DNA from: Sphaerochaeta halotolerans | GTDB lineage: Bacteria; Spirochaetota; Spirochaetia; Sphaerochaetales; Sphaerochaetaceae | DNA: 64,000 nt | Assembly (NCBI RefSeq): GCF_003429665.1 | Contig: NZ_QUWK01000010.1 | Coordinates: forward strand, 1 to 64,000 | Direction of reading: 5' to 3' | Shown: positions 1 through 64,000 of the stretch, piece by piece | Layout of the letters: every line of letters begins with the position of its first letter | Numbering within the stretch: the stretch's first letter is position 1 | The notes under the pieces: generated by a model | Databases searched by the model: none | Told to the model about the DNA's origin: nothing | Seen by the model: only the letters and a program-made list of their open reading frames with translations | Program-made: the position numbers and the translations under genes

Positions 1-732
1 AAGATCCTCACAGCCCTTAAGGATGGCAAATCCGATGCTGTATTGGAGGAACATACGCAAGCAGACGAAACCTTCACCCAATTGAGCACCAAGGGTAACA
101 ATAATGCCTACAACAACTTGCATCGGGGAGAGCCGGTTTTCAGGGAGCCTGATTACAAGAAAGTCAGGAAATCCGGACACAAGCATGCAAGAGGATCGTG
201 CAGCAGCACCAGGGGATTGAACCAAGGTCTTGTATGCACACCTTTTGCCATAGGGGGAAACGACATTTGCTGGGGAAAGCCCTCAAATATGGGAGGTCCA
301 AGTTCCGATGACCTTGATTCGGTATATGCTGGGCATCTTGGCGAATCAGTCATACTGGTCACCGATGCCTCAACAGCAGCCAGAAAATATGCTGAAGACA
401 AGGAAATCCCTATCATCCAACTGAAAAGCAAGACGGAATCCAGACAAGGCAAGCATAACCTCCAGAAAGTCAACAATCTCCACTCCTCCTTCAAGCAGGA
501 TCTGGGAGGTTACAAGGGTGTCAGCACGAAATACTTGGAAAACTATGCCAACCTGACCATATTCAGGCAGGAAACCCCTGGGATCACGGTCATTACCAGA
601 ACATCACTGCTCACTGAAAAACTTAGAAACGTCTCCAAGGTAGCAAGATGGAAGGACCTGAGAGCTAAAGACTATCCCCCATTTGTCTATGAGGTGCTTG
701 ATACGAAGCCAGGAGATGCAATTTCAACATGA
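1..732 (+). pseudogene. IS1595-family (ISXO2-like) transposase, partial and probably decayed
   Basis: The reading frame is open from the first base of the window, so the 5' end lies outside. The product carries the pattern of ISXO2-like DDE transposases: an ADETF acidic motif near the start, a segment around GLNQGLVCTPFAIG matching the second core strand, a VTDAS motif at about residue 106 of the open frame where a catalytic aspartate is expected, and KVNNLHSSFKQDL then GVSTKYLENY near the C terminus, which is the family's most conserved block. The residues after that block look unlike a normal C-terminal end. Known for the family: a cut-and-paste transposase with a zinc-finger N terminus, which is not visible here. 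Odd point: no second IS boundary was recognised before the IS21-like repeats at about 800, so this is probably a remnant. Family assignment is from motif memory only. Confidence 0.6.
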
Positions 733-798
733 ATTGTCAAATAGAGCCTAAAACAAAGTTTGAATATTCCGGGCGTATTTACAGCACCAGTCCGGTCT

Positions 799-860
799 TA
801 GGAAATCACCTTTCCGCTTGACGGGAATCACAGTTCCAATAAGGAAATCACCTGCCTTAG
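799..860. repeat. IS21-like left-end direct repeats
   Basis: Three related blocks begin at 801, 823 and 843 (GGAAATCACC, GGGAATCAC, GGAAATCACC), about 20-22 bases apart, each followed by a CC-ending tail. They lie just upstream of an istA-like fragment. Multiple short direct repeats at the ends are typical transposase-binding sites of the IS21 family. Confidence 0.5.
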
Positions 861-906
861 AATGAATGCATGCACATACGTGCAAATTCATTTTGAGGAG
901 GTCAAC

Positions 907-1259
907 ATGACCCACTATCGAGAATCCTTAGGCTTACCGCTTTGGGATGTTCACAGCGTGAGATATGTGCAAGTGCAAGCGTCTCACAGAAAACGGTTGT
1001 CAAGGTTCAGAAGCAAGCTTCGAAGCTTGGCATGAATTGGTCGCTGGATGATTCAGCTACGGATAGAATCCTGGAGCAGAGATTGTTTCCAAAGGAACGG
1101 GCTGTCTCCGCCAAGAGAATGCCGGACTATGAATACATCCGCAAGGAGCTGCTTCGGAACGGAGTGAACAAGAAGCTACTCTGGACAGGATCAAGTACGA
1201 CGCCTACAAGATCAACATCCAAGCGGTGGATGAAAACCATGACAGGTTGGAAACGGTAA
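907..1259 (+). pseudogene. istA: IS21-family transposase IstA, N-terminal fragment with frameshift
   Basis: An ATG at 907 follows a good ribosome site (GAGGAGG, about 895) and would encode MTHYRE. About one base appears to be missing near 922-926, after which the downstream frame continues with LGCSQREICASASVSQKTV, the helix-turn-helix of IstA. The following RLFPKERAVSAKRMPDYEYI and KELLRNGVNKKLLW are typical IstA N-terminal sequence. Similarity stops at about 1180. The rest of the protein (the DDE domain of an approximately 500-residue transposase) and the istB helper ATPase are absent. The element therefore has an internal deletion plus a frameshift and cannot make transposase. The 24 codons before 1259 also read openly in another frame, which may be the tail of a deleted gene. 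Confidence 0.7.
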
Positions 1260-1345
1260 GGTGTTTTTACCTTCCCACGGTAAGAACTTTACCATATTTT
1301 CGGTAAGCAGTTTTTAGGCCCTTGTGGTAAGGAATATTTGATATG
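1253..1345. repeat. Four GGTAAG direct repeats, possible IS21 right end
   Basis: GGTAAG occurs at 1255, 1279, 1302 and 1326, a spacing of 23-24 bases. In at least the first two units it is followed by a TTTACC or TTTTTACC arm, so the unit can form a small hairpin. The array lies downstream of the istA remnant and upstream of the IS3 element, and is best read as transposase-binding repeats at the other end of the decayed IS21 element. Confidence 0.45.
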
Positions 1346-1520
1346 ATGCCTTCTAGGTTTACACTTTTCAAATGACAGGTAGCCGTTTAGAAGACACTTT
1401 CTCAGTATCTCAGTCTCCTTAAGGAGACACAATTCAAAGGACTGCTACCAGAAGAGTTTTCACTTCTGCTCCTGTACATCTTCAACCCTCATTTCTTCTC
1501 CGTCAATACTTGCCTCCTTA

Positions 1521-2447
1521 TTATTTAGAGATTGGGACAGGATAGGTGCCCTTGGGATTCTGGAGCCTGAACTGAAGAGGGGACTGGAAGCCCAGTTTCT
1601 CTTTGGGCCGTTTCTTGTTGTAGAACTCGATGAATTCAATCACGGCAGCCATCACATCCTTTTTCGGGATTCTCCGGTTCTCGACGTTGCTCTTTCCAAA
1701 TCTGCAATACAGGCACTCTGTCTTGATCACTCCATTCAGGGACTCCATCGGAGAGTTGTCGTAGCAGATTCCCGTACGTCCCATGCTCATGAGCATGCCA
1801 AGCTCATTTATCAGGTCCTTATAGATGTATGCAGTATAGGTCGTACCGCAGTCAGAGTGCAGGATCACCCCTTCTGTTGCCTCAAGCACATCCCCCAGGT
1901 CCCTAAGGGTATCGGTACAGAGCCTTGCATCCACGAATTCCGAGAACCTGTACGCATGGACCTCTGCATTGAAATAATCCGCTATGGTATTCAGGTATAT
2001 CGTCTGCTCCAGGCACGGCAGATACGTAATATCCTCCATAAGACGCTTGAAAGGCTCAAGTGCGAAGAAGTCCCTGTGGATGAGATCCGTGGGAAGAGCT
2101 TTCTTCATCTCTCTCCTTTTGGCATAGACCTCTTCGGAATACCTCTTCGGTCTCACTGTGGACTGCAGGTCATTCTCCTTCATGAGCCTTCTGAGGCGTT
2201 TCCAGCCTATCCTCTTGCCTATCTCGCTTTCAAGCAATGGACCCATCTTGCGGTATCCTATACTGTCGTGACAGTCTCTCTGGATCTTTCGGATCGCTTC
2301 TACTATGCACCTGTCTTCAATCTGCTTTGGTGAATCCTGGCTCAGATACTTGTAATAACCGCACCGGGAGACTCCTGCAATAGCACAAAGGCGCCTTACG
2401 TTCCTTCTTCCTCCCCCGATGCTTCGCTCGATTGCGGCAAAACAGTC
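1521..2447 (-). CDS. IS3-family transposase OrfB (rve/DDE integrase domain)
   Basis: This is the catalytic half of an IS3-family transposase. The frame is open from just after a run of eight A (2455-2448 on the minus strand), giving about 308 residues. The first ATG, at 2246, is internal. Early sequence contains VRRLCAIAGVSRCGYY and DSIGYRKM, the HTH_21-like region, then the DDE core: MEDITYLP (first D), HSDCGTTYTA (second D) and SPMESLNGVIKTE (E). The end YNKKRPKEKLGFQSP is the usual family C terminus. It is normally made as an OrfAB fusion by slippage on an A-rich site. Relative to OrfA this frame is offset by +1 (equivalent to -2), whereas the common arrangement is -1. Either transcriptional slippage on the A8 run is used, or a one-base change has disabled the fusion. 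Confidence 0.85.
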   Translation of the reverse strand, partial: DCFAAIERSIGGGRRNVRRLCAIAGVSRCGYYKYLSQDSPKQIEDRCIVEAIRKIQRDCHDSIGYRKMGPLLESEIGKRIGWKRLRRLMKENDLQSTVRPKRYSEEVYAKRREMKKALPTDLIHRDFFALEPFKRLMEDITYLPCLEQTIYLNTIADYFNAEVHAYRFSEFVDARLCTDTLRDLGDVLEATEGVILHSDCGTTYTAYIYKDLINELGMLMSMGRTGICYDNSPMESLNGVIKTECLYCRFGKSNVENRRIPKKDVMAAVIEFIEFYNKKRPKEKLGFQSPLQFRLQNPKGTYPVPISK

Positions 2448-3027
2448 TTTTTTTTACAGGCCTGGTCCTCTCCTTGAGGATCCCGTTCAAGTTCTCAAGA
2501 AAGGCCACCTTGTCCTTAAGGTATTCAATTTCCCTTGCCTGAGCCTTGCATTTCTTTGCAAGTTCCTTGTCTAGCTGCTCATCGACCATCTGGGCCTCCC
2601 ATGCGATATCCGACGAGTGGCGCCCCTCCTCAAGGGTTTTGGCGGCCTCATTGATATCCTTCTGGGAGTAGTATAGCACCATAAGGCTGTCCTTGGCCTT
2701 ATACCAGTTCTGGACAGTGGACAAGTTCCTGTTGAACTCTATGGAAGCACGATGGACACTGAGCCCGGCGTCTATGGCCATGATGCATCGTATCTTCTCC
2801 TCCAGTGGAACCGTAGGATGTTTCCGTTGAACCTGTTTTATCGGTTCTGTGGGTTTGAGGGATAATGCATAATCTGCCCTTAGCTCATCCTTGTGTTTCA
2901 GCCAATAGTGGCATGCATCAGCATGAGGGATGCCTACAGCCCTTGCTGCTCCTGCAATTGATCCCATTTTCTCGAATGCGTCGAGAAACTTGATCTTCAG
3001 TTCAAGTGTATACCGTCTGTTACCCAT
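2317..3027 (-). CDS. IS3-family transposase OrfA (helix-turn-helix and coiled coil)
   Basis: This is the DNA-binding half of the IS3 transposase. The start at 3027 (MGNRRYTLELKIKFL) is chosen because AAGGAGG lies just upstream; an upstream ATG at 3066 would add 13 residues. There are two helix-turn-helix regions, about residues 5-45 (IAGAARAVGIPHADACHYW) and 75-115 (AGLSVHRASIEFNRNLSTV). A heptad-rich coiled coil follows (KAQAREIEYLKDKVAFLEN). Real OrfA sequence ends at about the A8 run (2455-2448). The remaining codons to 2317 are the read-through tail of the wrong frame over orfB. OrfA alone usually acts as a regulator, and the OrfAB fusion as the transposase. Confidence 0.8.
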   Translation of the reverse strand: MGNRRYTLELKIKFLDAFEKMGSIAGAARAVGIPHADACHYWLKHKDELRADYALSLKPTEPIKQVQRKHPTVPLEEKIRCIMAIDAGLSVHRASIEFNRNLSTVQNWYKAKDSLMVLYYSQKDINEAAKTLEEGRHSSDIAWEAQMVDEQLDKELAKKCKAQAREIEYLKDKVAFLENLNGILKERTRPVKKRLFCRNRAKHRGRKKERKAPLCYCRSLPVRLLQVSEPGFTKAD

Positions 3028-3119
3028 GGGGCCTCCTTCTGTCTCCAGAAACGGCCCGTCGATCAAAAAGTGTCTACCAAACCGGACTCAGATCAATTTT
3101 AGTCTTTACGACAAGGAGT

Positions 3120-3890
3120 CTAGAAGAAGTTAGCACTTCTTGCCCAATCATAATCAACCTCTTTTAGTTGTTCAGAGGAGAGCATAGGATAGAAGATAAT
3201 TCCATTTCCTCTAGCAAAGTAGAAGCCATTATCAATAATTTGATATGAAAATTTAGTATCAAAAGAACGATCCACAGTCTTGGTGATCTTATCCTTATTG
3301 CTCTGTATAGTGGCAATACAATCTTTTAAGTGATCAAGATCTCGCTCATACATGCTCCCAATATTACCAGTATCTTCTTTCTCATTGAAATCGATAATAC
3401 GTATATCGGTGAATATGATTGCAGGAACTGTAATTTTCTTGGTGGTATCATTAATAATATAATCCGCTAACATGTCTGGTTCCAAGGAACTAACAACAAG
3501 TGGATGAACAGGACAATGTTCTTTATAAAGTCCGTATCCTCTCCAGTTGCTAGGCGTTTTATAAGGAGCCGCTTCCAGACAAAGCGTAGAACCATCCTTA
3601 TTTACTAGGTAGATATTCTTATACTGTTTAAGAGGAATATGCTCAATCACTCGATATATCGATAAATAGAGCGAATGTTTCACCTCTCCGCTTGCATGCG
3701 TCACACATTTTGCTTTTGCATATTCCCAATCGAAATAATCACCAAATTCACCCTCAACCTCAGCGAACATAAGGCGTTCGGCAGAGCCTTTCTTTGAACC
3801 TCTAGCCATGTAAGCCCCGAACGCTTTTGGCTCTAACTGACTAGAAATGAGAGCTTCAATAGGTGAAAAAACTACGTAGTAATAATACAT
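3120..3890 (-). CDS. Conserved-looking hypothetical protein downstream of hppA
   Basis: This 256-residue protein has no family that I recognise. It begins MYYYYVVFSPIEALISSQLEP and has no signal peptide or clear membrane segment, so it is probably cytoplasmic. It mixes beta-type segments (KNIYLVNKDGSTLCLEA, ITVPAIIFTDIRIIDF) with a helical, charged C-terminal third. AAGGAG lies 8 bases before the ATG. It starts only 19 bases after the pyrophosphatase gene on the same strand, so the two are probably co-transcribed. The IS3 element ends about 25 bases beyond its stop codon and may have removed downstream operon members. Codon use looks ordinary. A role linked to ion pumping or pyrophosphate would be speculation. 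Confidence 0.6.
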   Translation of the reverse strand: MYYYYVVFSPIEALISSQLEPKAFGAYMARGSKKGSAERLMFAEVEGEFGDYFDWEYAKAKCVTHASGEVKHSLYLSIYRVIEHIPLKQYKNIYLVNKDGSTLCLEAAPYKTPSNWRGYGLYKEHCPVHPLVVSSLEPDMLADYIINDTTKKITVPAIIFTDIRIIDFNEKEDTGNIGSMYERDLDHLKDCIATIQSNKDKITKTVDRSFDTKFSYQIIDNGFYFARGNGIIFYPMLSSEQLKEVDYDWARSANFF

Positions 3891-3909
3891 ACCTACACTC
3901 CTTATTTTT

Positions 3910-6060
3910 TTAATTCATGAGAAGTGAAAACAAGTTATACTTACTAAAAATAGATACAGCTATTAAGGAAACAACTGCCATAATTTTAATGAGAATATCG
4001 AGAGAGGGGCCAACTGTATCCTTTAAAGGGTCACCTACAGTATCTCCTACTACAGCAGCTTTATGAGCATCAGAACCTTTGCCGCCGAAGTGTCCATTCT
4101 CCACATATTTCTTTCCATTATCCCATGCACCACCTGCATTAGCTGTATAAAGAGCAAGCATAACTGAAGAAATCGTTGTTCCAATTAATAAGCCACCAAC
4201 AAATTCAGCGCCAAAGAGAAAACCTGTGAAAAGGGGAGTTAGAACGGCAATAAGAGCAGGAATCTTCATTTCAGATAGAGCTCCCGCACTACTTATACTT
4301 ATACACGTTTTATAATCAGGAAGACTTGTTCCCAATATAATACCAGGATCTGCTTTAAACTGTCTTCTTACCTCTTGAACCATTTTTCGTGCAGCATTCG
4401 CAACAGCTCTTATTAATATTCCGCTAAACAAATAAGGAAGAGCTCCTCCTACTAAAGCACCAACGAGAGTAAGAGGATTTACCATATTTAAAATCATGGC
4501 TGCACCATGAACAGCATTTTCACCGGCTTGTGCATAGAGATAAGAAGAAAAGAGAGAAAGAGCTGCAAGAGTTGCAGAACCAATAGCAAATCCTTTTCCA
4601 ATAGCTGCCGTTGTATTTCCAACAGCATCTAATTCATCAGTAATACCACGAACATCTGGATGAAGTTTTGCCATCTCACTAATACCGCCAGCGTTGTCAG
4701 CAATCGGTCCGTACGTATCAACAGACACGGTAACAGTGACAAAACTAAGCATGCCGATAGCTGCCATAGCTACACCATACAGGCCAGCTGTAATATTTGC
4801 TGCAATAATAGCAACCCCTAAGACCATCACCGGACCAATCACAGAAATCATCCCAACACTCATTCCTTCCGTAATGGTAATGGCCGCACCTTCTACACTG
4901 CTCGCTGCAATTTTCTGTGTTGGTTTAAAATCATAACTTGTAAAATATTCAGCCATTTGTCCAATAACAATACCACTTACAATACCAAGAACAGCGCAAA
5001 CCCAAGGAGAAAATGCTCCAAGTGCGAATCCTATAGTATCTAGCGCTTCTCCTTTAAATACGAAATATGAGATAAACCCAGTAGAAATAATGGTTAATCC
5101 TGCGCCAACAAATGTCGCAGCATTAAGTTCTTTATGTGGGTTGGAAGACACTTTCTTTACGAGTAAGTAGAGAATTCCTACCATTGAAGAGATAATGCCA
5201 ACAGCGGCAACAAGAAGAGGAACATAAATAAGTTTAGAGACAAGGCTCGCCTCTATTCCTCCCTGAGAAAAATAGATATAAGCTGCAAGAATCATAGCTG
5301 ACACTAATGCTCCTACATAACTTTCTAGCAAGTCGGAACCAAGACCAGCAACATCTCCAACGTTATCTCCAACGTTATCAGCAATAGTGGCTGGGTTTCT
5401 TGGGTCATCTTCAGGTATTCCTGCTTCAGTTTTTCCGACTAAGTCAGCCCCCATATCGGCAGCCTTGGTATAGATTCCGCCTCCAACACGGTTAAACATA
5501 GCAATAATCGAACAACCTAAAGCATAGGCACTTATTGTCATAGTAAAAGGAATATCACTAATACCAAGCCAGTTGGTATGAAATTTAAGATTTTCAGGAG
5601 CAACCTGTTTCAAGAGAACCCCAAATACCAGGTAAACAAGAGCAAGTCCAAGAAGAGCAAACCCCCCAACAGAGAGACCCATAACAGACCCCCCTTTAAA
5701 AGCCACACGTAATGTTTTTCCTAAACTTTTAGTATTGCGAGCTTCATTCGAGACTCGTACGTTACTAATTGTCGCAATATTCATTCCAATCCAACCTGCA
5801 CTGGCACTCATTAACGCACCAAATACAAAAGCTATGGCACTACTGGGAGATACAACAATACCAAGTAGTATCGCAATGAAAATCACAACTTTTAAAATAA
5901 GGGAATACTCAAGAACCAAGAAAGCTCTTGCTCCTTCCTGAATTGCAGCAGCAATTTGTTGCATCTCTAGTGTTCCTGAATCCTTCCTTTTCACTCCATA
6001 ATAGTTGATTACGGCAAAGGCTAAAGCAGCAATAGCTACAATGACAATAAATCCTATCAT
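3910..6060 (-). CDS. hppA: Membrane-bound ion-translocating pyrophosphatase (K+-dependent, Na+-type)
   Basis: This integral membrane pump hydrolyses pyrophosphate and exports Na+ and/or H+. The start at 6060 (MIGFIVIVAIAALAF) is preferred because AGAGGGAG lies just upstream; it gives 716 residues, and an upstream ATG at 6099 has no such support. About 16 hydrophobic segments are expected and many are evident. Substrate-binding motifs include GADLVGKTEAG (about 204) and DDPRNPATIADNVGDNVGD (about 218-236). The glutamate in GSDLLESYVG falls at residue 246, the position diagnostic for Na+-pumping enzymes. GNTTAAIGKG (about 481) has alanine where K+-independent enzymes have lysine, so K+ dependence is predicted. 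The ion assignment is inference from these residues. The following gene is 19 bases away. Confidence 0.95.
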   Translation of the reverse strand: MIGFIVIVAIAALAFAVINYYGVKRKDSGTLEMQQIAAAIQEGARAFLVLEYSLILKVVIFIAILLGIVVSPSSAIAFVFGALMSASAGWIGMNIATISNVRVSNEARNTKSLGKTLRVAFKGGSVMGLSVGGFALLGLALVYLVFGVLLKQVAPENLKFHTNWLGISDIPFTMTISAYALGCSIIAMFNRVGGGIYTKAADMGADLVGKTEAGIPEDDPRNPATIADNVGDNVGDVAGLGSDLLESYVGALVSAMILAAYIYFSQGGIEASLVSKLIYVPLLVAAVGIISSMVGILYLLVKKVSSNPHKELNAATFVGAGLTIISTGFISYFVFKGEALDTIGFALGAFSPWVCAVLGIVSGIVIGQMAEYFTSYDFKPTQKIAASSVEGAAITITEGMSVGMISVIGPVMVLGVAIIAANITAGLYGVAMAAIGMLSFVTVTVSVDTYGPIADNAGGISEMAKLHPDVRGITDELDAVGNTTAAIGKGFAIGSATLAALSLFSSYLYAQAGENAVHGAAMILNMVNPLTLVGALVGGALPYLFSGILIRAVANAARKMVQEVRRQFKADPGIILGTSLPDYKTCISISSAGALSEMKIPALIAVLTPLFTGFLFGAEFVGGLLIGTTISSVMLALYTANAGGAWDNGKKYVENGHFGGKGSDAHKAAVVGDTVGDPLKDTVGPSLDILIKIMAVVSLIAVSIFSKYNLFSLLMN

Positions 6061-6105
6061 ATAACTCCCTCTTATACATGAGTGTAAACTATAATGCATG
6101 AGATA

Positions 6106-6267
6106 TCAAAGAAGATATCTCGTACATGATAAACCAAAATCACGTGCAGCGGGGGATAAAATGCAGTGAATTTCCTTCTCCTCCAGATATCGGTTCAGCT
6201 CTTGGATATATGCCTTCTCGGATGCTCCTTCACATACAATGATTATGTTTCGATTTCTTACGTACAT
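6106..6267 (-). pseudogene. RloB-like (Toprim, AbiLii-type) protein, truncated
   Basis: Only about 53 codons remain. The start at 6267 follows GGAAGG and overlaps the end of the ATPase gene by the usual translational coupling. The segment RNRNIIIVCEGASEKAYIQEL is the N terminus of RloB-family proteins, with the conserved Toprim glutamate in CEGASE. Complete RloB proteins are about 200 residues; here the frame ends just before hppA, and the aspartate-bearing Toprim motifs are lost. RloA-RloB pairs are associated with phage defence (AbiL-like). The effector half of the pair is therefore probably inactive, unless the short peptide has been kept as something else. Confidence 0.6.
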
Positions 6268-6283
6268 CAATGAGCCTTCCCGG

Positions 6284-7549
6284 TTAAATATATGAATGGG
6301 GGATTCCAGAAAAGGTTCCATCAAGATATTGTTTCCTGAAGTTCGTCACATTCCTTACTCCTTCGAAGTCAGATACTCGCTTGAAAACTGTCCCTCTCTT
6401 CAATGTCCTGTTCACGATTCCAATCTCTGATACCCGCATCATGTCCTGATCCATGATATCTGTATTATGTGTGATGAAAATTAACTGCGCATTTGATATG
6501 TTGTATCTCTTGTCTTTAAACATCCTTACAATCTCAGCAAACAGATACGGGTGGAGGGAGTTCCCCAGCTCATCAATTACAAGTATGTTTCCTTTTCTCA
6601 GCGCAGTTAGTACAATTCCGAGCAAACATGCAACTCGCTGAGTTCCTAAGGATTCTTCTCTAAAATTGAACTGAACCTCATTTCCAAGAACATCTTCGTG
6701 ATATGAGTTGATCTCAGTTGCCGTGACCATTTTGTTGGAGATGCTGACTTCATACTGGCTTCCCGGAAAGGCTTTGACTTCCTTTCCCAGCTCGTCTCTC
6801 TTGTACTCCATGCGAGTGATATCGATATCCAACTTCCGCAAGATTGTGACAATATCATCAAAGGCCCTTTGTGTATCTATATCAGAGTTTGTATTCGCCA
6901 ATCTGTCTAATCCAAAAGAAAATGGGAAGTTGTTGCTAGGATATACCTCAAGGTTATTGGTGATGAATCCATATGCAACTGTCATGGAGTCGTTCAGACC
7001 CGCATAGTTCTTCCCGACTACAGAGAGGAAAGGAATCCTGAACAGCCGCTGCTGATCAAGGCATTCAACCGAAAATATGGTGTCCAGCTTCTTGGATGGA
7101 TATACTTCTGTTGCCAAGGCTGTGAACGACGTGGTCCTGTTCGCAATGGAAAAGACAATCTCGCTGTTCTCCACCAGTCTTTCATCGACGATTTCCATTC
7201 CGTCGACTTCCAGAGAATACAGGAACCTCCTGCCATTCTTGAGAAATTCGAGCGCGAACGAGGTGATGTCATTGTGGGGATGCAATTTGTTGGGCGAAAT
7301 ATCCTTTGGGTTGTAACGGTCTTTGATGATCCTGATAAGCGACGCGAACGCTTTTACAATGTTGGATTTTCCCGAGGCGTTCGCACCGTATATGGCCAGG
7401 CATGGGATGGCCCGGACGGCACCTTCCTCGAGGAATGGCAACAGTTCCATCTGCTTGTATCCATTCGGGGCCTTTTTTTCCGCGTACGTCATGGGGAGAG
7501 TGAGGTCGAGGACCGATCTATTATTTTTTATTTGAAAAGATAATAACAT
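6284..7549 (-). CDS. RloA-like AAA ATPase (AbiLi/AAA_15-type defence ATPase)
   Basis: This is a 421-residue ATPase of the COG1106/RloA type, with an SMC-like nucleotide-binding fold. The start at 7549 (MLLSFQIKNNRSV) is supported by AAGGAG 8 bases upstream; the open frame extends further upstream but that part is not family-like. Motifs are Walker A IYGANASGKSNIVKA (about residue 45), an ABC-like signature FREESLGTQR, Walker B NILVIDELGNSLHPYL, and the H-loop LIFITHNTDIMD. The C terminus FRKQYLDGTFSGIP is typical of the family. It would normally work with RloB (Toprim nuclease-like), encoded next to it but truncated here. Upstream lies a decayed ATPase gene, so this is a small defence-type island in decay. 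A defence function is known for relatives and inferred here. Confidence 0.75.
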   Translation of the reverse strand: MLLSFQIKNNRSVLDLTLPMTYAEKKAPNGYKQMELLPFLEEGAVRAIPCLAIYGANASGKSNIVKAFASLIRIIKDRYNPKDISPNKLHPHNDITSFALEFLKNGRRFLYSLEVDGMEIVDERLVENSEIVFSIANRTTSFTALATEVYPSKKLDTIFSVECLDQQRLFRIPFLSVVGKNYAGLNDSMTVAYGFITNNLEVYPSNNFPFSFGLDRLANTNSDIDTQRAFDDIVTILRKLDIDITRMEYKRDELGKEVKAFPGSQYEVSISNKMVTATEINSYHEDVLGNEVQFNFREESLGTQRVACLLGIVLTALRKGNILVIDELGNSLHPYLFAEIVRMFKDKRYNISNAQLIFITHNTDIMDQDMMRVSEIGIVNRTLKRGTVFKRVSDFEGVRNVTNFRKQYLDGTFSGIPHSYI

Positions 7550-7763
7550 GCTTACGCTCCTTAGGGGCTTGTTCACAGTATCGCGCCAAACTACCTGATA
7601 GTCAAGATAAACATAAAAACTGTTTATATATTTCTTGGATAGATTCTCTTTCGATCCAGCAGGGAATAAGAAGTTGAATTCAAGCAGCACCATCAGTACT
7701 AGGAACCAGATCCGATACCTCGAGAAGCTAATTGGCGAAGGGAAAGGCAATGAAGAAGATTCT
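7550..7763. other. Intergenic region upstream of the RloA-like gene
   Basis: This AT-rich stretch of about 210 bases contains only the ribosome site of the downstream minus-strand ATPase gene. No convincing ORF, repeat or terminator was seen. Confidence 0.4.
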
Positions 7764-8625
7764 TCAGTCATAACGTTCTGATTCAGATACCTGGAAAGAC
7801 ACAGTGAAGAGGGAATCGTCATTCTCGAATAACGGAGTGCAGTCATGGAAATTGCGGTATATATACCCCTTGAACCTGTTGACGGACTCCCCACTATATG
7901 TGATACCACCAATTTCTGCGATATCATCAGGATACTGGGGAATGAAAGGTATCAATACCTCAGGGCAAGCCCTGGACTCAGGAGGCGTTGTCTCCTTTTC
8001 CGCCCCAAGGGACGGGGTATCTCACCTTGCTTTCCCGGCACTCGCTCCAGAGAGGAAGCATCATGCTGATTCCTTTCCTCTCGCTCCGTTGGGGAATGAA
8101 TTTCTTCAAGTTCAGCGTGTACTTGCTATCCATGGTACTGCTACTTTTAATCTCATAGGGGATAAACTTCCTCAAGAACCCCCTGTAGTTCCTGAAAAAG
8201 TACAGCTGGTCGCTCTTGTCTGCATTGTAGCGCGCTTTAACCGCCTCCATAACAATCATATTCTCAAAAAGATTGCTCATGAGAGGGTCCCGATTCATCT
8301 GGGCAGGAGTGCTGATGCCGAGAAGATGTGCAGCAAACCCGACATCACAGAAATAGATCTTTGGGGTCTTGAAGATTTGGCTTGTGCGGGAGGTGGACCA
8401 GGGCCTGAGGATATATGCCAGATCCGATGCCTCAAGAATGGAAAGCCAGGAACCTATTGTCGTGCTACTGACACCGACAACGCCACTCAAGGCCGAGTTG
8501 TTGACCAACTGGCCACACCTCCCACCGACGCAACATCCCGCTCCACGTAAGTGGTAAGGTAGCTCCAATAGTTGTCGGATAGGCACGAATCCAGAGACCA
8601 ATTGTTGATTGCGGTCCAAGACAAC
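7764..8625 (-). pseudogene. DUF4143 (COG1373-type) ATPase, C-terminal part, frameshifted and split by a repeat
   Basis: Three pieces of one gene can be read on the minus strand. First, at about 8600-8545, SDNYWSYLTTYVERDV in one frame is the motif before DUF4143. Next, after a frameshift, come GQLVNNSALSGVVGVSSTTI, WLSILEASDLAYIL, KTPKIYFCDVGFAAHLLGIS and IPYEIKSSSTMDSKYTL, the body of DUF4143. The repeat unit at 7941-8099 then interrupts the gene within KKFIPQ. The third piece, at 7955-7764, resumes with FIPQYPDDIAEIGGITYSGE and ends at a stop. Joining at the shared TTCATTCCCC restores one frame. The N-terminal AAA domain is missing. These proteins are usually stand-alone ATPases, sometimes toxin-antitoxin linked. 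The gene is non-functional. Confidence 0.75.
7941..8099 (+). repeat. Interspersed hairpin-rich repeat, copy 1 (inserted in a gene)
   Basis: This copy of about 159 bases is bounded by AATGA on both sides. It contains the small hairpins described for the family (AGGGCAAGCCCT-like, GGAGGC/GTCTCC, CCCC/GGGG, GAGAGGAA/TTTCCTCTC). It is about 95% identical by eye to copies 2 and 3. It splits the DUF4143 pseudogene: the same sequence TTCATTCCCC lies at both junctions, and the gene's frame resumes exactly after the repeat. Length without one boundary copy is 154 bases, which shifts the frame by one. Confidence 0.85.
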
Positions 8626-8829
8626 TTTCATACATACGGAGATATCAAGTGTTGGTCCAAATCTCCGTAATACTAGTAAAAAGCAATTGTTCTATTACGA
8701 ACCTAAGGAGTTTCTTTCTAACGAATCCAGAAACAGTTTCGTTGGCACCATGCAGCACTACCACTGAATCCGAAACATTCTGTTTTGAATCTTGTCGCCC
8801 TTAATACCACGTTATGTCAGATTACAAAA

Positions 8830-8874
8830 CAAGACCGTCAGCCAGGGGCATTTCCCTGATTACCGACGGTCTTG
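8830..8874 (-). terminator. Terminator after slyD
   Basis: CAAGACCGTC (8830-8839) pairs with GACGGTCTTG (8865-8874), with an inner GGGG/CCCT pairing. On the minus strand the stem is followed by TTTTGT. It sits about 40 bases beyond the slyD stop codon. Confidence 0.8.
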
Positions 8875-8913
8875 TGAACATGAATGTGTCGAGAAAATTA
8901 ATCAAGATGCGAA

Positions 8914-9378
8914 TCAGTGTATGTGGCCGTGTTCCAGCTCTTCCTCGGTAGCATCTCGTACATCTTCAATCTCAACATCGAAATGAAGCGTCTGTCCGGC
9001 AAGCGGGTGATTGGCATCCAAAGTAACAGTATCGTCCTCAACTTCTTTGATTGTTAATAGTTGGATTTGGCCTTCTTGGCTTTGGGCCTGAACAGTCATC
9101 CCCACTTTGATTTCACTTCCTTCAGAGAACTGGCTTTTGGAAACTTTTACCATCTGGGTTCCATCATACTCGCCGTACCCATCCTTGGGTTCCACAGTTA
9201 CTGATACCTTGTCTCCCTTTTCTTTCCCGTACAGCTCTTTTTCCAGCCCTGGGATGATCATTCCAGTACCGACAATGAACTGCAGCGCATCACTGTTTTC
9301 AGAAGTATCGAGAACTGTTCCCTGGTCGTTTTTCAATGTGTAGTTCATACTTACTACATGTTTGTCAGAAATCTGCAT
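8914..9378 (-). CDS. slyD: FKBP-type peptidyl-prolyl isomerase, SlyD-like
   Basis: This cytoplasmic prolyl isomerase and chaperone has 154 residues. The start ATG at 9378 follows GAGGTGG at good spacing; a GTG three codons earlier is less likely. Sequence order is typical of SlyD: an FKBP half (VSMNYTLKNDQGTVLDTS, then FIVGTGMIIPGLEKELYGK), the IF 'flap' domain (PKDGYGEYDGTQMVKVSKSQF, about 70-125, split by the family's VGMTVQAQ strand), and the return strand HPLAGQTLHFDVEIEDVRDA. The C terminus has only a short histidine-containing tail (ELEHGHIH) instead of the long metal-binding tail of E. coli SlyD, so nickel storage is probably limited. It is a single-gene unit with its own terminator. 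Confidence 0.9.
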   Translation of the reverse strand: MQISDKHVVSMNYTLKNDQGTVLDTSENSDALQFIVGTGMIIPGLEKELYGKEKGDKVSVTVEPKDGYGEYDGTQMVKVSKSQFSEGSEIKVGMTVQAQSQEGQIQLLTIKEVEDDTVTLDANHPLAGQTLHFDVEIEDVRDATEEELEHGHIH

Positions 9379-9628
9379 ATTAGCCACCTCGAAAATTTAG
9401 ATCACAATCCATTATTCCAATACAGAAATCGGTCATGACCGTGTTTTCACCTTCATGACTTGATCCCGTATAAACAACCTTCTATAAAATTCAAAATGAA
9501 TGGATTTATAGTGGATATAAAAGACTGTGTTTTAGAAACCTACTAAAAAAATCACTAAACGGGAAGGGGGAAGGGCATATTTTACCACGAAGCAATTCGT
9601 TTCCAGAAAGAACTGTCACAGAACAGAA

Positions 9629-9655
9629 AGCCCGTCCTTTGTAATTGGACGGGCT
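9629..9655 (-). terminator. Terminator of the pyruvate dehydrogenase operon
   Basis: AGCCCGTCC (9629-9637) pairs perfectly with GGACGGGCT (9647-9655) across a 9-base loop and is followed by a T-rich stretch on the minus strand. It lies just 10 bases beyond the lpdA stop codon. The rest of the space up to slyD (about 9380-9628) is AT-rich and holds no ORF that I can support. Confidence 0.85.
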
Positions 9656-9664
9656 CTCTTGCCT

Positions 9665-11071
9665 TTACCTGTTCAATGTATCAGTGGCTGTACCTTCTGC
9701 AAGTTCTGCAGCTATAGCAAACGTCTCACTGAGGGTAGGGTGAGGATGAATGCTTAGGGCAATATCCTCGGAAACAGCACCCATTTCAAGCGCAACTACA
9801 GCCTCAGAGATAAGCTCCCCTGCATTCTTTCCGCAGATTCCAGCTCCCAGCAAGCGTCCTGTCTTTTCGTCATAGAGTGCCTTGCTGACTCCGTCTGTTG
9901 CGACAGCACTCAATGCCCTACCATTCGCCGTCCAGGGGAAGGAACCCTTCTTGAAGGCTATTCCCTTCTCCTTGGCCTCAGTTTCGGTCAGGCCAACCCA
10001 GGCGACCTCAGGGCTTGTATAAGCAACAGAGGGAATTCCCATGGGAGTGAAGGCAGAAGCTTGTCCAGATGCCACCTCAGCGGCCACCTTGCCTTGGTGA
10101 CTGCTCTTATGGGCGAGCATCGGGTCTCCTACAACGTCTCCTATGGCAAACACATGGGAAACATTGGTCCTCAGCTTTTTGTCCACTTCAATCCATCCAC
10201 GGCCATTTGTCTTGATAGTCGTGTTCTCCAGTGCAATGCCATCAGAATTGGCTTTCCTTCCCACTGCTACAAGCACAGCATCAGCTTCGATGGTTTCAGG
10301 CGCATTGTCTCCCTTTAGATGGAGCGTAAGAGATTCTTTCTTTGCTTCCACCTTCTCCACTTTCGTGGAGGTATAGATGGCTTCATACTGCTTCTTGAGC
10401 TTCTTCAACAACGGCTGCTTGAGATCCCTGTCTGCAGGAGGGATTAAGGAATCCATCATCTCGACAATGGTTATCTTTGAGCCCAGGGCGTGGTACATGG
10501 TAGCCACCTCGAGCCCTATGATCCCTCCCCCTATGATCGCGAGCCGCTTAGGGATGTGCGTGAGCTCCAAGGCTTTTGTAGAGTCCCAGATGCGTTCATC
10601 CTCGTAGGGGATACCTGGTATCTGTACTGACCTGGACCCGACAGCTATGATCAGGTCTTCGAAGGTAAGCTTCAGCTCTTCCTTGTCGGTCACTACCATT
10701 AGCTCAGTATCAGAGAGAAAGGTTCCAACTCCTACAATGCGTTCGATCTTCCTAGCCTTGTAGAGCGAGTCCAGCCCAGAGGTAAGGGTATGTATAACCG
10801 AATCCCTATGGGCTCTGATCTTCTCCAGGTCAAAGGTAGGCTTACCAAAGGAAACCCCAAGAGGTGCGAGTTTCTCAGCCTCTTCAATCACTTCAGCAAG
10901 GTGCAGCAGGGTCTTGGAAGGGATACAGCCTACATTCAGACATACGCCTCCCAATACTGAACTCTTTTCAATGATGGTTACCTTTCTCCCTAAATCTGCG
11001 GCCCGAAAAGCCGCGCTATAACCTCCCGGTCCTCCTCCGAGGACCACGAGATCTGTTTTCTTTTCTTGCAT
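9665..11071 (-). CDS. lpdA: Dihydrolipoyl dehydrogenase (E3 of pyruvate dehydrogenase)
   Basis: This flavoprotein reoxidises the dihydrolipoyl group of AceF with NAD+. It has 468 residues, normal for the family. An N-terminal FAD site VLGGGPGGYSAAFRAADLG (about 10) is followed by the redox disulfide GGVCLNVGCIPSK (Cys44 and Cys49). The NAD site is IIGGGIIGLEVATMYHALG (about 180), the second FAD motif VFAIGDVVG (about 310), and the catalytic HPHPTLSE with its His-Glu pair sits near the C terminus. AGGAGG precedes the start. It is the last gene of aceE-aceF-lpdA, 14 bases after aceF, and is followed by a strong terminator. All key residues are present. Confidence 0.97.
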   Translation of the reverse strand: MQEKKTDLVVLGGGPGGYSAAFRAADLGRKVTIIEKSSVLGGVCLNVGCIPSKTLLHLAEVIEEAEKLAPLGVSFGKPTFDLEKIRAHRDSVIHTLTSGLDSLYKARKIERIVGVGTFLSDTELMVVTDKEELKLTFEDLIIAVGSRSVQIPGIPYEDERIWDSTKALELTHIPKRLAIIGGGIIGLEVATMYHALGSKITIVEMMDSLIPPADRDLKQPLLKKLKKQYEAIYTSTKVEKVEAKKESLTLHLKGDNAPETIEADAVLVAVGRKANSDGIALENTTIKTNGRGWIEVDKKLRTNVSHVFAIGDVVGDPMLAHKSSHQGKVAAEVASGQASAFTPMGIPSVAYTSPEVAWVGLTETEAKEKGIAFKKGSFPWTANGRALSAVATDGVSKALYDEKTGRLLGAGICGKNAGELISEAVVALEMGAVSEDIALSIHPHPTLSETFAIAAELAEGTATDTLNR

Positions 11072-11085
11072 CTGTACACACCTCC

Positions 11086-12390
11086 TTAGAGTAGTACTCG
11101 TCGCAAATCGCCTAAAAGTGAGGCAAGATACGTGGTAAAGCGAACTCCAGCAGCACCATCAATAACCCTGTGGTCATAGGCAACAGAGAAGGGGAGGATG
11201 TCACGGGGTACAAATTCCTTTCCATTCCATACCGGCTTCTTCGAAAGCCTTGAGACTCCAAGAATGGCAACCTGCGGTGGGTTGATAAGAGGGGTGAACG
11301 CAGTACCACCAATCCCTCCGAGGCTTGAGATGCTGAAAGAGCCTCCAGAGAGGTCCTCCGGCTTCAGCTTTCTGTCTCGGGCACGTTGGCTTGTGGACAC
11401 AAGCTCCCTCGCAATGTCTGTAACGCTCTTCGTATCTGCATCCTTGAGGACCGGTACGATCAGGCCCTCGGGAGTGTCAACAGCAATTCCAATATGATAG
11501 TAATGCTTGAGAATCAACTCACCACTGTCCTCATCAAAGGAAGCATTCATCTCTGGGAATTTCTTCAATGCTGCGACAACAGCCTTGACGATGAAAGGGA
11601 GAATGCTGATATTCACAGGATCGTCACTTCTCTTCATCTCTTCCTTGATCGATTTCCTCAAGGCTTCAAGTTCAGTGACATCAGCCTCATCATACTGGGT
11701 GACATGAGGGATAATCTGCCAGCTCTTCTGTAAATGTGGTCCAGAGATTTTCTGGATACGGGAGAGCTTCTTGCGTTCAATCTCCCCATACTTTGAAAAG
11801 TCCTCCAGCTCAATCTTGCCAAAGGAAGCTGCTGCTCCGCCGCCACTGAGCGCCTTCTTCACCAGAGCCTGCACATCTTCATGAAGGATTCGCCCGCTCG
11901 GGCCGCTCCCTTTAACCTTTGCCAAATCGACTCCGAGTTCCCTTGCATATTTGCGTAGGGAAGGGGTAGCGTGGTAGACAGCACCTGGTGCCTGCTCATT
12001 GATAAGGTCTGATTTGTTTTCTTGTTGAACCGGTGTCGGTTGTACTGCCTCAGCAACCTCTTCTGGCTTTTCCTCTTCCACTTTTACTACTGGTTGCTCT
12101 TTTACGGGCTCTTCATCAGAACCTTGCTTCCCTTCCTCTTCCACACCTTCAGCTGCGACCTCGATCTCCGCTATCGGGGAGTCCTTGGAAACAAGGTCTC
12201 CCTCCTTGACCAGAACCTTGGTGATGGTCCCTGCAAACGGAGAAGGGATGTCAATGACAGCCTTCTCACTTTCAAGAGCTACTACTGAGTCTTCAACGGA
12301 AAGAACATCACCGATCTTGATATAGACATCAATGATTGGTACATCAGAGAAATCCCCGATATCTGGTACTAGAATTTGTTTTATAGCCAT
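11086..12390 (-). CDS. aceF: Dihydrolipoamide acetyltransferase (E2 of pyruvate dehydrogenase)
   Basis: This core of the pyruvate dehydrogenase complex transfers acetyl groups from lipoamide to CoA. Domains in order: one lipoyl domain (1-78) with the modified lysine in [11 protein letters not shown] (Lys43); a charged E/K/V/P-rich flexible linker (about 80-135); the E3/E1-binding domain ([17 protein letters not shown] to [10 protein letters not shown], about 138-175); and the catalytic domain (about 200-434) with the active-site motif [10 protein letters not shown] near the end. The 434 residues with a single lipoyl domain make it shorter than the three-lipoyl E. coli form. The start ATG has AAGGAG upstream. 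It lies 13 bases after aceE. The lipB-lipA pair that would lipoylate it is at about 50.3-51.8 kb. Confidence 0.97.
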
Positions 12391-12403
12391 AGTGTATCTC
12401 TCC

Positions 12404-15070
12404 TTAACTCAGCAATGGGTTGGGCTTGTCGACGTCAATAGCATATTTCTTAATCGCCTCACTTACTTTCTTGACAGGAATCGTGCCTTCGTCTGCAAGG
12501 CCTTTGAGTGCTGCAACAGCAATGTAGTACCTGTCAACCTCAAAGAATTTTCTGAGTGCCTCCCTGAAATCCGATCTACCAAACCCATCAGTACCCAGAA
12601 TTGTCACCTTCTCATTGGGGATGAGCCGCCTAATCTGTTCAGGGTAGGCCCTGAGATAGTCGGTGCTTATCACAACGGGCCCGTCATGGCCCTCCATACT
12701 CTTGGTGAGATAGGGAACCTTGGCTTCATCTTCCGGGTGGGTGAGGTTGTAACGCTCAGCTTCAACACCGTCACGATGCAATTCATTGACCCCAAGGATG
12801 CTCCAGATGTCCGATTCCACACCAAAGTCCTTTGACAGGAGTTCAGCTGCAGCTATGACTTCTCTAAGAATTGTCCCGCTTCCCATCAGCTGTACCACAG
12901 GATTCTTGTTTTTCTTTGCCTTCTTGAAAAGGTAGGCACCCTTCTTGATTCCTTCCTCAGCTCCCTTAGGCATCTCTGGATGGGTGTAGTTCTCGTTCAT
13001 CAGCGTAATGTAGTAGAAAATGTTCTCATTATCTTCATACATGCGCTTCATTCCATCCTGAATGATCACAGCAAGCTCATAAGAGAATGTGGGGTCATAT
13101 GCCTGACACGTGGGGAGGGTGGATGCCAAGAGCAGCCCATGCCCGTCCTCATGCTGCAGACCTTCCCCGTTTAGGGTGGTCCTTCCTGCGGTAGCTCCCA
13201 TCAAAAAGCCCTTTGCCCGACTGTCTCCTGCGGCCCAGATGAAATCACCGACCCGCTGGAAACCGAAAATGGAATAGAAAATGAAGAACGGAACCATGGA
13301 AACCTGGTGGTTTGCATAGCTGGTGGCGGCCGCAATCCAAGAGGACATCGCACCAGCCTCAGAAATTCCCTCTTCCAGAATCTGTCCTTTCTTATCTTCG
13401 CGATACCAAAGGAATGATTCCTTGTCTACTGGTTCGTACAGCTGTCCGTCTGGGGCATAAATGCCAATCTGCCTGAATAAGCCCTCCATGCCAAAGGTTC
13501 GAGCCTCATCGGAGACGATGGGAACAACCCTTTCCCCAATATTCTTGTCCTTTACCAGTTTGGTAAGCAGACGGACAAATGCCATGGTAGTGGAAAGCTC
13601 TCTTTCCCCAGTAGAGGCAACCATATCTTCAAAGCTTTTCATTGTAGGAACGGTCAGCTTTTCGCTATCCTTATAGCGGTACGGAACAGGGCCTCCCATC
13701 ATCTCACGTCGCCTTGCAAGGAATTTTCCTTCTTTGCTTTCAGGGTCTGGCTTGATGAAAACCATGTTTTTTGCCTGTTCGTCATCGATGGGTACATGGA
13801 AATGGTCCCTGAAGGCGAGAAGATCCTTCTCTTCCATATGCTTCAGGTTATGAGCTCCCATTGCACCCTCTCCGCTTCCCATACCGAAGCCCTTAATGGT
13901 ATTGAAAAGAATGACGGTGGGCACTCCCTTCTGGTTTGATGCCGCATGGAATGCCTGATAAATCTTTCTGGGGTCATGGCCTCCACGGCTCAACTGCCAG
14001 AGATCCTTATCCGTCTTGCCCTCGATGAGGGATTCAAGGTATGCATCTCCAGAAAAGAGTTTTTCACGCAGATATGCAGGCCCTCTAGCCTGTAAGGTCT
14101 GGAACTCCCCATCAACCATATTTGCAAGTTTTTGTAGGAGCATTCCCTTTGTATCTTTTTCCAGGATGGAGTCCCACTCGGTTCCCCAGATAACCTTGAT
14201 TACATTCCATCCTGCGCCTCTGAACTTTCCTTCAAGTTCCTGAATAATCTTTCCATTGCCGCGAACCGGCCCATCGAGACGCTGCAGGTTACAGTTAACC
14301 ACAAAAATGAGGTTATCCAGTTTCTCCCTAGAGGCAAGCGAAAGCGCTGCCAGGGACTCCGGTTCATCAGATTCACCATCACCCATGAAAACCCAGACTT
14401 TTCTGTCTCCATTTTTCTTCAGGCCCCTGGAATCCAAATATTTCATGAAGCGTGCCTGATAAATTGCCATTGAGGGACCAAGGCCCATTGAGACAGTCGG
14501 AAACTGCCAGAATTCAGGCATCAGGTAAGGGTGAGGGTAGGAAGAGAGGCCATTGCCCCCTGTCTCCTGTCTGAAATGATTCAGTTGTTCTTCACTCAGC
14601 CTTCCTTCAGTAAATGCCCGGGCATACATGCCTGGGGATGAGTGGCCTTGGAAGTAGATCATGTCCGCACCGTGTTCGGCTTCTGGTCCCTTGAAGAACC
14701 AGTTGAATCCTACTTCATATATTGCAGAAGAGGATGAGTAGCTAGCAATATGCCCGCCCAATCCTTTCCCCTCTGCGTTAGCCTTGGCTACCATTACCAT
14801 GGCGTTCCAACGGACAAACGCAGATACATTTCGGGCAATAAGAGACTCTTCCGGCGGAATTACCGCACTAGTGTCAACTATAGTTGTATTAATATAGGGG
14901 CTAATGACCCCGGGGGAGGTGGTAACACCTTTGTTACGGGCAGTTTGGGTAAGTTCTGAAAGCAAATAATCAGTTTTCTGGTTGCCTTCATTTTTTATTA
15001 CACCCTCCAGCGAATCCAGCCAATCTTTGGTCTCTTCAGGGTCTGGATCATGAAAAATCTGTTTACTCAT
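12404..15070 (-). CDS. aceE: Pyruvate dehydrogenase E1, homodimeric type
   Basis: This thiamine diphosphate enzyme decarboxylates pyruvate and acetylates the lipoyl group of AceF. The 888 residues and single-chain architecture match the AceE type, not the alpha/beta type. The ThDP motif begins GDGESDEPE (about residue 230) and ends in [29 protein letters not shown] and [20 protein letters not shown] are typical AceE N-terminal blocks, and [17 protein letters not shown] is the conserved active-site loop region. GGAGG lies 6 bases before the ATG. It is the first gene of aceE-aceF-lpdA, with a promoter at 15133-15161. An oxidative PDH is notable in a presumably anaerobic fermenter, many of which use ferredoxin-linked enzymes instead. 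Confidence 0.97.
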
Positions 15071-15132
15071 ACATTTCCTCCGATAGTGAGTGTATGCAAT
15101 TCAATTCAAAAACAACAGTTGAATGTTTGTTA

Positions 15133-15161
15133 AATATACTATCGAATTAGTAGAAATTCAA
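15133..15161 (-). promoter_or_regulatory. Predicted promoter of aceE-aceF-lpdA
   Basis: On the minus strand TTGAAT (15161-15156) and TATATT (15138-15133) are separated by exactly 17 bases, close to sigma-70 consensus, about 63 bases before the aceE start codon. Confidence 0.55.
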
Positions 15162-15664
15162 CATGAGAATGTTTGGGAAAAAGGGAAAAAGGCAAGTTTA
15201 GAATTAAAAAAGTGTAGTTATGATATAGATTTGTGTAAATGTTGTATAAAATAGAGTTTTTTGCAATCAAATGTAGGTAGTAGTGAAACAGATTACAGTA
15301 TTGGAATCTCTTTTGGGGTCTCTGATTAGAAATAATGGTATGTAAATGTCAAACAAATAGTAAATACAAAAAAACAATAATTAAGTCTTCTTCATTTATG
15401 ACGGTATCGTCTGATAGAAATGACAGAGTCGTTAGGCCACGATGGAGAGCCAGGTGCCCCCATCATCTGGAAGGGAGAACATTCAGTAGCTCCGAGTAAT
15501 CCGAATTGAACTTGATATGGTTATAGAGTCCGCTTACTGAAAACTTGTAATTGATGACTGGTCCAAACATTTCTTGTAAGAAATAAGTTAATGAGCAAGC
15601 TTTACCCTGCAGATGATAATAAACTAAACCACGAATAGGGAAATCTACAATAGGTACGTGCCTT
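15162..15664. other. Long intergenic region between aceE and the fusion regulator
   Basis: The half nearest aceE is very AT-rich. The other half (about 15400-15660) has a more gene-like composition and a 35-codon open stretch on the minus strand (15570-15463, containing VINYKFSVSGLYNHIKFN), which may be a decayed gene. I cannot identify it. No RNA gene was seen. Confidence 0.35.
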
Positions 15665-17539
15665 TTACTCGTGCTGTCGTTCGAGCCACGTTAAATTAGT
15701 ATAGTTAAGAGGATTTACATCAGCATTGTTCAGCATACGGAGAGCTAGGTCCATGATTCGCTCACCATACCCTTCGGGATTGTAGTGTACGCACCCAATG
15801 ATTGGTGAATCTCTCAATTTCATCAGTTCTTCAATCTGTCTGGTGTGGTTCTGCCCGACTATAATCGTGTTCTTGCCCTCGCGATACTGCAGGATTATGT
15901 CATAAGAAGCAAGCAGGTGTCGCAGGTTGAATGCCATAATCAGCATGTGATCTTCCTTAGGGATATCCTTTAGTAGCTTTACAAGTTCCTGGGTTGGATT
16001 GTTTGTGGGATGTCCCCACTCAATCATGTGTAAAGCATTGTGGTTCATCTCAATTTGTGAACCGATAAATTCAAGCGCGCTTGAAATCCTAAGTTTTGTG
16101 ATTGGTTCATGTCCGTATTTACCCAGCACCAACAGCTGTTCCAACTTGCCATCCCAGTGTTCCTTAATGTACGCTGCCGCATGCTCACCTGCAATTCTTC
16201 CAGCGGTTGCATTGTTCGCTCCAAAGTAGATTGCTCCTGGTGCCATGTAGTCTACTGAGATAAGACGGATATTCCGTTCGAGACACTTCTCCCCTATGTA
16301 CATAAGAGACTCCATGCAGAGACTATAGTCAATAATCAGGTCAACTCGCTCGTCGAGGAGGATATTGAAGTTATCGACGGTTGAAGTGTAATCGCCATTG
16401 CACTCGCGGATTACCAAAGAGATGGAGTTGCACGCCCGGATTGCATCCAGGAGGCTGTTGTGTACCGCTTGGACAAAGTAGTTTCGGTCTTTGTTCACTA
16501 AGAAACCAATTCGGTGCTGTTGCTGGCCTGCATTACGATAGGTGAAATCATGCCCGCAAATCACAAGAGGGTCTTGCCGTGCAAAGAGTATGTTAGCACG
16601 GAAACTACCTATGCCATCGTCGATAAGCACTTCCTGGACCTTTGAAAGGAACTTGCGATGGTCGAACGGATTGTTCCCTTGTAAGTCGAGGAACTTTGAA
16701 TCGAGGATGATGTAGATTCTCTTGGCACGTCGGCACACAGCCTCAATCGTTGCGATATCATCCCCGTTATCAAGAAAGAACGTATGGGCGGCATAGGAAC
16801 TGCAGCAGATGAAAGCCTTGTCAATTTCGACCGATTTGTCCAACTCTTTCGATTGAACGAGACGGAAACGACGTTCTTGAATGGAGACAGAACATCCGGT
16901 CGTCATAACCGGATAAGCATAATTGCGCGATTGCAAAACCTCGAGCGTCTGCATACTATTGGTAAGTATCATAATATTGGAATAGGGTGGAACCGAAGAT
17001 GCGACAAACTGAGAAACCTCACCCGAATCGAGGAATATTCGCTCTCCCGGACTGATATGCATGATTGTATGTTGGCCGAGAATCTTGATGCGCGCAGGGA
17101 TTTCCCTATCAGGTCCCTCCAAGGTACCGACAGAAGATACAAAGAGGGCTGCGGATCCGTGTTTCCGGATGACCTTCCCCTCCAACTCAAGTGTAGCGAG
17201 GTCGTTACGTAACGTGATCACCGAAACCTTCAATTTACCAGCCAATGTAGTGATACGCATTTCCTTGTTCTCTCCAAGGAGCTGAAGGATGCGGTGGTGG
17301 CGTTGTGCTTTTGAGAGGACTCCCAATGATTCCAATACTTCCGCGTTTTCACGAGTATTCTTGTATCGGATCTTTCCATGCTCACGAATAATCAACCCCG
17401 ATGCCTCCAATGGCAACAGTTCCTTACGTATCGTCTCCCTGCTCAGTTTGAACTGCTGAGTCAACTCCTCCATTGTACAATACGTTTTTCTGGTAATCTT
17501 CTTGAGTAGCATAAGCTTTCTCTGACTCAATTCTTCCAT
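15665..17539 (-). CDS. DeoR-type regulator fused to a periplasmic-binding-like sugar sensor, with two HTH domains
   Basis: This 624-residue regulator has an unusual architecture. Residues 1-60 form a winged helix (TMEELTQQFKLSRETIRKEL). About 75-135 form a second, DeoR-type HTH (ITTLAGKLKVSVITLRNDLA). About 145-325 match the DeoR sensor fold (ERIFLDSGEVSQFVASSVP, then ILTNSMQTLEVL and DKAFICCSSYAAHTFFLDNG). About 340-620 look like a LacI/RbsB-type ligand domain (RIGFLVNKDRNYFVQAVHNS, RVDLIIDYS, GANNATAGRIAGEHAAAYI). It would bind DNA in the cytoplasm. It is transcribed divergently from the isomerase-TRAP operon, with the AT-rich gap and a palindrome between them, so it probably senses the substrate or phosphorylated product of that pathway. 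The ligand is unknown. Confidence 0.8.
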   Translation of the reverse strand: MEELSQRKLMLLKKITRKTYCTMEELTQQFKLSRETIRKELLPLEASGLIIREHGKIRYKNTRENAEVLESLGVLSKAQRHHRILQLLGENKEMRITTLAGKLKVSVITLRNDLATLELEGKVIRKHGSAALFVSSVGTLEGPDREIPARIKILGQHTIMHISPGERIFLDSGEVSQFVASSVPPYSNIMILTNSMQTLEVLQSRNYAYPVMTTGCSVSIQERRFRLVQSKELDKSVEIDKAFICCSSYAAHTFFLDNGDDIATIEAVCRRAKRIYIILDSKFLDLQGNNPFDHRKFLSKVQEVLIDDGIGSFRANILFARQDPLVICGHDFTYRNAGQQQHRIGFLVNKDRNYFVQAVHNSLLDAIRACNSISLVIRECNGDYTSTVDNFNILLDERVDLIIDYSLCMESLMYIGEKCLERNIRLISVDYMAPGAIYFGANNATAGRIAGEHAAAYIKEHWDGKLEQLLVLGKYGHEPITKLRISSALEFIGSQIEMNHNALHMIEWGHPTNNPTQELVKLLKDIPKEDHMLIMAFNLRHLLASYDIILQYREGKNTIIVGQNHTRQIEELMKLRDSPIIGCVHYNPEGYGERIMDLALRMLNNADVNPLNYTNLTWLERQHE

Positions 17540-17647
17540 GAGATGATTCTAACATGGTACCCAGAGATAAACAAGGATAAGTATTCGAAACATATAATGA
17601 TAATATAAATACATAAATTGATAATATATAATGAATAAAGGATATAA

Positions 17648-17668
17648 ATTTGCAATAAGCTTGCAAAT
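17648..17668. promoter_or_regulatory. Candidate operator between the fusion regulator and the isomerase-TRAP operon
   Basis: The sequence contains ATTTGCAA, a 5-base gap, then TTGCAAAT, a perfect 8+8 inverted repeat. It lies in the divergent AT-rich intergenic region, about 100 bases from each start codon. Two TGATAATATA direct repeats lie nearby on the regulator side. It is a plausible binding site for the divergent regulator. Confidence 0.45.
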
Positions 17669-17765
17669 ATATTGAAAGCTATTTGTTTGACTTATTAGGA
17701 AAATCACCGCAATAATGAAATTGAAAATGGATACCAACAAAGTAATATGGCGTGGAGGATCATTA

Positions 17766-19220
17766 ATGCGAATTGAAAGGCGAAGGCCCCTTGTAGCAAA
17801 TATAGGCCTACTCGGTGTGGGGCATGCAACATATTGGCATCAGTTCGACGGACTATTAGAAGTCATGCACGAAAAACAGCTCAAACTCCGCAAAAAATTG
17901 GAGAATAATAGCGTATCAGTAATAGATTTTGGTTTGGTTGATTCCTCGGAAAAAGCATACGAGGTACTGCTGAAGGTACATGCTGCCGACTTGGATGTTC
18001 TGTTCATCGACATGCTTACCTATGCTACCTCGGAAACTTTTGCCCCATTGGTCAAGTCCTTGACTATACCGATAGTCTTGGTCGTACTACAACCAGTGAA
18101 GGCGATGGATTATGCAAACGGGACCACCTTTTTACAATTGTGCAATGATGATATCTGCAGTGTACCCGAATTCTGCAACGTCGCAGTCCGAATGGGCAAG
18201 AAGACACCCCCGGTGATCATAGGAACACTCGAGGATGATCCTGAAGCTGATGCGGAAATTGCTTCTTGGTGCAGAATTGCCCACGCAATACATGACTTGA
18301 AGCATGCTCGCATCGGATTGATGGGCCATGTGCTAGAAACAATGTACGACATGCATGTGGATCCGGCACTCATCACTAAGACTTTCGGGTGCCACGTGGT
18401 CCCCGTGGAACCGGACGATGTAATGCGCCAGTACCGCAAGACTTCCGACGAGGAGGTTGATGCTATGAAGGGTCGTATCCACTCGTTTTTTGATACACCT
18501 GATCCCGCTTCTGATTCCATTACATTCATGCTTCGAGAAGATGATTTGACACTTTCTGCGAAGGTTGCGGTCGCACTTGAACGGATGATTGATGAACGTA
18601 AACTTACCGGATTGGCGTATTATTATGAAGCTGAAGAAGGCTCAGAAATGCGCAAGCTGGTAACCAATTTTATCGTAGGAAATTCGTTACTCACCTCCGC
18701 AGGATTCCCAATGTGCGGCGAATACGACCTCAAAACCCTGATGGCAATGCTGGTTATGGATCGCCTTGAGATTGGGGGAAGTTTTGCAGAGTTCCATCCA
18801 ATGGATTTCAAGCGCGACTCGATTCTGGTCGGTCATGATGGACCACATCATATTAATATCGCCGACCGTGAGCCGGTGTTACGCTCACTGAGCAAGTATC
18901 ATGGCAAGCCTGGCAGCGGTGCTGGTGTTGAGTTCAAAATTAAAGAGGGGGCGATTACGATGCTCGCAATTACAGTAAGCAGCCAAGGAAACTTAAAGTT
19001 CATCGTAGCTGAAGGCGAATCGATGGCCGGCGCTATTCCGCCAACCGGGAATACAAATACTCATGGGCACTTCAAACCCAACCTGAAAACATTCCTTCAT
19101 CGTTGGATGGCTGAAGGGCCGACTCATCACTTTGCGTTGGGCGTCGGCCACCATGCGCAAGAGATTTCCTCGATTGCGAATGCGTTCGACATCGAATGTG
19201 TAACCATCAGCACAACGTAA
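17766..19220 (+). CDS. L-fucose/L-arabinose isomerase-family protein
   Basis: This 484-residue protein resembles the COG2160-like aldose-ketose isomerase fold. The start ATG at 17766 follows GGAGG at 7 bases; upstream in-frame codons lack a ribosome site. N-terminal segments alternate Rossmann-like strands (NIGLLGVGHATYWHQF, LDVLFIDMLTY, ARIGLMGHVLETMYDM). The central and C-terminal parts carry glutamate/histidine motifs that may bind the metal (PMCGEYDLKTLMAM, DGPHHINIADREP, THHFALGVGHHAQE). Family members interconvert aldoses and ketoses with Mn2+; the actual sugar is unknown. It is first in an operon with a three-part TRAP transporter, so the imported acid or sugar is probably its substrate. 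No kinase or aldolase follows. Confidence 0.75.
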   Translation: MRIERRRPLVANIGLLGVGHATYWHQFDGLLEVMHEKQLKLRKKLENNSVSVIDFGLVDSSEKAYEVLLKVHAADLDVLFIDMLTYATSETFAPLVKSLTIPIVLVVLQPVKAMDYANGTTFLQLCNDDICSVPEFCNVAVRMGKKTPPVIIGTLEDDPEADAEIASWCRIAHAIHDLKHARIGLMGHVLETMYDMHVDPALITKTFGCHVVPVEPDDVMRQYRKTSDEEVDAMKGRIHSFFDTPDPASDSITFMLREDDLTLSAKVAVALERMIDERKLTGLAYYYEAEEGSEMRKLVTNFIVGNSLLTSAGFPMCGEYDLKTLMAMLVMDRLEIGGSFAEFHPMDFKRDSILVGHDGPHHINIADREPVLRSLSKYHGKPGSGAGVEFKIKEGAITMLAITVSSQGNLKFIVAEGESMAGAIPPTGNTNTHGHFKPNLKTFLHRWMAEGPTHHFALGVGHHAQEISSIANAFDIECVTISTT

Positions 19221-19248
19221 TGAAAAAGAGACCTTTTGGAGGGGCTAA

Positions 19249-19815
19249 ATGAAAAAAGTAAAAAACATATTGGAGAATATCATGAGTGCCGAGGTACTGA
19301 TTGGTGCTTTTCTGGTGATTGTGATGGTCTTTATCATGGTCATGGAAGTAATCATGCGCTATATCTTCAACAACCCGATTATATGGGTGCAAGAGTTTGT
19401 TATTATGATGTTTATCTGGATCACCATGCTCGGTGGTAGTGCCGCTTTGATGATGAAAACACACGTGACAATCACGACTTTCAGCCAATTTTTCAGTGAC
19501 AGATGGAAGACAATCTTGCAGTTGTTGGTCAGCTTGATAATCATCGGTGTACTTATCTACCTTGCGATGACGCTTCCGGATTCAATAAAAATCCAGAACA
19601 AGACACGTACATCCTCGATGCCGATCAATATTGCAAAGGGTCATTATTATTCGACCCCGTTGCTCATCGCCGTGATCCTTATGCTCTTAACGCAGTTTTA
19701 TTATGTATACTTTGAGGTGAAAATGTTACTCGGTAAGGCAGTCCCTGAGGACTATCTGCTACAAATGCGTCCGATATTCAAAGCACACAAGGTCAACGGG
19801 GAGGTGGACGTATGA
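19249..19815 (+). CDS. dctQ: TRAP transporter small membrane subunit DctQ
   Basis: This 188-residue inner-membrane protein has four hydrophobic helices, as expected for the small subunit of a tripartite ATP-independent periplasmic transporter. The typical family block NPIIWVQEFVIMMFIWITMLGGSAALMM is visible at about 43-70 (given here in part by position). It partners the large channel subunit DctM, and the pair uses an ion gradient to import the substrate delivered by DctP. GGAGG precedes the ATG by 7 bases. The gene follows the isomerase gene by 28 bases and overlaps dctM by 4 bases (ATGA), so the subunits are translationally coupled. Confidence 0.92.
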   Translation: MKKVKNILENIMSAEVLIGAFLVIVMVFIMVMEVIMRYIFNNPIIWVQEFVIMMFIWITMLGGSAALMMKTHVTITTFSQFFSDRWKTILQLLVSLIIIGVLIYLAMTLPDSIKIQNKTRTSSMPINIAKGHYYSTPLLIAVILMLLTQFYYVYFEVKMLLGKAVPEDYLLQMRPIFKAHKVNGEVDV

Positions 19816-21095
19816 ATTTCTCTTGGTTAATTATATTCATTTTCATCGCGGTTTTCCTGGAAGTTCCTGTCGCCTTCTCATTCATAGCTGGTACGGTCGT
19901 CTACTTGCTAGTAGGGCAGACTTATCCCATTACAGTTGTAGCGGGTCGCCTAGGCCCCGGCTTGGACAGCTTTCCGCTTCTTGCATTGCCGCTGTTTGTG
20001 TTTGCAGGAAATTTGCTAGGCGGCTCGGGGATTGCCAAACGGATATTCAATTTCGCCAACAGCGCGGTCGGGCATATCCCAGGAGGGTTAGGTCACGTAA
20101 ATGTCCTCTCCTCAATCGTGTTCGCCGGCATGTCCGGCGTCGCTATGGCCGACGCTGCGGGCCTTGGAAAGATTGAAATGGAGGAGATGCAACGCCACGG
20201 GTACCCGGTACCCTTTAGTGCTGCAATTACGGCTGCGTCAGCAACCATCGGTCCTATCATTCCTCCTAGCGGGCAGATGGTCATCATTGCAGTGTTGGCA
20301 AACATCGCGTTGGACAAACTGTTTTTGGCAGGGTTTGTCCCTGGCCTGATGCTCGGTGTATTCCTGATGGTTACCATCTACTTTATGGTGCGTAGCGGGC
20401 ATGTGAAAGTCGACGTGATGCCTAAGGAACCGTTCTCTGTACGGCTCGCCAACTTCTTCAAAGCAGTTCCCGCACTTGCAGTCCCAATCTTCCTGATAAT
20501 TGGGTTGGTAACCGGTGTTGCGACCCCGACTGAGTTGGGTGCGCTTACCTGTCTATTTGCTATTATACTGGGAATCGCTTACAAGGATCTCACGTGGCAT
20601 TCGTTCCTCGAGTGTGCAATAGAGACTGCGAAGACCACCGGGATATTAGGCATGCTGCTCTTGGTAGCAAGCCCCTTTACTTGGTTGATGGGGGTGGGGA
20701 ATGTCGGTATTCAGTTACAGAACTTCATGATGGGGCTGACCACCAACCCTGTTGTGTTTCTACTATTGGCGAACGTGGTGCTTTTAGTGGCTGGTATGTT
20801 AATGGAAACAACTGTTGTAGTACTTATTGCTGCTCCAATCATGTTCCCTATTGCAGCAATTTACGGCATTGATCCAATCCATTTTGCGATAGTAATGTTG
20901 ATCAACCTGCTGATGGGTACGCTTACACCGCCATTTGGTTCCTTGCTCTTTGTGATGATGAACCAGACCAAGCTCACTCTCTCGCAAATGTTCCGGGCGG
21001 TTGCTCCCTTCTACTTTCCCTACCTGGCGTTCTTGGTGTTAATCACGTTCGTCCCTTCAATCACGACTTTCGTTCCAAGACTGTTCGGGGCTTAA
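19812..21095 (+). CDS. dctM: TRAP transporter large permease subunit DctM
   Basis: This 427-residue polytopic membrane protein has about 11-12 helices. It is the ion-coupled channel of the TRAP system. Family signatures visible are FAGNLLGGSGIAKRIF, HIPGGLGHVNVLSSIVFAGM, SGVAMADAAGLGKIEM, ITAASATIGPIIPPSG and LLMGTLTPPFGSLLF. The first GPIIPPS and the second TPPFG motifs are the paired substrate/ion-site loops of the family's two inverted halves. The start overlaps dctQ by 4 bases. The substrate is probably a sugar or sugar acid, judging from the isomerase upstream. Confidence 0.95.
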   Translation: MNFSWLIIFIFIAVFLEVPVAFSFIAGTVVYLLVGQTYPITVVAGRLGPGLDSFPLLALPLFVFAGNLLGGSGIAKRIFNFANSAVGHIPGGLGHVNVLSSIVFAGMSGVAMADAAGLGKIEMEEMQRHGYPVPFSAAITAASATIGPIIPPSGQMVIIAVLANIALDKLFLAGFVPGLMLGVFLMVTIYFMVRSGHVKVDVMPKEPFSVRLANFFKAVPALAVPIFLIIGLVTGVATPTELGALTCLFAIILGIAYKDLTWHSFLECAIETAKTTGILGMLLLVASPFTWLMGVGNVGIQLQNFMMGLTTNPVVFLLLANVVLLVAGMLMETTVVVLIAAPIMFPIAAIYGIDPIHFAIVMLINLLMGTLTPPFGSLLFVMMNQTKLTLSQMFRAVAPFYFPYLAFLVLITFVPSITTFVPRLFGA

Positions 21096-21136
21096 TCGTG
21101 TGTATATTGCATTAATTTTCCAAGGAGGAAAAAAAT

Positions 21137-22135
21137 ATGAAAAGGATTATTGTTATCGTACTCATGCTTTCGTTCGTATGCTCGACCGTATTTACTGCGG
21201 GTACTACAGAGCAGCAACAGGTAAAGACCATTACATTGGCTACTGGTGATGCAATCGGTTCCATGAGGAACCTTGCGGGCGAGTATTTCAAAAAGGAAAT
21301 TGAAAAACATCCTGAGCTGAACTTAGAGGTGAACCACGTCCAAGGTGCAGTGTTAGGAACCGCAAACCAAATCATGGATCAAGTTGTAGAAGGCTCTGTC
21401 CACCTGTTTGGCAACGATATCGCGTGGATTGTCCCCTATGATCCTGATTTCCAGCCGATCAGCTTTGGGTTCATGTTTCGTGATGTCGATCACATGAATG
21501 CTTATTTCAAGAGTCAATTATTCCTGGAACTGGCGGATAAGGTGGCTAAGGACAACGACCTACGTATCCTCGCCCCCGTTCCGATGGCCTCAAGGATGTT
21601 CTTCTCCGTCAAGCCTTTGAAGACCATTGATGATTTTAAGGGTCTTAAGGTTCGCGCACCCGGTCTTGAGATGTTTGTCAAGTCCTATGAAGCATACGGC
21701 GCAAGTCCTACAACCGTTGCTTGGAACGAAATCTTCCTAGCACTGAAGACCAAACTAGTCGAGGCTGCCCACGGCCCGGTAGCAGACGTTATCGCGAACA
21801 AGTGGCACCTTGCTGCACCATATATCACGCGTACAGAGGATATGTATGCGGCAAATGCTTGGTACGTGAACGAGGCGTTCTGGCAAGGACTTAGCGATGC
21901 GCAACGCAAAGGAGTTCAGGATGCTCTTGAAACAACCAATGTATGGTCGTTCGAACAAACCAAGGAATTGGAGCAGGAACTGATTGACCAGATGGTTTCA
22001 GAAGGTGCCATCTACAGTGCGACATTTGCAGACCGTGAGAAGCTACGTGTTCAGGCAATTAACGCCGTGAAGAAACTAGAAGCCTCCGGAAAATGGTCTG
22101 CAGGACTGGTGGATGCCATCCAAGCGATTGAATAA
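21137..22135 (+). CDS. dctP: TRAP transporter substrate-binding protein DctP
   Basis: This periplasmic binding protein of the TRAP system has 332 residues. It has an N-terminal signal peptide (MKRIIVIVLMLSFVCSTVF) ending near TAGTTE. AAGGAGG lies well placed before the ATG. Family motifs include LATGDAIGSMRNLAGEYFKK, GSVHLFGNDIAWI, FSVKPLKTIDDFKGLKVRA (about 155-175, where a conserved Arg binds the substrate carboxylate) and GASPTTVAWNEIFLALKTK, which is nearly diagnostic. The conserved Arg suggests that the substrate has a carboxyl group. It is last in the operon, and a hairpin follows. Placing the binding protein after QM is less common than a P-first order. Confidence 0.92.
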   Translation: MKRIIVIVLMLSFVCSTVFTAGTTEQQQVKTITLATGDAIGSMRNLAGEYFKKEIEKHPELNLEVNHVQGAVLGTANQIMDQVVEGSVHLFGNDIAWIVPYDPDFQPISFGFMFRDVDHMNAYFKSQLFLELADKVAKDNDLRILAPVPMASRMFFSVKPLKTIDDFKGLKVRAPGLEMFVKSYEAYGASPTTVAWNEIFLALKTKLVEAAHGPVADVIANKWHLAAPYITRTEDMYAANAWYVNEAFWQGLSDAQRKGVQDALETTNVWSFEQTKELEQELIDQMVSEGAIYSATFADREKLRVQAINAVKKLEASGKWSAGLVDAIQAIE

Positions 22136-22158
22136 CCATTGACTACATAGAGCAAATT

Positions 22159-22190
22159 GGCTGCTGAAGGGTTCAATCATTTCGGCAGCC
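22159..22190 (+). terminator. Terminator-like hairpin after the TRAP operon
   Basis: GGCTGC (22159-22164) pairs with GCAGCC (22185-22190) and the pairing extends imperfectly inwards. A second T-run (seven T) occurs about 60 bases later after GGTGGCCG. It ends the isomerase-dctQMP operon. Confidence 0.5.
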
Positions 22191-22771
22191 ACTTGTTCTC
22201 TGAAAGTGGACTTTTAGATTACCTACGACTGGCATAGGTGGCCGTTTTTTTAACAATAAACCCCTCTTTAGCACAGTATTGGTACCCAACTGCAAATGGT
22301 GTGTTAATTTGAGTATTTATTTCGATAACTGAGCGAAATTGAGGGTTTGAAAACCCTGCTGAGCAGAGTATCAATCTTTTTATATAGGTCAATCTGAGCG
22401 GATTGACGATACAGGCAAAGAGGTTTATTCCAATCATGCCCCCTGTATGGAATCCTGATTACCATTTATCTCTCATAAAAGCATCTATAATGGGAGAGTA
22501 AATATATCCGTGGCAAAATCATGGAGGCCATAGGAACCCGCGACAGCATCTTGCGATTTAGGTGAGGGATATAAGTGGTGTACAGTCAGTAGCATGAAAC
22601 ACACATTGAAGGCTCATGCTTAGTGAGTCCGATAATTTATCAAAAAGTCACATGGAAAACTCATTATAGACCCCAGGCCTTAAGCCCTTCACTTGCTTGA
22701 TTCCCTACATTTGAGTATCTTTAAAGTGTAACCAATAAACTACTTATATTGGTAACCAAGGAAGGATACGT
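22191..22771. other. Intergenic region upstream of the aldolase gene
   Basis: No supported gene is seen in these 580 bases. The part near 22500-22560 has coding-like stretches (a short frame ending AIGTRDSILRF) that may be a remnant. Just before the aldolase start, ACCAATA and TATTGGT (about 22732-22753) form a 7-base inverted repeat in the presumed leader. Confidence 0.35.
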
Positions 22772-23659
22772 ATGAACAGAGAACAACTTACTCGCATGGC
22801 AACTGGAAAAGGTTTTATCGCTGCATTGGATCAAAGTGGCGGCAGTACACCCAAAGCATTGTTGCAATATGGAATACCAGAGGACTCTTATGCAACTGAT
22901 AAGGAAATGTTCGATCTTGTACATGCAATGCGCACGAGAATCATCACGAGTCCTGCTTTTACCCAGGCCCATATTTTAGGAGCTATTCTGTTTGAAGACA
23001 CTATGGACCGAACCATTGAAGGAATTCCAACCTCTGAATATCTCTGGGGGAAAAAGGGAATTGTACCATTCCTGAAGGTGGACAAAGGGCTTGCTGACCT
23101 TGCTGAGGGAGTGCAGTTGATGAAACCCATGCCCGACCTTGAGCCCTTGCTTGAGAGAGCAGTCGAGCAGGGAATCTTCGGCACCAAAATGCGTTCAGTC
23201 ATCAAGGAAGCTAATCCCAAGGGTATCAAAAAGATTGTTGAACAGCAGTTTGAAATTGCTAAGGTCATATTGAAAGCCGGTTTGGTTCCAATCATCGAAC
23301 CTGAAGTGGATATCCACAGCATGGACAAGCAAGCATCTGAGAAGATTCTGAAAACTGAGATTGCTAAACACCTAGCTCTCCTCAATGATGAAGACAGGGT
23401 AATGCTGAAGCTCTCCATACCTACAGAACCAAACTTCTATGCTGAATTGCAGAAAGAAGAGCATATGATTCGTGTGGTGGCTCTCTCAGGAGGCTATCCC
23501 CAGAACAAAGCAAACAAACTCCTTGCAAAGAACCATGGGCTCATTGCCAGCTTCTCAAGGGCACTTACGCAAGATCTGCATGTAGACCAGAGCGACGAAG
23601 AATTCAACAAGATGCTAGAAAATTCCATCAAGGCAATCTATGAAGCTTCTATAACCTAG
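22772..23659 (+). CDS. fda: Fructose-bisphosphate aldolase, class I
   Basis: This glycolytic enzyme cleaves fructose 1,6-bisphosphate into dihydroxyacetone phosphate and glyceraldehyde 3-phosphate through a Schiff-base lysine. The 295-residue length matches the short bacterial class I group. Diagnostic segments are [16 protein letters not shown] (about 15), [13 protein letters not shown] (about 69), FLKVDKGL (about 94), [11 protein letters not shown] (about 178) and [14 protein letters not shown] (about 214), whose lysine is the expected Schiff-base residue. [12 protein letters not shown] (about 234) is the phosphate loop. AAGGAAGG precedes the start. It is a single-gene unit. Spirochaetes often use class II aldolases, so the class I form is worth noting. 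Confidence 0.95.
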
Positions 23660-24338
23660 GAGAGTAGTGCACAGAAAGATTCATGCATTGCAGACACAGC
23701 ACATACCGCTCGGGTAAGACCAAGAGAACGAAGCAAAAGACTGGGCTTCATAGGCGAATCTTGATTTCATAGAACAGTATGTAAATTGCCATGTATCGAT
23801 TCCTCATGGTTGATGAATCTCCCATACAATACATGCCTTTCATTGAGTGTAATTTATTACAGAGATTATGGTTTTTCTACGATTGAACTCTATTGGACAA
23901 TGTGTAATCTAATCTTTTCTGAACGTGAAGTAATAAAACCCAAGAGAACTGCTTGTGCGACCAGGGAGCTACAGAACAATTCCAGCTCAAACTGTTCAAT
24001 ACTTCCTGTTGTACCATGTAACCCGATTTTGATCCTCAGGTAAACCTATAGGGGGAGCATGACGAAGAGCAGAAGAATAGCTGTACAGAGTTTTCTTTTT
24101 GCTACTTCTCTTGAGCATTGAAGAGATACACAAGAGTAGAGAAACTAAAAATAGTCTTCTAAGGCATGAATCACCTGAATATACTGTAAAACTATTGCTA
24201 CTATGGTTACACTTTGCTCTCACTTGGAACTGATCAGAAGAAGATCTGTAGGACCTACCTATATCATTATATTATAAAAAAGTATACAGTGATTATTGGT
24301 CAGTAAGACCAAAGACAGGAAGGTTACGAGGAGTTTCT
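23660..24338. other. Intergenic region between aldolase and beta-barrel genes
   Basis: About 680 bases without a gene that I can support. Only short ORFs without family character occur. The end nearest 24339 contains the ribosome site GAGGAG of the beta-barrel gene and an AT-rich promoter-like part (about 24240-24300). Confidence 0.35.
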
Positions 24339-24941
24339 ATGAAAAAAATGATACTTTTAGCTGCAATCATGATAGGCGCAATGGGAATGGTATTTTCATC
24401 TGGATATATTGGAGGAAGTGCTATCCTCCAGAGAGATACATTTGAATACGACTATGGTGATTATGTCTTCAATCAGGTAGGGTTTGCTATTGGTGGAGCC
24501 CACTATTTGAGTGAAGAAGGAATCTTTGGACTCGGATATCACGTTGGTATGGGGCAATCTACCCCTACGTTGGTTACTTCTTTGGGGACATTCGAAGGTG
24601 AACCTGAAATGGTTTTCAATGCGAGCCTCCTAGCACAACTCAAGTTTAAGCTCAGTGAAACATTCAGTTTGGAGACGGGTCTTGGGTATGGATTAACAGG
24701 AACCGGTGATACCGATTCAAGTGAGGATATACAAATTTTCTACGTATCAAAAATTGAGACAAAAGTAGGTGTTCTCTTTGCAGTTTCCGATACGTTGCTC
24801 CTGGGAACCGGAGTCAAACTTGGGTATCCTATCAATGTCATAGACCAGAAAACAACCGATAGTGGCACGTCATCAAGCACGATATCCTTCGATAATGGAT
24901 TCAGTGTTGGTGGGTATCTTGGTCTCAACTTACAGTACTAG
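24339..24941 (+). CDS. Outer-membrane beta-barrel protein
   Basis: This 200-residue exported protein starts with a signal peptide (MKKMILLAAIMIGAMGMVF) and has a signal peptidase site near SSGYIGG. The mature part consists of alternating hydrophobic beta strands separated by short turns and longer polar loops (for example LKFKLSETFSLETGLGYGLT and LFAVSDTLLLGTGVKLGYP). It ends with an aromatic C-terminal strand (SVGGYLGLNLQY), the usual signature of an 8-strand outer-membrane barrel of the OmpA/OmpW-like size class. GAGGAG precedes the ATG. No enzyme function is visible. It is a single-gene unit followed by a terminator. Confidence 0.75.
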   Translation: MKKMILLAAIMIGAMGMVFSSGYIGGSAILQRDTFEYDYGDYVFNQVGFAIGGAHYLSEEGIFGLGYHVGMGQSTPTLVTSLGTFEGEPEMVFNASLLAQLKFKLSETFSLETGLGYGLTGTGDTDSSEDIQIFYVSKIETKVGVLFAVSDTLLLGTGVKLGYPINVIDQKTTDSGTSSSTISFDNGFSVGGYLGLNLQY

Positions 24942-24970
24942 TGTAGCTGAATAGAAAATCGATGTTTTTA

Positions 24971-25000
24971 GGGGGAGCTGTTACAGGTTCCCTCTTTTTT
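24971..25000 (+). terminator. Terminator after the beta-barrel gene
   Basis: GGGGGAGC and GTTCCCTC can pair (with G-T pairs) and are followed by six T. It abuts repeat copy 2. Confidence 0.7.
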
Positions 25001-25158
25001 CATTCCCCAACGGAGCGAGAGGAAAGGAATCAGCATGATGGTTCCTCTCCCGAGCGAGTGCCGGGAAAGCAAGGTGAGATACCCCGTCCCTTGGGGCGGA
25101 AAAGGAGGCAACGCCTCCTGAGTCCAGGGCTTGCCCTAGGGTATTGATACCTTTCATT
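25000..25158 (-). repeat. Interspersed hairpin-rich repeat, copy 2
   Basis: This full-length copy of 159 bases, in minus orientation, is bounded by TCATT on both sides. It contains all the small hairpins of the family in perfect form (AGGGCAAGCCCT, GGAGGCGTTGCCTCC, CCCGG...CGGG, GAGAGGAA...TTTCCTCTC). It lies directly after the terminator of the beta-barrel gene. Confidence 0.85.
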
Positions 25159-25321
25159 AGGATATGTCATTCTGAACCTAGAGCGGAAGATGTATATGGG
25201 CATTTAAAAAAGATTAGCGAGAATTTTCCCTGTCCATGAGAAGAAATATAAATACATAAACACATAGCTTGCATAAAACATAACAAATGTTATATAACGA
25301 TTGGTATTAAAAGGAACATGT

Positions 25322-25909
25322 ATGCCACCGAAGGTTAAAATTTCAGAACAAGCTATTGTGGATGCTGCAATCCAGATTATCCGTGAAGAAGGGGAAGGAG
25401 CATTACATGCTCGGTCTGTTGCAAAGGCTCTCGGCTGTTCAGTACAGCCGATCTTCCATAACTTTCCATCCATGGAACATCTCAGGAAAGCAGTGTATCG
25501 AAAGGTCGATACCCTCTTTGAGGAACAGTTGCTCAAAGGATTGGAACAAAACGCCATCCCCTTTCTTGGTCTAGGGTTATCCTATATTGATTTTGCCAGA
25601 AGGGAGAAGAACCTGTTTCGATTATTGTTCATGTCAGATGAATTTGCAGGGAAACAGGTAATAGACCTTGTCTCGAATGATGCTAATAAGCCGATTATCA
25701 GCATCATTGCCCAAATGACACAACTTAGTGAGAAGCAATCAGAACAGATATTCCTGGGGATTTGGCTCTTGGTTCATGGAATCGCCTCGATGTTGGCCAC
25801 TAACGAGTGCACGTTGGAAGACGAACAGATTTCCCAGCTCTTGATCCATACATTTACTGCTTTGAAACATGAATATAGTGAAGAAGGAAATGTATATGAA
25901 CCCAACTAA
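25322..25909 (+). CDS. TetR-family transcriptional regulator
   Basis: This 195-residue DNA-binding repressor has an N-terminal TetR helix-turn-helix (SEQAIVDAAIQIIREEG, then ARSVAKALGCSVQPIFHNFP, about residues 7-50) and a helical ligand/dimer domain. Unlike most TetR proteins, the recognition helix reads SVQPIFHNF where the usual form is SxGxLYxHF. The start ATG at 25322 is preferred (AAAGGA upstream, then MPPKVKIS); a TTG at 25301 is less likely. It overlaps the following CPBP protease-like gene by 14 bases, so the two are co-expressed and probably co-regulated by this protein. The ligand is unknown. Confidence 0.88.
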   Translation: MPPKVKISEQAIVDAAIQIIREEGEGALHARSVAKALGCSVQPIFHNFPSMEHLRKAVYRKVDTLFEEQLLKGLEQNAIPFLGLGLSYIDFARREKNLFRLLFMSDEFAGKQVIDLVSNDANKPIISIIAQMTQLSEKQSEQIFLGIWLLVHGIASMLATNECTLEDEQISQLLIHTFTALKHEYSEEGNVYEPN

Positions 25910-26615
25910 TGACAAAAAGATTTTACGGCGCTCACTTCTCTGGATTCTTGTCTATATTGCCTTGGTGAATATAGGGGATGAGATAGGGAGGCAGACAGGG
26001 CTAGGTAGTCTGGTGACTGCTTTGGTATTGCTCTGCTTTTCAGGAATACTGTTGAAAACGTATCGGGCGCAAGACCTATTGCTGAAGTTGCCAGAACGAA
26101 AAGCATGTAAAGGTGTATGGTTTTACATCCCACTCTTGGTGCTTGCTCTTATCCAATGGTTTGCAGGACTAGAAACTAGCTTGCTCCTATCTGATATCTT
26201 GGTTGCAGCTTTGTTGATGCTGGCAGTCGGGGTTGTTGAGGAAGTGCTTTTCCGTGGATTACTTTTTCAGGCAATCGAAAAGAATTCAACTACCAAACGT
26301 GCAGTCATCATAAGTGGAATAACCTTTGGTTTTGGACATGTGGTGAACTTGCTTAGGGGCTATGGTGCTGTGGAACTTTCTTCTCAAATAGTAGTAGCAA
26401 TAGCCGTAGGCATCATGCTATCACTCTTAGTGGCAATGACACGAAGCATTGTTCCCGGTGCAATATTTCACGCTCTGTTCAATTTCAGTGGAACGGTCAC
26501 CAATCAAGCTACAGAATTGCAGGCAATGCTGCTGCTTGCCATTCTTATCATTTCTGTTGCCTATAGTTTTGTCATTATTCGTACGACACCCAAACGAATG
26601 GTGAAGGTTGCCTGA
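25896..26615 (+). CDS. CPBP-family (CAAX/Abi) intramembrane glutamic-type protease
   Basis: This 239-residue polytopic membrane protein has about 7-8 helices. The family's catalytic motifs are present: EEVLFRGLLFQ (about residue 121, the Glu-Glu-x-x-x-Arg motif), FGFGHVVNLLRG (about 148) and HALFNFSG (about 197). CPBP proteins cleave prenylated or signal-like substrates in eukaryotes, or serve bacteriocin immunity and unknown roles in bacteria. The start at 25896 is chosen for GAAGGAA upstream and the overlap with the TetR gene. A hairpin terminator follows. Its link to TetR suggests an inducible response to a membrane-active compound; this is inference. Confidence 0.88.
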   Translation: MNPTNDKKILRRSLLWILVYIALVNIGDEIGRQTGLGSLVTALVLLCFSGILLKTYRAQDLLLKLPERKACKGVWFYIPLLVLALIQWFAGLETSLLLSDILVAALLMLAVGVVEEVLFRGLLFQAIEKNSTTKRAVIISGITFGFGHVVNLLRGYGAVELSSQIVVAIAVGIMLSLLVAMTRSIVPGAIFHALFNFSGTVTNQATELQAMLLLAILIISVAYSFVIIRTTPKRMVKVA

Positions 26616-26624
26616 GCGAAATAA

Positions 26625-26650
26625 CTACCTGTTCCTTTCAGAACAGGTAG
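26625..26650 (+). terminator. Terminator after the TetR-CPBP pair
   Basis: CTACCTGTTC (26625-26634) pairs perfectly with GAACAGGTAG (26641-26650) over a 6-base loop, 10 bases after the stop codon. The T-run is weak. Confidence 0.65.
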
Positions 26651-26786
26651 CTGTGTAAATGATTACAACGTTGCAAATCAAACTTTGAAAGCTGGTAAAT
26701 CTATGAACAGCCTTCCCGATAGATTGGATTGGCACCATTAATCCATTGATGTATCGAATGATTGTTGGCGCTGAGAAAAATACTCA

Positions 26787-27935
26787 TCAGTATCTGAATA
26801 TTGCTGCAACACCTGTGGTACTTGGCATCATATCTTGAGGAACGATTAAAACCTCACCTTTTCGCATCAGGGTTAATTCAGCTATGTCATCCAGAAGATC
26901 ATCAAGCTCAGGGTCACCAATGGCTCCATATTCTACCTCACCTGTAGCATGATTGATCTTTCCTGGCACTATTTTGCTTTCCTCAATGAGTAATGTTTCA
27001 ATCCGACTATTGGACGCTGCATTGGCTACCGCTTTTATATCAGAGGAGCCTAGATTGTCTGCTTCAGCTATTTTATAGGATTCAATTACCTCTTGTATCT
27101 TTTTCAGATTGATTGGTTTGATAATCTCCAAAGCTTTAGCCTTAAGCGTATCCCTATCCAAGGAATCATAGGAGTTTTCAATCCCATCGTCCAATACATA
27201 CGGATTATTGCTGATACTCTTGAAAAGAGAAAAAAACTCTGGAAGTGAAACAACGATAAGCGGTAATTTCGATGGTTTTGAATAGTGATCCAGCACGAAG
27301 CGGTCTACATATCGAAAATACTTTTCACTGTCAGTATCTCTCTCTTGTTTGGGATCTCCATGACCATGGTACATGGTATGACTTCCTGTACCTCCATACG
27401 AGCCATGGGAAAGATACGAATCTGTCAATTGCTCTCCCAAAACCTCTTCTAACGTCCGTGGTGTATCTGCGGGTAGCGTGATTTCTGAAAAACCATTTCT
27501 GTCACCCTGAAACAATGCAAAATTATTGCTACTCAACCCTAATAACTGATAGCTTTCCGTGGATTGGAAAGCCTTGATTAAAGGCTTGATATGAAAGCTA
27601 TCTGCGACAGTAGCGAATTCCATCACAGGAATCTGGAGATTATACACTATGCACTTGTTTTTACTCGCCAGGACGGCTATGCCTTGTGATGTATTGTTCC
27701 AGAACGGTGCATCTTCCTCCAGTTCATAGAACGGTTCCATGATTACGTTGATTACATCCTTTTCATATTTCTGACTTAGGGACTTCTTGATCGTTCTCAG
27801 TAGATTTTTGAATACAATAGGATCTTGTTTGTTTTCAGGGAAGCGCTTGTGCGTCGGTTGATAGAGAGAAACAAAGGGTCCTTCCTCTTGATACAAAATT
27901 TCATTTGGAAAACGCTGTGCAATCTCATATGCCAT
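26787..27935 (-). CDS. Bacterial archaeo-eukaryotic release-factor-like (baeRF) protein
   Basis: This 382-residue cytoplasmic protein resembles the baeRF families, bacterial relatives of eRF1/Pelota with unproven roles, thought to act in ribosome rescue or stress. The start at 27935 has AAGGAG upstream; the longer open frame adds nonspecific residues. Visible family features are EGPFVSLYQPTHKRFPENKQD near the N terminus (in part), the strand IAVLASKNKCIVYNLQIP, SNNFALFQGDRNGF, then HGHGDPKQERDTDSEKYF, which corresponds to the G-rich substrate loop, and KLPLIVVSLPEFFSLFK. The sequence appears intact to its C terminus. It is transcribed alone. The assignment to a particular baeRF subfamily is uncertain. 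Confidence 0.7.
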   Translation of the reverse strand: MAYEIAQRFPNEILYQEEGPFVSLYQPTHKRFPENKQDPIVFKNLLRTIKKSLSQKYEKDVINVIMEPFYELEEDAPFWNNTSQGIAVLASKNKCIVYNLQIPVMEFATVADSFHIKPLIKAFQSTESYQLLGLSSNNFALFQGDRNGFSEITLPADTPRTLEEVLGEQLTDSYLSHGSYGGTGSHTMYHGHGDPKQERDTDSEKYFRYVDRFVLDHYSKPSKLPLIVVSLPEFFSLFKSISNNPYVLDDGIENSYDSLDRDTLKAKALEIIKPINLKKIQEVIESYKIAEADNLGSSDIKAVANAASNSRIETLLIEESKIVPGKINHATGEVEYGAIGDPELDDLLDDIAELTLMRKGEVLIVPQDMMPSTTGVAAIFRY

Positions 27936-28127
27936 GCTATACTCCTTTTTTTCATACATACTATGCCGCATCCGACAATACTTATAACTATAATATACAA
28001 CATAATTTACGAATCGAAAACCAGTGGTGCAATTGTCTGTGAAGCAAGGAAAAACATCCCTTTTTAGCGCTTTCTGATAGTGTGATTTCCAAAACTATTC
28101 ATACATCGACTATAATTGAGGGATTAT

Positions 28128-28297
28128 GAACATCGTATTAAGCCATTTGTGATAGACTTCAGTACTTCCTATCGTGCAACCAGTGTTATGGTGATTGGAG
28201 GTTGCAATAAGAAAAGTTCATACAATATGAACAGTCTCCGCACAGCAAAAGCTGTTGCAAAGTTTCCTTCTTACCAGGTAATCCCCTGGTAAGGTAC
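28128..28297 (+). other. Unidentified open fragment with a perfect hairpin, in a gene-poor stretch
   Basis: The stretch from 28000 to 28587 has no gene. One frame here is open for about 55 codons (containing PFVIDFSTSYRATSVMVIGG) and ends inside a perfect 9+9 inverted repeat, CTTACCAGG (28270-28278) with CCTGGTAAG (28285-28293). It may be the tail of a decayed gene with its terminator. I cannot identify it. Confidence 0.3.
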
Positions 28298-28587
28298 ATT
28301 GAGATAGAGAACAGAATTGTCATTTGAGAGGTTCTCCAGAAAGGTTGAATTGGACCCAAGGATTCTCACCACCATATAGGCTTCGGGCTTCTTCCTTCAC
28401 TCTTTGGAAGTGTGCACAGAGTTTTTTGTCTTAGGACAAGGAGTGGTCACTCATGGATCACCAAAATGACGTTTGTTCCAAGATTTTATGGTATGTGCAA
28501 AGATTACCGCCCTGTGGCCTCTGACATTCATCCTGTCCTAGGAATGAGAGAGAGCAGGGCATATGCTAGGTTCCATTACTGCTGTAT

Positions 28588-29019
28588 TTACTTCTGCAGT
28601 TGCACAATGCTTGTCAGTACGATTAGGTGCAGTACAACCTGTTCTATCCAAGAGAACCAGTCATGTCCACTGAACCCACCAAAGTCGATAGTCAGAATAT
28701 CGAGGATAACAATCAGGGCAAGCCAGAAGATCAAAATAATGGTGAGTGCAAGTTTGCCGGACTTCTCTGGGATTCCCTTCATGAAGAATTGGGCAACAAG
28801 GAGAATACCACAAAGCAACTCCAACGCTGAGAGAATGTAGAGTAGGAGTTCCCGGTCTCCACCAAACATATTGGAAAGTTCACGAGAAAGCTGACTACCA
28901 GCACCTGAAGCAGATGCAAAACCCATCATTCCCATTGCTATGAACAAAAGGGCTATGAGCAGTTGCTGTATCTTTGTAGATGCGAATACCCCAAGGGCTT
29001 CCTTTGGATTTTTAGCCAT
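28588..29019 (-). CDS. Small hypothetical membrane protein
   Basis: This 143-residue protein has four predicted membrane helices (for example IQQLLIALLFIAMGMMGFA, LLLYILSALELLCGILLVA, LALTIILIFWLALIVILDIL and WIEQVVLHLIVLTSIVQ, about residues 18-37, 57-75, 88-107 and 123-139). AGGAG lies 7 bases before the ATG. The pattern resembles small DoxX-like or TMEM-like proteins but no diagnostic motif is present, so I give no function. The N-terminal region is basic and short, with no signal peptide cleavage site. It is transcribed alone, with degenerate sequence on both sides. Confidence 0.65.
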   Translation of the reverse strand: MAKNPKEALGVFASTKIQQLLIALLFIAMGMMGFASASGAGSQLSRELSNMFGGDRELLLYILSALELLCGILLVAQFFMKGIPEKSGKLALTIILIFWLALIVILDILTIDFGGFSGHDWFSWIEQVVLHLIVLTSIVQLQK

Positions 29020-29186
29020 ATTCTGACTCCTAATGATTTCTGCGATGTATCGTAGATAAGTGTAGACTCCGACTCGTGAATAGTAAAGGGTGGAATGGCC
29101 CTGGTTATCGTATTACATAGGTTTTGTGTTCTTATTTACAAATATGTAATTATTTATCTTGCAATAAAAAATATTCTTTAGCTTCT

Positions 29187-29344
29187 TCATTTCCCAACGG
29201 AGCGAGAGGAAAGGAATCAGCAGGAAAGTTCCTCTCCCGAGAGAGTGCCGGGAAAGCAAGGTGAGATACCCCGTCCCTTGGGGCGGAAAAGGAGGCAACG
29301 CCTCCTGAGTCCATTGCTTGCCTGGGGTATTGATACCTTTCATT
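29187..29344 (-). repeat. Interspersed hairpin-rich repeat, copy 3
   Basis: This 158-base copy, in minus orientation, is bounded by TCATT on both sides. It is about 95% identical by eye to copies 1 and 2. The AGGGCAAGCCCT hairpin is eroded, and the part opposite GATTCC differs, but GGAGGCGTTGCCTCC and the GAGAGGAA/TTTCCTCTC pairing are intact. Confidence 0.85.
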
Positions 29345-29487
29345 TCTCTTCAGTACTCATATTCCTGTGAATAGTATCTCCAACGCTTTACGATATTCTT
29401 GGGGGACGATATACATAATCGAGACACATTTATCCTTGAGCAGATGGTACGGTTTCTACTACAGTGCTTACAGCATATGTATACGCA

Positions 29488-30019
29488 AGAAGGAAGATAC
29501 AAAATATCTACTCTCCTATGATGTTGGTACTACAGGGATAAAAACATGTGTGTTTGCTGCTGGTGGTTACTTGGAACGTGTTGCTTCAGCACTCGCGAAC
29601 TTATACACTGTATCTCCTGGATGGAGGAGGATCCGGGCAGGATCCAGAAGAATGGTGGAATACAATGATCATCACAAGTGAGAAGATTCTCTCCCAATCT
29701 GCTGTCGACGCAACTGACATCAAAGGTATTTCTTTCTGTTCCCAGATGCAAGGATTGGTACTTGTTGTCAGGCAAGGAAGGACGATCAGAAATGCATTCA
29801 GCTATCTCAATCAACGTGCAACCAAGCAGTTGAGAAAAGCGTGGTTGATCCTGCAACGAAGACTGCAGCAATCGTAAGTGCTCTTTCGAATGGTTTACCT
29901 ATTTCTCTGAACCGAAGACTGACGGAAAATATCTCGAATGGGTTAAGGATCATCTGGCTCTTGATGAGTTACGCCTCTCCTTGGAAAAGAAACCGGTAAC
30001 AGACTCTCCTAGAAAATGA
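29488..30019 (+). pseudogene. FGGY-family carbohydrate kinase, broken N-terminal part
   Basis: One frame gives KYLLSYDVGTTGIKTCVFA, the ATP-binding start of xylulokinase/gluconokinase-type enzymes, up to YTVSPG. After a frameshift at about 29627 a second frame continues with GQDPEEWWNTMIITSEKIL and IKGISFCSQMQGLVLV, the typical second FGGY block, then NAFSYLNQRATKQL. A further shift yields KSVVDPATKTAAIV and finally EWFTYFSEPKTDGKYLEWV before a stop at 30019. A complete enzyme is about 500 residues; roughly half is present and the ATP-closing C-terminal domain is absent. It lies just after repeat copy 3. Confidence 0.7.
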
Positions 30020-30169
30020 AGCAACTGAAGCGATTCCAAAGGGAATCATATATGAACCAAGGCAAGATAACAAAAAAGTATATGACCGTAATCACAAGGT
30101 ATATAATAGCTCTGTTGAACCAATAAGAAGTACTTTGCCTCCCTTAACGGACTGTAAAAAGGAATATCC

Positions 30170-30619
30170 ATGGATAAAAACAACAATGTTCCGATGACTG
30201 GAAAACAGAATCTCATTCAATTAGGAAAGTTCGTGCTCTTTTCCATCAGTGCAGGAGTCATTCAAGTGCTGGTGTTCATGCTTCTAGAGGAATTATTTCA
30301 TCTTCAATATTGGCCGAGTTATTTGATTGCACTCATTGCCAGTGTCATATACAACTATACTGTGAACCGGCGTTTCACGTTCAAGAGTGTAAACAATATC
30401 CCCAAGGCAATGACCCAGCTGGGAATCTATTATCTCATATTTACCCCGCTCTCAACCTGGTGGGGAGATGCACTGGTTGGTCTTGGAATGTCAGACTACA
30501 TCGTCTTGGGCGGTACCATGGTGGTCAACCTAATCACAGAGTACTGTGTTAACAGATTCATCATTTACAGGACTTCCATGAATACCCGAGTCAAACCTGT
30601 AAATGTTTCATCTATCTAG
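30170..30619 (+). CDS. GtrA-like membrane protein
   Basis: This 149-residue protein is of the GtrA/DPMS family, with four membrane helices (about residues 18-38, 43-62, 77-97 and 109-130). These proteins are thought to flip polyprenyl-linked sugars across the membrane in cell-surface glycosylation. The family pattern is visible in FSISAGVIQVLVFMLLEE, SYLIALIASVIYNYTVNRRF (the basic NRRFTF motif) and NLITEYCVNRFIIYR near the end. AAGGAA precedes the ATG. No glycosyltransferase partner is present. The genes on both sides are broken, so it may be a survivor of a degraded operon. Confidence 0.82.
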   Translation: MDKNNNVPMTGKQNLIQLGKFVLFSISAGVIQVLVFMLLEELFHLQYWPSYLIALIASVIYNYTVNRRFTFKSVNNIPKAMTQLGIYYLIFTPLSTWWGDALVGLGMSDYIVLGGTMVVNLITEYCVNRFIIYRTSMNTRVKPVNVSSI

Positions 30620-30709
30620 GAGGAATCGTGTGGATTTGCTATTTCAACCTATCCTGATGCAACAGCAATTTCAAAGCAACGCAATAATCTAATCAAGAAC
30701 CAAATTTAT

Positions 30710-30900
30710 TGCATTAAAAGAGAAGCCTTGTCGCGCTATGCAAAAGAATATTTTGATGCAGTATGCCCTCGTTCAAAAGCCATGACCCATGAAACAAAGC
30801 ACTATATTCCTGGCGGTGTACAATAACATATAACCTTGTCTTTTATCACTCTTTTCCATTGGTGATAAACAAAGCAGAAGGAGCATACCGTCCTTGGTTC
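30710..30900 (+). pseudogene. Class III aminotransferase (glutamate-1-semialdehyde aminomutase-like), N-terminal remnant
   Basis: One frame reads LSRYAKEYFDAVCPRSKAM to HYIPGGVQ, the N-terminal block of GSA-aminomutase-like aminotransferases. After a frameshift, HNLVFYHSFPLVINKAEG and AYRPW follow, matching the next conserved block (x-PFPxVIDKAEGAY). The PLP-binding domain is missing. Only about 65 of 430 residues remain. Confidence 0.6.
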
Positions 30901-30964
30901 AAACCCTTCATCTGTAATGGATATGGTGATTGAACTTGGCACTGAAACGATACGTATAGTCAAA

Positions 30965-31153
30965 TCACTTTGTTGCACGAAAAAAGCCTAAATTATCAAC
31001 AGGATCAGACTTGAATGCTATGGTGCATTCATTATCTCCAAACTTGAATATAAAAACATGGGTTTCATGAGAACCATGGCAACGTAAAATCAGTGTCTTG
31101 TTCTTGGCGTATCCCAGGTTCCAAGCGGTCGCTGAGCTTTCTCCATCATACAC
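30965..31153 (-). pseudogene. Small fragment resembling the C-terminal core of a nucleoside deoxyribosyltransferase
   Basis: The minus-strand segment ARVYDGESSATAWNLGYAKN resembles the substrate loop of nucleoside 2-deoxyribosyltransferase-like proteins (a GTAFELGYA pattern). Only about 65 codons are open and the catalytic glutamate region is not certain. No ribosome site is seen. It could be a remnant or a chance similarity. Confidence 0.3.
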
Positions 31154-31227
31154 CCTTGCTTTACACTGACCTAACAGATGCTAAGGATAAGACAGCAGGG
31201 AATGTTAGTGAGATGGCTTACCATGAT

Positions 31228-32283
31228 TCAAGAAGAAAGCATATCAGATTTTGAATTACCCAAGGGGTAGGGGATGCCTCCATTGGCTCGTAAGACCTTA
31301 ATTTCCGGCTTCAACATTACATGCTTCGGATAATCCTCCCAATTTCCACTCAATCGTTTTAAGAGGAGTGTAGAAACTTCTTCCCCAATTTTATCACAAG
31401 GCTGTGCTACCGCATAATGACAAAGCTTGAGCAGCGGAGCATAGCTAAGATAGTCAAAACTTGCAAAGACAAGCTGGTCAAGCTGAGAAGAGGAGAGCAT
31501 CTCCAATGCTTGAATGGTTGCACCCAGATGTAGTGAATCATTGGCAATAAAAAATGCTTCAGGATAATCAACCTCAAGAAGTGCTTGCCTAATAAGAGAC
31601 CGGCCCGAGGTTTGAGTCATCGAGCCTTGATGATAGACAAATCGATTTTCTACTTTCAACCCTAGTTCTTCCATAGCCTCCAAATAAGCGAACAAGCGTT
31701 CATGCGCAGTATGGATGCTGAGATCACCACCGATATAACCAATTCGCTTATATCCTTCATGGCTCAGTGCCTTAATCATCTGATGGACACCGTAGCGGCT
31801 ATCGGTCTCCACAAAATCAACGTTAATCCCCTCGATGCAACGATCAACCATAACCAATGGAATCTTGTCCAATGCTTTCGTCAAAAAGTGCTGACCTTCT
31901 GCTCCTGCCGGCATTACCACAATTCCATCTACATTACGCTCAATGAAGATTTGTAATTTTCTTTTCTCCTCTTCTATCGAATCATTAGAAGAAGTGATAA
32001 GCAATGAATATCCAAAAGGACCTACACAACGTTCAATAGCTTCTACAACTTCCATAAAAAATATATTGGAAAGTTCTGGAGCAATAATGCCTATAGTCTT
32101 GGTATGGCGGAATTTAAGAGAACGTGCTACTTCATTACGATTGTATCCAAGAAGGTCCATGGCTTCCAATACTCTTTCTTGAGTATGTTTGTGAACAGTT
32201 TCACTATGATTCAAGACACGAGACACAGTGGCAATTGAAACGTTTGCCGATTTTGCAACATCTTTGATTGTTGGTGAGGACAT
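31228..32283 (-). CDS. LacI-family transcriptional repressor of the sugar ABC operon
   Basis: This 351-residue repressor has an N-terminal LacI helix-turn-helix (SPTIKDVAKSANVSIATVSR, about residues 2-21), a hinge helix (EVARSLKFRHTKTIG, about 53-67) and a periplasmic-binding-like effector domain (IGIIAPELSNIFFMEVVEAI, GIVVMPAGAEG, RIGYIGGDLSIHTAHERL). AGGAG lies just before the ATG. It is the last gene of the operon ATPase-permease-binding protein-lacI. A perfect LacI operator lies before the first gene, so autoregulation with the transporter genes is likely. The inducer sugar cannot be told from the sequence. Confidence 0.93.
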   Translation of the reverse strand: MSSPTIKDVAKSANVSIATVSRVLNHSETVHKHTQERVLEAMDLLGYNRNEVARSLKFRHTKTIGIIAPELSNIFFMEVVEAIERCVGPFGYSLLITSSNDSIEEEKRKLQIFIERNVDGIVVMPAGAEGQHFLTKALDKIPLVMVDRCIEGINVDFVETDSRYGVHQMIKALSHEGYKRIGYIGGDLSIHTAHERLFAYLEAMEELGLKVENRFVYHQGSMTQTSGRSLIRQALLEVDYPEAFFIANDSLHLGATIQALEMLSSSQLDQLVFASFDYLSYAPLLKLCHYAVAQPCDKIGEEVSTLLLKRLSGNWEDYPKHVMLKPEIKVLRANGGIPYPLGNSKSDMLSS

Positions 32284-32371
32284 GATATTCTCCTAGCAAA
32301 AAGGGGTCAGCCGGTACAAGTGCCGGTGACCCCCCCAAACGTATGAGATGCTATCTCTCATCAATGGTTCA

Positions 32372-33463
32372 TCAATCGTAAATCAAACCCTTGATATCTG
32401 GATCATCCATGTTCTGATAGTTATAAAACTTTGCACCGGTATCGACATCGGCAACAGGTTCACCCTTGTAAGCCTTGTAGGCCAGTTCGACAGCTTTATA
32501 TCCAATCTGATAGGGGTCTTGGGTGATTGAACCGAGGAAGTACTGGTTACGGACAGCATTCTTCTGTGCTGCACCAGCATCATATCCTATTACCACAACA
32601 TCCTTGAATGCAGGATTGCTCTTCAATGTTGCGCCATCATTGGTTGCCGCCAAGAGACCCTTGACCGTAGCCTCGTTGGAACAGAAGATTCCAAGAATAT
32701 TGTCACTGGTCACCTTGTTCAGCATTGCCTGTGAGGCATTGGTAGCATCAGTCATTGCAGCAGAGGCAGGTACAATCATCTCAATGAAAACTTTTCTTCC
32801 CTTTGTTGGGCTATCAGGAGCAATGTACGCTGTGTTTCCAATTACTGCAATGTCATTCTTGCTAAGTGAGGTCTGCTCATCAATCAACTTAATCATGGTA
32901 TCTCTGAATCCTTTACCACGGCTCAGCAAGGACTCTCCAGAAGCATCCTGATTCATGACTACAATCTTGACAGGTCTAGCAACTGTAGCTGCTTCAATTT
33001 TGCTCTTGATTACTTCAAACATCTTTTCAGCAGCCATGCCTGCTGCAGCATAGTTGTTGGTGGAAGCATTTGCCCAGATAGAACCAGCGGGAGCTTCGGG
33101 TACACCTGAATCAAATCCAATTACAGGAATTCCTCGTTCTTTCGCTTGCTGGAGCTGATCGAGTACACTACTTGTATTCAATGCAGCCAAAGCAATTGCT
33201 ACTGGATTCTTGGCCATAGCATTGTTGAGCATTTCTACCTGGATTTGTACATCGCTTTCAGAAGGAGGGCCTTCAAACGTGATATCAACACCAAAATCGG
33301 TAGCTGCCGCATTGGCTCCAAGTTTCACTTGCTGCCAGAAATCGTGTTGTTCTCCTTTGGAAACAACAGCAATATAGGGCTTTTGCTCCTTTACGCCTTC
33401 CGCTAGCAAAATAGTGGAAGTAAGTAACATTAGAACCATTAGAACGAATAAGGTCTTCTTCAT
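32372..33463 (-). CDS. Sugar ABC transporter substrate-binding protein (RbsB-like)
   Basis: This periplasmic binding protein for a pentose, polyol or similar sugar has 363 residues. The start at 33463 is chosen because AGGAGG lies 6 bases upstream. A signal peptide (MKKTLFVLMVLMLLTSTIL) ends near LAEGVKE. The mature part has the two-lobed type I fold: YIAVVSKGEQHDFWQQVKLG, AIALAALNTSSVLDQL, IPVIGFDSGVP, then GIFCSNEATVKGLL and VVIGYDAGAAQKNAV, ending FYNYQNMDDPDIKGLIYD. It belongs to the operon with the RbsA/RbsC-type components. The ligand is unknown; the binding lobes resemble ribose/rhizopine-type proteins. Confidence 0.92.
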   Translation of the reverse strand: MKKTLFVLMVLMLLTSTILLAEGVKEQKPYIAVVSKGEQHDFWQQVKLGANAAATDFGVDITFEGPPSESDVQIQVEMLNNAMAKNPVAIALAALNTSSVLDQLQQAKERGIPVIGFDSGVPEAPAGSIWANASTNNYAAAGMAAEKMFEVIKSKIEAATVARPVKIVVMNQDASGESLLSRGKGFRDTMIKLIDEQTSLSKNDIAVIGNTAYIAPDSPTKGRKVFIEMIVPASAAMTDATNASQAMLNKVTSDNILGIFCSNEATVKGLLAATNDGATLKSNPAFKDVVVIGYDAGAAQKNAVRNQYFLGSITQDPYQIGYKAVELAYKAYKGEPVADVDTGAKFYNYQNMDDPDIKGLIYD

Positions 33464-33528
33464 ACCAATCCTCCTGTTTTCTACCGGGTCCAATAACCCG
33501 GATTGACTATATAAACGGATGTATTCCG

Positions 33529-34749
33529 TTATTTCTTTGAAAACTCCTTCTCTTTCTTGCGGAGCGCGGCTCTTTGCGCTTTTTCTTCTCGTCTCAAGGT
33601 TCGATATTGTGTACGCATCTCGCGTCGCAAATCTGCCAGTTCACTCTGTAGAGCTTTCTTGTCAGCTATATCAGCAACAGATTCCTTGGCTTTCAATTGG
33701 GATATCTTTGCAAGCATCTCTTCCTTGTATTTGTCCGAATCAGAGAGAATACGAACTTCTGATGACTTCTTCGTACGATAGATATCGAGCATGACTGCAC
33801 CAAGGACAACCACTCCGGTAAAAAATGTCTGGTACTGTGACTGCAAATCCATCGATGGCAGTCCAGCACGTAACACACTCATGATATACACACCAATCAT
33901 GGTACCGAAGACAGAACCAGCTCCTCCGCTGAGGCTTGTTCCTCCGATGACAGCCCCTGCAATAGCATAGAGTTCGAAACCCTGTCCTTGGGCAGGCATC
34001 ACCGTAGTGTAGACTGCAGCAAAAGCAATACCACCGATTCCAGCAAGGAAGCCACTGATTACGTAAGCCATCATCTCCCATTTTGCAACATCAATACCAC
34101 TGAGACGTGCAGCTTCCTTGTTTGAACCAACTGCGAAAATATACCGTCCCATCTTGGTTCTCGTAAGAATGATATAGGCAATAAAAGCTGTACCAAAGAG
34201 CACAATTGCTCCAGTAGGGTAGGATGTATTGTCTTCTGTGATGAATTTGAAGATTCCTTTGAACCAGCTATCTGCAGAACCACGAGCAGGGAACGTAGCA
34301 CTGCGCACATTCGAAACAATGGAACCAGTTCCTAAGCTAATCATCATAGTTCCAAGAGTTGCGATAAAAGGAGGCAACTTCAGTCGACTTACCAGAATAC
34401 CGTTAAAAAGACCGAAGGAGGTAGCGACGATGATGATCAGAATCAAGGAAAGCCACATAGGCCATCCCCAGGTTTTATATGCAGTTCCCCCGATGATTGT
34501 GGCGGCCATCATCACCGTACCACAAGAGAGATCAATTCCACCGGTGATAATGACGAATGTCACCCCGATAGCTAAGAATCCAATATAGTAGGAAGAGTCA
34601 AGAATGTTTACCAACGTTATATAAGAGAAGAAATTTCTACCGAACAAAGAAAAAAATGCATAGATAATGACGAGAGCCAATGGGGCAAGCATTTTCTGAA
34701 GGCTCAATCCTTTCTTTTTTTTCAACTCAATAGTATCATCCGTTTTCAT
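33529..34749 (-). CDS. Sugar ABC transporter permease (RbsC-like) with a long charged C-terminal tail
   Basis: This 406-residue inner-membrane permease is of the RbsC/XylH type. The first 320 residues hold about 8-10 hydrophobic helices and the family block GGIDLSCGTVMMAATIIGG, then RLSGIDVAKWEMMAYVISGF and GGTSLSGGAGSVFGTMIGV. After VVVLGAVMLDIYRTKKS, a cytoplasmic tail of about 80 residues follows (RILSDSDKYKEEMLAKISQL through RREEKAQRAALRKKEKEF). It is rich in Lys, Arg and Glu and likely helical. Ordinary RbsC proteins end within a few residues of the last helix, so this extension is unusual. AGGAG precedes the ATG. It lies between the ATPase and binding-protein genes. Confidence 0.9.
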   Translation of the reverse strand: MKTDDTIELKKKKGLSLQKMLAPLALVIIYAFFSLFGRNFFSYITLVNILDSSYYIGFLAIGVTFVIITGGIDLSCGTVMMAATIIGGTAYKTWGWPMWLSLILIIIVATSFGLFNGILVSRLKLPPFIATLGTMMISLGTGSIVSNVRSATFPARGSADSWFKGIFKFITEDNTSYPTGAIVLFGTAFIAYIILTRTKMGRYIFAVGSNKEAARLSGIDVAKWEMMAYVISGFLAGIGGIAFAAVYTTVMPAQGQGFELYAIAGAVIGGTSLSGGAGSVFGTMIGVYIMSVLRAGLPSMDLQSQYQTFFTGVVVLGAVMLDIYRTKKSSEVRILSDSDKYKEEMLAKISQLKAKESVADIADKKALQSELADLRREMRTQYRTLRREEKAQRAALRKKEKEFSKK

Positions 34750-34761
34750 CTATGGCTTCTC

Positions 34762-36258
34762 CTATCCATGTTGTGTTGCCAGTTCCATAATCTTTTCCTG
34801 GGTTGCCTCTTCAATATTGAGGAATCCAGTGAGTTTTCCCTCACACATTACAGCAATACGGTCACTCATCCTCAGTATTTCATTCAGTTCACTGCTGATC
34901 ATGATGATAGACTTTCCTTCTTTGGCCAGTTCATTCATCAAGTGATAGATTTCACTCTTGGCACCTACATCAATTCCTCGTGTCGGTTCATCAAAAATGA
35001 GTACGGAACAATTTTTGATCAACCACTTTGCAATAACCACTTTCTGCTGGTTGCCCCCCGATAGATTTTGTACAAACTGATCGAGTGAGGGTGTCTTTAC
35101 ATTCAGTTTCTCTATATTTTCTGCAGCAACCTGATGAAGCTTCGAGCGGGGAAGGAAGAGTGTTGGACAGAGATCTTCATAGGATGCCATGACGGCATTT
35201 GCCTCCACTGACAGTCTAATCGCCAAACCAAAGCGTTTTCGATCCTCTGAAAGATACCCAATACCGTTGAGCACTGCATCCTTGGGGCTTTCAATGATTG
35301 TTCTTTCCCCATTGACATATATAGTCCCAGAGGCTTTATCGGCGCCAAAAAGAGCCCTCATCGTCTCAGTCCTGCCTGCGCCCATGAGCCCTGAGAACCC
35401 AAGGATTTCTCCTTTATGCAATTCAAATGAGATGTTTTGTACGAGTTTACCTGCATTAAGGTTCTCCACTTTCAAGACCACCGGTGCATCTTTTGGAACG
35501 TTGCTTTTGGATTTTGGCTGCTCATAGATAACACGACCAACCATCATGTTGATCATCTCGTCCTTGCTTAATTCCTTGGTCAGCTTGGTCCCTACATATT
35601 CACCGTCCCTCAAGACGGTAACTCGGTCAGTGATGACACCTATTTCATCCAGGCGGTGGCTGATGTAGATCATTCCAATCCCATTCTTTGCCAAATCTTT
35701 CATAATGGAGAAGAGGTCGTTAATCTCCCTATCCGTCAAGGCAGCGGTAGGTTCATCAAGAATCAGAACCTTAAGATTGTGGGAGACAGCTTTTGCTATC
35801 TCGACCATCTGTTGTTTTCCAACGGTAAGATTACTTACCGTTTCTTCTGGATCAATGGACATATTCAACCGGGCGAACAATTCTCTAGCTTTCTTGTTCT
35901 GTTCTTTTTCATCCAAGAACCAACCACCAAGTTTAGTAGACTCGCGACCTATGAATAGATTTTGGGCAACAGTAAGATGTTCCATCATGTTCAACTCTTG
36001 GTGCACGATTGCAATTCCTGCATCCAATGCTTCCTTCGGACCTTGAGGATTGAACAACTTTCCCATGTAATAGATTTCGCCTGAGTCTTTTGGAAATATA
36101 CCGGTAAGGGCCTTCATCAGCGTTGATTTGCCAGCCCCATTTTCACCGACAATTGCATGAATTTCGCCTTCATACAAATCGAAGTCTACACCCTTGAGTG
36201 CATGTACGCCGGCAAATCGCTTGTCAATAGCTTTCATCGACAGGATTACATTACTCAC
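34762..36258 (-). CDS. Sugar ABC transporter ATPase (RbsA/MglA-like, two nucleotide-binding domains)
   Basis: This 498-residue cytoplasmic ATPase energises the RbsC-like permease. The start is a GTG at 36258 because AAGGAG lies 8 bases upstream; the longer ATG frame has no ribosome site and crosses the promoter region. Domain 1 has Walker A GENGAGKSTLMK, signature LTVGKQQMVEIAKA and Walker B LILDEPTAAL. Domain 2 has the degenerate P-loop region of this family (GLMGAGRTETMRAL), signature LSGGNQQKVVIAKW and Walker B LIFDEPTRGIDVG. It is the first gene of the operon, directly downstream of the LacI operator. Confidence 0.95.
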   Translation of the reverse strand: MSNVILSMKAIDKRFAGVHALKGVDFDLYEGEIHAIVGENGAGKSTLMKALTGIFPKDSGEIYYMGKLFNPQGPKEALDAGIAIVHQELNMMEHLTVAQNLFIGRESTKLGGWFLDEKEQNKKARELFARLNMSIDPEETVSNLTVGKQQMVEIAKAVSHNLKVLILDEPTAALTDREINDLFSIMKDLAKNGIGMIYISHRLDEIGVITDRVTVLRDGEYVGTKLTKELSKDEMINMMVGRVIYEQPKSKSNVPKDAPVVLKVENLNAGKLVQNISFELHKGEILGFSGLMGAGRTETMRALFGADKASGTIYVNGERTIIESPKDAVLNGIGYLSEDRKRFGLAIRLSVEANAVMASYEDLCPTLFLPRSKLHQVAAENIEKLNVKTPSLDQFVQNLSGGNQQKVVIAKWLIKNCSVLIFDEPTRGIDVGAKSEIYHLMNELAKEGKSIIMISSELNEILRMSDRIAVMCEGKLTGFLNIEEATQEKIMELATQHG

Positions 36259-36320
36259 AGCCGCATCTCCTTGTACAATTGTATTATTCACATGACTATT
36301 CCTAACTGTCAAGGGAAAAT

Positions 36321-36336
36321 TTGTAAACGTTTACAA
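36321..36336. promoter_or_regulatory. LacI-family operator upstream of the sugar ABC operon
   Basis: TTGTAAACGTTTACAA is a perfect 16-base palindrome with the central CG and flanking AA/TT typical of LacI-family operators. It lies 63 bases before the ATPase start codon, in the promoter region of the operon that ends with the lacI gene itself. Confidence 0.85.
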
Positions 36337-36511
36337 GAATATTAGTCATAGTAAAATAAAGTGGTCTTAGCGCGTTACCTATAAAAGTTTATGAAAATGA
36401 TTGGCACTCGTAGCGTGTGAATTTACTAGAACAATGCTCAGTATTAGAAATGATGATGATACCTTTATATCCCATACAATACAGAAGAGCACAGGAGCAA
36501 GTACCATGCAA

Positions 36512-36760
36512 CTAGAGTGTGTCTTCGTTTGAGAATACCAATTCATATGAAGTATCAGATGCTTTGTAAATTGATTCCAGATCCTTCATGACGAATCCAG
36601 GATTCCAATCCTTATACGTATAATAGGCACAGGTTCCACATGAAGATGAAAGTATCCTTGGTACCGGTGCCAGCCTGCAATCAATATGATAGTCTCTTGC
36701 ATGCTTGAGAAATTGTACCGCTCCATATTGGCTGTGAAATGTTGCGATGAATTGGTTCAT
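36512..36760 (-). CDS. DUF3343 small protein, putative selenium/sulfur carrier
   Basis: This 82-residue soluble protein starts at 36760 (MNQFIATFHSQYGAVQF) just after GGAG and overlaps the stop codon of yedF by one base (TAATG). The sequence matches DUF3343 proteins, which are encoded beside YedE and YedF in selenium-using anaerobes. The cysteines in SSSCGTCAYY (about residue 40) are the candidate chalcogen-binding site. The function has not been proven; a role in handling reduced selenium is inferred from context. Last gene of yedE-yedF-DUF3343. Confidence 0.8.
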   Translation of the reverse strand: MNQFIATFHSQYGAVQFLKHARDYHIDCRLAPVPRILSSSCGTCAYYTYKDWNPGFVMKDLESIYKASDTSYELVFSNEDTL

Positions 36761-36963
36761 TATTTCTCCAATTCCAACATCCATCCATAGTCGGTTTCAA
36801 CGACATCTACATGGTATTTCATTACCTTTGCAAAACGACTTACATTTTCCTTTGCCGCTATGGTGTCAACAAGCACCTTAAGATGCATGATTTTTTTGTC
36901 AACTGCTTTCTTTGTCTCAATTACTGGTTGTGGGCAAGACAGCCCGCGAGCATCAATTTCCAT
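36760..36963 (-). CDS. yedF: TusA/YedF-like sulfurtransferase (selenium metabolism)
   Basis: This small sulfur (or selenium) carrier of the TusA family has 67 residues. The start is the ATG at 36963, with AAGGAGG 6 bases upstream. The active motif is ARGLSCPQPVIETKKAV (Cys-Pro-x-Pro), followed by the usual two-strand layout (LKVLVDTIAAKENVSRFA). The gene overlaps yedE by 11 bases and the DUF3343 gene by 1 base, so the three are translated together. In selenium-using bacteria this YedF type replaces TusA in delivering selenium, presumably towards SelD. That role is inferred from neighbours. Confidence 0.85.
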   Translation of the reverse strand: MEIDARGLSCPQPVIETKKAVDKKIMHLKVLVDTIAAKENVSRFAKVMKYHVDVVETDYGWMLELEK

Positions 36964-38035
36964 TTGTAGCCTCCTTTTTCTTGTTGCCATAGATAATCGT
37001 CAGAGCAATCGTTGTGAGCAGTACAAAACCAAGGATGGTTGCAACCTTGCCTCCAACAGTAGGTCCCTGGGGAGAGGAAGCCAAGGAAAAGTTGTGGGCG
37101 AATGCAGCTCCTGCGAGCATGCCCAGCACGCTGATTGCACTATCACTGTTCCCTTCTCCTGCTAAGATGGTCTGCCTGAGAGGACAACCTCCAAGTAGCA
37201 CGGAACCATACCCGACCAAAGCCATGCCCAGAAAGTTCCACAACACATTGGTATGTGCAACGCTCTGTCCTTCGAATCCAAGCATGAAGTTTCCGGTCAC
37301 CAAATTCATACCTAACGCTGCCACGAATACCATGACCAAACCTGAAAGCAAGGTGAAATCTCTGAAAAGGAAAATATCCCGGATGCCTCCTGCCATGCAA
37401 AACCGGTTCCGTTGTGCCAGAGACCCCACAACAAGCCCTCCTAGGAGGGAGAAAATGATGGGAGCATGCAAGCTACCTGGCCCTGAAGTGCTGAATGAAA
37501 GAAGTGATGGAACAAACAAAAGAATGAGAAGAAGGAATGCAAAAATACCGCCAATGGCACCACCTTCCACATTGGATTGTCTGTAACTTCGTCCAAGGGT
37601 AAATCCTTTGTTCAGTAACACCGAACCAGCAATAATTCCGGAAATGAAACCAAAGAGCCCCACCACTGCGTTTAAATCCCCTCCGGCCAGCCTTAGGATC
37701 ATCCTGAAGGGACATCCAAGGAACACCAATGCTCCAATCATAACAAAAAAAGAGATGATGAAACGAAATACCGGGCTTGAGCCACCTCTTGGTTTGAACT
37801 CTTTTTTGAAAATGCTGATAAGCATCGAGCCCAAGAGCAATCCTATGATCTCCGGCCGAGCATACTGAGCTACAGAGGCTTGATGCAAAGACAAAGAACC
37901 TGCAATGTCGCGATAGAAACAAGCAATACAAAATCCCATGTTTCTGGGATTGCCGAGCAGTACAAGCACCACAGAGATGATGCCTATGATTATTCCTGCA
38001 ACCATAAGCGATTTTTTTTCTCTTGAGACAACCAT
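36953..38035 (-). CDS. yedE: YedE/YeeE-type selenium (or thiosulfate) transporter
   Basis: This 360-residue inner-membrane protein of the YeeE/YedE family has about 9-10 hydrophobic segments. The conserved cysteine motifs of the pore are visible: NPRNMGFCIACFYRD (about 30), FLGCPFRMILRLAGGD (about 104), QRNRFCMAGGIRDI (about 208) and LGGCPLRQTILAGEGNSD (about 282). Family members import thiosulfate; versions beside yedF, DUF3343 and selD are proposed to import a selenium species. GGAGG precedes the ATG. It is transcribed divergently from a cysteine desulfurase and selD, across only 85 bases. Confidence 0.9.
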   Translation of the reverse strand: MVVSREKKSLMVAGIIIGIISVVLVLLGNPRNMGFCIACFYRDIAGSLSLHQASVAQYARPEIIGLLLGSMLISIFKKEFKPRGGSSPVFRFIISFFVMIGALVFLGCPFRMILRLAGGDLNAVVGLFGFISGIIAGSVLLNKGFTLGRSYRQSNVEGGAIGGIFAFLLLILLFVPSLLSFSTSGPGSLHAPIIFSLLGGLVVGSLAQRNRFCMAGGIRDIFLFRDFTLLSGLVMVFVAALGMNLVTGNFMLGFEGQSVAHTNVLWNFLGMALVGYGSVLLGGCPLRQTILAGEGNSDSAISVLGMLAGAAFAHNFSLASSPQGPTVGGKVATILGFVLLTTIALTIIYGNKKKEATNGN

Positions 38036-38120
38036 ATTACCTCCATATAAACCCTATTGTAACCTTTATATTAATAAAAAAACAATGGTAATTTTTAGTG
38101 TATTATGCTACGCTTGCTCC

Positions 38121-39296
38121 ATGAAAACCATCTACCTCGATAATGGTGCTACCTCTTGGCCCAAAGCACCCACAGTTGCAACAGCAGTTGCTTCGTTCAT
38201 ACGTGAACGTGCGGTGAACATAGGGAGAGGCAGCTATAATCGGGCTTATGAAACCGCTTTGGAAATACAAGCATGCAGAGACAAACTGGGAAAATTCTTT
38301 GGAGCCAGCGACAGCAGAAATGTAACCTTCAGTCTCAACGTAACCCATGCGCTGAACACATTGATTGCAGGACTCTTTACAGCTGAGGACCATGTGCTGG
38401 TCAGTGGAATGGAACACAATGCTGTTATGCGTCCATTGTCGCAGTTTGGAATCCCCTATTCCATCATTCCTTGCAACGCTGAAGGTTTTTTGCAAATTGA
38501 ACAAATACCTCAACTTGTTACAGAACACACAAAAGCAATCATCATGACGCAAGCATCAAATGTCACTGGTAGCATCCAACCTGTCAGGGACGTTGCCGCC
38601 ATCGCAAAAACATATGGTCTTATGCTTCTCATTGATGCTGCCCAGCTACCTCTTTCTTCAAACCTTTCCCTGATTGCTGATGGAATAGATGCTATTGCCT
38701 TTACTGGACACAAAAGTCTGTTGGGTCCACAGGGCGTCGGGGGATTAATTGTATCCGATCAGTTGGCAAACCTTGTCAAACCTTGGGCCGCAGGTGGTAC
38801 CGGAAGCAAGAGTGCCCTGCTGCAGATGCCGGACTTTCTTCCCGATAAATTCGAAGCGGGAACACAGAATCTCCCTGGGATAATTGGGCTATCAGCTGCA
38901 TTGGATTACATTAATGAGAACAAAACAGACATCATTGGACATGAACAGAAACTCACAGAGATTCTGCTCTCTGCATTTTTAACAGATGATCGCCTCAGGG
39001 TAATAGGCCCGAAGGACATGTGTAATCGTACCAGCGTTATCAGCGTTGATTTTCCTGGTCTGGACAATGCAAAGGTTGCAGACATGCTGTTTCTCCGCGC
39101 TGGTATTGAGACAAGGGTAGGGTTGCATTGTGCCCCCATCGCCCATAGGAGCATAGGGACGTTTCCCAGCGGAACCGTACGTTTCAGTCTCGGGTATGCA
39201 ACGACAGAGGAAGAGATCCAGAAGACAATTGAAGCATGCTCCCAGGTATTGGATGATATGCATTCCAAGCAATTCCATACAATTGCTTCGGAATGA
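38121..39296 (+). CDS. Cysteine desulfurase / selenocysteine lyase (class V aminotransferase fold)
   Basis: This PLP enzyme of 391 residues is similar to the NifS/CsdB group. It probably releases sulfur or selenium from cysteine or selenocysteine for SelD. The start at 38121 (MKTIYLDNGATSWPKAP) is the natural one because family members begin here; no clear ribosome site precedes it, and a TATTAT box lies only about 15 bases upstream, so a leaderless or short-leader transcript is possible. Key motifs: LINDxAQ-like LLIDAAQLP, the PLP lysine in FTGHKSLLGPQGVGGL (about 200), RVGLHCAPIAHRSIGT with the catalytic Cys (about 338), and GTVRFSLGYATTEEEI. The next gene is selD, 27 bases downstream. Confidence 0.92.
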   Translation: MKTIYLDNGATSWPKAPTVATAVASFIRERAVNIGRGSYNRAYETALEIQACRDKLGKFFGASDSRNVTFSLNVTHALNTLIAGLFTAEDHVLVSGMEHNAVMRPLSQFGIPYSIIPCNAEGFLQIEQIPQLVTEHTKAIIMTQASNVTGSIQPVRDVAAIAKTYGLMLLIDAAQLPLSSNLSLIADGIDAIAFTGHKSLLGPQGVGGLIVSDQLANLVKPWAAGGTGSKSALLQMPDFLPDKFEAGTQNLPGIIGLSAALDYINENKTDIIGHEQKLTEILLSAFLTDDRLRVIGPKDMCNRTSVISVDFPGLDNAKVADMLFLRAGIETRVGLHCAPIAHRSIGTFPSGTVRFSLGYATTEEEIQKTIEACSQVLDDMHSKQFHTIASE

Positions 39297-39323
39297 AACT
39301 AACTAAATTATAAGGATGAACGT

Positions 39324-40352
39324 ATGCAAGAAGTAAAACTTACGCAGATGGTCGAGACAAGTGGTTGTGCAGCAAAGTTAGCTCCAGGCACCTTGCATCA
39401 AGTCTTGGATAGCCTACCGGTGATGCACAGCCCTGATCTTTTGGAAGGGTATGAAGGGAGTGATGATGCCTTTGTCCATACATTACCTTCAGCGGATGAT
39501 ACCGTGATGCTCCAAACAGTAGATTTTTTCCCACCTATGGTGGATGATCCCTACCTGTTTGGGCAGGTTGCAGCTGCAAACGCGCTCAGCGATATCTATG
39601 CGATGGGAGGGGAACCCAAGGTTGCCTTGAATTTGGTGTGCTTTCCCTCCTGCCTTGATCTTTCGGTTCTGCGAGAGATTCTCCTAGGAGGTCAGAGCAA
39701 GGTAGGAGAGGCAGGTGCGGTTATTGCCGGGGGACACACCATCAGTGATCCTACCCCAAAATATGGGTTGTGCGTAACTGGATTTGCATCCAAGAAAAGT
39801 ATTTGGGCGAATAGTGGGGCAGAAGTGGGTGATTTACTGGTACTTACCAAGCCGCTTGGTGTAGGAATCATCAATACTGCTGTCAAGGCTGGTCAGGCCA
39901 GTGAAGTCGCAACAAAAAAGGCAATCGAAAGTATGACCATGTTGAACAAGCAGGCACGAGATGAAGCCTCTGCTTTCACAGTTCACGCAGCGACTGATAT
40001 CACAGGGTTTTCCCTGATTGGACATGCAACTGAAATGGCTGTCGCTTCAAAGGTTGGCATTACCTTATATGCATCCAAAGTTCCCCTATTCCAAGAAGCA
40101 CTTGTATATGCACAGATGGGATTGAACCCGGGAGGGATGTACAAAAATCGAGAATATCTGGAACAGAAGGTTTCTTTGCGGGACTCCTTCGCACAAGAAA
40201 TGCTTGATGTGTTGTATGATCCCCAGACCTCGGGAGGACTCTTGCTCAGCATGAAGGAGAAGGATGCTGTTGCCTACAGTCGCAATACTGGATACCCAAT
40301 TATTGGCTCAGTTGGACCTGAAGGAAACACGCCCATCAGCATTCACCAATAA
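39324..40352 (+). CDS. selD: Selenophosphate synthetase (selenide, water dikinase)
   Basis: This 342-residue enzyme makes selenophosphate from selenide and ATP. The N-terminal active site reads SGCAAKLAPG, with cysteine at residue 15 where many versions have selenocysteine, so the Sec-independent form is encoded. It carries the ATP-binding glycine-rich and acidic segments (GSDDAFVHTLP, LQTVDFFPPMVDDPYLFGQ, ANALSDIYAMGG, AGGHTISD) and DPQTSGGLLLS near the end. AAGGATG precedes the ATG. Together with the desulfurase and the divergent yedE-yedF-DUF3343 it forms a selenium-processing cluster. selA, selB and tRNA-Sec are not in the window. Confidence 0.96.
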   Translation: MQEVKLTQMVETSGCAAKLAPGTLHQVLDSLPVMHSPDLLEGYEGSDDAFVHTLPSADDTVMLQTVDFFPPMVDDPYLFGQVAAANALSDIYAMGGEPKVALNLVCFPSCLDLSVLREILLGGQSKVGEAGAVIAGGHTISDPTPKYGLCVTGFASKKSIWANSGAEVGDLLVLTKPLGVGIINTAVKAGQASEVATKKAIESMTMLNKQARDEASAFTVHAATDITGFSLIGHATEMAVASKVGITLYASKVPLFQEALVYAQMGLNPGGMYKNREYLEQKVSLRDSFAQEMLDVLYDPQTSGGLLLSMKEKDAVAYSRNTGYPIIGSVGPEGNTPISIHQ

Positions 40353-40429
40353 GGACAAACTATCCAAGGTAACTGCTGAAGGGCAATATGACTTTGATTA
40401 CGCATTGCTTTTACAGCAATGGAAGATGA

Positions 40430-41377
40430 TTACTGAACTTCCCCAATCTCTTTCAGATAGTTCTCAGCAACCATTCGGGGAGACTGGCCCTCAACTGCAA
40501 TCCTACTATTCAGCAGTTGCAGGGTTTCAAGATCAAGACTCTTGAACACCGGTTCAAGAATCGTGGCAATCTCAGGGCTCTGCTCGAGTGCTGACTTTCG
40601 GATGATTGGGGAGGGAGCATAGACCGGTTGTATGTTCTTCGTGTCAGTGAGGACCTGCAAGCCCAATGCAGCAAGCTGTCCATCGGTACCGTAAGCCATC
40701 GCTGCATTGACCTGTTCCTGTCCAGAGGCTGCTGCTTGTTCTGTAAGGGTGGTGTTTCCACCAGCGAAAACCAAAAGCTGGTTCTCACGCAGAGAGAATC
40801 CGTACCCTTTTTCAAAGGCGGGGAGTGCAGCCTCACTGGAAACAAACTCTTCGCTCGCCGCAAGCTTGAAATGGCCTCCTGCATTCACATAGGCAGCAAG
40901 GTCCTCCAGGGTTTCCAAGGATTCCCTTTCAGCAAGGTCCCCTCGTACTGCAATTGCCCAGGTGTTGTTGGCTGGAGCAGGCGTAAGCCAGACAATATTG
41001 TTAGCGTTCAAGTCAAGCTCAGCCGCCTTTTTGTAGCCGGCTTGGAAATCCTTCCAAAGATCTGCTTCGCTCTCTCCAGAGAAGAAGTAGTAAGCATTGC
41101 CTGTATACTCTGGGTAGATATCAATTTCCCCGGCGGTGATAGCAGAACGAACGATGGGGGTAGACCCCGTCTGAGTTTTATCAACCACACGGAAGCCATT
41201 GTTTTCCAGCATCAGTACAATCATGTTTCCTAGCAAGGCACCTTCTGTATCTATTTTTGAACCAACGGTAATCGTAGGTTTGCCAGTACTTTCCTTTGTC
41301 CCTGTAGTGAAAGCAGGAGTGGTTAGCAGTGCAAGAGCCAAGAGTGCAAAGAGTACCTTTTTCGTGAATTGTTTCAT
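40430..41377 (-). CDS. Glycine betaine/choline-type ABC substrate-binding protein (OsmF/OpuCC-like)
   Basis: This periplasmic binding protein for a quaternary-amine osmolyte or related compound has 315 residues. A signal peptide (MKQFTKKVLFALLALALLT) ends near FTTGTKES. The mature fold is of the OpuAC type: ITVGSKIDTEGALLGNMIVL, then YPEYTGNAYYFFSG, LTPAPANNTWAIAVRG and FAGGNTTLTEQAAASGQEQV. Aromatic residues suited to betaine binding are present (YTGNAYYFF). The gene follows the flavin oxidoreductase gene by 2 bases on the minus strand, with GGAGG inside the latter's end. The permease and ATPase genes are divergent at 42.9-46 kb, so the transporter is split over two transcripts. Confidence 0.88.
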   Translation of the reverse strand: MKQFTKKVLFALLALALLTTPAFTTGTKESTGKPTITVGSKIDTEGALLGNMIVLMLENNGFRVVDKTQTGSTPIVRSAITAGEIDIYPEYTGNAYYFFSGESEADLWKDFQAGYKKAAELDLNANNIVWLTPAPANNTWAIAVRGDLAERESLETLEDLAAYVNAGGHFKLAASEEFVSSEAALPAFEKGYGFSLRENQLLVFAGGNTTLTEQAAASGQEQVNAAMAYGTDGQLAALGLQVLTDTKNIQPVYAPSPIIRKSALEQSPEIATILEPVFKSLDLETLQLLNSRIAVEGQSPRMVAENYLKEIGEVQ

Positions 41378-41379
41378 GA

Positions 41380-42735
41380 TTATGCCTCCGATTGAAGAGA
41401 TGAGAATACCCAGGGGATCAATTCCGAAACGGTAGGATGGGGGATGACGGTTTCCTGGAATGTCTGATAGCGAAGTCCTGCCTGCATGGCGAGTGCAATC
41501 ATACCGATTACTTCATCCCCACCCACACCGAATACAGCGGCTCCAATGATTGTATCATCGTCCTTGTTTACCAAAATCTTTATACGCCCTTTTGTTTCAT
41601 CCTTCTCCTTGGCACGACTTACCGATGCCATCTCTTTGGTAGCCACCAAGTAGGGAATATTATGTTGCTTTGCTTGTTTCTCATTCATGCCTACCCTGGC
41701 CAGTGGGGGATCGATGAAGAGCGAGTAGGTAAGAGTTCGGTCAGAGATTTTCTTGGAACCACCTGAGAGTGCCGAGAGAAACACCTGCCCGTCATGCACA
41801 GAGGTATGTGTGAAAGCACCTCTCCCGTTTACATCCCCAAGGGCATAGATATGCGGCACAGATGTACGGCATGTATCGTCAACAATAATGAACCCTCTCT
41901 CGTCGATCTCGACGCCGGCATTGCTCAGGTTCAATCCATCACTGTTGGGTATTCTACCGGCACCAACAAGCAGATGACTACCGGTTATGGTGCCTCCCTG
42001 GTATTCTACTGAGATTTGCTGATCAGCTTTCTGGGAGACTGAGCTGATTGAGGCAGAGGTAAAGATCTCAATCCCTTCATCCTCCAGGACGGACCGGGCA
42101 ATTTCACTGATATCTTCATCCTCTTTAGAGATTATCTGAGGAGACGATTCAAAGAGTGTTACCTCTGAGCCGAGTCGTCTGAAAGCCTGCGCGAATTCCA
42201 ACCCAATGTAGGACCCTCCAATGATTAAAAGATGCGAGGGAAGCTCATTCAAAGCAAGGATTCCCTTGTTGTCCAACCAAGGAACAGATTCAATACCCGG
42301 TATACTAGGAACCCTTGCCCTGGTTCCTGTATGTATGACAATTAATCCACCATAAATATGAGTTCCTTCTATTGCTATCGTATGGGCATCTACAAACGTA
42401 CCAAAGCCAGGATAGAAGTCAACGGTTTCTTCAAGCCATGCCGTAAAGCCTTTGTTGGATTCATTGCGGATAGCATTAACCCGATCCATTACCTTGGAAA
42501 AATTTGTATGGTAGGAATCTACTTCAATCCCAAAATCACTGCCTCGTTTAATCATATGGGCTGTTCGGGCACTTGCAATAAGTGTTTTTGTAGGGGTACA
42601 GCCCCAATTGACACAACTTCCACCTACGCGATCCGCTTCAACAATGGCTACAGATTTCTTTTCTTCCAGGAGATTACCAAGGATAGTTCCGGTTGCTTGC
42701 CCTGTTCCAATGATGATTACATCGTAACGTTTCAT
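41380..42735 (-). CDS. FAD-dependent pyridine-nucleotide disulfide oxidoreductase (mercuric reductase-like)
   Basis: This cytoplasmic flavoprotein has 451 residues and is related to mercuric reductase and lipoamide dehydrogenase. The start ATG at 42735 follows AGGAGGG. FAD site: VIIIGTGQATGTILGNLL. Redox disulfide: GGSCVNWGCTPTKTL (Cys41 and Cys46). NAD(P)H site: LLIIGGSYIGLEFAQAFRRLG. The C-terminal interface motif is HPTVSE instead of the vicinal cysteines of true MerA, and no heavy-metal domain is present. The substrate is therefore an unknown disulfide or other oxidant. It is co-transcribed with an osmolyte-binding protein, an unusual pairing. All flavin-binding motifs are intact. Confidence 0.85.
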   Translation of the reverse strand: MKRYDVIIIGTGQATGTILGNLLEEKKSVAIVEADRVGGSCVNWGCTPTKTLIASARTAHMIKRGSDFGIEVDSYHTNFSKVMDRVNAIRNESNKGFTAWLEETVDFYPGFGTFVDAHTIAIEGTHIYGGLIVIHTGTRARVPSIPGIESVPWLDNKGILALNELPSHLLIIGGSYIGLEFAQAFRRLGSEVTLFESSPQIISKEDEDISEIARSVLEDEGIEIFTSASISSVSQKADQQISVEYQGGTITGSHLLVGAGRIPNSDGLNLSNAGVEIDERGFIIVDDTCRTSVPHIYALGDVNGRGAFTHTSVHDGQVFLSALSGGSKKISDRTLTYSLFIDPPLARVGMNEKQAKQHNIPYLVATKEMASVSRAKEKDETKGRIKILVNKDDDTIIGAAVFGVGGDEVIGMIALAMQAGLRYQTFQETVIPHPTVSELIPWVFSSLQSEA

Positions 42736-42927
42736 CGTGATTCCCTCCTGGTAGGTTGTTGATATACTCTGCACTATAAAGGTGATTGCACCATTGCACA
42801 AGGAAAAACCCCTCTGGATACCTTGATTCCTCATCCCTCTCCTGTTATTCTCAAACGAACAAGGGTTTTTTTGCCTTTGTTGCGAGGTGTAGATAGTGAC
42901 CAAACAGGCGATACGCCTAACAAAGGA

Positions 42928-44109
42928 ATGGCATTGAATCGGAACACACTAACGTTGAAAGCCCTTGATAAACAGGTGGCATTTGCTCTGTTTCTTTTTC
43001 TCTTGAGCTTGACCCTTCCTTTTTTGCAATCACGAGAAAACAGAATTGCTGAAGAATTTACGGTAAGGCTGTTCTCTCTCGGTATTGGGCCTATCCTGCT
43101 TTTGCTCATTCCCCCACTCATGGTACTGGTAAGTGCATGCATCACAGAGAGGATGCATGCCTCACTGATAGCCACTGTTGCTACAGCTATGGGAGTGTTC
43201 AGTCCACTTTTGGTATTGACAATCGTGGGGAATGCATTGGTTGCAGACCTTGGGGCGTTTGCCCGATATAGTCCAGCCTCAGGAATGTATGTGTATCTGG
43301 CAGCTGTTTCCATTCTCTACTTGATGAAACCAAAGTTGCAAACCAGTGATAAGATTGCTCTCTTTTTGGTGGTATTGCTTGTAATTGGCATGGGCTTTAT
43401 CGGACTGTTTGACCGGTTCGGTATTCTCCTTGAAGCAAAGAACCTCGGACCCCGCTTGGGGAGAGAAATCCTGGCACATATCAGGATTACTGGAATCAGC
43501 CTGCTTATCAGCATGGTCATCGGTATTCCCATTGCCTTCCTTGCCTTTTCGAATCGGACGGTTAGAAACATCGTGTTTCCCATCCTCAATGTGTTGCAGA
43601 CCATCCCCGGTATAGCGCTTTTTGGATTGTTGATTGCTCCACTTGCGGCGCTTTCCCGGGCTTTCCCCATTCTTCGTGAGTGGGGAATCCAAGGAATCGG
43701 CAATACACCAGCGATTATTGCGCTCAGTATGTATGCACTCTATCCCATCATCAGGTATACCTTTACCTCGCTTGATGGAATTGATGAACAAGTCATCCAA
43801 GCTGCAAAGGGAATGGGTATGAACTCATCCCAATTGTGGAAGATTGTACGTCTGCCTTTGGCAACCGTAGGGATTCTCCATGGAGTGCGAGTAGCCTTGG
43901 TACAGACCATAGGGAACGCCACCCTCGCCAAGTTGATCGGAGGGGATGGGCTCGGTGTCTTGGTCTTTGAGGGGCTGGGGCAAGCTTCGGTTGATATGGT
44001 TTTGCTTGGCATGTTGCTTATTATCATTCTTACTGTCGTCTGTGACCAACTTTTTCAGATCCTAATCAATTTCTTTTCTCCAACATTTTTAAAAAGAGAG
44101 GAACACTGA
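42928..44109 (+). CDS. ABC permease of the YehY/OpuCB type
   Basis: This 393-residue inner-membrane permease of the glycine betaine/choline family has an extra N-terminal membrane half like YehY. About 8-9 helices are evident. The ABC signature region is EQVIQAAKGMGMNSSQLWKIVRLPLA (about residues 285-310), contacting the ATPase. AHIRITGISLLISMVIGIP starts the conserved permease core. The start is uncertain: the ATG at 42928 (MALNRNTLTLKALD) is used here, but AAAGGA lies directly against it, and an in-frame TTG at 42823 would add 35 residues. Its stop overlaps the next gene's start (TGATG). Substrate binding is by the divergently encoded OsmF-like protein. Confidence 0.85.
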   Translation: MALNRNTLTLKALDKQVAFALFLFLLSLTLPFLQSRENRIAEEFTVRLFSLGIGPILLLLIPPLMVLVSACITERMHASLIATVATAMGVFSPLLVLTIVGNALVADLGAFARYSPASGMYVYLAAVSILYLMKPKLQTSDKIALFLVVLLVIGMGFIGLFDRFGILLEAKNLGPRLGREILAHIRITGISLLISMVIGIPIAFLAFSNRTVRNIVFPILNVLQTIPGIALFGLLIAPLAALSRAFPILREWGIQGIGNTPAIIALSMYALYPIIRYTFTSLDGIDEQVIQAAKGMGMNSSQLWKIVRLPLATVGILHGVRVALVQTIGNATLAKLIGGDGLGVLVFEGLGQASVDMVLLGMLLIIILTVVCDQLFQILINFFSPTFLKREEH

Positions 44110-45218
44110 TGCATTTGCCTCCACATCCTATCCTTTCTGAAACCTCCATTTTTCTGCAAGCGGAACGTATTTCTGTGCAGTATGGAGAGACCAGGGCACT
44201 CAAAGACGTTAGCTTGCAAATACCAACCAATAGGGTAACAGTGTTGATCGGTCCCAGTGGGTGTGGGAAATCCACAACCCTCAGGTGCATCAATGCACTG
44301 GTGAAACTCTCTTCTGGCGTTATTACCTATGGTGATGAATCCATTCAGAACATGAATGAGACGGAGCTGCGAAGAGCCATGGGGTATGCCATTCAATCAG
44401 TTGGATTGATGCCTCATCTTAGTGTGGAGGAAAATGTCGATCTGGTTCCTCGGTTACTCGGGTGGGAACGTTCAGGACGAGCTGAACGGGTAAAACGATT
44501 ACTCAACCTAGTGAGACTCAACCCTGAGGTCTACAGAAATAAGTATCCCCATGAACTCTCGGGTGGGGAAGCCCAACGGGTAGGGGTTGCCCGTGCCCTT
44601 GGTGCAGACCCTCCTGTATTGCTGATGGATGAACCCTTTGGGGCGGTGGATCCCCTGACTCGTGAACAGCTTCAGGATGAGTTTATCCACATTCAACGAC
44701 AATTGAAGAAAACGGTTATTTTTGTCACTCACGATATTGATGAGGCAATCCGCCTTGCTGACTATCTGGTGATCATGAGGGAAGGAGAGGTAGTGCAAGC
44801 TGATACACCAGCTAATATTCTCGCTTCCCCAAAAGATGAGTTTGTTGAGCGTTTTCTCGGCCCTGACAGATCTCTCAAACGGCTCTCTCTCTTCACCGCC
44901 GACCACTGTTGTATCCAGAAAGTACCTTCGGGGCTGGAAGAACCAACCAAATCAGTATTACCTGAAGATTCGACAAGTTGTTATTGGCAAGTAGATGCAA
45001 TGGGGCATCCTATAAAAGGTTTCATGTGGGTGAATGGCCGTCTCGTTTCCCGTGTGGTGAATAGCGCAAGCCACACAGTACAAACATACTCATCCCTGAG
45101 GGAGTGCATGGCAACAATCTTGAGCCTCGGTTTACCTGCTGCTGCCGTTGTGGATGATGAAGGTCGCTTGTTTGGGGAGGTGCGTTTTGAGACAATCCAA
45201 ACGATCAGCATCTCCTAG
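44109..45218 (+). CDS. Osmolyte ABC transporter ATPase (OpuCA/YehX-like) with CBS-type tail
   Basis: This 369-residue ATPase drives the permease pair on either side of it. Walker A GPSGCGKSTTLRC (about 50-62), Q-loop YAIQSVGLMPHL, signature LSGGEAQRVGVARALG and Walker B VLLMDEPFGAVDP are all present. The H-loop is VIFVTHDIDEA. After about residue 260 the tail holds one region resembling a CBS domain (VQTYSSLRECMATILSLG then AAAVVDDEGRLFGEV), shorter than the usual CBS pair. Such tails sense ionic strength in relatives. The start overlaps the upstream permease stop. The downstream permease begins inside its 3' end. Confidence 0.93.
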   Translation: MHLPPHPILSETSIFLQAERISVQYGETRALKDVSLQIPTNRVTVLIGPSGCGKSTTLRCINALVKLSSGVITYGDESIQNMNETELRRAMGYAIQSVGLMPHLSVEENVDLVPRLLGWERSGRAERVKRLLNLVRLNPEVYRNKYPHELSGGEAQRVGVARALGADPPVLLMDEPFGAVDPLTREQLQDEFIHIQRQLKKTVIFVTHDIDEAIRLADYLVIMREGEVVQADTPANILASPKDEFVERFLGPDRSLKRLSLFTADHCCIQKVPSGLEEPTKSVLPEDSTSCYWQVDAMGHPIKGFMWVNGRLVSRVVNSASHTVQTYSSLRECMATILSLGLPAAAVVDDEGRLFGEVRFETIQTISIS

Positions 45219-45975
45219 TAGGCATGTACTAACACAATGGATTCCTCTTCTATTGCTAACAATCGGTTTGATTCTGTATATCACTTCTCCCACGTTGCAA
45301 AGTGCAATTCTCTCTCTTGTGTTTCCCCATGAGACACAATTCACGCATGCAAGAAAGACAATTCTCCAGATGACTGGAGCACATATTACGTTGACGATTG
45401 CAGCAACGCTGCTTTCGAGTGTGTTCGGTATTTTTATTGGAATCTTGGTCACCAGAAAAGCTGGAAGGGAGTTCCAACAGCTGGTACTCAAACTGAATGC
45501 ATTCATCCAGACATTCCCACCGTCTGCAGTGATCATCTTGGCTTTTCCTGTGTTGGGATTTGGGTGGAAGCCAGCGCTTCTGGCTTTGTTTCTCTACTCA
45601 CTTTTCCCTGTTCTAGGGAATACAGTAATAGGGTTCAACTCAGTGAGTCCAGCAGCAATTGATGCTGCAAAGGGAATGGGAATGACGTGGTTCCAACAAC
45701 TGCATATTGCTGAGCTTCCCCAGGCTTTACCTATGATTATTACTGGAATTCGACACAGCTACATCCTCAATCTGGGTACGGCTGCCATTGCGGCGGTTAT
45801 AGGAGGGGAAGGCCTCGGGACAATCATCATAAGTGGGCTTACCCTGCGTAACTCCGCCCTTGTGCTCTCTGGAACCATCGTGATCAGCATGCTTGCCTTC
45901 ATTGGGGAGCAGTTATTTCAACTCCTCTCCTGGAAACAAACAAACCATGATGGTTCTACTCACATTCATGATTAA
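45187..45975 (+). CDS. ABC permease of the OpuCB/YehW type
   Basis: This 262-residue inner-membrane permease is the second one of the osmolyte transporter. The start codon is inferred as TTG at 45187, because GGGGAGG lies 6 bases before it; the longer frame from 45148 lacks a ribosome site. Overlap with the ATPase gene is then 32 bases. Five to six helices are visible. Family blocks are ITLTIAATLLSSVFGIFIG, IQTFPPSAVIILAFPVLGFG, AAIDAAKGMGMTWFQQLHIAEL (ATPase contact) and LNLGTAAIAAVIGGEGLGT. It works with the YehY-like permease and the ATPase encoded upstream. Confidence 0.88.
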   Translation: MRQSKRSASPSRHVLTQWIPLLLLTIGLILYITSPTLQSAILSLVFPHETQFTHARKTILQMTGAHITLTIAATLLSSVFGIFIGILVTRKAGREFQQLVLKLNAFIQTFPPSAVIILAFPVLGFGWKPALLALFLYSLFPVLGNTVIGFNSVSPAAIDAAKGMGMTWFQQLHIAELPQALPMIITGIRHSYILNLGTAAIAAVIGGEGLGTIIISGLTLRNSALVLSGTIVISMLAFIGEQLFQLLSWKQTNHDGSTHIHD

Positions 45976-45993
45976 TTCTGGAGTTTGTAGTAG

Positions 45994-46716
45994 CTAGAGA
46001 AATAGGAGTAGCCAGACTATCAGAACAATGAGAATGCTCAAGAGGGTTCCCAGAAGGTAATATTCTGCAAAGTCCTTATCTTTAAGCATTTCATAGCGAG
46101 AAATAGACTTGGCTGCCATCACCAAAGCCAGGGCACCAAACTGTCCAAGACTCAACAGTATTATCATGATATAGCGTTCAATGGTTCCGATCATAGCCCC
46201 AGCGTTATTACGGGGTGTCTCCTCTTTGCTTCCTAGCCTTGATATAATGTGTCTAATGGTTATATTGGAAGGTTTGGCTAGAATCAGGATGCAGAGAGTC
46301 CAAACAAGTAAGGTAGCATAGGGGAAAGTACTTGGTCCCAGAGACTTGGTAATCCATGACGCCGGTTGTAATGGCACTGGTTTGATGAATATTGCCACTG
46401 CTGCTAATGAGATGAGATGGACACCCTGATCCACCAAATACAGTGTAGATTCCTTGTATTTTCCATGGTTGTAAAAAAGGAATTTGATCGTGTCGATACA
46501 AATGTGAAGAATGATGAGGAAAATGAGGGAATTGATCAAGGCCATGGAAGGCTGAATAAACACAAGGGAGACCAAAAATGGTAGTGCATATACAAAACCA
46601 TGAAGCAATACAGCTCGGTGTTTTGTTTTTTTAGACCCTGCCATTTTTTCGCTTTGGAGGTAGAAATCACCCAATATATGTAGCAGGAGATACAATTGGA
46701 AAACAACGGTATTCAT
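45994..46716 (-). CDS. DUF3307 membrane protein, SatD partner
   Basis: This 240-residue polytopic membrane protein has about 6-7 hydrophobic helices. The N terminus MNTVVFQLYLLLHILGDFYL (first 20 residues) with LGDFYLQSEKMA is the hallmark of DUF3307. The start ATG at 46716 follows GAGGAG and overlaps the satD stop codon by 4 bases (ATGA), so the two proteins are made together. DUF3307 and SatD genes are often adjacent, but neither has a proven biochemical function; SatD was named from an acid-tolerance locus of streptococci. A DNA-binding-regulator plus membrane-effector pair is plausible. The gene is convergent with the osmolyte transporter operon. Confidence 0.82.
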   Translation of the reverse strand: MNTVVFQLYLLLHILGDFYLQSEKMAGSKKTKHRAVLLHGFVYALPFLVSLVFIQPSMALINSLIFLIILHICIDTIKFLFYNHGKYKESTLYLVDQGVHLISLAAVAIFIKPVPLQPASWITKSLGPSTFPYATLLVWTLCILILAKPSNITIRHIISRLGSKEETPRNNAGAMIGTIERYIMIILLSLGQFGALALVMAAKSISRYEMLKDKDFAEYYLLGTLLSILIVLIVWLLLFL

Positions 46717-47462
46717 ACACACTCCTCACTGAGGATGCTCGTGATTCCAGCTAATGTATGCAGGTAGGTATAAAATTGTGCTGAGGCCAATGCGTTGTTC
46801 ACCGTTGGTTGGGTGATGCCGAGCAGTGCAGCAGTTTGCATTTGGTTGTATTGGCCTGCTTCCATGAACGTGTGCAATGTTTTCTGCTGTTTGTCTGTCC
46901 AGCCTGCTTTCAACGTAGAGAGGAGAGAAAAGGTCATATTGAGCATGAGTGAAAGCTTCTCATTATCAGCAATACCAATTCGTATGGTCGTATAGGGTTC
47001 TTTGTGTTTTTTCTCGCTTTGCTTGAGCTGCATGAGCATATCACGGGCAATGTGGTATGCAGGTCCATCCATGCCAAAAGGAGAATCCTTGATGATTTCA
47101 GTGTGAATTTCTCCAATACCGATACCAAAACGGATGCGCACCGGCCACATATGGTGTTCTATGTAATCAACGATTGGAACTGCAAGAGAACAATCGCTCA
47201 GCAAACCCTGGAACTCATCTCCAAGCGTAATCGTGAATGATGATGCAATTGAATCCTTGATAAAATTGCTTTGTTTGGGCTTAGGAAACGTGTAGGAGAA
47301 GGGTGCGGTTTGAATAAGTTGCTCATAGGTACCCAAAAAGGAATAGTTGTTAATATTCTGCAAGACCATCTGCAGCTTTGTCTGAACTTGTCTTCGGTTT
47401 GTGAGTGTACGTGAGCCAATGATATCAGCGATGATAGCGGCATAGTGTTGTCTATTATCCAT
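46713..47462 (-). CDS. satD: SatD-family protein with C-terminal HTH
   Basis: This 249-residue SatD-like protein has a central region (SFTITLGDEFQGLLSDC, then RIRFGIGIGEIHTEI and MDGPAYHIARDM) that resembles a nucleotide-cyclase-type fold. The C-terminal part has a helix-turn-helix (QYNQMQTAALLGITQPTV, about residues 205-222), so it likely binds DNA. No clear ribosome site precedes the ATG at 47462; the upstream region has several AT-rich palindromes that may be its operator. It overlaps the DUF3307 gene by 4 bases. The ligand is unknown. Confidence 0.8.
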   Translation of the reverse strand: MDNRQHYAAIIADIIGSRTLTNRRQVQTKLQMVLQNINNYSFLGTYEQLIQTAPFSYTFPKPKQSNFIKDSIASSFTITLGDEFQGLLSDCSLAVPIVDYIEHHMWPVRIRFGIGIGEIHTEIIKDSPFGMDGPAYHIARDMLMQLKQSEKKHKEPYTTIRIGIADNEKLSLMLNMTFSLLSTLKAGWTDKQQKTLHTFMEAGQYNQMQTAALLGITQPTVNNALASAQFYTYLHTLAGITSILSEECV

Positions 47463-47499
47463 GGATCAAGATTACATCTGATACTATAATCTGTCAATA

Positions 47500-47552
47500 T
47501 TGATATATATAGCTATAATTGATAATTATAGTATTATTTAACTATATATCAA
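47500..47552. promoter_or_regulatory. Nested AT-rich palindromes upstream of satD
   Basis: TTGATATATA (47500-47509) is mirrored by TATATATCAA (47543-47552), and between them CTATAATT (47513-47520) pairs with AATTATAG (47524-47531). The cluster ends 18 bases before repeat copy 4. It is a plausible operator for the HTH of SatD. Confidence 0.45.
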
Positions 47553-47570
47553 AATATAGTAAATAAAGTC

Positions 47571-47717
47571 AATGAAAGGTATCAATACCCTTGGACTCAG
47601 GAGGCGTTGCCTCCTTTTTCACTCAAGGGACGGGGTGTCTCACTTTACTTTCCAGGAACTCGCTCGAAAGAGGAACCATCATGCTGATTCCTTTCCTCTC
47701 ACTCCGTTGGGAAATGA
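47571..47717 (+). repeat. Interspersed hairpin-rich repeat, copy 4 (diverged, shorter)
   Basis: This 147-base copy in plus orientation is bounded by AATGA. It is the most diverged copy: the AGGGCAAGCCCT segment is deleted (about 12 bases) and the CCCC/GGGG and CCCGG/CGGG pairings are lost, while GGAGGCGTTGCCTCC and AGAGGAA/TTTCCTCT are kept. Confidence 0.85.
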
Positions 47718-47870
47718 TTCTTTCTATATTGCAGTGCAAAGCTGATAGATCGAGACTTTTATTCAATAGAAGGTGTTTCTACAACACTTCCAACGTATAA
47801 AATATGTACCTATAGAAATGAATATATGCCATTAGGTGAAATGATATCTCTATCAAGAAAAAAATAACGA

Positions 47871-47915
47871 TTGCTAGTGTTAATACTTGACACTAGCAAC
47901 TAATAATATTACTTT
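47871..47915 (+). promoter_or_regulatory. Promoter with perfect operator-like palindrome upstream of the CoA-disulfide reductase gene
   Basis: TTGCTAGTGT (47871-47880) and ACACTAGCAA (47890-47899) form a perfect 10+10 inverted repeat. It overlaps a consensus -35 box TTGACA (47887-47892), with TACTTT (47910-47915) 17 bases further. The overlap suggests repression of the downstream gene by a dimeric regulator. AGGAG and the start codon follow at 47945. Confidence 0.6.
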
Positions 47916-47944
47916 TTCATCGTTCGTTACTTGAGGAGTTGCTA

Positions 47945-49948
47945 ATGAAGAATGTATTGATCATAGGTGGTGTTGCAGCTGGAGCAACTGCAGCGGCAAG
48001 AGCACGCAGACTAGATAATGATGTGAATATCACACTCTTGGAGGCAGGGGCAGACGTTTCATTTGCAAACTGTGGGCTTCCTTACTTTCTTGGACGAGAT
48101 ATTGAATACCGTTCTTCCTTGATTCTTGCAAGTGAAGAGACGTTTCATGAACAGTATCGTGTAAAGGTCCATACCCATACAGAAGCGATTGCTATTGATC
48201 GAGAAAAAAAGCAGGTCAAGGCATTGAATACAGGTACTGGAGAAGAGTTTGTTTTCCCCTATGACTCGCTTATTCTTGCACAGGGGGGCAAGCCGGTTGT
48301 ACCGCCATTGCCGGGTGTCAACAAAGAACATGTGTTCCAGCTCTGGACCCTTGCAGACATGGATAGGATCGACCACTACATCAGTGAAAAAGAACCCAAG
48401 AAGGCAGTAGTAGTTGGTGGTGGTTTCATTGGTCTAGAAATGGTGGAGGCTCTTACCAAGCGTGGAATTGCAGTCACCCTCGTAGAAATGGCACCACAGG
48501 TGATGCCTAATCTGGAAGGGGAGTTTGCCGGTTTCATCACGAAAGAACTGCTTGACTATGGAGTGAAACTCAAGCTCGGGAAATCAGTTGAAGTCATTGA
48601 AGATACCAAGGTAATCTTGAATGACGGTTCAACTATTGATACCGATTTTGTCTTGCTCTCAGTGGGTGTACGTCCAACACTACAACTTGCAAAAGATGCT
48701 GGCCTTGATATGGGCTCTTCCGGTGGCCTCAAGGTCAATGATCAGATGTGTACCAGTGATCCTTCCATCTTTGCTGCTGGGGATATGGTAGAAATTTCTC
48801 ACAACGTACTTGGCAAGAACGTAAGGATGCCACTTGCAGGGCCGGCAAACAGACAAGGAAGAATTGTTGGAGAGAATGCGCTTGGAGGATCCCGTACCTA
48901 TAAAGGTGTTTCAGGTACATCCGTGGTTAAAGTATTCGAAGCTGTAGCAGGTTCTACCGGCTTGAGCCTGAAGGCGAGTAGGGATGCAGGCATCGACGCC
49001 GATGCAGTTGTCGTACACAAAGCAAGCCATACCGCATATTTCCCTGGTTCTGAGAAAGTAAGCTTGATGTTGATCTTTGACAAGAAGAGCAAGAAAGTCC
49101 TTGGAGCCCAGGTTGCTGGTCGTGTTGGTGTTGACAAGAGGATTGATGTTATTGCCACTGCAATTGCAGGAGAATTGACGCTTGAAGACCTCGCTGAACT
49201 GGACTTGGCCTACGCTCCTCCGTTCAACTCTCCCAACGGTCCTGTCAATATGGCAGCGTTCACTGCAATAAATCATGACAGTGGTTTCAGTCCATCAGTG
49301 TTAGCACAGGACTTTGAGCATTTTGTCATGGAAATGCAGCCTATTGCCATCGACTTGCGTGATCCGATTAGCTATGGAAAAGCCAATTTGCGTGGAACGA
49401 ACAACTTGAGTCAGGATATGATCAGAGAGAATCTGGACAAGATCCCCAGGGAGAACCCTATCATTCTCATCAGTGATGATGGACAGAAAGGCCATGTAGT
49501 ACTCAGAATGCTCAAGGGTGCGGGCTTTGACCGTGTGTTCTACGTGAGTGGCGGTTATATAAGCCTAGAGCGACATGCACGTGCTATAGGCTTCCAGTAT
49601 CTTCAGGTAGGAAAGTTTCCGATCGTAAAAAAGTCAGTAGAAGATTCAAAGCAGACAAAGGCAGAAGAGAAAGCTGATGAAACGGAAACGCTTGACTCAG
49701 ATGGACCCATCATCCTGGATGTTCGTACTCCTATGGAGTTTGAAATGGGAGCATACCCAGGAGCAATCAATGTTGGACTCGATTCCCTGCAAGAGTGGGC
49801 TGAAGGCATTGAAGACAAGGATCGTGAGATCATCATCTATTGTGCCTCGGGAGCGCGTTCCAGCTATGGCATGCGTATTCTGAACCAGATGGGATTCACC
49901 AACGTGGAAAATGGTGGTGGCCTCCATACCATGATGGCCAGGGGATAA
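47945..49948 (+). CDS. CoA-disulfide reductase / NADH:flavin oxidoreductase with two rhodanese domains
   Basis: This flavoprotein has 667 residues. Residues 1-445 form the CoADR/NADH-oxidase part: FAD site IIGGVAAGATAAARARRLD, redox cysteine in FANCGLPYFLG (Cys43, as in CoADR), NAD site VVVGGGFIGLEMVEAL and FAD site IFAAGDMVEI. About 450-550 form a rhodanese-like domain (IAIDLRDPISYGKANLRG then IILISDDGQKGH) whose loop has Ser-Asp in place of cysteine, so it is probably non-catalytic. About 575-667 form a second rhodanese domain with an intact loop (IIYCASGARSSYGM). Together this suggests persulfide/CoA-persulfide or thiol-redox handling. The ATG at 47945 has GAGGAG upstream. It is a single gene under its own promoter and operator. 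Confidence 0.9.
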   Translation: MKNVLIIGGVAAGATAAARARRLDNDVNITLLEAGADVSFANCGLPYFLGRDIEYRSSLILASEETFHEQYRVKVHTHTEAIAIDREKKQVKALNTGTGEEFVFPYDSLILAQGGKPVVPPLPGVNKEHVFQLWTLADMDRIDHYISEKEPKKAVVVGGGFIGLEMVEALTKRGIAVTLVEMAPQVMPNLEGEFAGFITKELLDYGVKLKLGKSVEVIEDTKVILNDGSTIDTDFVLLSVGVRPTLQLAKDAGLDMGSSGGLKVNDQMCTSDPSIFAAGDMVEISHNVLGKNVRMPLAGPANRQGRIVGENALGGSRTYKGVSGTSVVKVFEAVAGSTGLSLKASRDAGIDADAVVVHKASHTAYFPGSEKVSLMLIFDKKSKKVLGAQVAGRVGVDKRIDVIATAIAGELTLEDLAELDLAYAPPFNSPNGPVNMAAFTAINHDSGFSPSVLAQDFEHFVMEMQPIAIDLRDPISYGKANLRGTNNLSQDMIRENLDKIPRENPIILISDDGQKGHVVLRMLKGAGFDRVFYVSGGYISLERHARAIGFQYLQVGKFPIVKKSVEDSKQTKAEEKADETETLDSDGPIILDVRTPMEFEMGAYPGAINVGLDSLQEWAEGIEDKDREIIIYCASGARSSYGMRILNQMGFTNVENGGGLHTMMARG

Positions 49949-49965
49949 TACGCTCTCACTGTATC

Positions 49966-50000
49966 GTACACTTGATGTAAGTATATTCCATCAAGTGTAC
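49966..50000 (+). terminator. Hairpin after the CoA-disulfide reductase gene
   Basis: GTACACTTGATG (49966-49977) pairs perfectly with CATCAAGTGTAC (49989-50000), a 12-base stem with an 11-base loop. No long T-run follows on the plus strand. From 50001 to 50270 there is only a weak 79-codon open frame on the minus strand (50265-50026), without a ribosome site, which I do not accept as a gene. Confidence 0.6.
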
Positions 50001-50270
50001 TATATAGTGTCTTAGGTACTGATTCTTACATACAGACAAAACTTATACTACGTACATCACCCAGGAGATCAACAGGGGATTCCAATTGCAATTTTCTCAA
50101 CATGACATACGACGGGATTGTGCATTTGCTTCCAAAAGATATCCAACTACACATTGATGCTCCAAATACGTATTTCATTGAGGCAAGAAACTTGTAGTTT
50201 ACTTCCACGGGTAGTGTGGTTTTCCCTGTCATTTCATTGACAAAAGCGGTCCAATCTGACACCATACATC

Positions 50271-50987
50271 ATGATTCATTTCCATGGTTTTCCAATAGAT
50301 GATCTTGAAATACCAAGAAACCAGATGGAACCTTTGCAGTGTATCGATTGTGCCCTGATGCCGTATCGCGAATCATTGGACCTGCAGGTCAAACTTCATG
50401 AGAAAGTATCATCAGGAGCTTTACCATCGGTGATACTGTTAGTCGAACATCCCCCGGTCATCACACTTGGCTTACACAAAGACCACAATCAGTTGCGCCG
50501 AACGGAGAAACAGGTATCCGACATGGGCATCGATGTAGTACAGATACGAAGAGGTGGTGGAACCACCGCTCACAATCCAGGACAATTGGTAGTGTATCCG
50601 ATAGTGGATGTTGAAAAATTTGGTTTCCATGTAGCACCATTCGTCCACTACTTGGAGCATCTCGCCATGGACGTCCTTGCCAAGACTGGAATACAAGCAG
50701 AGAGAAGAAACCGATATCCCGGACTCTGGGTGCATGGGAGAAAAATCGCCTCGGTCGGCCTCCAGATAAGCAAAAAGACCAGTATGCACGGCATAGCAAT
50801 CAATCTATACAATGATCTTGGCATCTTTGACCACATTGTGCCATGTGGGATCGCTGGGGTGGAGATGACCAGTTCTGAAAGGGAGGGAGGGCTCAAAGTC
50901 CCGATGCAACACCTGAAGGATGTGGTTCAATCCAGACGAATCGATCTTCTCTTTGAGTATGGTGCGAAACTGGGGGCAATACGATGA
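50271..50987 (+). CDS. lipB: Lipoyl(octanoyl) transferase
   Basis: This enzyme moves octanoate from acyl carrier protein to lipoyl domains, the first step of lipoate assembly. It has 238 residues. Key motifs are LVEHPPVITLGLHKDHNQL (about 64), RRGGGTTAHNPGQLVVYPI (about 98-116), PGLWVHGRKIASVGLQI with the catalytic Lys (about 146-163), HGIAINLYNDLGIFDHIVPC with the catalytic Cys (about 170-189), then GIAGVEMTS. The N-terminal start is uncertain: no ribosome site precedes 50271, and an ATG at 50322 is an alternative. It overlaps lipA by 4 bases. The likely target is the lipoyl domain of AceF in the PDH operon. Confidence 0.95.
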   Translation: MIHFHGFPIDDLEIPRNQMEPLQCIDCALMPYRESLDLQVKLHEKVSSGALPSVILLVEHPPVITLGLHKDHNQLRRTEKQVSDMGIDVVQIRRGGGTTAHNPGQLVVYPIVDVEKFGFHVAPFVHYLEHLAMDVLAKTGIQAERRNRYPGLWVHGRKIASVGLQISKKTSMHGIAINLYNDLGIFDHIVPCGIAGVEMTSSEREGGLKVPMQHLKDVVQSRRIDLLFEYGAKLGAIR

Positions 50988-51847
50988 AATCCGATCATGT
51001 TCCTTTCCCTCCCTGGATCAGAAAGGGTTTGTCCACTGGGGTGCAATATCACAAAACGGAGGACCTTCTCGGGAGAATGGAAATTGACACCATCTGCAGG
51101 CAGGCCAATTGTCCCAACCAAAGTGAGTGCTGGACAAAAGGAACCGCTACCGTTTTGATTCTCGGCACCCTTTGCACCAGGAATTGCCCCTTCTGTTCTG
51201 TCTCCCATGGCATACCTGAGCATCCTGACAGCGATGAACCGAGAAGAATCGCAGAATTGTCAAGAGAACTGGGATTGCAATATCTCGTGATCACCAGCGT
51301 CGACCGGGACGATCTTCCCGACGGAGGGGCTTCGCAGTTCAGGGATGTAGTCGCTGCTTGCAGGAAGACAAATCCCTCGATGCGTTTTGAACTGTTGGTA
51401 CCCGACTTCAGGAATATTCAGGAAGAAGCCCTTGAAATCCTTGATCCGGTACGCCCTTTCATTTTCGGGCACAACTTGGAGACGGTACCTGAGTTATATG
51501 CTGTGGCTCGTCCCGGCGGGGAGTATGCCAGGTCGCTTCGGTTGCTCTCCATGGCCAGAAAGCGTTGGCCGGAAATTCCGATAAAAACATCCTTGATGCT
51601 TGGCCTAGGAGAAACTGAGGACCAAGTAAGACAGGTTCTCATTGATTTACGAACCATAGGGTGCGACCGCTTATGCTTGGGACAATACCTCAAACCCACT
51701 AAGCATTCCCTTCCAGTCAAGAAATTCATCCATCCTGATGATTTCGCCAAGTGGCGCGATGAGGCAAAGGCTATGGGGTTCAATTGGATACTTTCCGAAC
51801 CATTCGCTCGGAGCAGTTATCATGCCGAGGAGCCTAGTCACTTTTAA
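50984..51847 (+). CDS. lipA: Lipoyl synthase (radical SAM)
   Basis: This 287-residue radical SAM enzyme inserts two sulfur atoms into the octanoyl group on lipoyl domains. The auxiliary 4Fe-4S cluster cysteines are in ICRQANCPNQSECWTKGTA (about 36-54), and the radical SAM cluster is CTRNCPFCSVSHG (about 64-76). The conserved ITSVDRDDLPDGGASQF (about 103) and IKTSLMLGLGETEDQV (about 202) follow, and the C-terminal FARSSYHAEE ends with the conserved arginine-serine-serine cluster-ligand region. The ATG overlaps the lipB stop (ATGA). The gene is convergent with a decayed IS66 transposase fragment, whose frame overlaps its last 14 bases. Confidence 0.97.
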   Translation: MKSDHVPFPPWIRKGLSTGVQYHKTEDLLGRMEIDTICRQANCPNQSECWTKGTATVLILGTLCTRNCPFCSVSHGIPEHPDSDEPRRIAELSRELGLQYLVITSVDRDDLPDGGASQFRDVVAACRKTNPSMRFELLVPDFRNIQEEALEILDPVRPFIFGHNLETVPELYAVARPGGEYARSLRLLSMARKRWPEIPIKTSLMLGLGETEDQVRQVLIDLRTIGCDRLCLGQYLKPTKHSLPVKKFIHPDDFAKWRDEAKAMGFNWILSEPFARSSYHAEEPSHF

Positions 51848-52256
51848 TCGCTAAGGAGGAGGCCATTTCAAATCTGGCTTCCCCTATGATCAGAAGGCGA
51901 ATGAAAGGACACACGATTGGGCAAGGTTTTTGGAAGACGTCGAGAATATTCAAGAGAGACCTGTTCAATGTGATGCGCATGTAGCTGATTAGGAACATCT
52001 TCCTTCCCATCTGGGTAGTAATCGGGTCAAAGCAGTTGTCCGAAAGATCGATGTTCCAGGGCAGAAGTTTCTGACAATCCTTTTCAGTGGGGCAGTAGGG
52101 GCCCCTGTCCAGAAGAGCCCAAAGGTAATCCATCTCATTAATCTTGGTAAGCTTCGCGTTCTGGGCAAGCGTATGCATCACACTGGAAACCTTTGCCCCG
52201 CTATCAGTATTGGAAAAAAACCAGTTGGACGCACCCATTGAAAATGGGCGGGTCAA
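51834..52256 (-). pseudogene. IS66-family transposase, C-terminal remnant
   Basis: About 140 codons are open on the minus strand. GASNWFFSNTDSGAKVSSVM, then TKINEMDYLWALLDRGPYC and QKLLPWNIDLSD match the C-terminal block of IS66 transposases (usually RKNWLF..T..GA, Y-L and LLPW). The remaining about 60 residues are unlike the family. The large N-terminal and catalytic portion of a protein of about 500 residues is missing, as are the accessory genes and element ends. Confidence 0.7.
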
Positions 52257-52399
52257 TTGTTCAGTGGAAAATAGGAAATTTCGTATTTCTTGCGTTGTAC
52301 TAAATCGTGTGTGTCATGCAGGCCGGAGAAGGCATGGCCAAAGAATGCTGATTTTAGCACGCTCCCGCAGGCCGTCAGAATCCTAGGTCACGGCGGGAA

Positions 52400-52578
52400 C
52401 TACAATGACAAACGATCAGCAGGAACTGTTCTTGCCGCATCGATTGTGTTGGAATGAAAGTTGTCCTGAAAAAAGAGATTATGGAAGAACTCGATTAGAT
52501 ACTTGAATCCAGCAGCACCCAATCCTGCGATGGGTCCTACAAGGATACAGAGCAGACTAATGTAATTTGTCAGTTTTA
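52400..52578 (-). pseudogene. ClC chloride-channel/antiporter family, N-terminal remnant
   Basis: About 58 codons read TNYISLLCILVGPIAGLGAA, then GFKYLIEFFHNLFFQ, the first transmembrane helices of ClC proteins. The frame ends at a stop at 52400, before the selectivity-filter motifs. A ClC protein has over 400 residues, so this is a stub. It follows, in the same direction, the hypothetical gene at 52586-53071. Confidence 0.5.
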
Positions 52579-52585
52579 TATGAAT

Positions 52586-53071
52586 TCACAAATCGGCAGC
52601 AGTTACGTTCGCCACCACCTCTTCAATCTTCTCTGCCGCTCTCTTGATCACCACATAGCCCCTGTCGCTGATGGTCTCCTGGGGAGGTGCGTCCTTTCTC
52701 CTCATACTGAGCCAGAGAGCATCACTCCCTACAACCTGCTGGCAAGAGGTGACGAAGTGGGCGACCCTATCAGGTTCCTGTTTGTATGCTGTTAGACATT
52801 CTTCAAGAGAAGAAACCTCCAATTCTTTTGCAAGCTTTTTTGTTTCCTGATAGATATCAGCATAGATTTCACTGGTAGTATCGAGTAAGGAAAGCAGATA
52901 GAGAGAGGTCTCCAGAGTCAAAGGCCTGAAAAGTCTGAGCTGTAATGTAGTTGAAGTTTGGCCCATGTAATACCCTACAAGATCTCCAAAATCTGAATAC
53001 GCTTGTGAAATTTCGGTCGCAGTATCCCCTATGGCTTGGTAACACATTGCAAGTGTATCGTCATCTGTCAT
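52586..53071 (-). CDS. Hypothetical helical protein coupled to a GGDEF remnant
   Basis: This 161-residue protein is predicted to be all-helical and acidic, with no signal peptide or membrane segment. I do not recognise its family. It starts at 53071 with MTDDDTLAMCYQAIGDTATE and overlaps the 3' end of the GGDEF fragment by 4 bases, so it was translationally coupled to a diguanylate-cyclase-type protein that is now truncated. Its own frame is full-length and open, so it may still be made. It lies just upstream of the ClC remnant, in the same direction. A former signalling operon that lost its first gene is the simplest reading. Confidence 0.5.
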   Translation of the reverse strand: MTDDDTLAMCYQAIGDTATEISQAYSDFGDLVGYYMGQTSTTLQLRLFRPLTLETSLYLLSLLDTTSEIYADIYQETKKLAKELEVSSLEECLTAYKQEPDRVAHFVTSCQQVVGSDALWLSMRRKDAPPQETISDRGYVVIKRAAEKIEEVVANVTAADL

Positions 53072-53250
53072 TCTGAATCTCCTCCCAGGTTGCCAATAAT
53101 ACAGTTACGTCCTGCTTCCTTGGCTTGGAAGAGCAGGGAATCTGCCCGTTGCAGGGCATAATCCAGCGTATCATCGACAGTGATTAGGGTAAAGCCTCCA
53201 CCCAGTGAACATCCCTGTGAATTTGGATAGTGTTTGCAGATGTCTTTCAT
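53068..53250 (-). pseudogene. GGDEF-domain protein, C-terminal remnant
   Basis: About 60 codons remain. CSLGGGFTLITVDDTLDYAL then QRADSLLFQAKEAGRNCI match the last helix region of GGDEF diguanylate cyclases (RADxALYxAKxxGRN). The GG(D/E)EF active site itself lies in the lost part. Overlap with the following hypothetical gene is 4 bases. Confidence 0.65.
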
Positions 53251-53440
53251 TCCTGTTTCTTCTTCCTATACGGGGTGCTTGGAAACCAAGCTTGAGCGAA
53301 TGGGGAGGATGAAGATGTGCTGAAATTCATCAAGAATGGGAAGCTCTGAGAGCCGGTTACTGCACTTGAGTAATAAAAAGTCAGGAAGTTCATATGATGT
53401 GACTCATAGAGACGGTATTCTGGATACAGAAAGCAATATA

Positions 53441-53458
53441 GGGAGCCAAATGACTCCC
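53441..53458 (-). terminator. Terminator-like hairpin after the nucleoside/MTA operon
   Basis: GGGAG (53441-53445) pairs with CTCCC (53454-53458). It sits 7 bases beyond the last permease's stop codon on the minus strand and is followed there by TATATT. The stem is short. Confidence 0.5.
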
Positions 53459-53464
53459 TTCATA

Positions 53465-54412
53465 CTATTCATACACATCCCCAAGGGCTCTTGGTGCCTT
53501 TGTCTTGGAAGAGAAAAAGAGCAGCAGGACCAGGGTAACGATATAGGGGAGTGTAAGTACAAGGTCACCATAGGAAGAGGGTAGTTCCAACTTCTGTACC
53601 AGAACATAGCCAGCGCTACGTGCAAACCCGAAAAGAATGCAAGCAAGGAATGTCCTGCTGATCTTCCAGGAACCGAAGATGTAGGCAGCAATCGCAAGAT
53701 AACCAAAGCCCATGTAGATATTTGGGGAGAAAGTAGTCGAAATAGAGTAGGCAAAACACATACCACCAAGACCAGCTAACGCTCCACTTACAAGAACCGA
53801 TATGAATCGGATCTTCATTACGTTTCCGCCAGCGGCAGCGACTGCATGGGGATTGTCTCCGCACGCACGAATATGCATGCCAAACGGTGTCTTGTAGAGG
53901 ATATATGCCATGATCAAGGCAATCACAACAATAATCGGGACAAAGGTGTACAAATCTGTAAACAAAGCACCGAGGATAGGAATCTTGGAAAGCAGAGGAA
54001 CTGTGACCTTTGGAAAGATCTCCAGAAGGAACTTGTTCGAGGGTTGCCCGAATACTGATGCATTGATCTGGTTTGCTAAAAAGGCCGTCAAGGCAACGCT
54101 GAGCATGTTTATCACCACACCGCTGATAACCTGATTAGCCTTGAATTTTATGCACATCAGTGCATGCAGTGAAGCAAGCAATGCTCCTCCGACCATGGCA
54201 AATGCCAATGATGCATAAATAAGCAGTAGAGGATTTCCCGTAATCACACTGCTCAATAATGCATAACTCAGTCCCCCTGCAAATGCGCCAAAGCCAAGCA
54301 ATCCTTCCAAGGCCAGGTTGATGACACCGCTACCCTCACTGTAGATGCCTCCGATTGCGATAATGAAGAGTGGAATGGAAAAGGCAATTCCCTCGATGAT
54401 AATGCTATCCAT
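53465..54412 (-). CDS. Nucleoside-type ABC permease (NupQ/YufQ-like)
   Basis: This 315-residue inner-membrane permease belongs to the BMP-linked nucleoside transporter family. About 8-9 helices are present. Diagnostic blocks are ISLATPLIFAAL-like features of its partner and, here, GVINLALEGLLGFGAFAGGL (about 29-48), KANQVISGVVINMLSVALTA (about 91-110) and GGMCFAYSISTTFSPNIYMG (about 215-234). It forms the channel with the permease gene upstream (3-base gap) and the ATPase. It is the last gene of the operon that starts with a DeoR regulator, mtnP and mtnA. The likely substrate is a nucleoside such as methylthioadenosine or a purine nucleoside. Confidence 0.88.
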   Translation of the reverse strand: MDSIIIEGIAFSIPLFIIAIGGIYSEGSGVINLALEGLLGFGAFAGGLSYALLSSVITGNPLLLIYASLAFAMVGGALLASLHALMCIKFKANQVISGVVINMLSVALTAFLANQINASVFGQPSNKFLLEIFPKVTVPLLSKIPILGALFTDLYTFVPIIVVIALIMAYILYKTPFGMHIRACGDNPHAVAAAGGNVMKIRFISVLVSGALAGLGGMCFAYSISTTFSPNIYMGFGYLAIAAYIFGSWKISRTFLACILFGFARSAGYVLVQKLELPSSYGDLVLTLPYIVTLVLLLFFSSKTKAPRALGDVYE

Positions 54413-54414
54413 AC

Positions 54415-55545
54415 TTAGACCTCCTCAACTTCGCGGGCATATCGATTTGCAAGAGCCCTGAAGAAAATACCGATTGCACTGAACAGCAACAAAATACTGG
54501 TAATCAGTGCAGCGATCTCACGGAGTACCTGCATCCTTGAAGACATATAGGTTGTACCTGAGTCGAAGATCATAACAAGCAGAGAAGCAAAGAAGCTCCC
54601 GATGGCGGATGTGTTTCCGAGAAGCGCGACCGCAATGGAGTCAAATCCAAGAGCGGGAAGCACTCTCGGTTGAATCGATGCATTGCTGCCAAGGTAGTAG
54701 GAAACGCCAGCCAAACCAGCAAGCGAACCACTGATTAACATCGTGGTAATCACGGTTTTTCCCACATTGATGCCCGCATAGTTGCTTGCCTTGCTATTCA
54801 GTCCCACTGCTTGCAGTTCAAACCCAAACCGAGTACGGGTTATGAAGTAACGAATCAGGAAAACGGTGATCAAGGCAAGCGGAAATACCAAGTTGATCTC
54901 CATCTTCAAATTCATGATGGGGTAGTCGAACAATGTCAAACGGGCATTCTGTCCTACCTCGACCGACTGACGGGTGATGGGATCGACAAACCTGGTTTGG
55001 ATGAAGAAGCTGACCACATAACTGATGATGTAGTTGAGCATAATCGCTACCACCACCTCGTTCATATTAAAGCGGTGTCTGAGATATCCGATCAATACCC
55101 CGATCAAGCCTCCTGCGACAACCCCGATCAAGACAACCAAGGGTTTAGCAATAATAGGAGCAAGGGAAGAGTATCCTACGAGGATCGTTGCAATAAATCC
55201 CGAGAAGACCATGATACCTGAGACGCAGATATTGAAAATACCGCTTTTCAGGGCTACTGCAACAGAAAGCGCTGCAAATATCATTGGGGTAGTGTAATTA
55301 AGCAGACTCATGAAGTCAGTCAGTTGACTCTTCTTTCCTGCATATCGTGTTTTAGGAAGAATGCCAGCACCTTGTAGTATACTACGGTACGCCTCAAAAG
55401 GATTCTTTCCCAATAATAACAACAATACACTGCCTGCTAGGAGACTAAGAAAGATACAGAATAGACTTACTCTCAGTAGCTGGTGCTTGCCTGGGCCACA
55501 ACAGATCATGAATATGCGTTTAAAAAGATTAGGCTTTTTCAACAT
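54415..55545 (-). CDS. Nucleoside-type ABC permease (NupP/YufP-like)
   Basis: This 376-residue permease is the first of the pair. About 9-10 helices are seen after a cytoplasmic start (MLKKPNLFKRIFM). Family blocks include TDFMSLLNYTTPMIFAALSV, ALKSGIFNICVSGIMVFSGF (about 106-125), LRHRFNMNEVVVAIMLNYII (about 160) and GVSYYLGSNASIQPRVLPA (about 280-298). The gene starts inside the 3' end of the ATPase gene (17-base overlap), and its stop lies 2 bases before the second permease, so the transporter proteins are translationally coupled. It works with the BMP binding protein encoded at 57.1-58.3 kb. Confidence 0.88.
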   Translation of the reverse strand: MLKKPNLFKRIFMICCGPGKHQLLRVSLFCIFLSLLAGSVLLLLLGKNPFEAYRSILQGAGILPKTRYAGKKSQLTDFMSLLNYTTPMIFAALSVAVALKSGIFNICVSGIMVFSGFIATILVGYSSLAPIIAKPLVVLIGVVAGGLIGVLIGYLRHRFNMNEVVVAIMLNYIISYVVSFFIQTRFVDPITRQSVEVGQNARLTLFDYPIMNLKMEINLVFPLALITVFLIRYFITRTRFGFELQAVGLNSKASNYAGINVGKTVITTMLISGSLAGLAGVSYYLGSNASIQPRVLPALGFDSIAVALLGNTSAIGSFFASLLVMIFDSGTTYMSSRMQVLREIAALITSILLLFSAIGIFFRALANRYAREVEEV

Positions 55546-57067
55546 GAACCCCCATCATATACTCGCCAACTTCGAGCTTTGTCATCTCTGATGCCTGCTT
55601 GATAGTCTGCACTTTCCCGTTGTAGAGAACCAGAATCGAGTCTGCAAGCTCCATGATTTCATCCAATTCCAAAGATATGAGCAGGATTGCCTTTCCTTGC
55701 GCTCTAAGCTCATCAATCTTCTTATGGATTGTTTCTATCGCCCCTACATCCAAACCTCGAGTAGGTTGCACGAAGATCAGGAGGTCTGCCTGAAGATTGA
55801 TCTCACGTGCAATGATGGCCTTCTGTTGGTTACCTCCGCTCATGCTTCTTGCAAGTGTGTTTACCCCTGAACCGCTGCGAATATCGTAGGTGGAGATAAG
55901 TTGCTTGGCGAGCGATTCCATCTCTTGCTTCTGTAGAACTCCACGGGAATTACTGTACGGATCCTGATAGTACTGCTTCAAACATAGATTCTCACGAAGC
56001 GGAAAATCGAGTATTAAACCCACTGATTGCCTGTCTTCCGGTATGTAGGCAACCCCTGATTCAATACGCTCACGTACCGTACAGCCACTGATGTCTTTAC
56101 CTGCAAGAAAAATTGCTCCTTCCTTGACCGGGAGCAACCCTGCAATGGCATCGGCAATCTCAACCTGTCCATTGCCTGCAACACCTGCAATAGAGAGGAC
56201 CTCTCCTCTGTGGAGTGTAAAACTTACCTTGTCAACCTTACGTATATGCTCATTTGTCTCAACAGAAAGCCCCTCTACCCTCAGTACTTCTGTACCCCGC
56301 TTATGCTCTGTTGATGAAAGGGTGAGAGATACTTCTCTTCCCACCATCAATGCACTCATTTCTTGTGTGGTGGTGGAAGCGACATCAAACACCCCAACCA
56401 TTTTTCCTTTGCAGAGAATGGCACAACGGTCAGCAATCTTCTTGATCTCATCCAATTTATGGGTAATGAGGATGATGGTTTTCCCGCTATCCCTAAGGTT
56501 TTTGATGATACCCAACAGGGATTCAATTTCTTGTGGGGTCAATACTGCAGTGGGTTCGTCAAAAATAAGTATCTCGGCATTCCGATAGAGCATTTTTAAA
56601 ATTTCAACACGTTGGCGTGTTGAGACCGGGATATCCTCAATGATACTCTCTGGGTCCACTTCCAACTGATACTGTTTGGAGAGCTCCCGTACTTTCTCTT
56701 TTGAAGATTGTATATCCACATAGGGAAAGAGCCCAAAGTAGCGTTTCTTTGGTTCGATTCCCATAATGATGTTCTCTGTAATGCTCTGGTTCTCCACCAA
56801 CATAAAATGCTGATGCACCATTCCGATGTTTAGGTCATTCGCAACAAGAGGACTAGAGATATGCTCCTTCTTTCCTCGTATGAGTATGTCCCCCTCATCA
56901 GGGATTTGCATGCCAAAGAGCATGCTCATCAATGTCGACTTACCTGCACCATTCTCGCCGAGAATAGCCAAGATTTCCCCTTTCTGGATAGAAAGTGAGA
57001 TGTCATTGTTCGCAACAATACCAGGAAATCGTTTGGTGATATGCCTGAATTCAACCAAAGTGTCCAC
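55529..57067 (-). CDS. Nucleoside-type ABC transporter ATPase (NupO/YufO-like, two nucleotide-binding domains)
   Basis: This 512-residue cytoplasmic ATPase has two ABC cassettes. Cassette 1: Walker A GENGAGKSTLMSML, signature-like VSTRQRVEILKMLYRNA and Walker B LIFDEPTAVLTPQ. Cassette 2: the GVAGNGQVEIADAIAG P-loop region typical of this family, signature MSGGNQQKAIIAREI and a second Walker B of form LLIFVQPTRGLDVGA, in which the usual Glu after Asp is absent. The start is GTG at 57067 with GAAGGGG upstream. It follows the BMP protein gene. The overlap with the next permease gene shows coupling. Confidence 0.92.
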   Translation of the reverse strand: MDTLVEFRHITKRFPGIVANNDISLSIQKGEILAILGENGAGKSTLMSMLFGMQIPDEGDILIRGKKEHISSPLVANDLNIGMVHQHFMLVENQSITENIIMGIEPKKRYFGLFPYVDIQSSKEKVRELSKQYQLEVDPESIIEDIPVSTRQRVEILKMLYRNAEILIFDEPTAVLTPQEIESLLGIIKNLRDSGKTIILITHKLDEIKKIADRCAILCKGKMVGVFDVASTTTQEMSALMVGREVSLTLSSTEHKRGTEVLRVEGLSVETNEHIRKVDKVSFTLHRGEVLSIAGVAGNGQVEIADAIAGLLPVKEGAIFLAGKDISGCTVRERIESGVAYIPEDRQSVGLILDFPLRENLCLKQYYQDPYSNSRGVLQKQEMESLAKQLISTYDIRSGSGVNTLARSMSGGNQQKAIIAREINLQADLLIFVQPTRGLDVGAIETIHKKIDELRAQGKAILLISLELDEIMELADSILVLYNGKVQTIKQASEMTKLEVGEYMMGVHVEKA

Positions 57068-57134
57068 GTCGTTTCGCCCCTTCTAAGAAAAGGCACTGGT
57101 ATCGTTTTGATACCAGTACCTATTGAACATAAAA

Positions 57135-58256
57135 TCAGTTTACCTTGAATTCCTCAGGAGTGAATCCGCCAAAGTTAGAGGCAGGGACGATTGTTCCGTC
57201 CTGGACAAGTTTATAAGCCTCCTCAAGTTTCTCTATAGTGGATGCGCTGAGCTGGTGGCGACCGCTTTCTTTTACAAATCCCGTAGAATCAGTGTCAGCC
57301 TTCAGCAATACATTGGCTCCTTCAAAGGTCCCATCCTGAATTCTGGAGAGGGCACGATGCACATTCAAACTCATTACCTTCAGTACACTGGTGAGAATGA
57401 TATTATTGTTTCCGACCTGGCCGTCATCCCACTGGTCGACATCGCAACCTATGACGTGGAGCTTTCCATTACTCTCCTTTGCAGCAGTGAAGACCCCGTT
57501 TCCGCTTGCTCCAGCTGCAACAAAGATGGTGTCTACGCCTTGGTCGAGTAGTTGTTGCCCGATGACTTTGCCGGTGGCTTCATCTGCGAACGAGCCAACA
57601 TAGTTGCCGCCTACATTCGCACCGGTTACATCAGTTCCAGCCCGTGAAGCAAGTTCAACGAGTTTTGCATTGGTACCGAGCTTTTCATTAGCATAGATGA
57701 CACCGCACTCAAACCCATATTGGTAATTGACGTTTGAGGGGTAGGCCACACCATTTACCACTGCAACCTTGTTTGTCTTGGTCTCAAGGGCAGCAGCAAC
57801 ACCAGCAAAGAATCCACTTTCTTGCTCTGCAAACATCATTGCATACACATTGGGAAGTTCAACCGTGTTGCCTGCAGCATCGGTGGGGTAGGTGTCTACC
57901 AGGATGAACTTGGTCTCCGGGTTTTCTTTAGCCAATTCGCCAATACCTGCAAACTGGAATCCAGTACACACAAGTACATCATACTCAGCAACAACATCAG
58001 CAGCTGTCTTCAAGGCAGCTGCAACATCCCCGCTGGGTTCACGAATTGCGGTAACTTGAGCTTCCGGATGCTCATCGATGAAGGCCAGGATTCCGTTATA
58101 GTTGTCCTGGTTGAATGAACCATCATCCACTCCACTCGGTGTGGTGATAATGGCAATATTCAAGCCTGCTGCCTGAGATGCCTTTTCAGTGGAACCTGCT
58201 GCGAACAGCATTCCTGCAATAAGAACAATTGCAATAAAACCAACAATTTTCTTCAT
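57135..58256 (-). CDS. BMP-family ABC substrate-binding protein (PnrA/BmpA-like)
   Basis: This periplasmic binding protein of the Bmp/PnrA type has 373 residues. AAGGAG lies before the ATG. It has a signal peptide (MKKIVGFIAIVLIAGMLF) ending near AAGSTEK. Family blocks are TPSGVDDGSFNQDNYNGIL (about 40-58, including the conserved DGSFN motif), FVAQEQSGFFAG-like AEQESGFFAGVAAAL, VAVVNGVAYPSNVNYQYGFE and HVIGCDVDQWDDGQVG. PnrA of Treponema binds purine nucleosides. It is encoded directly after mtnA, so methylthioadenosine or another purine nucleoside is the likely ligand. Not confirmed by a lipobox: no cysteine sits at the cleavage site. Confidence 0.92.
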   Translation of the reverse strand: MKKIVGFIAIVLIAGMLFAAGSTEKASQAAGLNIAIITTPSGVDDGSFNQDNYNGILAFIDEHPEAQVTAIREPSGDVAAALKTAADVVAEYDVLVCTGFQFAGIGELAKENPETKFILVDTYPTDAAGNTVELPNVYAMMFAEQESGFFAGVAAALETKTNKVAVVNGVAYPSNVNYQYGFECGVIYANEKLGTNAKLVELASRAGTDVTGANVGGNYVGSFADEATGKVIGQQLLDQGVDTIFVAAGASGNGVFTAAKESNGKLHVIGCDVDQWDDGQVGNNNIILTSVLKVMSLNVHRALSRIQDGTFEGANVLLKADTDSTGFVKESGRHQLSASTIEKLEEAYKLVQDGTIVPASNFGGFTPEEFKVN

Positions 58257-58330
58257 GTCTATCTCCTTCTGACTATTTTGTGATATCCATCATTTTCCAT
58301 GATGATTGATCCTCTTGATATTCCTTTTGA

Positions 58331-59395
58331 TCAAATGCTTAGATGGTTCTTAATTTTTTCAGCATTTGGGGATTCAATTATTCCCTTCTCCGTAATAATA
58401 CCTGTGATAAGTGTAGCATCAGTAACATCAAAAGCAGGATTATACACACTCACATTCTTCGGCCCCGTACGTTTTCCAAAACCATTGACTACTTCATCTC
58501 CATCACGTATCTCAATGATAATGTCATTTCCCGTTGCTGTTGCAACATCAAACGTAGAACTAGGAGCAGCAACATAAAATGGAATATTGTAGTACCTAGC
58601 AAGTATTGCGACACCAGAAGTGCCTATCTTGTTGGCCGTATCTCCGTTTGCAGCAATACGATCAGCTCCTACAATCACAGCATCAATCTTCCTTTCCTTC
58701 ATTACCAATGATACCATAGTATCACAAAGAATAGTGACATCAATGCCACCTTTTGCAAGTTCATAGGCTGTGAGTCGGCTTCCTTGCAACAACGGTCTTG
58801 TTTCATTCGAGAATACCTTGAATTGGTACCCTTGTTCATGACCAAGATAGAGTGGGGCAAGCGCAGTCCCATATCCGCTGGTTGCCAGTCCTCCTGCATT
58901 GCAATGTGTCATTACACCCCACTGTTTCTTCTTGTCGAAGAGTGACAATCCATGCATTCCAATGGATTTCCCCATTGCTTGATCTTCCAAGAAAATCTGG
59001 TTGCTTTCCTGCAATAATGCTGCAAGTAGTTGCGTTTGGGTAATGCCTTGCTTCCCCAGATTCTCATGGAAAGTCTTTTCCATGCGATCCAAAGCCCAGA
59101 ATAAATTGACAGCAGTGGGCCTACTGGAAGCAAAATATTCTTTCAGGGCCTTCATATCCTGTTCCATTGCATCCAAGCTTGGGTATGTATTCTGAGAGAG
59201 ACATACATACATACCATACGCCGCGGCAATACCAATAGCAGGTGCACCGCGAACACGTAGTTTTTTAATAGCCTCAAATATTGATTCTCGCGTATCAAGA
59301 TATAAGAATACCTCTTCGACTGGAAGTTTTGTTTGGTCCAGCAGTACGAGTTTCTCTGGGTGTTGCTGCAAGCGGACGGGAAGAATAGTAGGCAT
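58331..59395 (-). CDS. mtnA: S-methyl-5-thioribose-1-phosphate isomerase
   Basis: This 354-residue enzyme converts methylthioribose-1-phosphate to methylthioribulose-1-phosphate in methylthioadenosine salvage. AGGAG precedes the ATG. Diagnostic blocks are KKLRVRGAPAIGIAAAYGM (about 44-62), THCNAGGLATSGYGTALAP with the catalytic Cys (about 160), VIVGADRIAANGDTANKIGT with the catalytic Asp (about 236-255) and PFYVAAPSSTFD (about 269). All key residues are present. It lies 14 bases after mtnP and before the BMP transporter genes. No later methionine-salvage genes (mtnB, C, D, K, E) are in the window, so the fate of methylthioribulose-1-phosphate is not visible. Confidence 0.96.
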   Translation of the reverse strand: MPTILPVRLQQHPEKLVLLDQTKLPVEEVFLYLDTRESIFEAIKKLRVRGAPAIGIAAAYGMYVCLSQNTYPSLDAMEQDMKALKEYFASSRPTAVNLFWALDRMEKTFHENLGKQGITQTQLLAALLQESNQIFLEDQAMGKSIGMHGLSLFDKKKQWGVMTHCNAGGLATSGYGTALAPLYLGHEQGYQFKVFSNETRPLLQGSRLTAYELAKGGIDVTILCDTMVSLVMKERKIDAVIVGADRIAANGDTANKIGTSGVAILARYYNIPFYVAAPSSTFDVATATGNDIIIEIRDGDEVVNGFGKRTGPKNVSVYNPAFDVTDATLITGIITEKGIIESPNAEKIKNHLSI

Positions 59396-59409
59396 AGTGA
59401 ACTCCTGAA

Positions 59410-60192
59410 TTATATTTGAAGGACTGCATGGGAGCAGTTACAACTATCTTGGGTTAGTAGTTGGGAAGTGAAAATGGAATTGATGACCTGCAACACAGAA
59501 TCTTTCGCTGCTGCTACTCTCTGCCCATGGTCAATCTGGGCAAGATTTTCATCTTTTATCCCGCATGCCATATTGGAGATAAGCCCGATAGCGGCATAAC
59601 ACATCCCCAATTCCTTGGCTAAAAACATTTCAGGGAGGCCTGTCATACCTACCAATGTGCCACCAAGTTTTTGGAACATGGCAATCTCTGCTTTGCCTTC
59701 AAAGCGGGGTCCTTCCGTACATACATACACCCCCTTGGTATGGATAGGCAAATCTCTAGCTTGTGCTGTCTGGATAAAGAGGGAACGAAGATTCTTGCAG
59801 TATGGATCATGCATATCAACATGAGCAACGGTATTGTCCTTCCCATCAAAGAACGTTTTTTGACGACCAGAGGTAAAGTCCAAGAAGTCTTCAATAACCA
59901 CTATTGAACCTTCCACAACAGCCTCATCCATTGACCCACTCGTGAGTAGGGCAAAGATATGGGAAACCCCTTCTTGTTGGATTGCCTTCATCTGGGCTCT
60001 ATAGTTGATGGCATGAGGAGGCGTAGTGTGTGCTCTTCCATGCCGGGGAAGAAAAAGAATCTCTTCACCTGATAGAATGAACCGGTATGTTTCTACAACC
60101 CCATAGATAGTCTCAACGGGAAATGGACCCGAAAGATTTGCCAGAGACCCGACTCCTGTTCCTCCAATGATAGCTTTTCTGCAATGTGGCAT
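59410..60192 (-). CDS. mtnP: S-methyl-5'-thioadenosine phosphorylase
   Basis: This 260-residue phosphorylase splits methylthioadenosine into adenine and methylthioribose-1-phosphate, the substrate of MtnA. AAGGAA precedes the ATG. Family motifs are AIIGGTGVGSLANLSG (start), FLPRHGRAHTTPPHAINYRA (phosphate site and Asn-Tyr-Arg), VVIEDFLDFTSGRQKTFFD, GVYVCTEGPRFEGKAEI and VGMTGLPEMFLAKELGMCYA with ISNMACG. The C terminus lengthens slightly beyond the usual end. Some MTAP-like enzymes accept other purine nucleosides, but the direct link to mtnA favours methylthioadenosine. The DeoR gene starts 12 bases upstream. Confidence 0.94.
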   Translation of the reverse strand: MPHCRKAIIGGTGVGSLANLSGPFPVETIYGVVETYRFILSGEEILFLPRHGRAHTTPPHAINYRAQMKAIQQEGVSHIFALLTSGSMDEAVVEGSIVVIEDFLDFTSGRQKTFFDGKDNTVAHVDMHDPYCKNLRSLFIQTAQARDLPIHTKGVYVCTEGPRFEGKAEIAMFQKLGGTLVGMTGLPEMFLAKELGMCYAAIGLISNMACGIKDENLAQIDHGQRVAAAKDSVLQVINSIFTSQLLTQDSCNCSHAVLQI

Positions 60193-60204
60193 GGTATAAT
60201 TCCT

Positions 60205-60969
60205 TTATAAGTCAGAGGGCTGAGCAATGACAAGATTCTTCATTTTTGTTGCATCAAGCCCAGCTTTTTCCGTAGTAATGATATAGTCGAAATCATCAAC
60301 GTTAGCGAATTCATAATGGCTGAATGCAGAAAACTTGGTTGAGTCTGCAATCAGGATGCGCTTCTTTGCACGACGAAGAGCCAGTTGATTAATAACTGAA
60401 ACATCCTGGTCAAAGGAGGAAATCCCTTGGTTCGAAACGGCACTTGCTCCAATGATACAGGTACTGAAATTCATTTTTTCAATTTTTTCATATACATCAG
60501 GGCCATGGGTAATCCCATAGTTATTGTCAAGAGCTCCCCCAATTACAATTGTCTTGACGTTGTATTCCAATAATTTTGAAAGATGAAATATGCCGTTTGT
60601 CACCACTGTTATATGCTTTCCAGAGAGAAACCCGATAAGATACGTTTCCGTAGTTCCCGGACCAAGGTACAAGAATTCATTATCCTCTAATAATTTTGCA
60701 GCTGTGCTGCAAATCAAGTACTTCTCTTCTGAATTCATCTCCAATCTTGCAACAACGGAGTGCTCGACTTCTTCATTAGGCCTCACCCCACCACCATTCA
60801 GGAGAATAATTTTGCCTTCTTCTTCAAGTTTCTTGAGATCTCGACGAACGGTTGGAAGGGAAACTTTGGTCAATTCCAGAATATCTTCGATGTAGGCAAT
60901 CTGCTTCATCTTGATGTAGGAATAGATTTGATTCTGACGAACATATGGAATCATATGAGTGGGCTCCAT
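60205..60969 (-). CDS. DeoR-family regulator of the nucleoside/MTA operon
   Basis: This 254-residue regulator has an N-terminal DeoR helix-turn-helix (IAYIEDILELTKVSLPTVRR, about residues 23-42, then EEGKIILLNGGGVRP) and a C-terminal phosphosugar-sensing domain (LEDNEFLYLGPGTTETYLIG, HITVVTNGIFHLSKLLEY, CIIGASAVSNQGISSFDQDV). The first ATG is at 60969, but GGAG lies 9 bases before a second ATG at 60954, so the protein may be five residues shorter. It is the first gene before mtnP-mtnA and the transporter. The phosphosugar sensed could be methylthioribose-1-phosphate or methylthioribulose-1-phosphate; this is inference. Confidence 0.92.
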   Translation of the reverse strand: MEPTHMIPYVRQNQIYSYIKMKQIAYIEDILELTKVSLPTVRRDLKKLEEEGKIILLNGGGVRPNEEVEHSVVARLEMNSEEKYLICSTAAKLLEDNEFLYLGPGTTETYLIGFLSGKHITVVTNGIFHLSKLLEYNVKTIVIGGALDNNYGITHGPDVYEKIEKMNFSTCIIGASAVSNQGISSFDQDVSVINQLALRRAKKRILIADSTKFSAFSHYEFANVDDFDYIITTEKAGLDATKMKNLVIAQPSDL

Positions 60970-60972
60970 GGT

Positions 60973-60990
60973 AGGTGTATTTACATACCT
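60973..60990. promoter_or_regulatory. Imperfect palindrome upstream of the DeoR-mtn operon
   Basis: AGGTGTATTTACATACCT is an imperfect palindrome immediately before the DeoR start codon. It could be the regulator's binding site. The evidence is position and symmetry only. Confidence 0.35.
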
Positions 60991-61041
60991 GCATGAAGGA
61001 TATGCGACCGATATCTGGCAACCTATCCTACAGGTACAATC

Positions 61042-62289
61042 TTACTGGTAATCTGAACCGGTGAGATACCGGTAAAAGGCATTATTTACAAACAAGGTAT
61101 GTTCCTGTACTTCCAATCCACTAAGTCCTTCCAGAGTAATGATGAGGTTGTTCTTGTTCTCGATCAAGGAGAAGGGATGAATGGAATACCCATTTTCCCT
61201 AAGAATACAGTCTACAATTTCCTGATAGGCTTCTGTATCTGCATTGAAATTGGTGCTGTATAGGGGCTGCCACCAAGAATCACTAAGCAAGGCTGCATTG
61301 CTGTCTTTGGCTTGATTCTCATCATTCTTCTTTGCATAAGCATTGATGATCTGGTCGAATTTCAACAAATCTTCTTTCTTTTCAAACTCAAATTTTGCAT
61401 CATACTCAACTGCATAAGCAAGATAGAAGTCTTCACTGTTTTCAAGTACCATGTAGTAGGGGCTTGGTTCAGGTACAGGACCCCAGTCGAGCAAGTACTC
61501 ATAGATAGATACTTTTGGCTCAATTTGTAGCTTTGCATTCATTCCCTCACTGGCGAGCAGGACAACAAGTTGTTTGAGATGGGTTTCATCACTGTGCCCA
61601 TATTGGATAGTTCGTGAAGGAATAAATTGTGCGTCATCTGCGTCCCTTTTTAAATTGTATCCGGTAGAAGCTTTCCTTTTGACTGCTTCTGCACCTATTG
61701 CATCCAAATTATTGTCAGTAAAGAGGGTGTAGTGGTCGAATGAGTTGGAAATACGCATTAAAATATCACTATCCTGTACATTGCCGATATAGTTTCTACT
61801 TATTCCATTCGCATTGGCAATGCTCATCAGTAGATTTGATGCTGTATGGCTGGAAAGTGGGGCATTACTTATGATTTCTTCTGCAACTGAGGAAGGAAGT
61901 AGCGATGCATCCAAGGCACATGCAAGATACTTCTGGACATCGGAGGGGACTTCACGAGAGATGCCATGGAAGGATAGTCGTGTTGCAGCTTTCTCCGAAC
62001 TATAGGTCAAGGCAAGTTCAGTGAGATCAGCAGCATCGACGAGTGCCTCAAAGATGTCCTTCTGCTCCTGTATTTCAACAGGAGTATTGGTAATTTGCGT
62101 GAGTGCTTCGGCAAATGTTGCGATATCCACTGAATCGGATGGAAGTGTGATTCGGAAATAGTGATCAAGATATTCAGCATTGCTTTGATCAGCAAACTGG
62201 TTCTGAAGAGGTTGGCCTTCATTAATTCCTGCACTAAAGAGCAAAGCCGTTACACACAGAATAGCTGCAACCATCGTGATTTTTTTCAT
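61042..62289 (-). CDS. Secreted hypothetical protein
   Basis: This 415-residue exported protein has a signal peptide (MKKITMVAAILCVTALLF) ending near SAGINEG. The start ATG at 62289 is the first with the signal peptide directly behind it. The rest mixes helices and strands, with long acidic stretches (TPVEIQEQKDIFEALVDAAD, YAKKNDENQAKDSN). I do not recognise the family. No repeat or catalytic motif was visible. It ends about 70 bases before the DeoR gene and is transcribed in the same direction, so it may or may not belong to that operon. It is divergent from the peptide-binding protein at 62718. Confidence 0.6.
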   Translation of the reverse strand: MKKITMVAAILCVTALLFSAGINEGQPLQNQFADQSNAEYLDHYFRITLPSDSVDIATFAEALTQITNTPVEIQEQKDIFEALVDAADLTELALTYSSEKAATRLSFHGISREVPSDVQKYLACALDASLLPSSVAEEIISNAPLSSHTASNLLMSIANANGISRNYIGNVQDSDILMRISNSFDHYTLFTDNNLDAIGAEAVKRKASTGYNLKRDADDAQFIPSRTIQYGHSDETHLKQLVVLLASEGMNAKLQIEPKVSIYEYLLDWGPVPEPSPYYMVLENSEDFYLAYAVEYDAKFEFEKKEDLLKFDQIINAYAKKNDENQAKDSNAALLSDSWWQPLYSTNFNADTEAYQEIVDCILRENGYSIHPFSLIENKNNLIITLEGLSGLEVQEHTLFVNNAFYRYLTGSDYQ

Positions 62290-62544
62290 GGTGACTCCCT
62301 TTTCTCTGTACTTGATGGAATGTACATACTCAGAGGGTATCATTGAATCATAAATATGTCGAGAAAAATCATAAAGTGATTTTTTATGAATTCCAGTGAG
62401 TTTTTTGTTATTCCAGATAGCACCGTTGCTATATTGAAAATTTTATACCCAGGGAAACTTCTAATAAGCTCTTTACTAGAGAAGGATTGAAAGAGGAGGA
62501 GTAAAGCGAAAGATTGCTAATAGCAAACAATTATAGCATGTTTC

Positions 62545-62574
62545 TTGACAAAGTGACAACTTTAATAGTTTAAT
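62545..62574 (+). promoter_or_regulatory. Possible promoter of the peptide-binding protein gene
   Basis: TTGACA (62545-62550) and TTTAAT (62569-62574) are 18 bases apart, about 145 bases before the start codon. The rest of the divergent gap (62290-62717) is AT-rich and holds no ORF that I accept. Confidence 0.4.
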
Positions 62575-62717
62575 AGAGTTGTCGGATACAGGAATTGCAC
62601 AAGCCATGTTACGTGCAAAGGTTGCACGAAAAACCTGTATGTTCTGAAAAAATGGTTCCCATGGGGGGAGCTTCCGACAAAAAAACGTTTTGGTTCAAAC
62701 AACTTTGAGGAGGAATT

Positions 62718-64000
62718 ATGCAACGTAAATTATCTATAATGATAGGATTGCTGGTATTGGTAGTGGTTTTGGTCGTTGTCTTGCTGATGGTTTTTCAGAA
62801 AGATGAAACCACACAAGAGGCAGCTGTAATAGGTGAGCCTGTAGAAAAAGAGGCTCCTGTTAAACAGATTCGTGTGGCGGAACAGGTCCCTGGATTGATT
62901 ACTCCTGGTGTCTGGGATGGTCAGGTTTTCTCTATGAACTCATCCATTTATGAGTATTTGATTGAAATCAATGCCGAAACCGGTGAACTTGATCCTGTCT
63001 TGGCAACCAGCTGGGAAACCAATGAAGGAAAAGTCTGGACCTTCAAGCTTCGCCAGGGAGTGAAGTTCCATGACGGTTCTGATTTCACCGCTGAAGATGT
63101 GAAATACACCATTGAAAGGACGCAGGATCCAAGTCTTGGTCACTTGAAAAAAACTGACTTTGAAGTAGTGGAATCTGTTCGTGTTGTTGATGATTATACT
63201 GTTCAGGTAACGCTTAAAGAAGCTCGCCCGACATTCGTCTATCTGTTTACTGACTACAACATGGCTATTCTTTCCAGCGAGTATGACTATGCTTCCTTGG
63301 GTGAATCCAAGCCAATGGGGACTGGTCCTTTCATGATGAGTCAGTTGGTTCCCAAGGAATCTGCATTGCTCAAGAAGAACCCTAATTATTGGGCAGAAGG
63401 TCTTCCGAAGATTGATCAGATTGCTATTTATTTCGTAGGTGATATTGATGCAAGCATCTCAATGCTCGAATCCGATCGTGTAGATGTGGTTCCCTTTATT
63501 ACCCCGGAGATTCAGCAGCGTGTTGATGGGATTGATGGTATTTCTGTCATCTCTCCTTATCAGGAGCAGCGATTCATCTCCATGCGTGTAGATGAGGCTC
63601 CGTTTAATGACAATCGTGTTCGCTTGGCATTCAAATATGCTATGGACCCGAAGGTAATAGCACGTAGTACTGCAAAAATGGAGCTCAATGATGGGGTGTT
63701 CTACAATGAGACTCCTATCATGAACATGTTGGCTGAGTACAAAGAGTTACCGCTTCGTGAGAGAAATATTGCAAAGGCAAAGCAACTGCTTGCAGAAGCT
63801 GGGTATCCCAATGGTTTGAGTACTGAACTCTATTACGCTTCTGATCATCCATTTGGAAAAGAGTTGAGCCAGACCGTAAAGGAATTGGCAGCTGAAGCAG
63901 GATTTGATATCGAGCTGAAAGGATATACGCGTGACGTCTACCTTTCTCAATACTGGTTGAATGTTCCCATCTCTATCACCGGTTGGGGTGGACGTATTGA
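62718..64000 (+). CDS. Peptide/oligosaccharide ABC substrate-binding protein (SBP_bac_5), truncated by window end
   Basis: This extracytoplasmic binding protein of the DppA/OppA type is open to the right edge with about 427 codons visible. GAGGAGG lies just before the ATG. The N terminus is an uncleaved or late-cleaved anchor (MIGLLVLVVVLVVVLLMVF, about residues 8-26) followed by an acidic linker, not a lipobox. Family blocks are DPVLATSWETNEGKVWTFKL, RQGVKFHDGSDFTAEDVKY, GTGPFMMSQLVPKESALLKK and NPNYWAEGLPKIDQIAIYF. Permease and ATPase genes would be expected beyond 64000. The substrate is a peptide or glycan fragment, not further determinable. Confidence 0.93.
   Translation, partial: MQRKLSIMIGLLVLVVVLVVVLLMVFQKDETTQEAAVIGEPVEKEAPVKQIRVAEQVPGLITPGVWDGQVFSMNSSIYEYLIEINAETGELDPVLATSWETNEGKVWTFKLRQGVKFHDGSDFTAEDVKYTIERTQDPSLGHLKKTDFEVVESVRVVDDYTVQVTLKEARPTFVYLFTDYNMAILSSEYDYASLGESKPMGTGPFMMSQLVPKESALLKKNPNYWAEGLPKIDQIAIYFVGDIDASISMLESDRVDVVPFITPEIQQRVDGIDGISVISPYQEQRFISMRVDEAPFNDNRVRLAFKYAMDPKVIARSTAKMELNDGVFYNETPIMNMLAEYKELPLRERNIAKAKQLLAEAGYPNGLSTELYYASDHPFGKELSQTVKELAAEAGFDIELKGYTRDVYLSQYWLNVPISITGWGGRI

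Follow-up and report, generated by a model that had tools for sequence, protein, structure and literature searches.

The bcr1 repeats of the Bacillus cereus group are structured, mobile sequences of about 155 nt with a constant flanking pentamer. The repeat that we describe here from Sphaerochaeta has another pentamer and another host. Palindrome-associated transposable elements (PATEs) of Haloquadratum, which are related to IS605-type transposons, offer a further comparison (PMC3119063). Like PATEs, the repeat has no inverted terminal repeats, carries palindromes close to its ends, makes no target duplication, is too short for a transposase gene and reaches a high copy number (PMC3119063). 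As in PATEs, internal (core) deletions occur between short repeats, and the palindromes serve as landing sites for other mobile elements (PMC3119063); in our case this is an IS110-family element found inside a hairpin in genome G087.

Within the IS200/IS605 group, IS608 and ISDra2 use the lagging-strand template for both excision and insertion; a target tetranucleotide flanks their LE and a similar tetranucleotide ends their RE (PMC6006769). The repeat has in common with this group a target tetranucleotide at one end, a similar tetranucleotide that ends the element, structured ends and a lagging-strand bias. In contrast to this group, it carries neither tnpA nor tnpB, it consists as a whole of two folded domains, and no guide tetranucleotides were identified in it. 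REP and REPIN sequences with their RAYT proteins are, like the repeat, short, abundant, mostly non-coding, hairpin-rich and probably dependent, for movement in trans, on a Y1 protein that the host genome encodes once (PMC8266576, PMC6006769); RAYT co-occurs with the repeat. Nevertheless, the REP layout (a palindrome of 20-50 nt headed by a conserved tetranucleotide, usually GTAG, and often close to the RAYT gene) is not seen in the repeat, which has no GTAG-headed hairpin pair, is absent from the flanks of RAYT genes, inserts exactly into TNAT targets and forms a branched structure of 154 nt.

The window, that is the whole 64,000-nucleotide stretch of Sphaerochaeta halotolerans DNA analysed here, contains four copies of the repeat. 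A sequence-only reading had placed them at 7941-8099 (+), 25000-25158 (-), 29187-29344 (-) and 47571-47717 (+), and we confirm these coordinates; the element and target boundaries that we now assign are given in Table 1. Copies 1-3 are 92-96% identical to one another and 82-85% identical to the shorter copy 4, close to the earlier estimate of three copies at about 95% and one diverged and shorter. AATGA stands on either side of all four copies (read in the family orientation chosen in that reading), inverted terminal repeats are absent from all four, and no ORF lies within the 154 nt, so that the repeat has no coding capacity, again as had been proposed. A minus-strand ORF of 217 aa (7978-8631) terminates inside copy 1, so that this copy is situated either inside a gene or at its end.

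Table 1. Copies, target sites and folded domains of the repeat in the window.
Feature	Position	Strand	Description	Basis
Copy 1 of element	7942..8095	+	154 nt, ATGA-AAGG...GGGGA in the family orientation of the sequence-only reading; the complementary strand is the acting one	Boundary rule from empty sites
Copy 1 target tetranucleotide	8096..8099	+	ATGA, probably pre-existing (TCAT on acting strand)	Analogy with empty sites
Copy 1 domain A (end with own ATGA)	7946..8028	+	Closing stem AAGGT/ACCTT, inner stem ATACC(C)/GGGGTAT, junction of three hairpins	Structure and covariation
Copy 1 domain B	8032..8096	+	Closing stem TTCCC/GGGAA, conserved CACTCGCTC and CTCGCTCCGTT sides, terminal hairpin	Structure and covariation
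Copy 2 of element	25004..25157	-	154 nt; target at 25000-25003	
Copy 3 of element	29191..29343	-	153 nt; target at 29187-29190	
Copy 4 of element	47572..47713	+	142 nt, without the AGGGCAAGCCCT hairpin; target at 47714-47717	

The family is much larger than the four copies to which it had first been assigned. Across the S. halotolerans genome (G000; 2.93 Mb in 49 contigs, 99.99% complete), a conserved 19-nt end pattern has 85 matches compared to none for the reversed control, so that element copies are present far beyond chance. The other end of the element gave 67 matches, and paired ends are exactly 157 nt apart in 57 out of 66 cases. The number of copies in this genome is thus at least 85. 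Rfam covariance models (including HEARO, IS605-associated and group II models) gave no match in the window at gathering score, and the sole match at E<=5 is chance-level and lies outside the element. With this copy number, no Rfam match and no coding capacity, the similarity is that of neither an already named family nor a protein.

Matches to the repeat were found in 18 of the 100 relatives searched; these 18 carriers include members of further genera and families within Spirochaetia, and exact matches to a core 30-mer occur in Sphaerochaeta MAGs. A covariance model detects the family in 7 of 297 genomes sampled across the phylum, with high copy number in G000, G056, G080 (48 candidate copies in a 97% complete genome) and G337. 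Copies inside one genome are often 88-95% alike, and the sequences suggest repeated activity of the element in several lineages. Plasmid and phage collections contained no copy, and viral contigs gave no match to the exact 30-nt end pattern. Three viral contigs match a 20-nt hairpin pattern; the element is absent from them beyond about 20 nt (best model match E 0.015) and we rejected them.

The sequence-only reading gave AATGA/TCATT as the boundary on both sides. Empty sites and end statistics show that the two flanks are not equivalent: one is the element's own and the other is the target. For example, the copy on contig C47 of S. halotolerans has an orthologous empty site in G019, where a single AACGA pentamer replaces the two AATGA around the 154-nt unit (filled, GACAGTCA-AATGA-element-AATGAAGAAAC; empty, GACAGTCA-AACGA-AGAAAA). 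Copies whose right pentamer is other than AATGA are informative for the target side. Locus L161 (right pentamer AATCA) has empty sites in seven relatives that read ..CCAA-TATCA.., the empty site of L166 (also AATCA) reads AATCA in G009, and the G009 counterpart of L015 (right AATAA), an IS605-type tnpA homologue without the insertion, has AATAT by visual comparison. These empty sites fit the right pentamer and not the left one, so the right pentamer is the pre-existing target, and the left AATGA is carried by the element.

The statistics of 135 copies from nine genomes show the same polarity: the left end is AATGA in 106 of them, and the right end is AATGA in 61, AATAA in 33 and AATCA in 27. 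Both sides can vary by lineage, with AATGA on the left in 9/11 copies and AATAA on the right in 11/11 in G080, and AATAA at both ends in G337. Because the first left base is more variable than the first right base, the target is best read as the tetranucleotide TNAT followed by T, on the complement of the earlier orientation, with an exact cut that is ambiguous by one base. A target-site duplication in the classical sense is absent: a pre-existing target (AATNA) is found on one side only, and AATGA travels with the element.

This result bears on whether the repeat could be a cut-and-paste MITE with target-site duplication, as the similar pentamers on both sides of many copies might suggest. 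The terminal sequences, AATGAAAGG.. and ..GTTGGGGAATGA, are not inverted forms of one another, so there are no terminal inverted repeats; the left and right pentamers differ systematically, and the empty sites fit the right one only. Empty sites and end statistics refute a target-site duplication for the copies tested, and we find the MITE explanation barely credible. At L114 (G000:C47:1-2000), a copy of the repeat interrupts an IS605-type tnpA (843-1190), which is undisturbed in G009 (L087).

Copies of the repeat in S. halotolerans are strongly co-oriented within contigs. Since the genome is in contigs, we used GC skew as a proxy for replication direction, and found that orientation agrees with the contig skew in 68 out of 84 copies (Fisher p = 1.7e-8). 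With repeats masked, the agreement is 52/64 in this genome (p = 7e-7) and 51/71 in eight other genomes pooled (p = 3.4e-4); taken singly, G080, G056 and G029 show no significant bias. The orientation of a copy has no relation to the gene on either flank (p = 1.0 and 0.38), and of the 25 copies that lie between two genes of the opposite strand, 20 still follow the skew rule. Gene direction, then, does not explain the orientation of the copies. From the direction of the bias, the strand reading TNAT-TCCCC...TTTCAT is the lagging-strand template by the GC-skew proxy. The same strand is marked as acting by the empty sites, so that two independent lines agree, and it is the complement of the family orientation chosen earlier.

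Both ends of the element have a conserved secondary structure, organised in two domains, with the closing stem of domain B (TTCCC/GGGAA) located at the element tip. In a structure alignment of 44 diverse copies, 94.5% of the cells are paired and 19 of the 48 pairs show two-sided (compensatory) change. Cells with two-sided change number 84, compared to a mean of 17.5 after shuffling (none of 500 shuffles was as high), and sliding the partners reduces pairing to 41-52%. Compensatory changes include CCGCCCC/GGGGCGG to CCGCGGC/GCCGCGG, and TTCCC/GGGAA to TTCTC/GAGAA and TTGCC/GGCAA. A GU-wobble test of the folding strand weakly favours the acting strand (61 vs 43 cells). The small hairpins described in the sequence-only reading are therefore real, as covariation across species confirms, but they do not form a simple chain: they are parts of the two larger folded domains.

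A structure of this strength could equally form in RNA, and the repeat might then be a conserved regulatory RNA or terminator that was copied by recombination rather than by transposition. Against this stand the exact insertions at a short target, presence and absence between close species, and an orientation that follows replication direction and is unrelated to adjacent genes; nor did orthologous loci show conserved position and transcription direction. We regard this explanation as very unlikely. The related suggestion of an interspersed RNA is unsupported, since both the bias towards one replication strand and the polarity of the target point to an element that acts as single-stranded DNA.

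We propose that the repeat is very probably a non-autonomous, trans-mobilised single-strand DNA transposon of the IS200/IS605 (HUH/Y1) type, comparable to the haloarchaeal PATEs. The earlier suggestion of a trans-mobilised structured element that is neither a classical MITE nor an IS is supported by the exact insertions, the covarying stems, the lack of an ORF and of inverted repeats, the presence in many species and the replication-strand bias. On the acting strand, the arrangement would be target TNAT^T-CCCC...domain B...domain A...CCTTTCAT^. A Y1 transposase acting in trans would recognise both folded domains on the single-stranded lagging-strand template, and would cut the left end after TNAT and the right end after the element's own TCAT. 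The element would then be joined to a new TNAT target in the lagging-strand template, without target duplication. We infer the enzyme class, the single-strand intermediate and the mobilisation in trans; intact Y1 proteins are encoded in the S. halotolerans genome.

The search for an autonomous parent returned no transposase-bearing element with the same two ends: no tnpA was seen between the ends of any copy, and none of the Y1 genes has flanking copies of the repeat that would serve as its ends. The sole long insert between both ends, of 1.6 kb on contig C10 of G087, was considered as a parent and rejected. It is an IS110-family element (380 aa, NF033542 195 bits; L067, G087:C10:4200-6966, at 1037-2744) that landed in the CCCC/GGGG hairpin of a copy, and therefore a passenger. 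IS110 relatives are known to insert into REP hairpins.

Truncated copies require a separate account. In S. halotolerans, B-end truncations exceed A-end truncations by about 9 to 1. Copies that keep the own-AATGA end and have lost the B end are found at C3:33594, C7:15415, C11:226555, C12:3384 and C20:65624, with further B-end-truncated copies at C20:133001, C20:237894, C38:53830 and C46:99557; the lone opposite truncation, with the A end lost, is at C48:120769. Such a surplus is not predicted by the Y1 model. It is explained in part by the truncated copies L175 and L178, where loss of flanking sequence and apparent microhomology look like local deletions.

The one-sided truncations (about nine copies without the B end and one without the A end) led us to consider reverse transcription, in which case the repeat would derive from a retro-element or a group II intron and would insert through a target-primed reaction. 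This is disfavoured, because no RVT_1 match is found in the 99.99% complete S. halotolerans genome; G011, G013, G015 and G025 gave none either. The two truncated copies just described are apparent deletions, and Y1 transposition agrees with both the target polarity and the bias to the lagging strand. A reverse-transcribed origin is accordingly highly improbable.

As a putative Y1 transposon, the repeat is set apart from PATEs by its phylum and sequence, by the lack of any related full-length transposon found with its ends, by a branched domain A fold that is kept by compensatory changes across families, and by an element end and target that vary by lineage (G080, G337). Domain A is also more elaborate than the end hairpins of IS608, which are 20-25 nt long (PMC6006769). 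With IS200/IS605 elements that carry a transposase, it has in common the TTCAT terminus and, in part, a hairpin motif, but no full match.

Next, we compared the Y1 proteins that could act on the repeat. S. halotolerans encodes an intact IS200 TnpA at C4:75442-75855 (115 bits to Y1_Tnp), an intact dprA-linked RAYT at C16:10001-10810 (TnpA_REP-like, about 270 aa), as well as additional Y1 genes that belong to another IS group. The RAYT has intact HUH and Tyr motifs and weak C-terminal HTH_23/HTH_28 matches. Its gene lies directly 3′ of a dprA-type gene (L111, G000:C16:8500-12000, at 1502-2314), a position kept in related species. In G000 only, the RAYT stop codon is followed by a weak GGTAT..ATACCTTT hairpin.

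The mobiliser may be this resident RAYT with its C-terminal HTH rather than the IS200 TnpA, a plausible but uncertain reading that would make the element an analogue of REP/REPIN without the GTAG hairpin layout. RAYT homologues (E<=1e-15) are found in 14 of 18 repeat carriers compared to 9 of 82 other genomes (Fisher 4e-8) and, within the genus, in 9/10 carriers compared to 4/16 others (p = 0.004), whereas IS200-like TnpA shows no association (7/18 vs 19/82, p = 0.23). RAYT is also the sole Y1 family found in G001, G013, G017 and G025, its HUH and Tyr motifs are intact, and its weak C-terminal HTH is as in subclass 2.1 (PMC6006769). Nonetheless, the tree shows that the co-occurrence within the genus is largely that of one clade, and the overall association, due in part to that clade carrying both, is phylogenetically confounded. 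G080 has no RAYT match despite its many candidate copies, G004, G016, G020 and G024 have RAYT and no repeat, and no copy of the repeat adjoins a RAYT gene.

Alternatively, the mobiliser could be an IS200-group TnpA, for example the intact protein encoded on C4, with the element descended from such an IS by gene loss; this too is quite possible, if doubtful. IS200 right ends (G000:C4, G015:C101, G081:C2, G044:C60) read ..TTCAT(T) after a hairpin, as in the repeat, and a GATACCCCGC..CTTG.. hairpin similar to one in domain A is present in some of them. The left end of the C4 element gives a marginal covariance-model match (E 0.013). However, there is no full end-to-end similarity between IS200 elements, whose boundaries were assigned by eye, and the repeat, and IS200 TnpA does not co-occur with the repeat across genomes.

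HTH-tailed RAYTs form subclass 2.1, and no REP-like sequences were found near their genes (PMC6006769). We put forward, as a tentative idea, that the repeat family might be the natural mobile substrate of an HTH-tailed RAYT (subclass 2.1 / group 1), which would spread, in place of a simple REP hairpin, a single-strand element that is large and branched and whose target preference shifts between lineages. The substrate of HTH-tailed RAYTs, here conserved beside dprA, is a long-open question that thereby becomes testable. The repeat, very probably a single-strand mini-transposon, adds to spirochaetes a high-copy, structure-conserved element of this kind whose target and fold vary naturally across families, and its paired ends and targets can help to establish how structure and sequence are recognised by Y1 enzymes.

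Finally, the family contains several structural variants. Short forms of 112-118 nt are without the domain B hairpin, and extra hairpin modules are present at L068, L069, L070 and L071 (G087, G061) and at L434-L436 and L429 (G337), for example AGGCTCTTAGAGCCT between the two domains and GGCTTACC/GGTAAGC-type modules in domain A. Copies with such extra modules indicate that the element gains and loses whole hairpins. At L055 (G056:C92, 1500-2053), at least three full copies and one partial copy form a head-to-tail tandem array, in which adjacent copies have a single target tetranucleotide in common at each junction.
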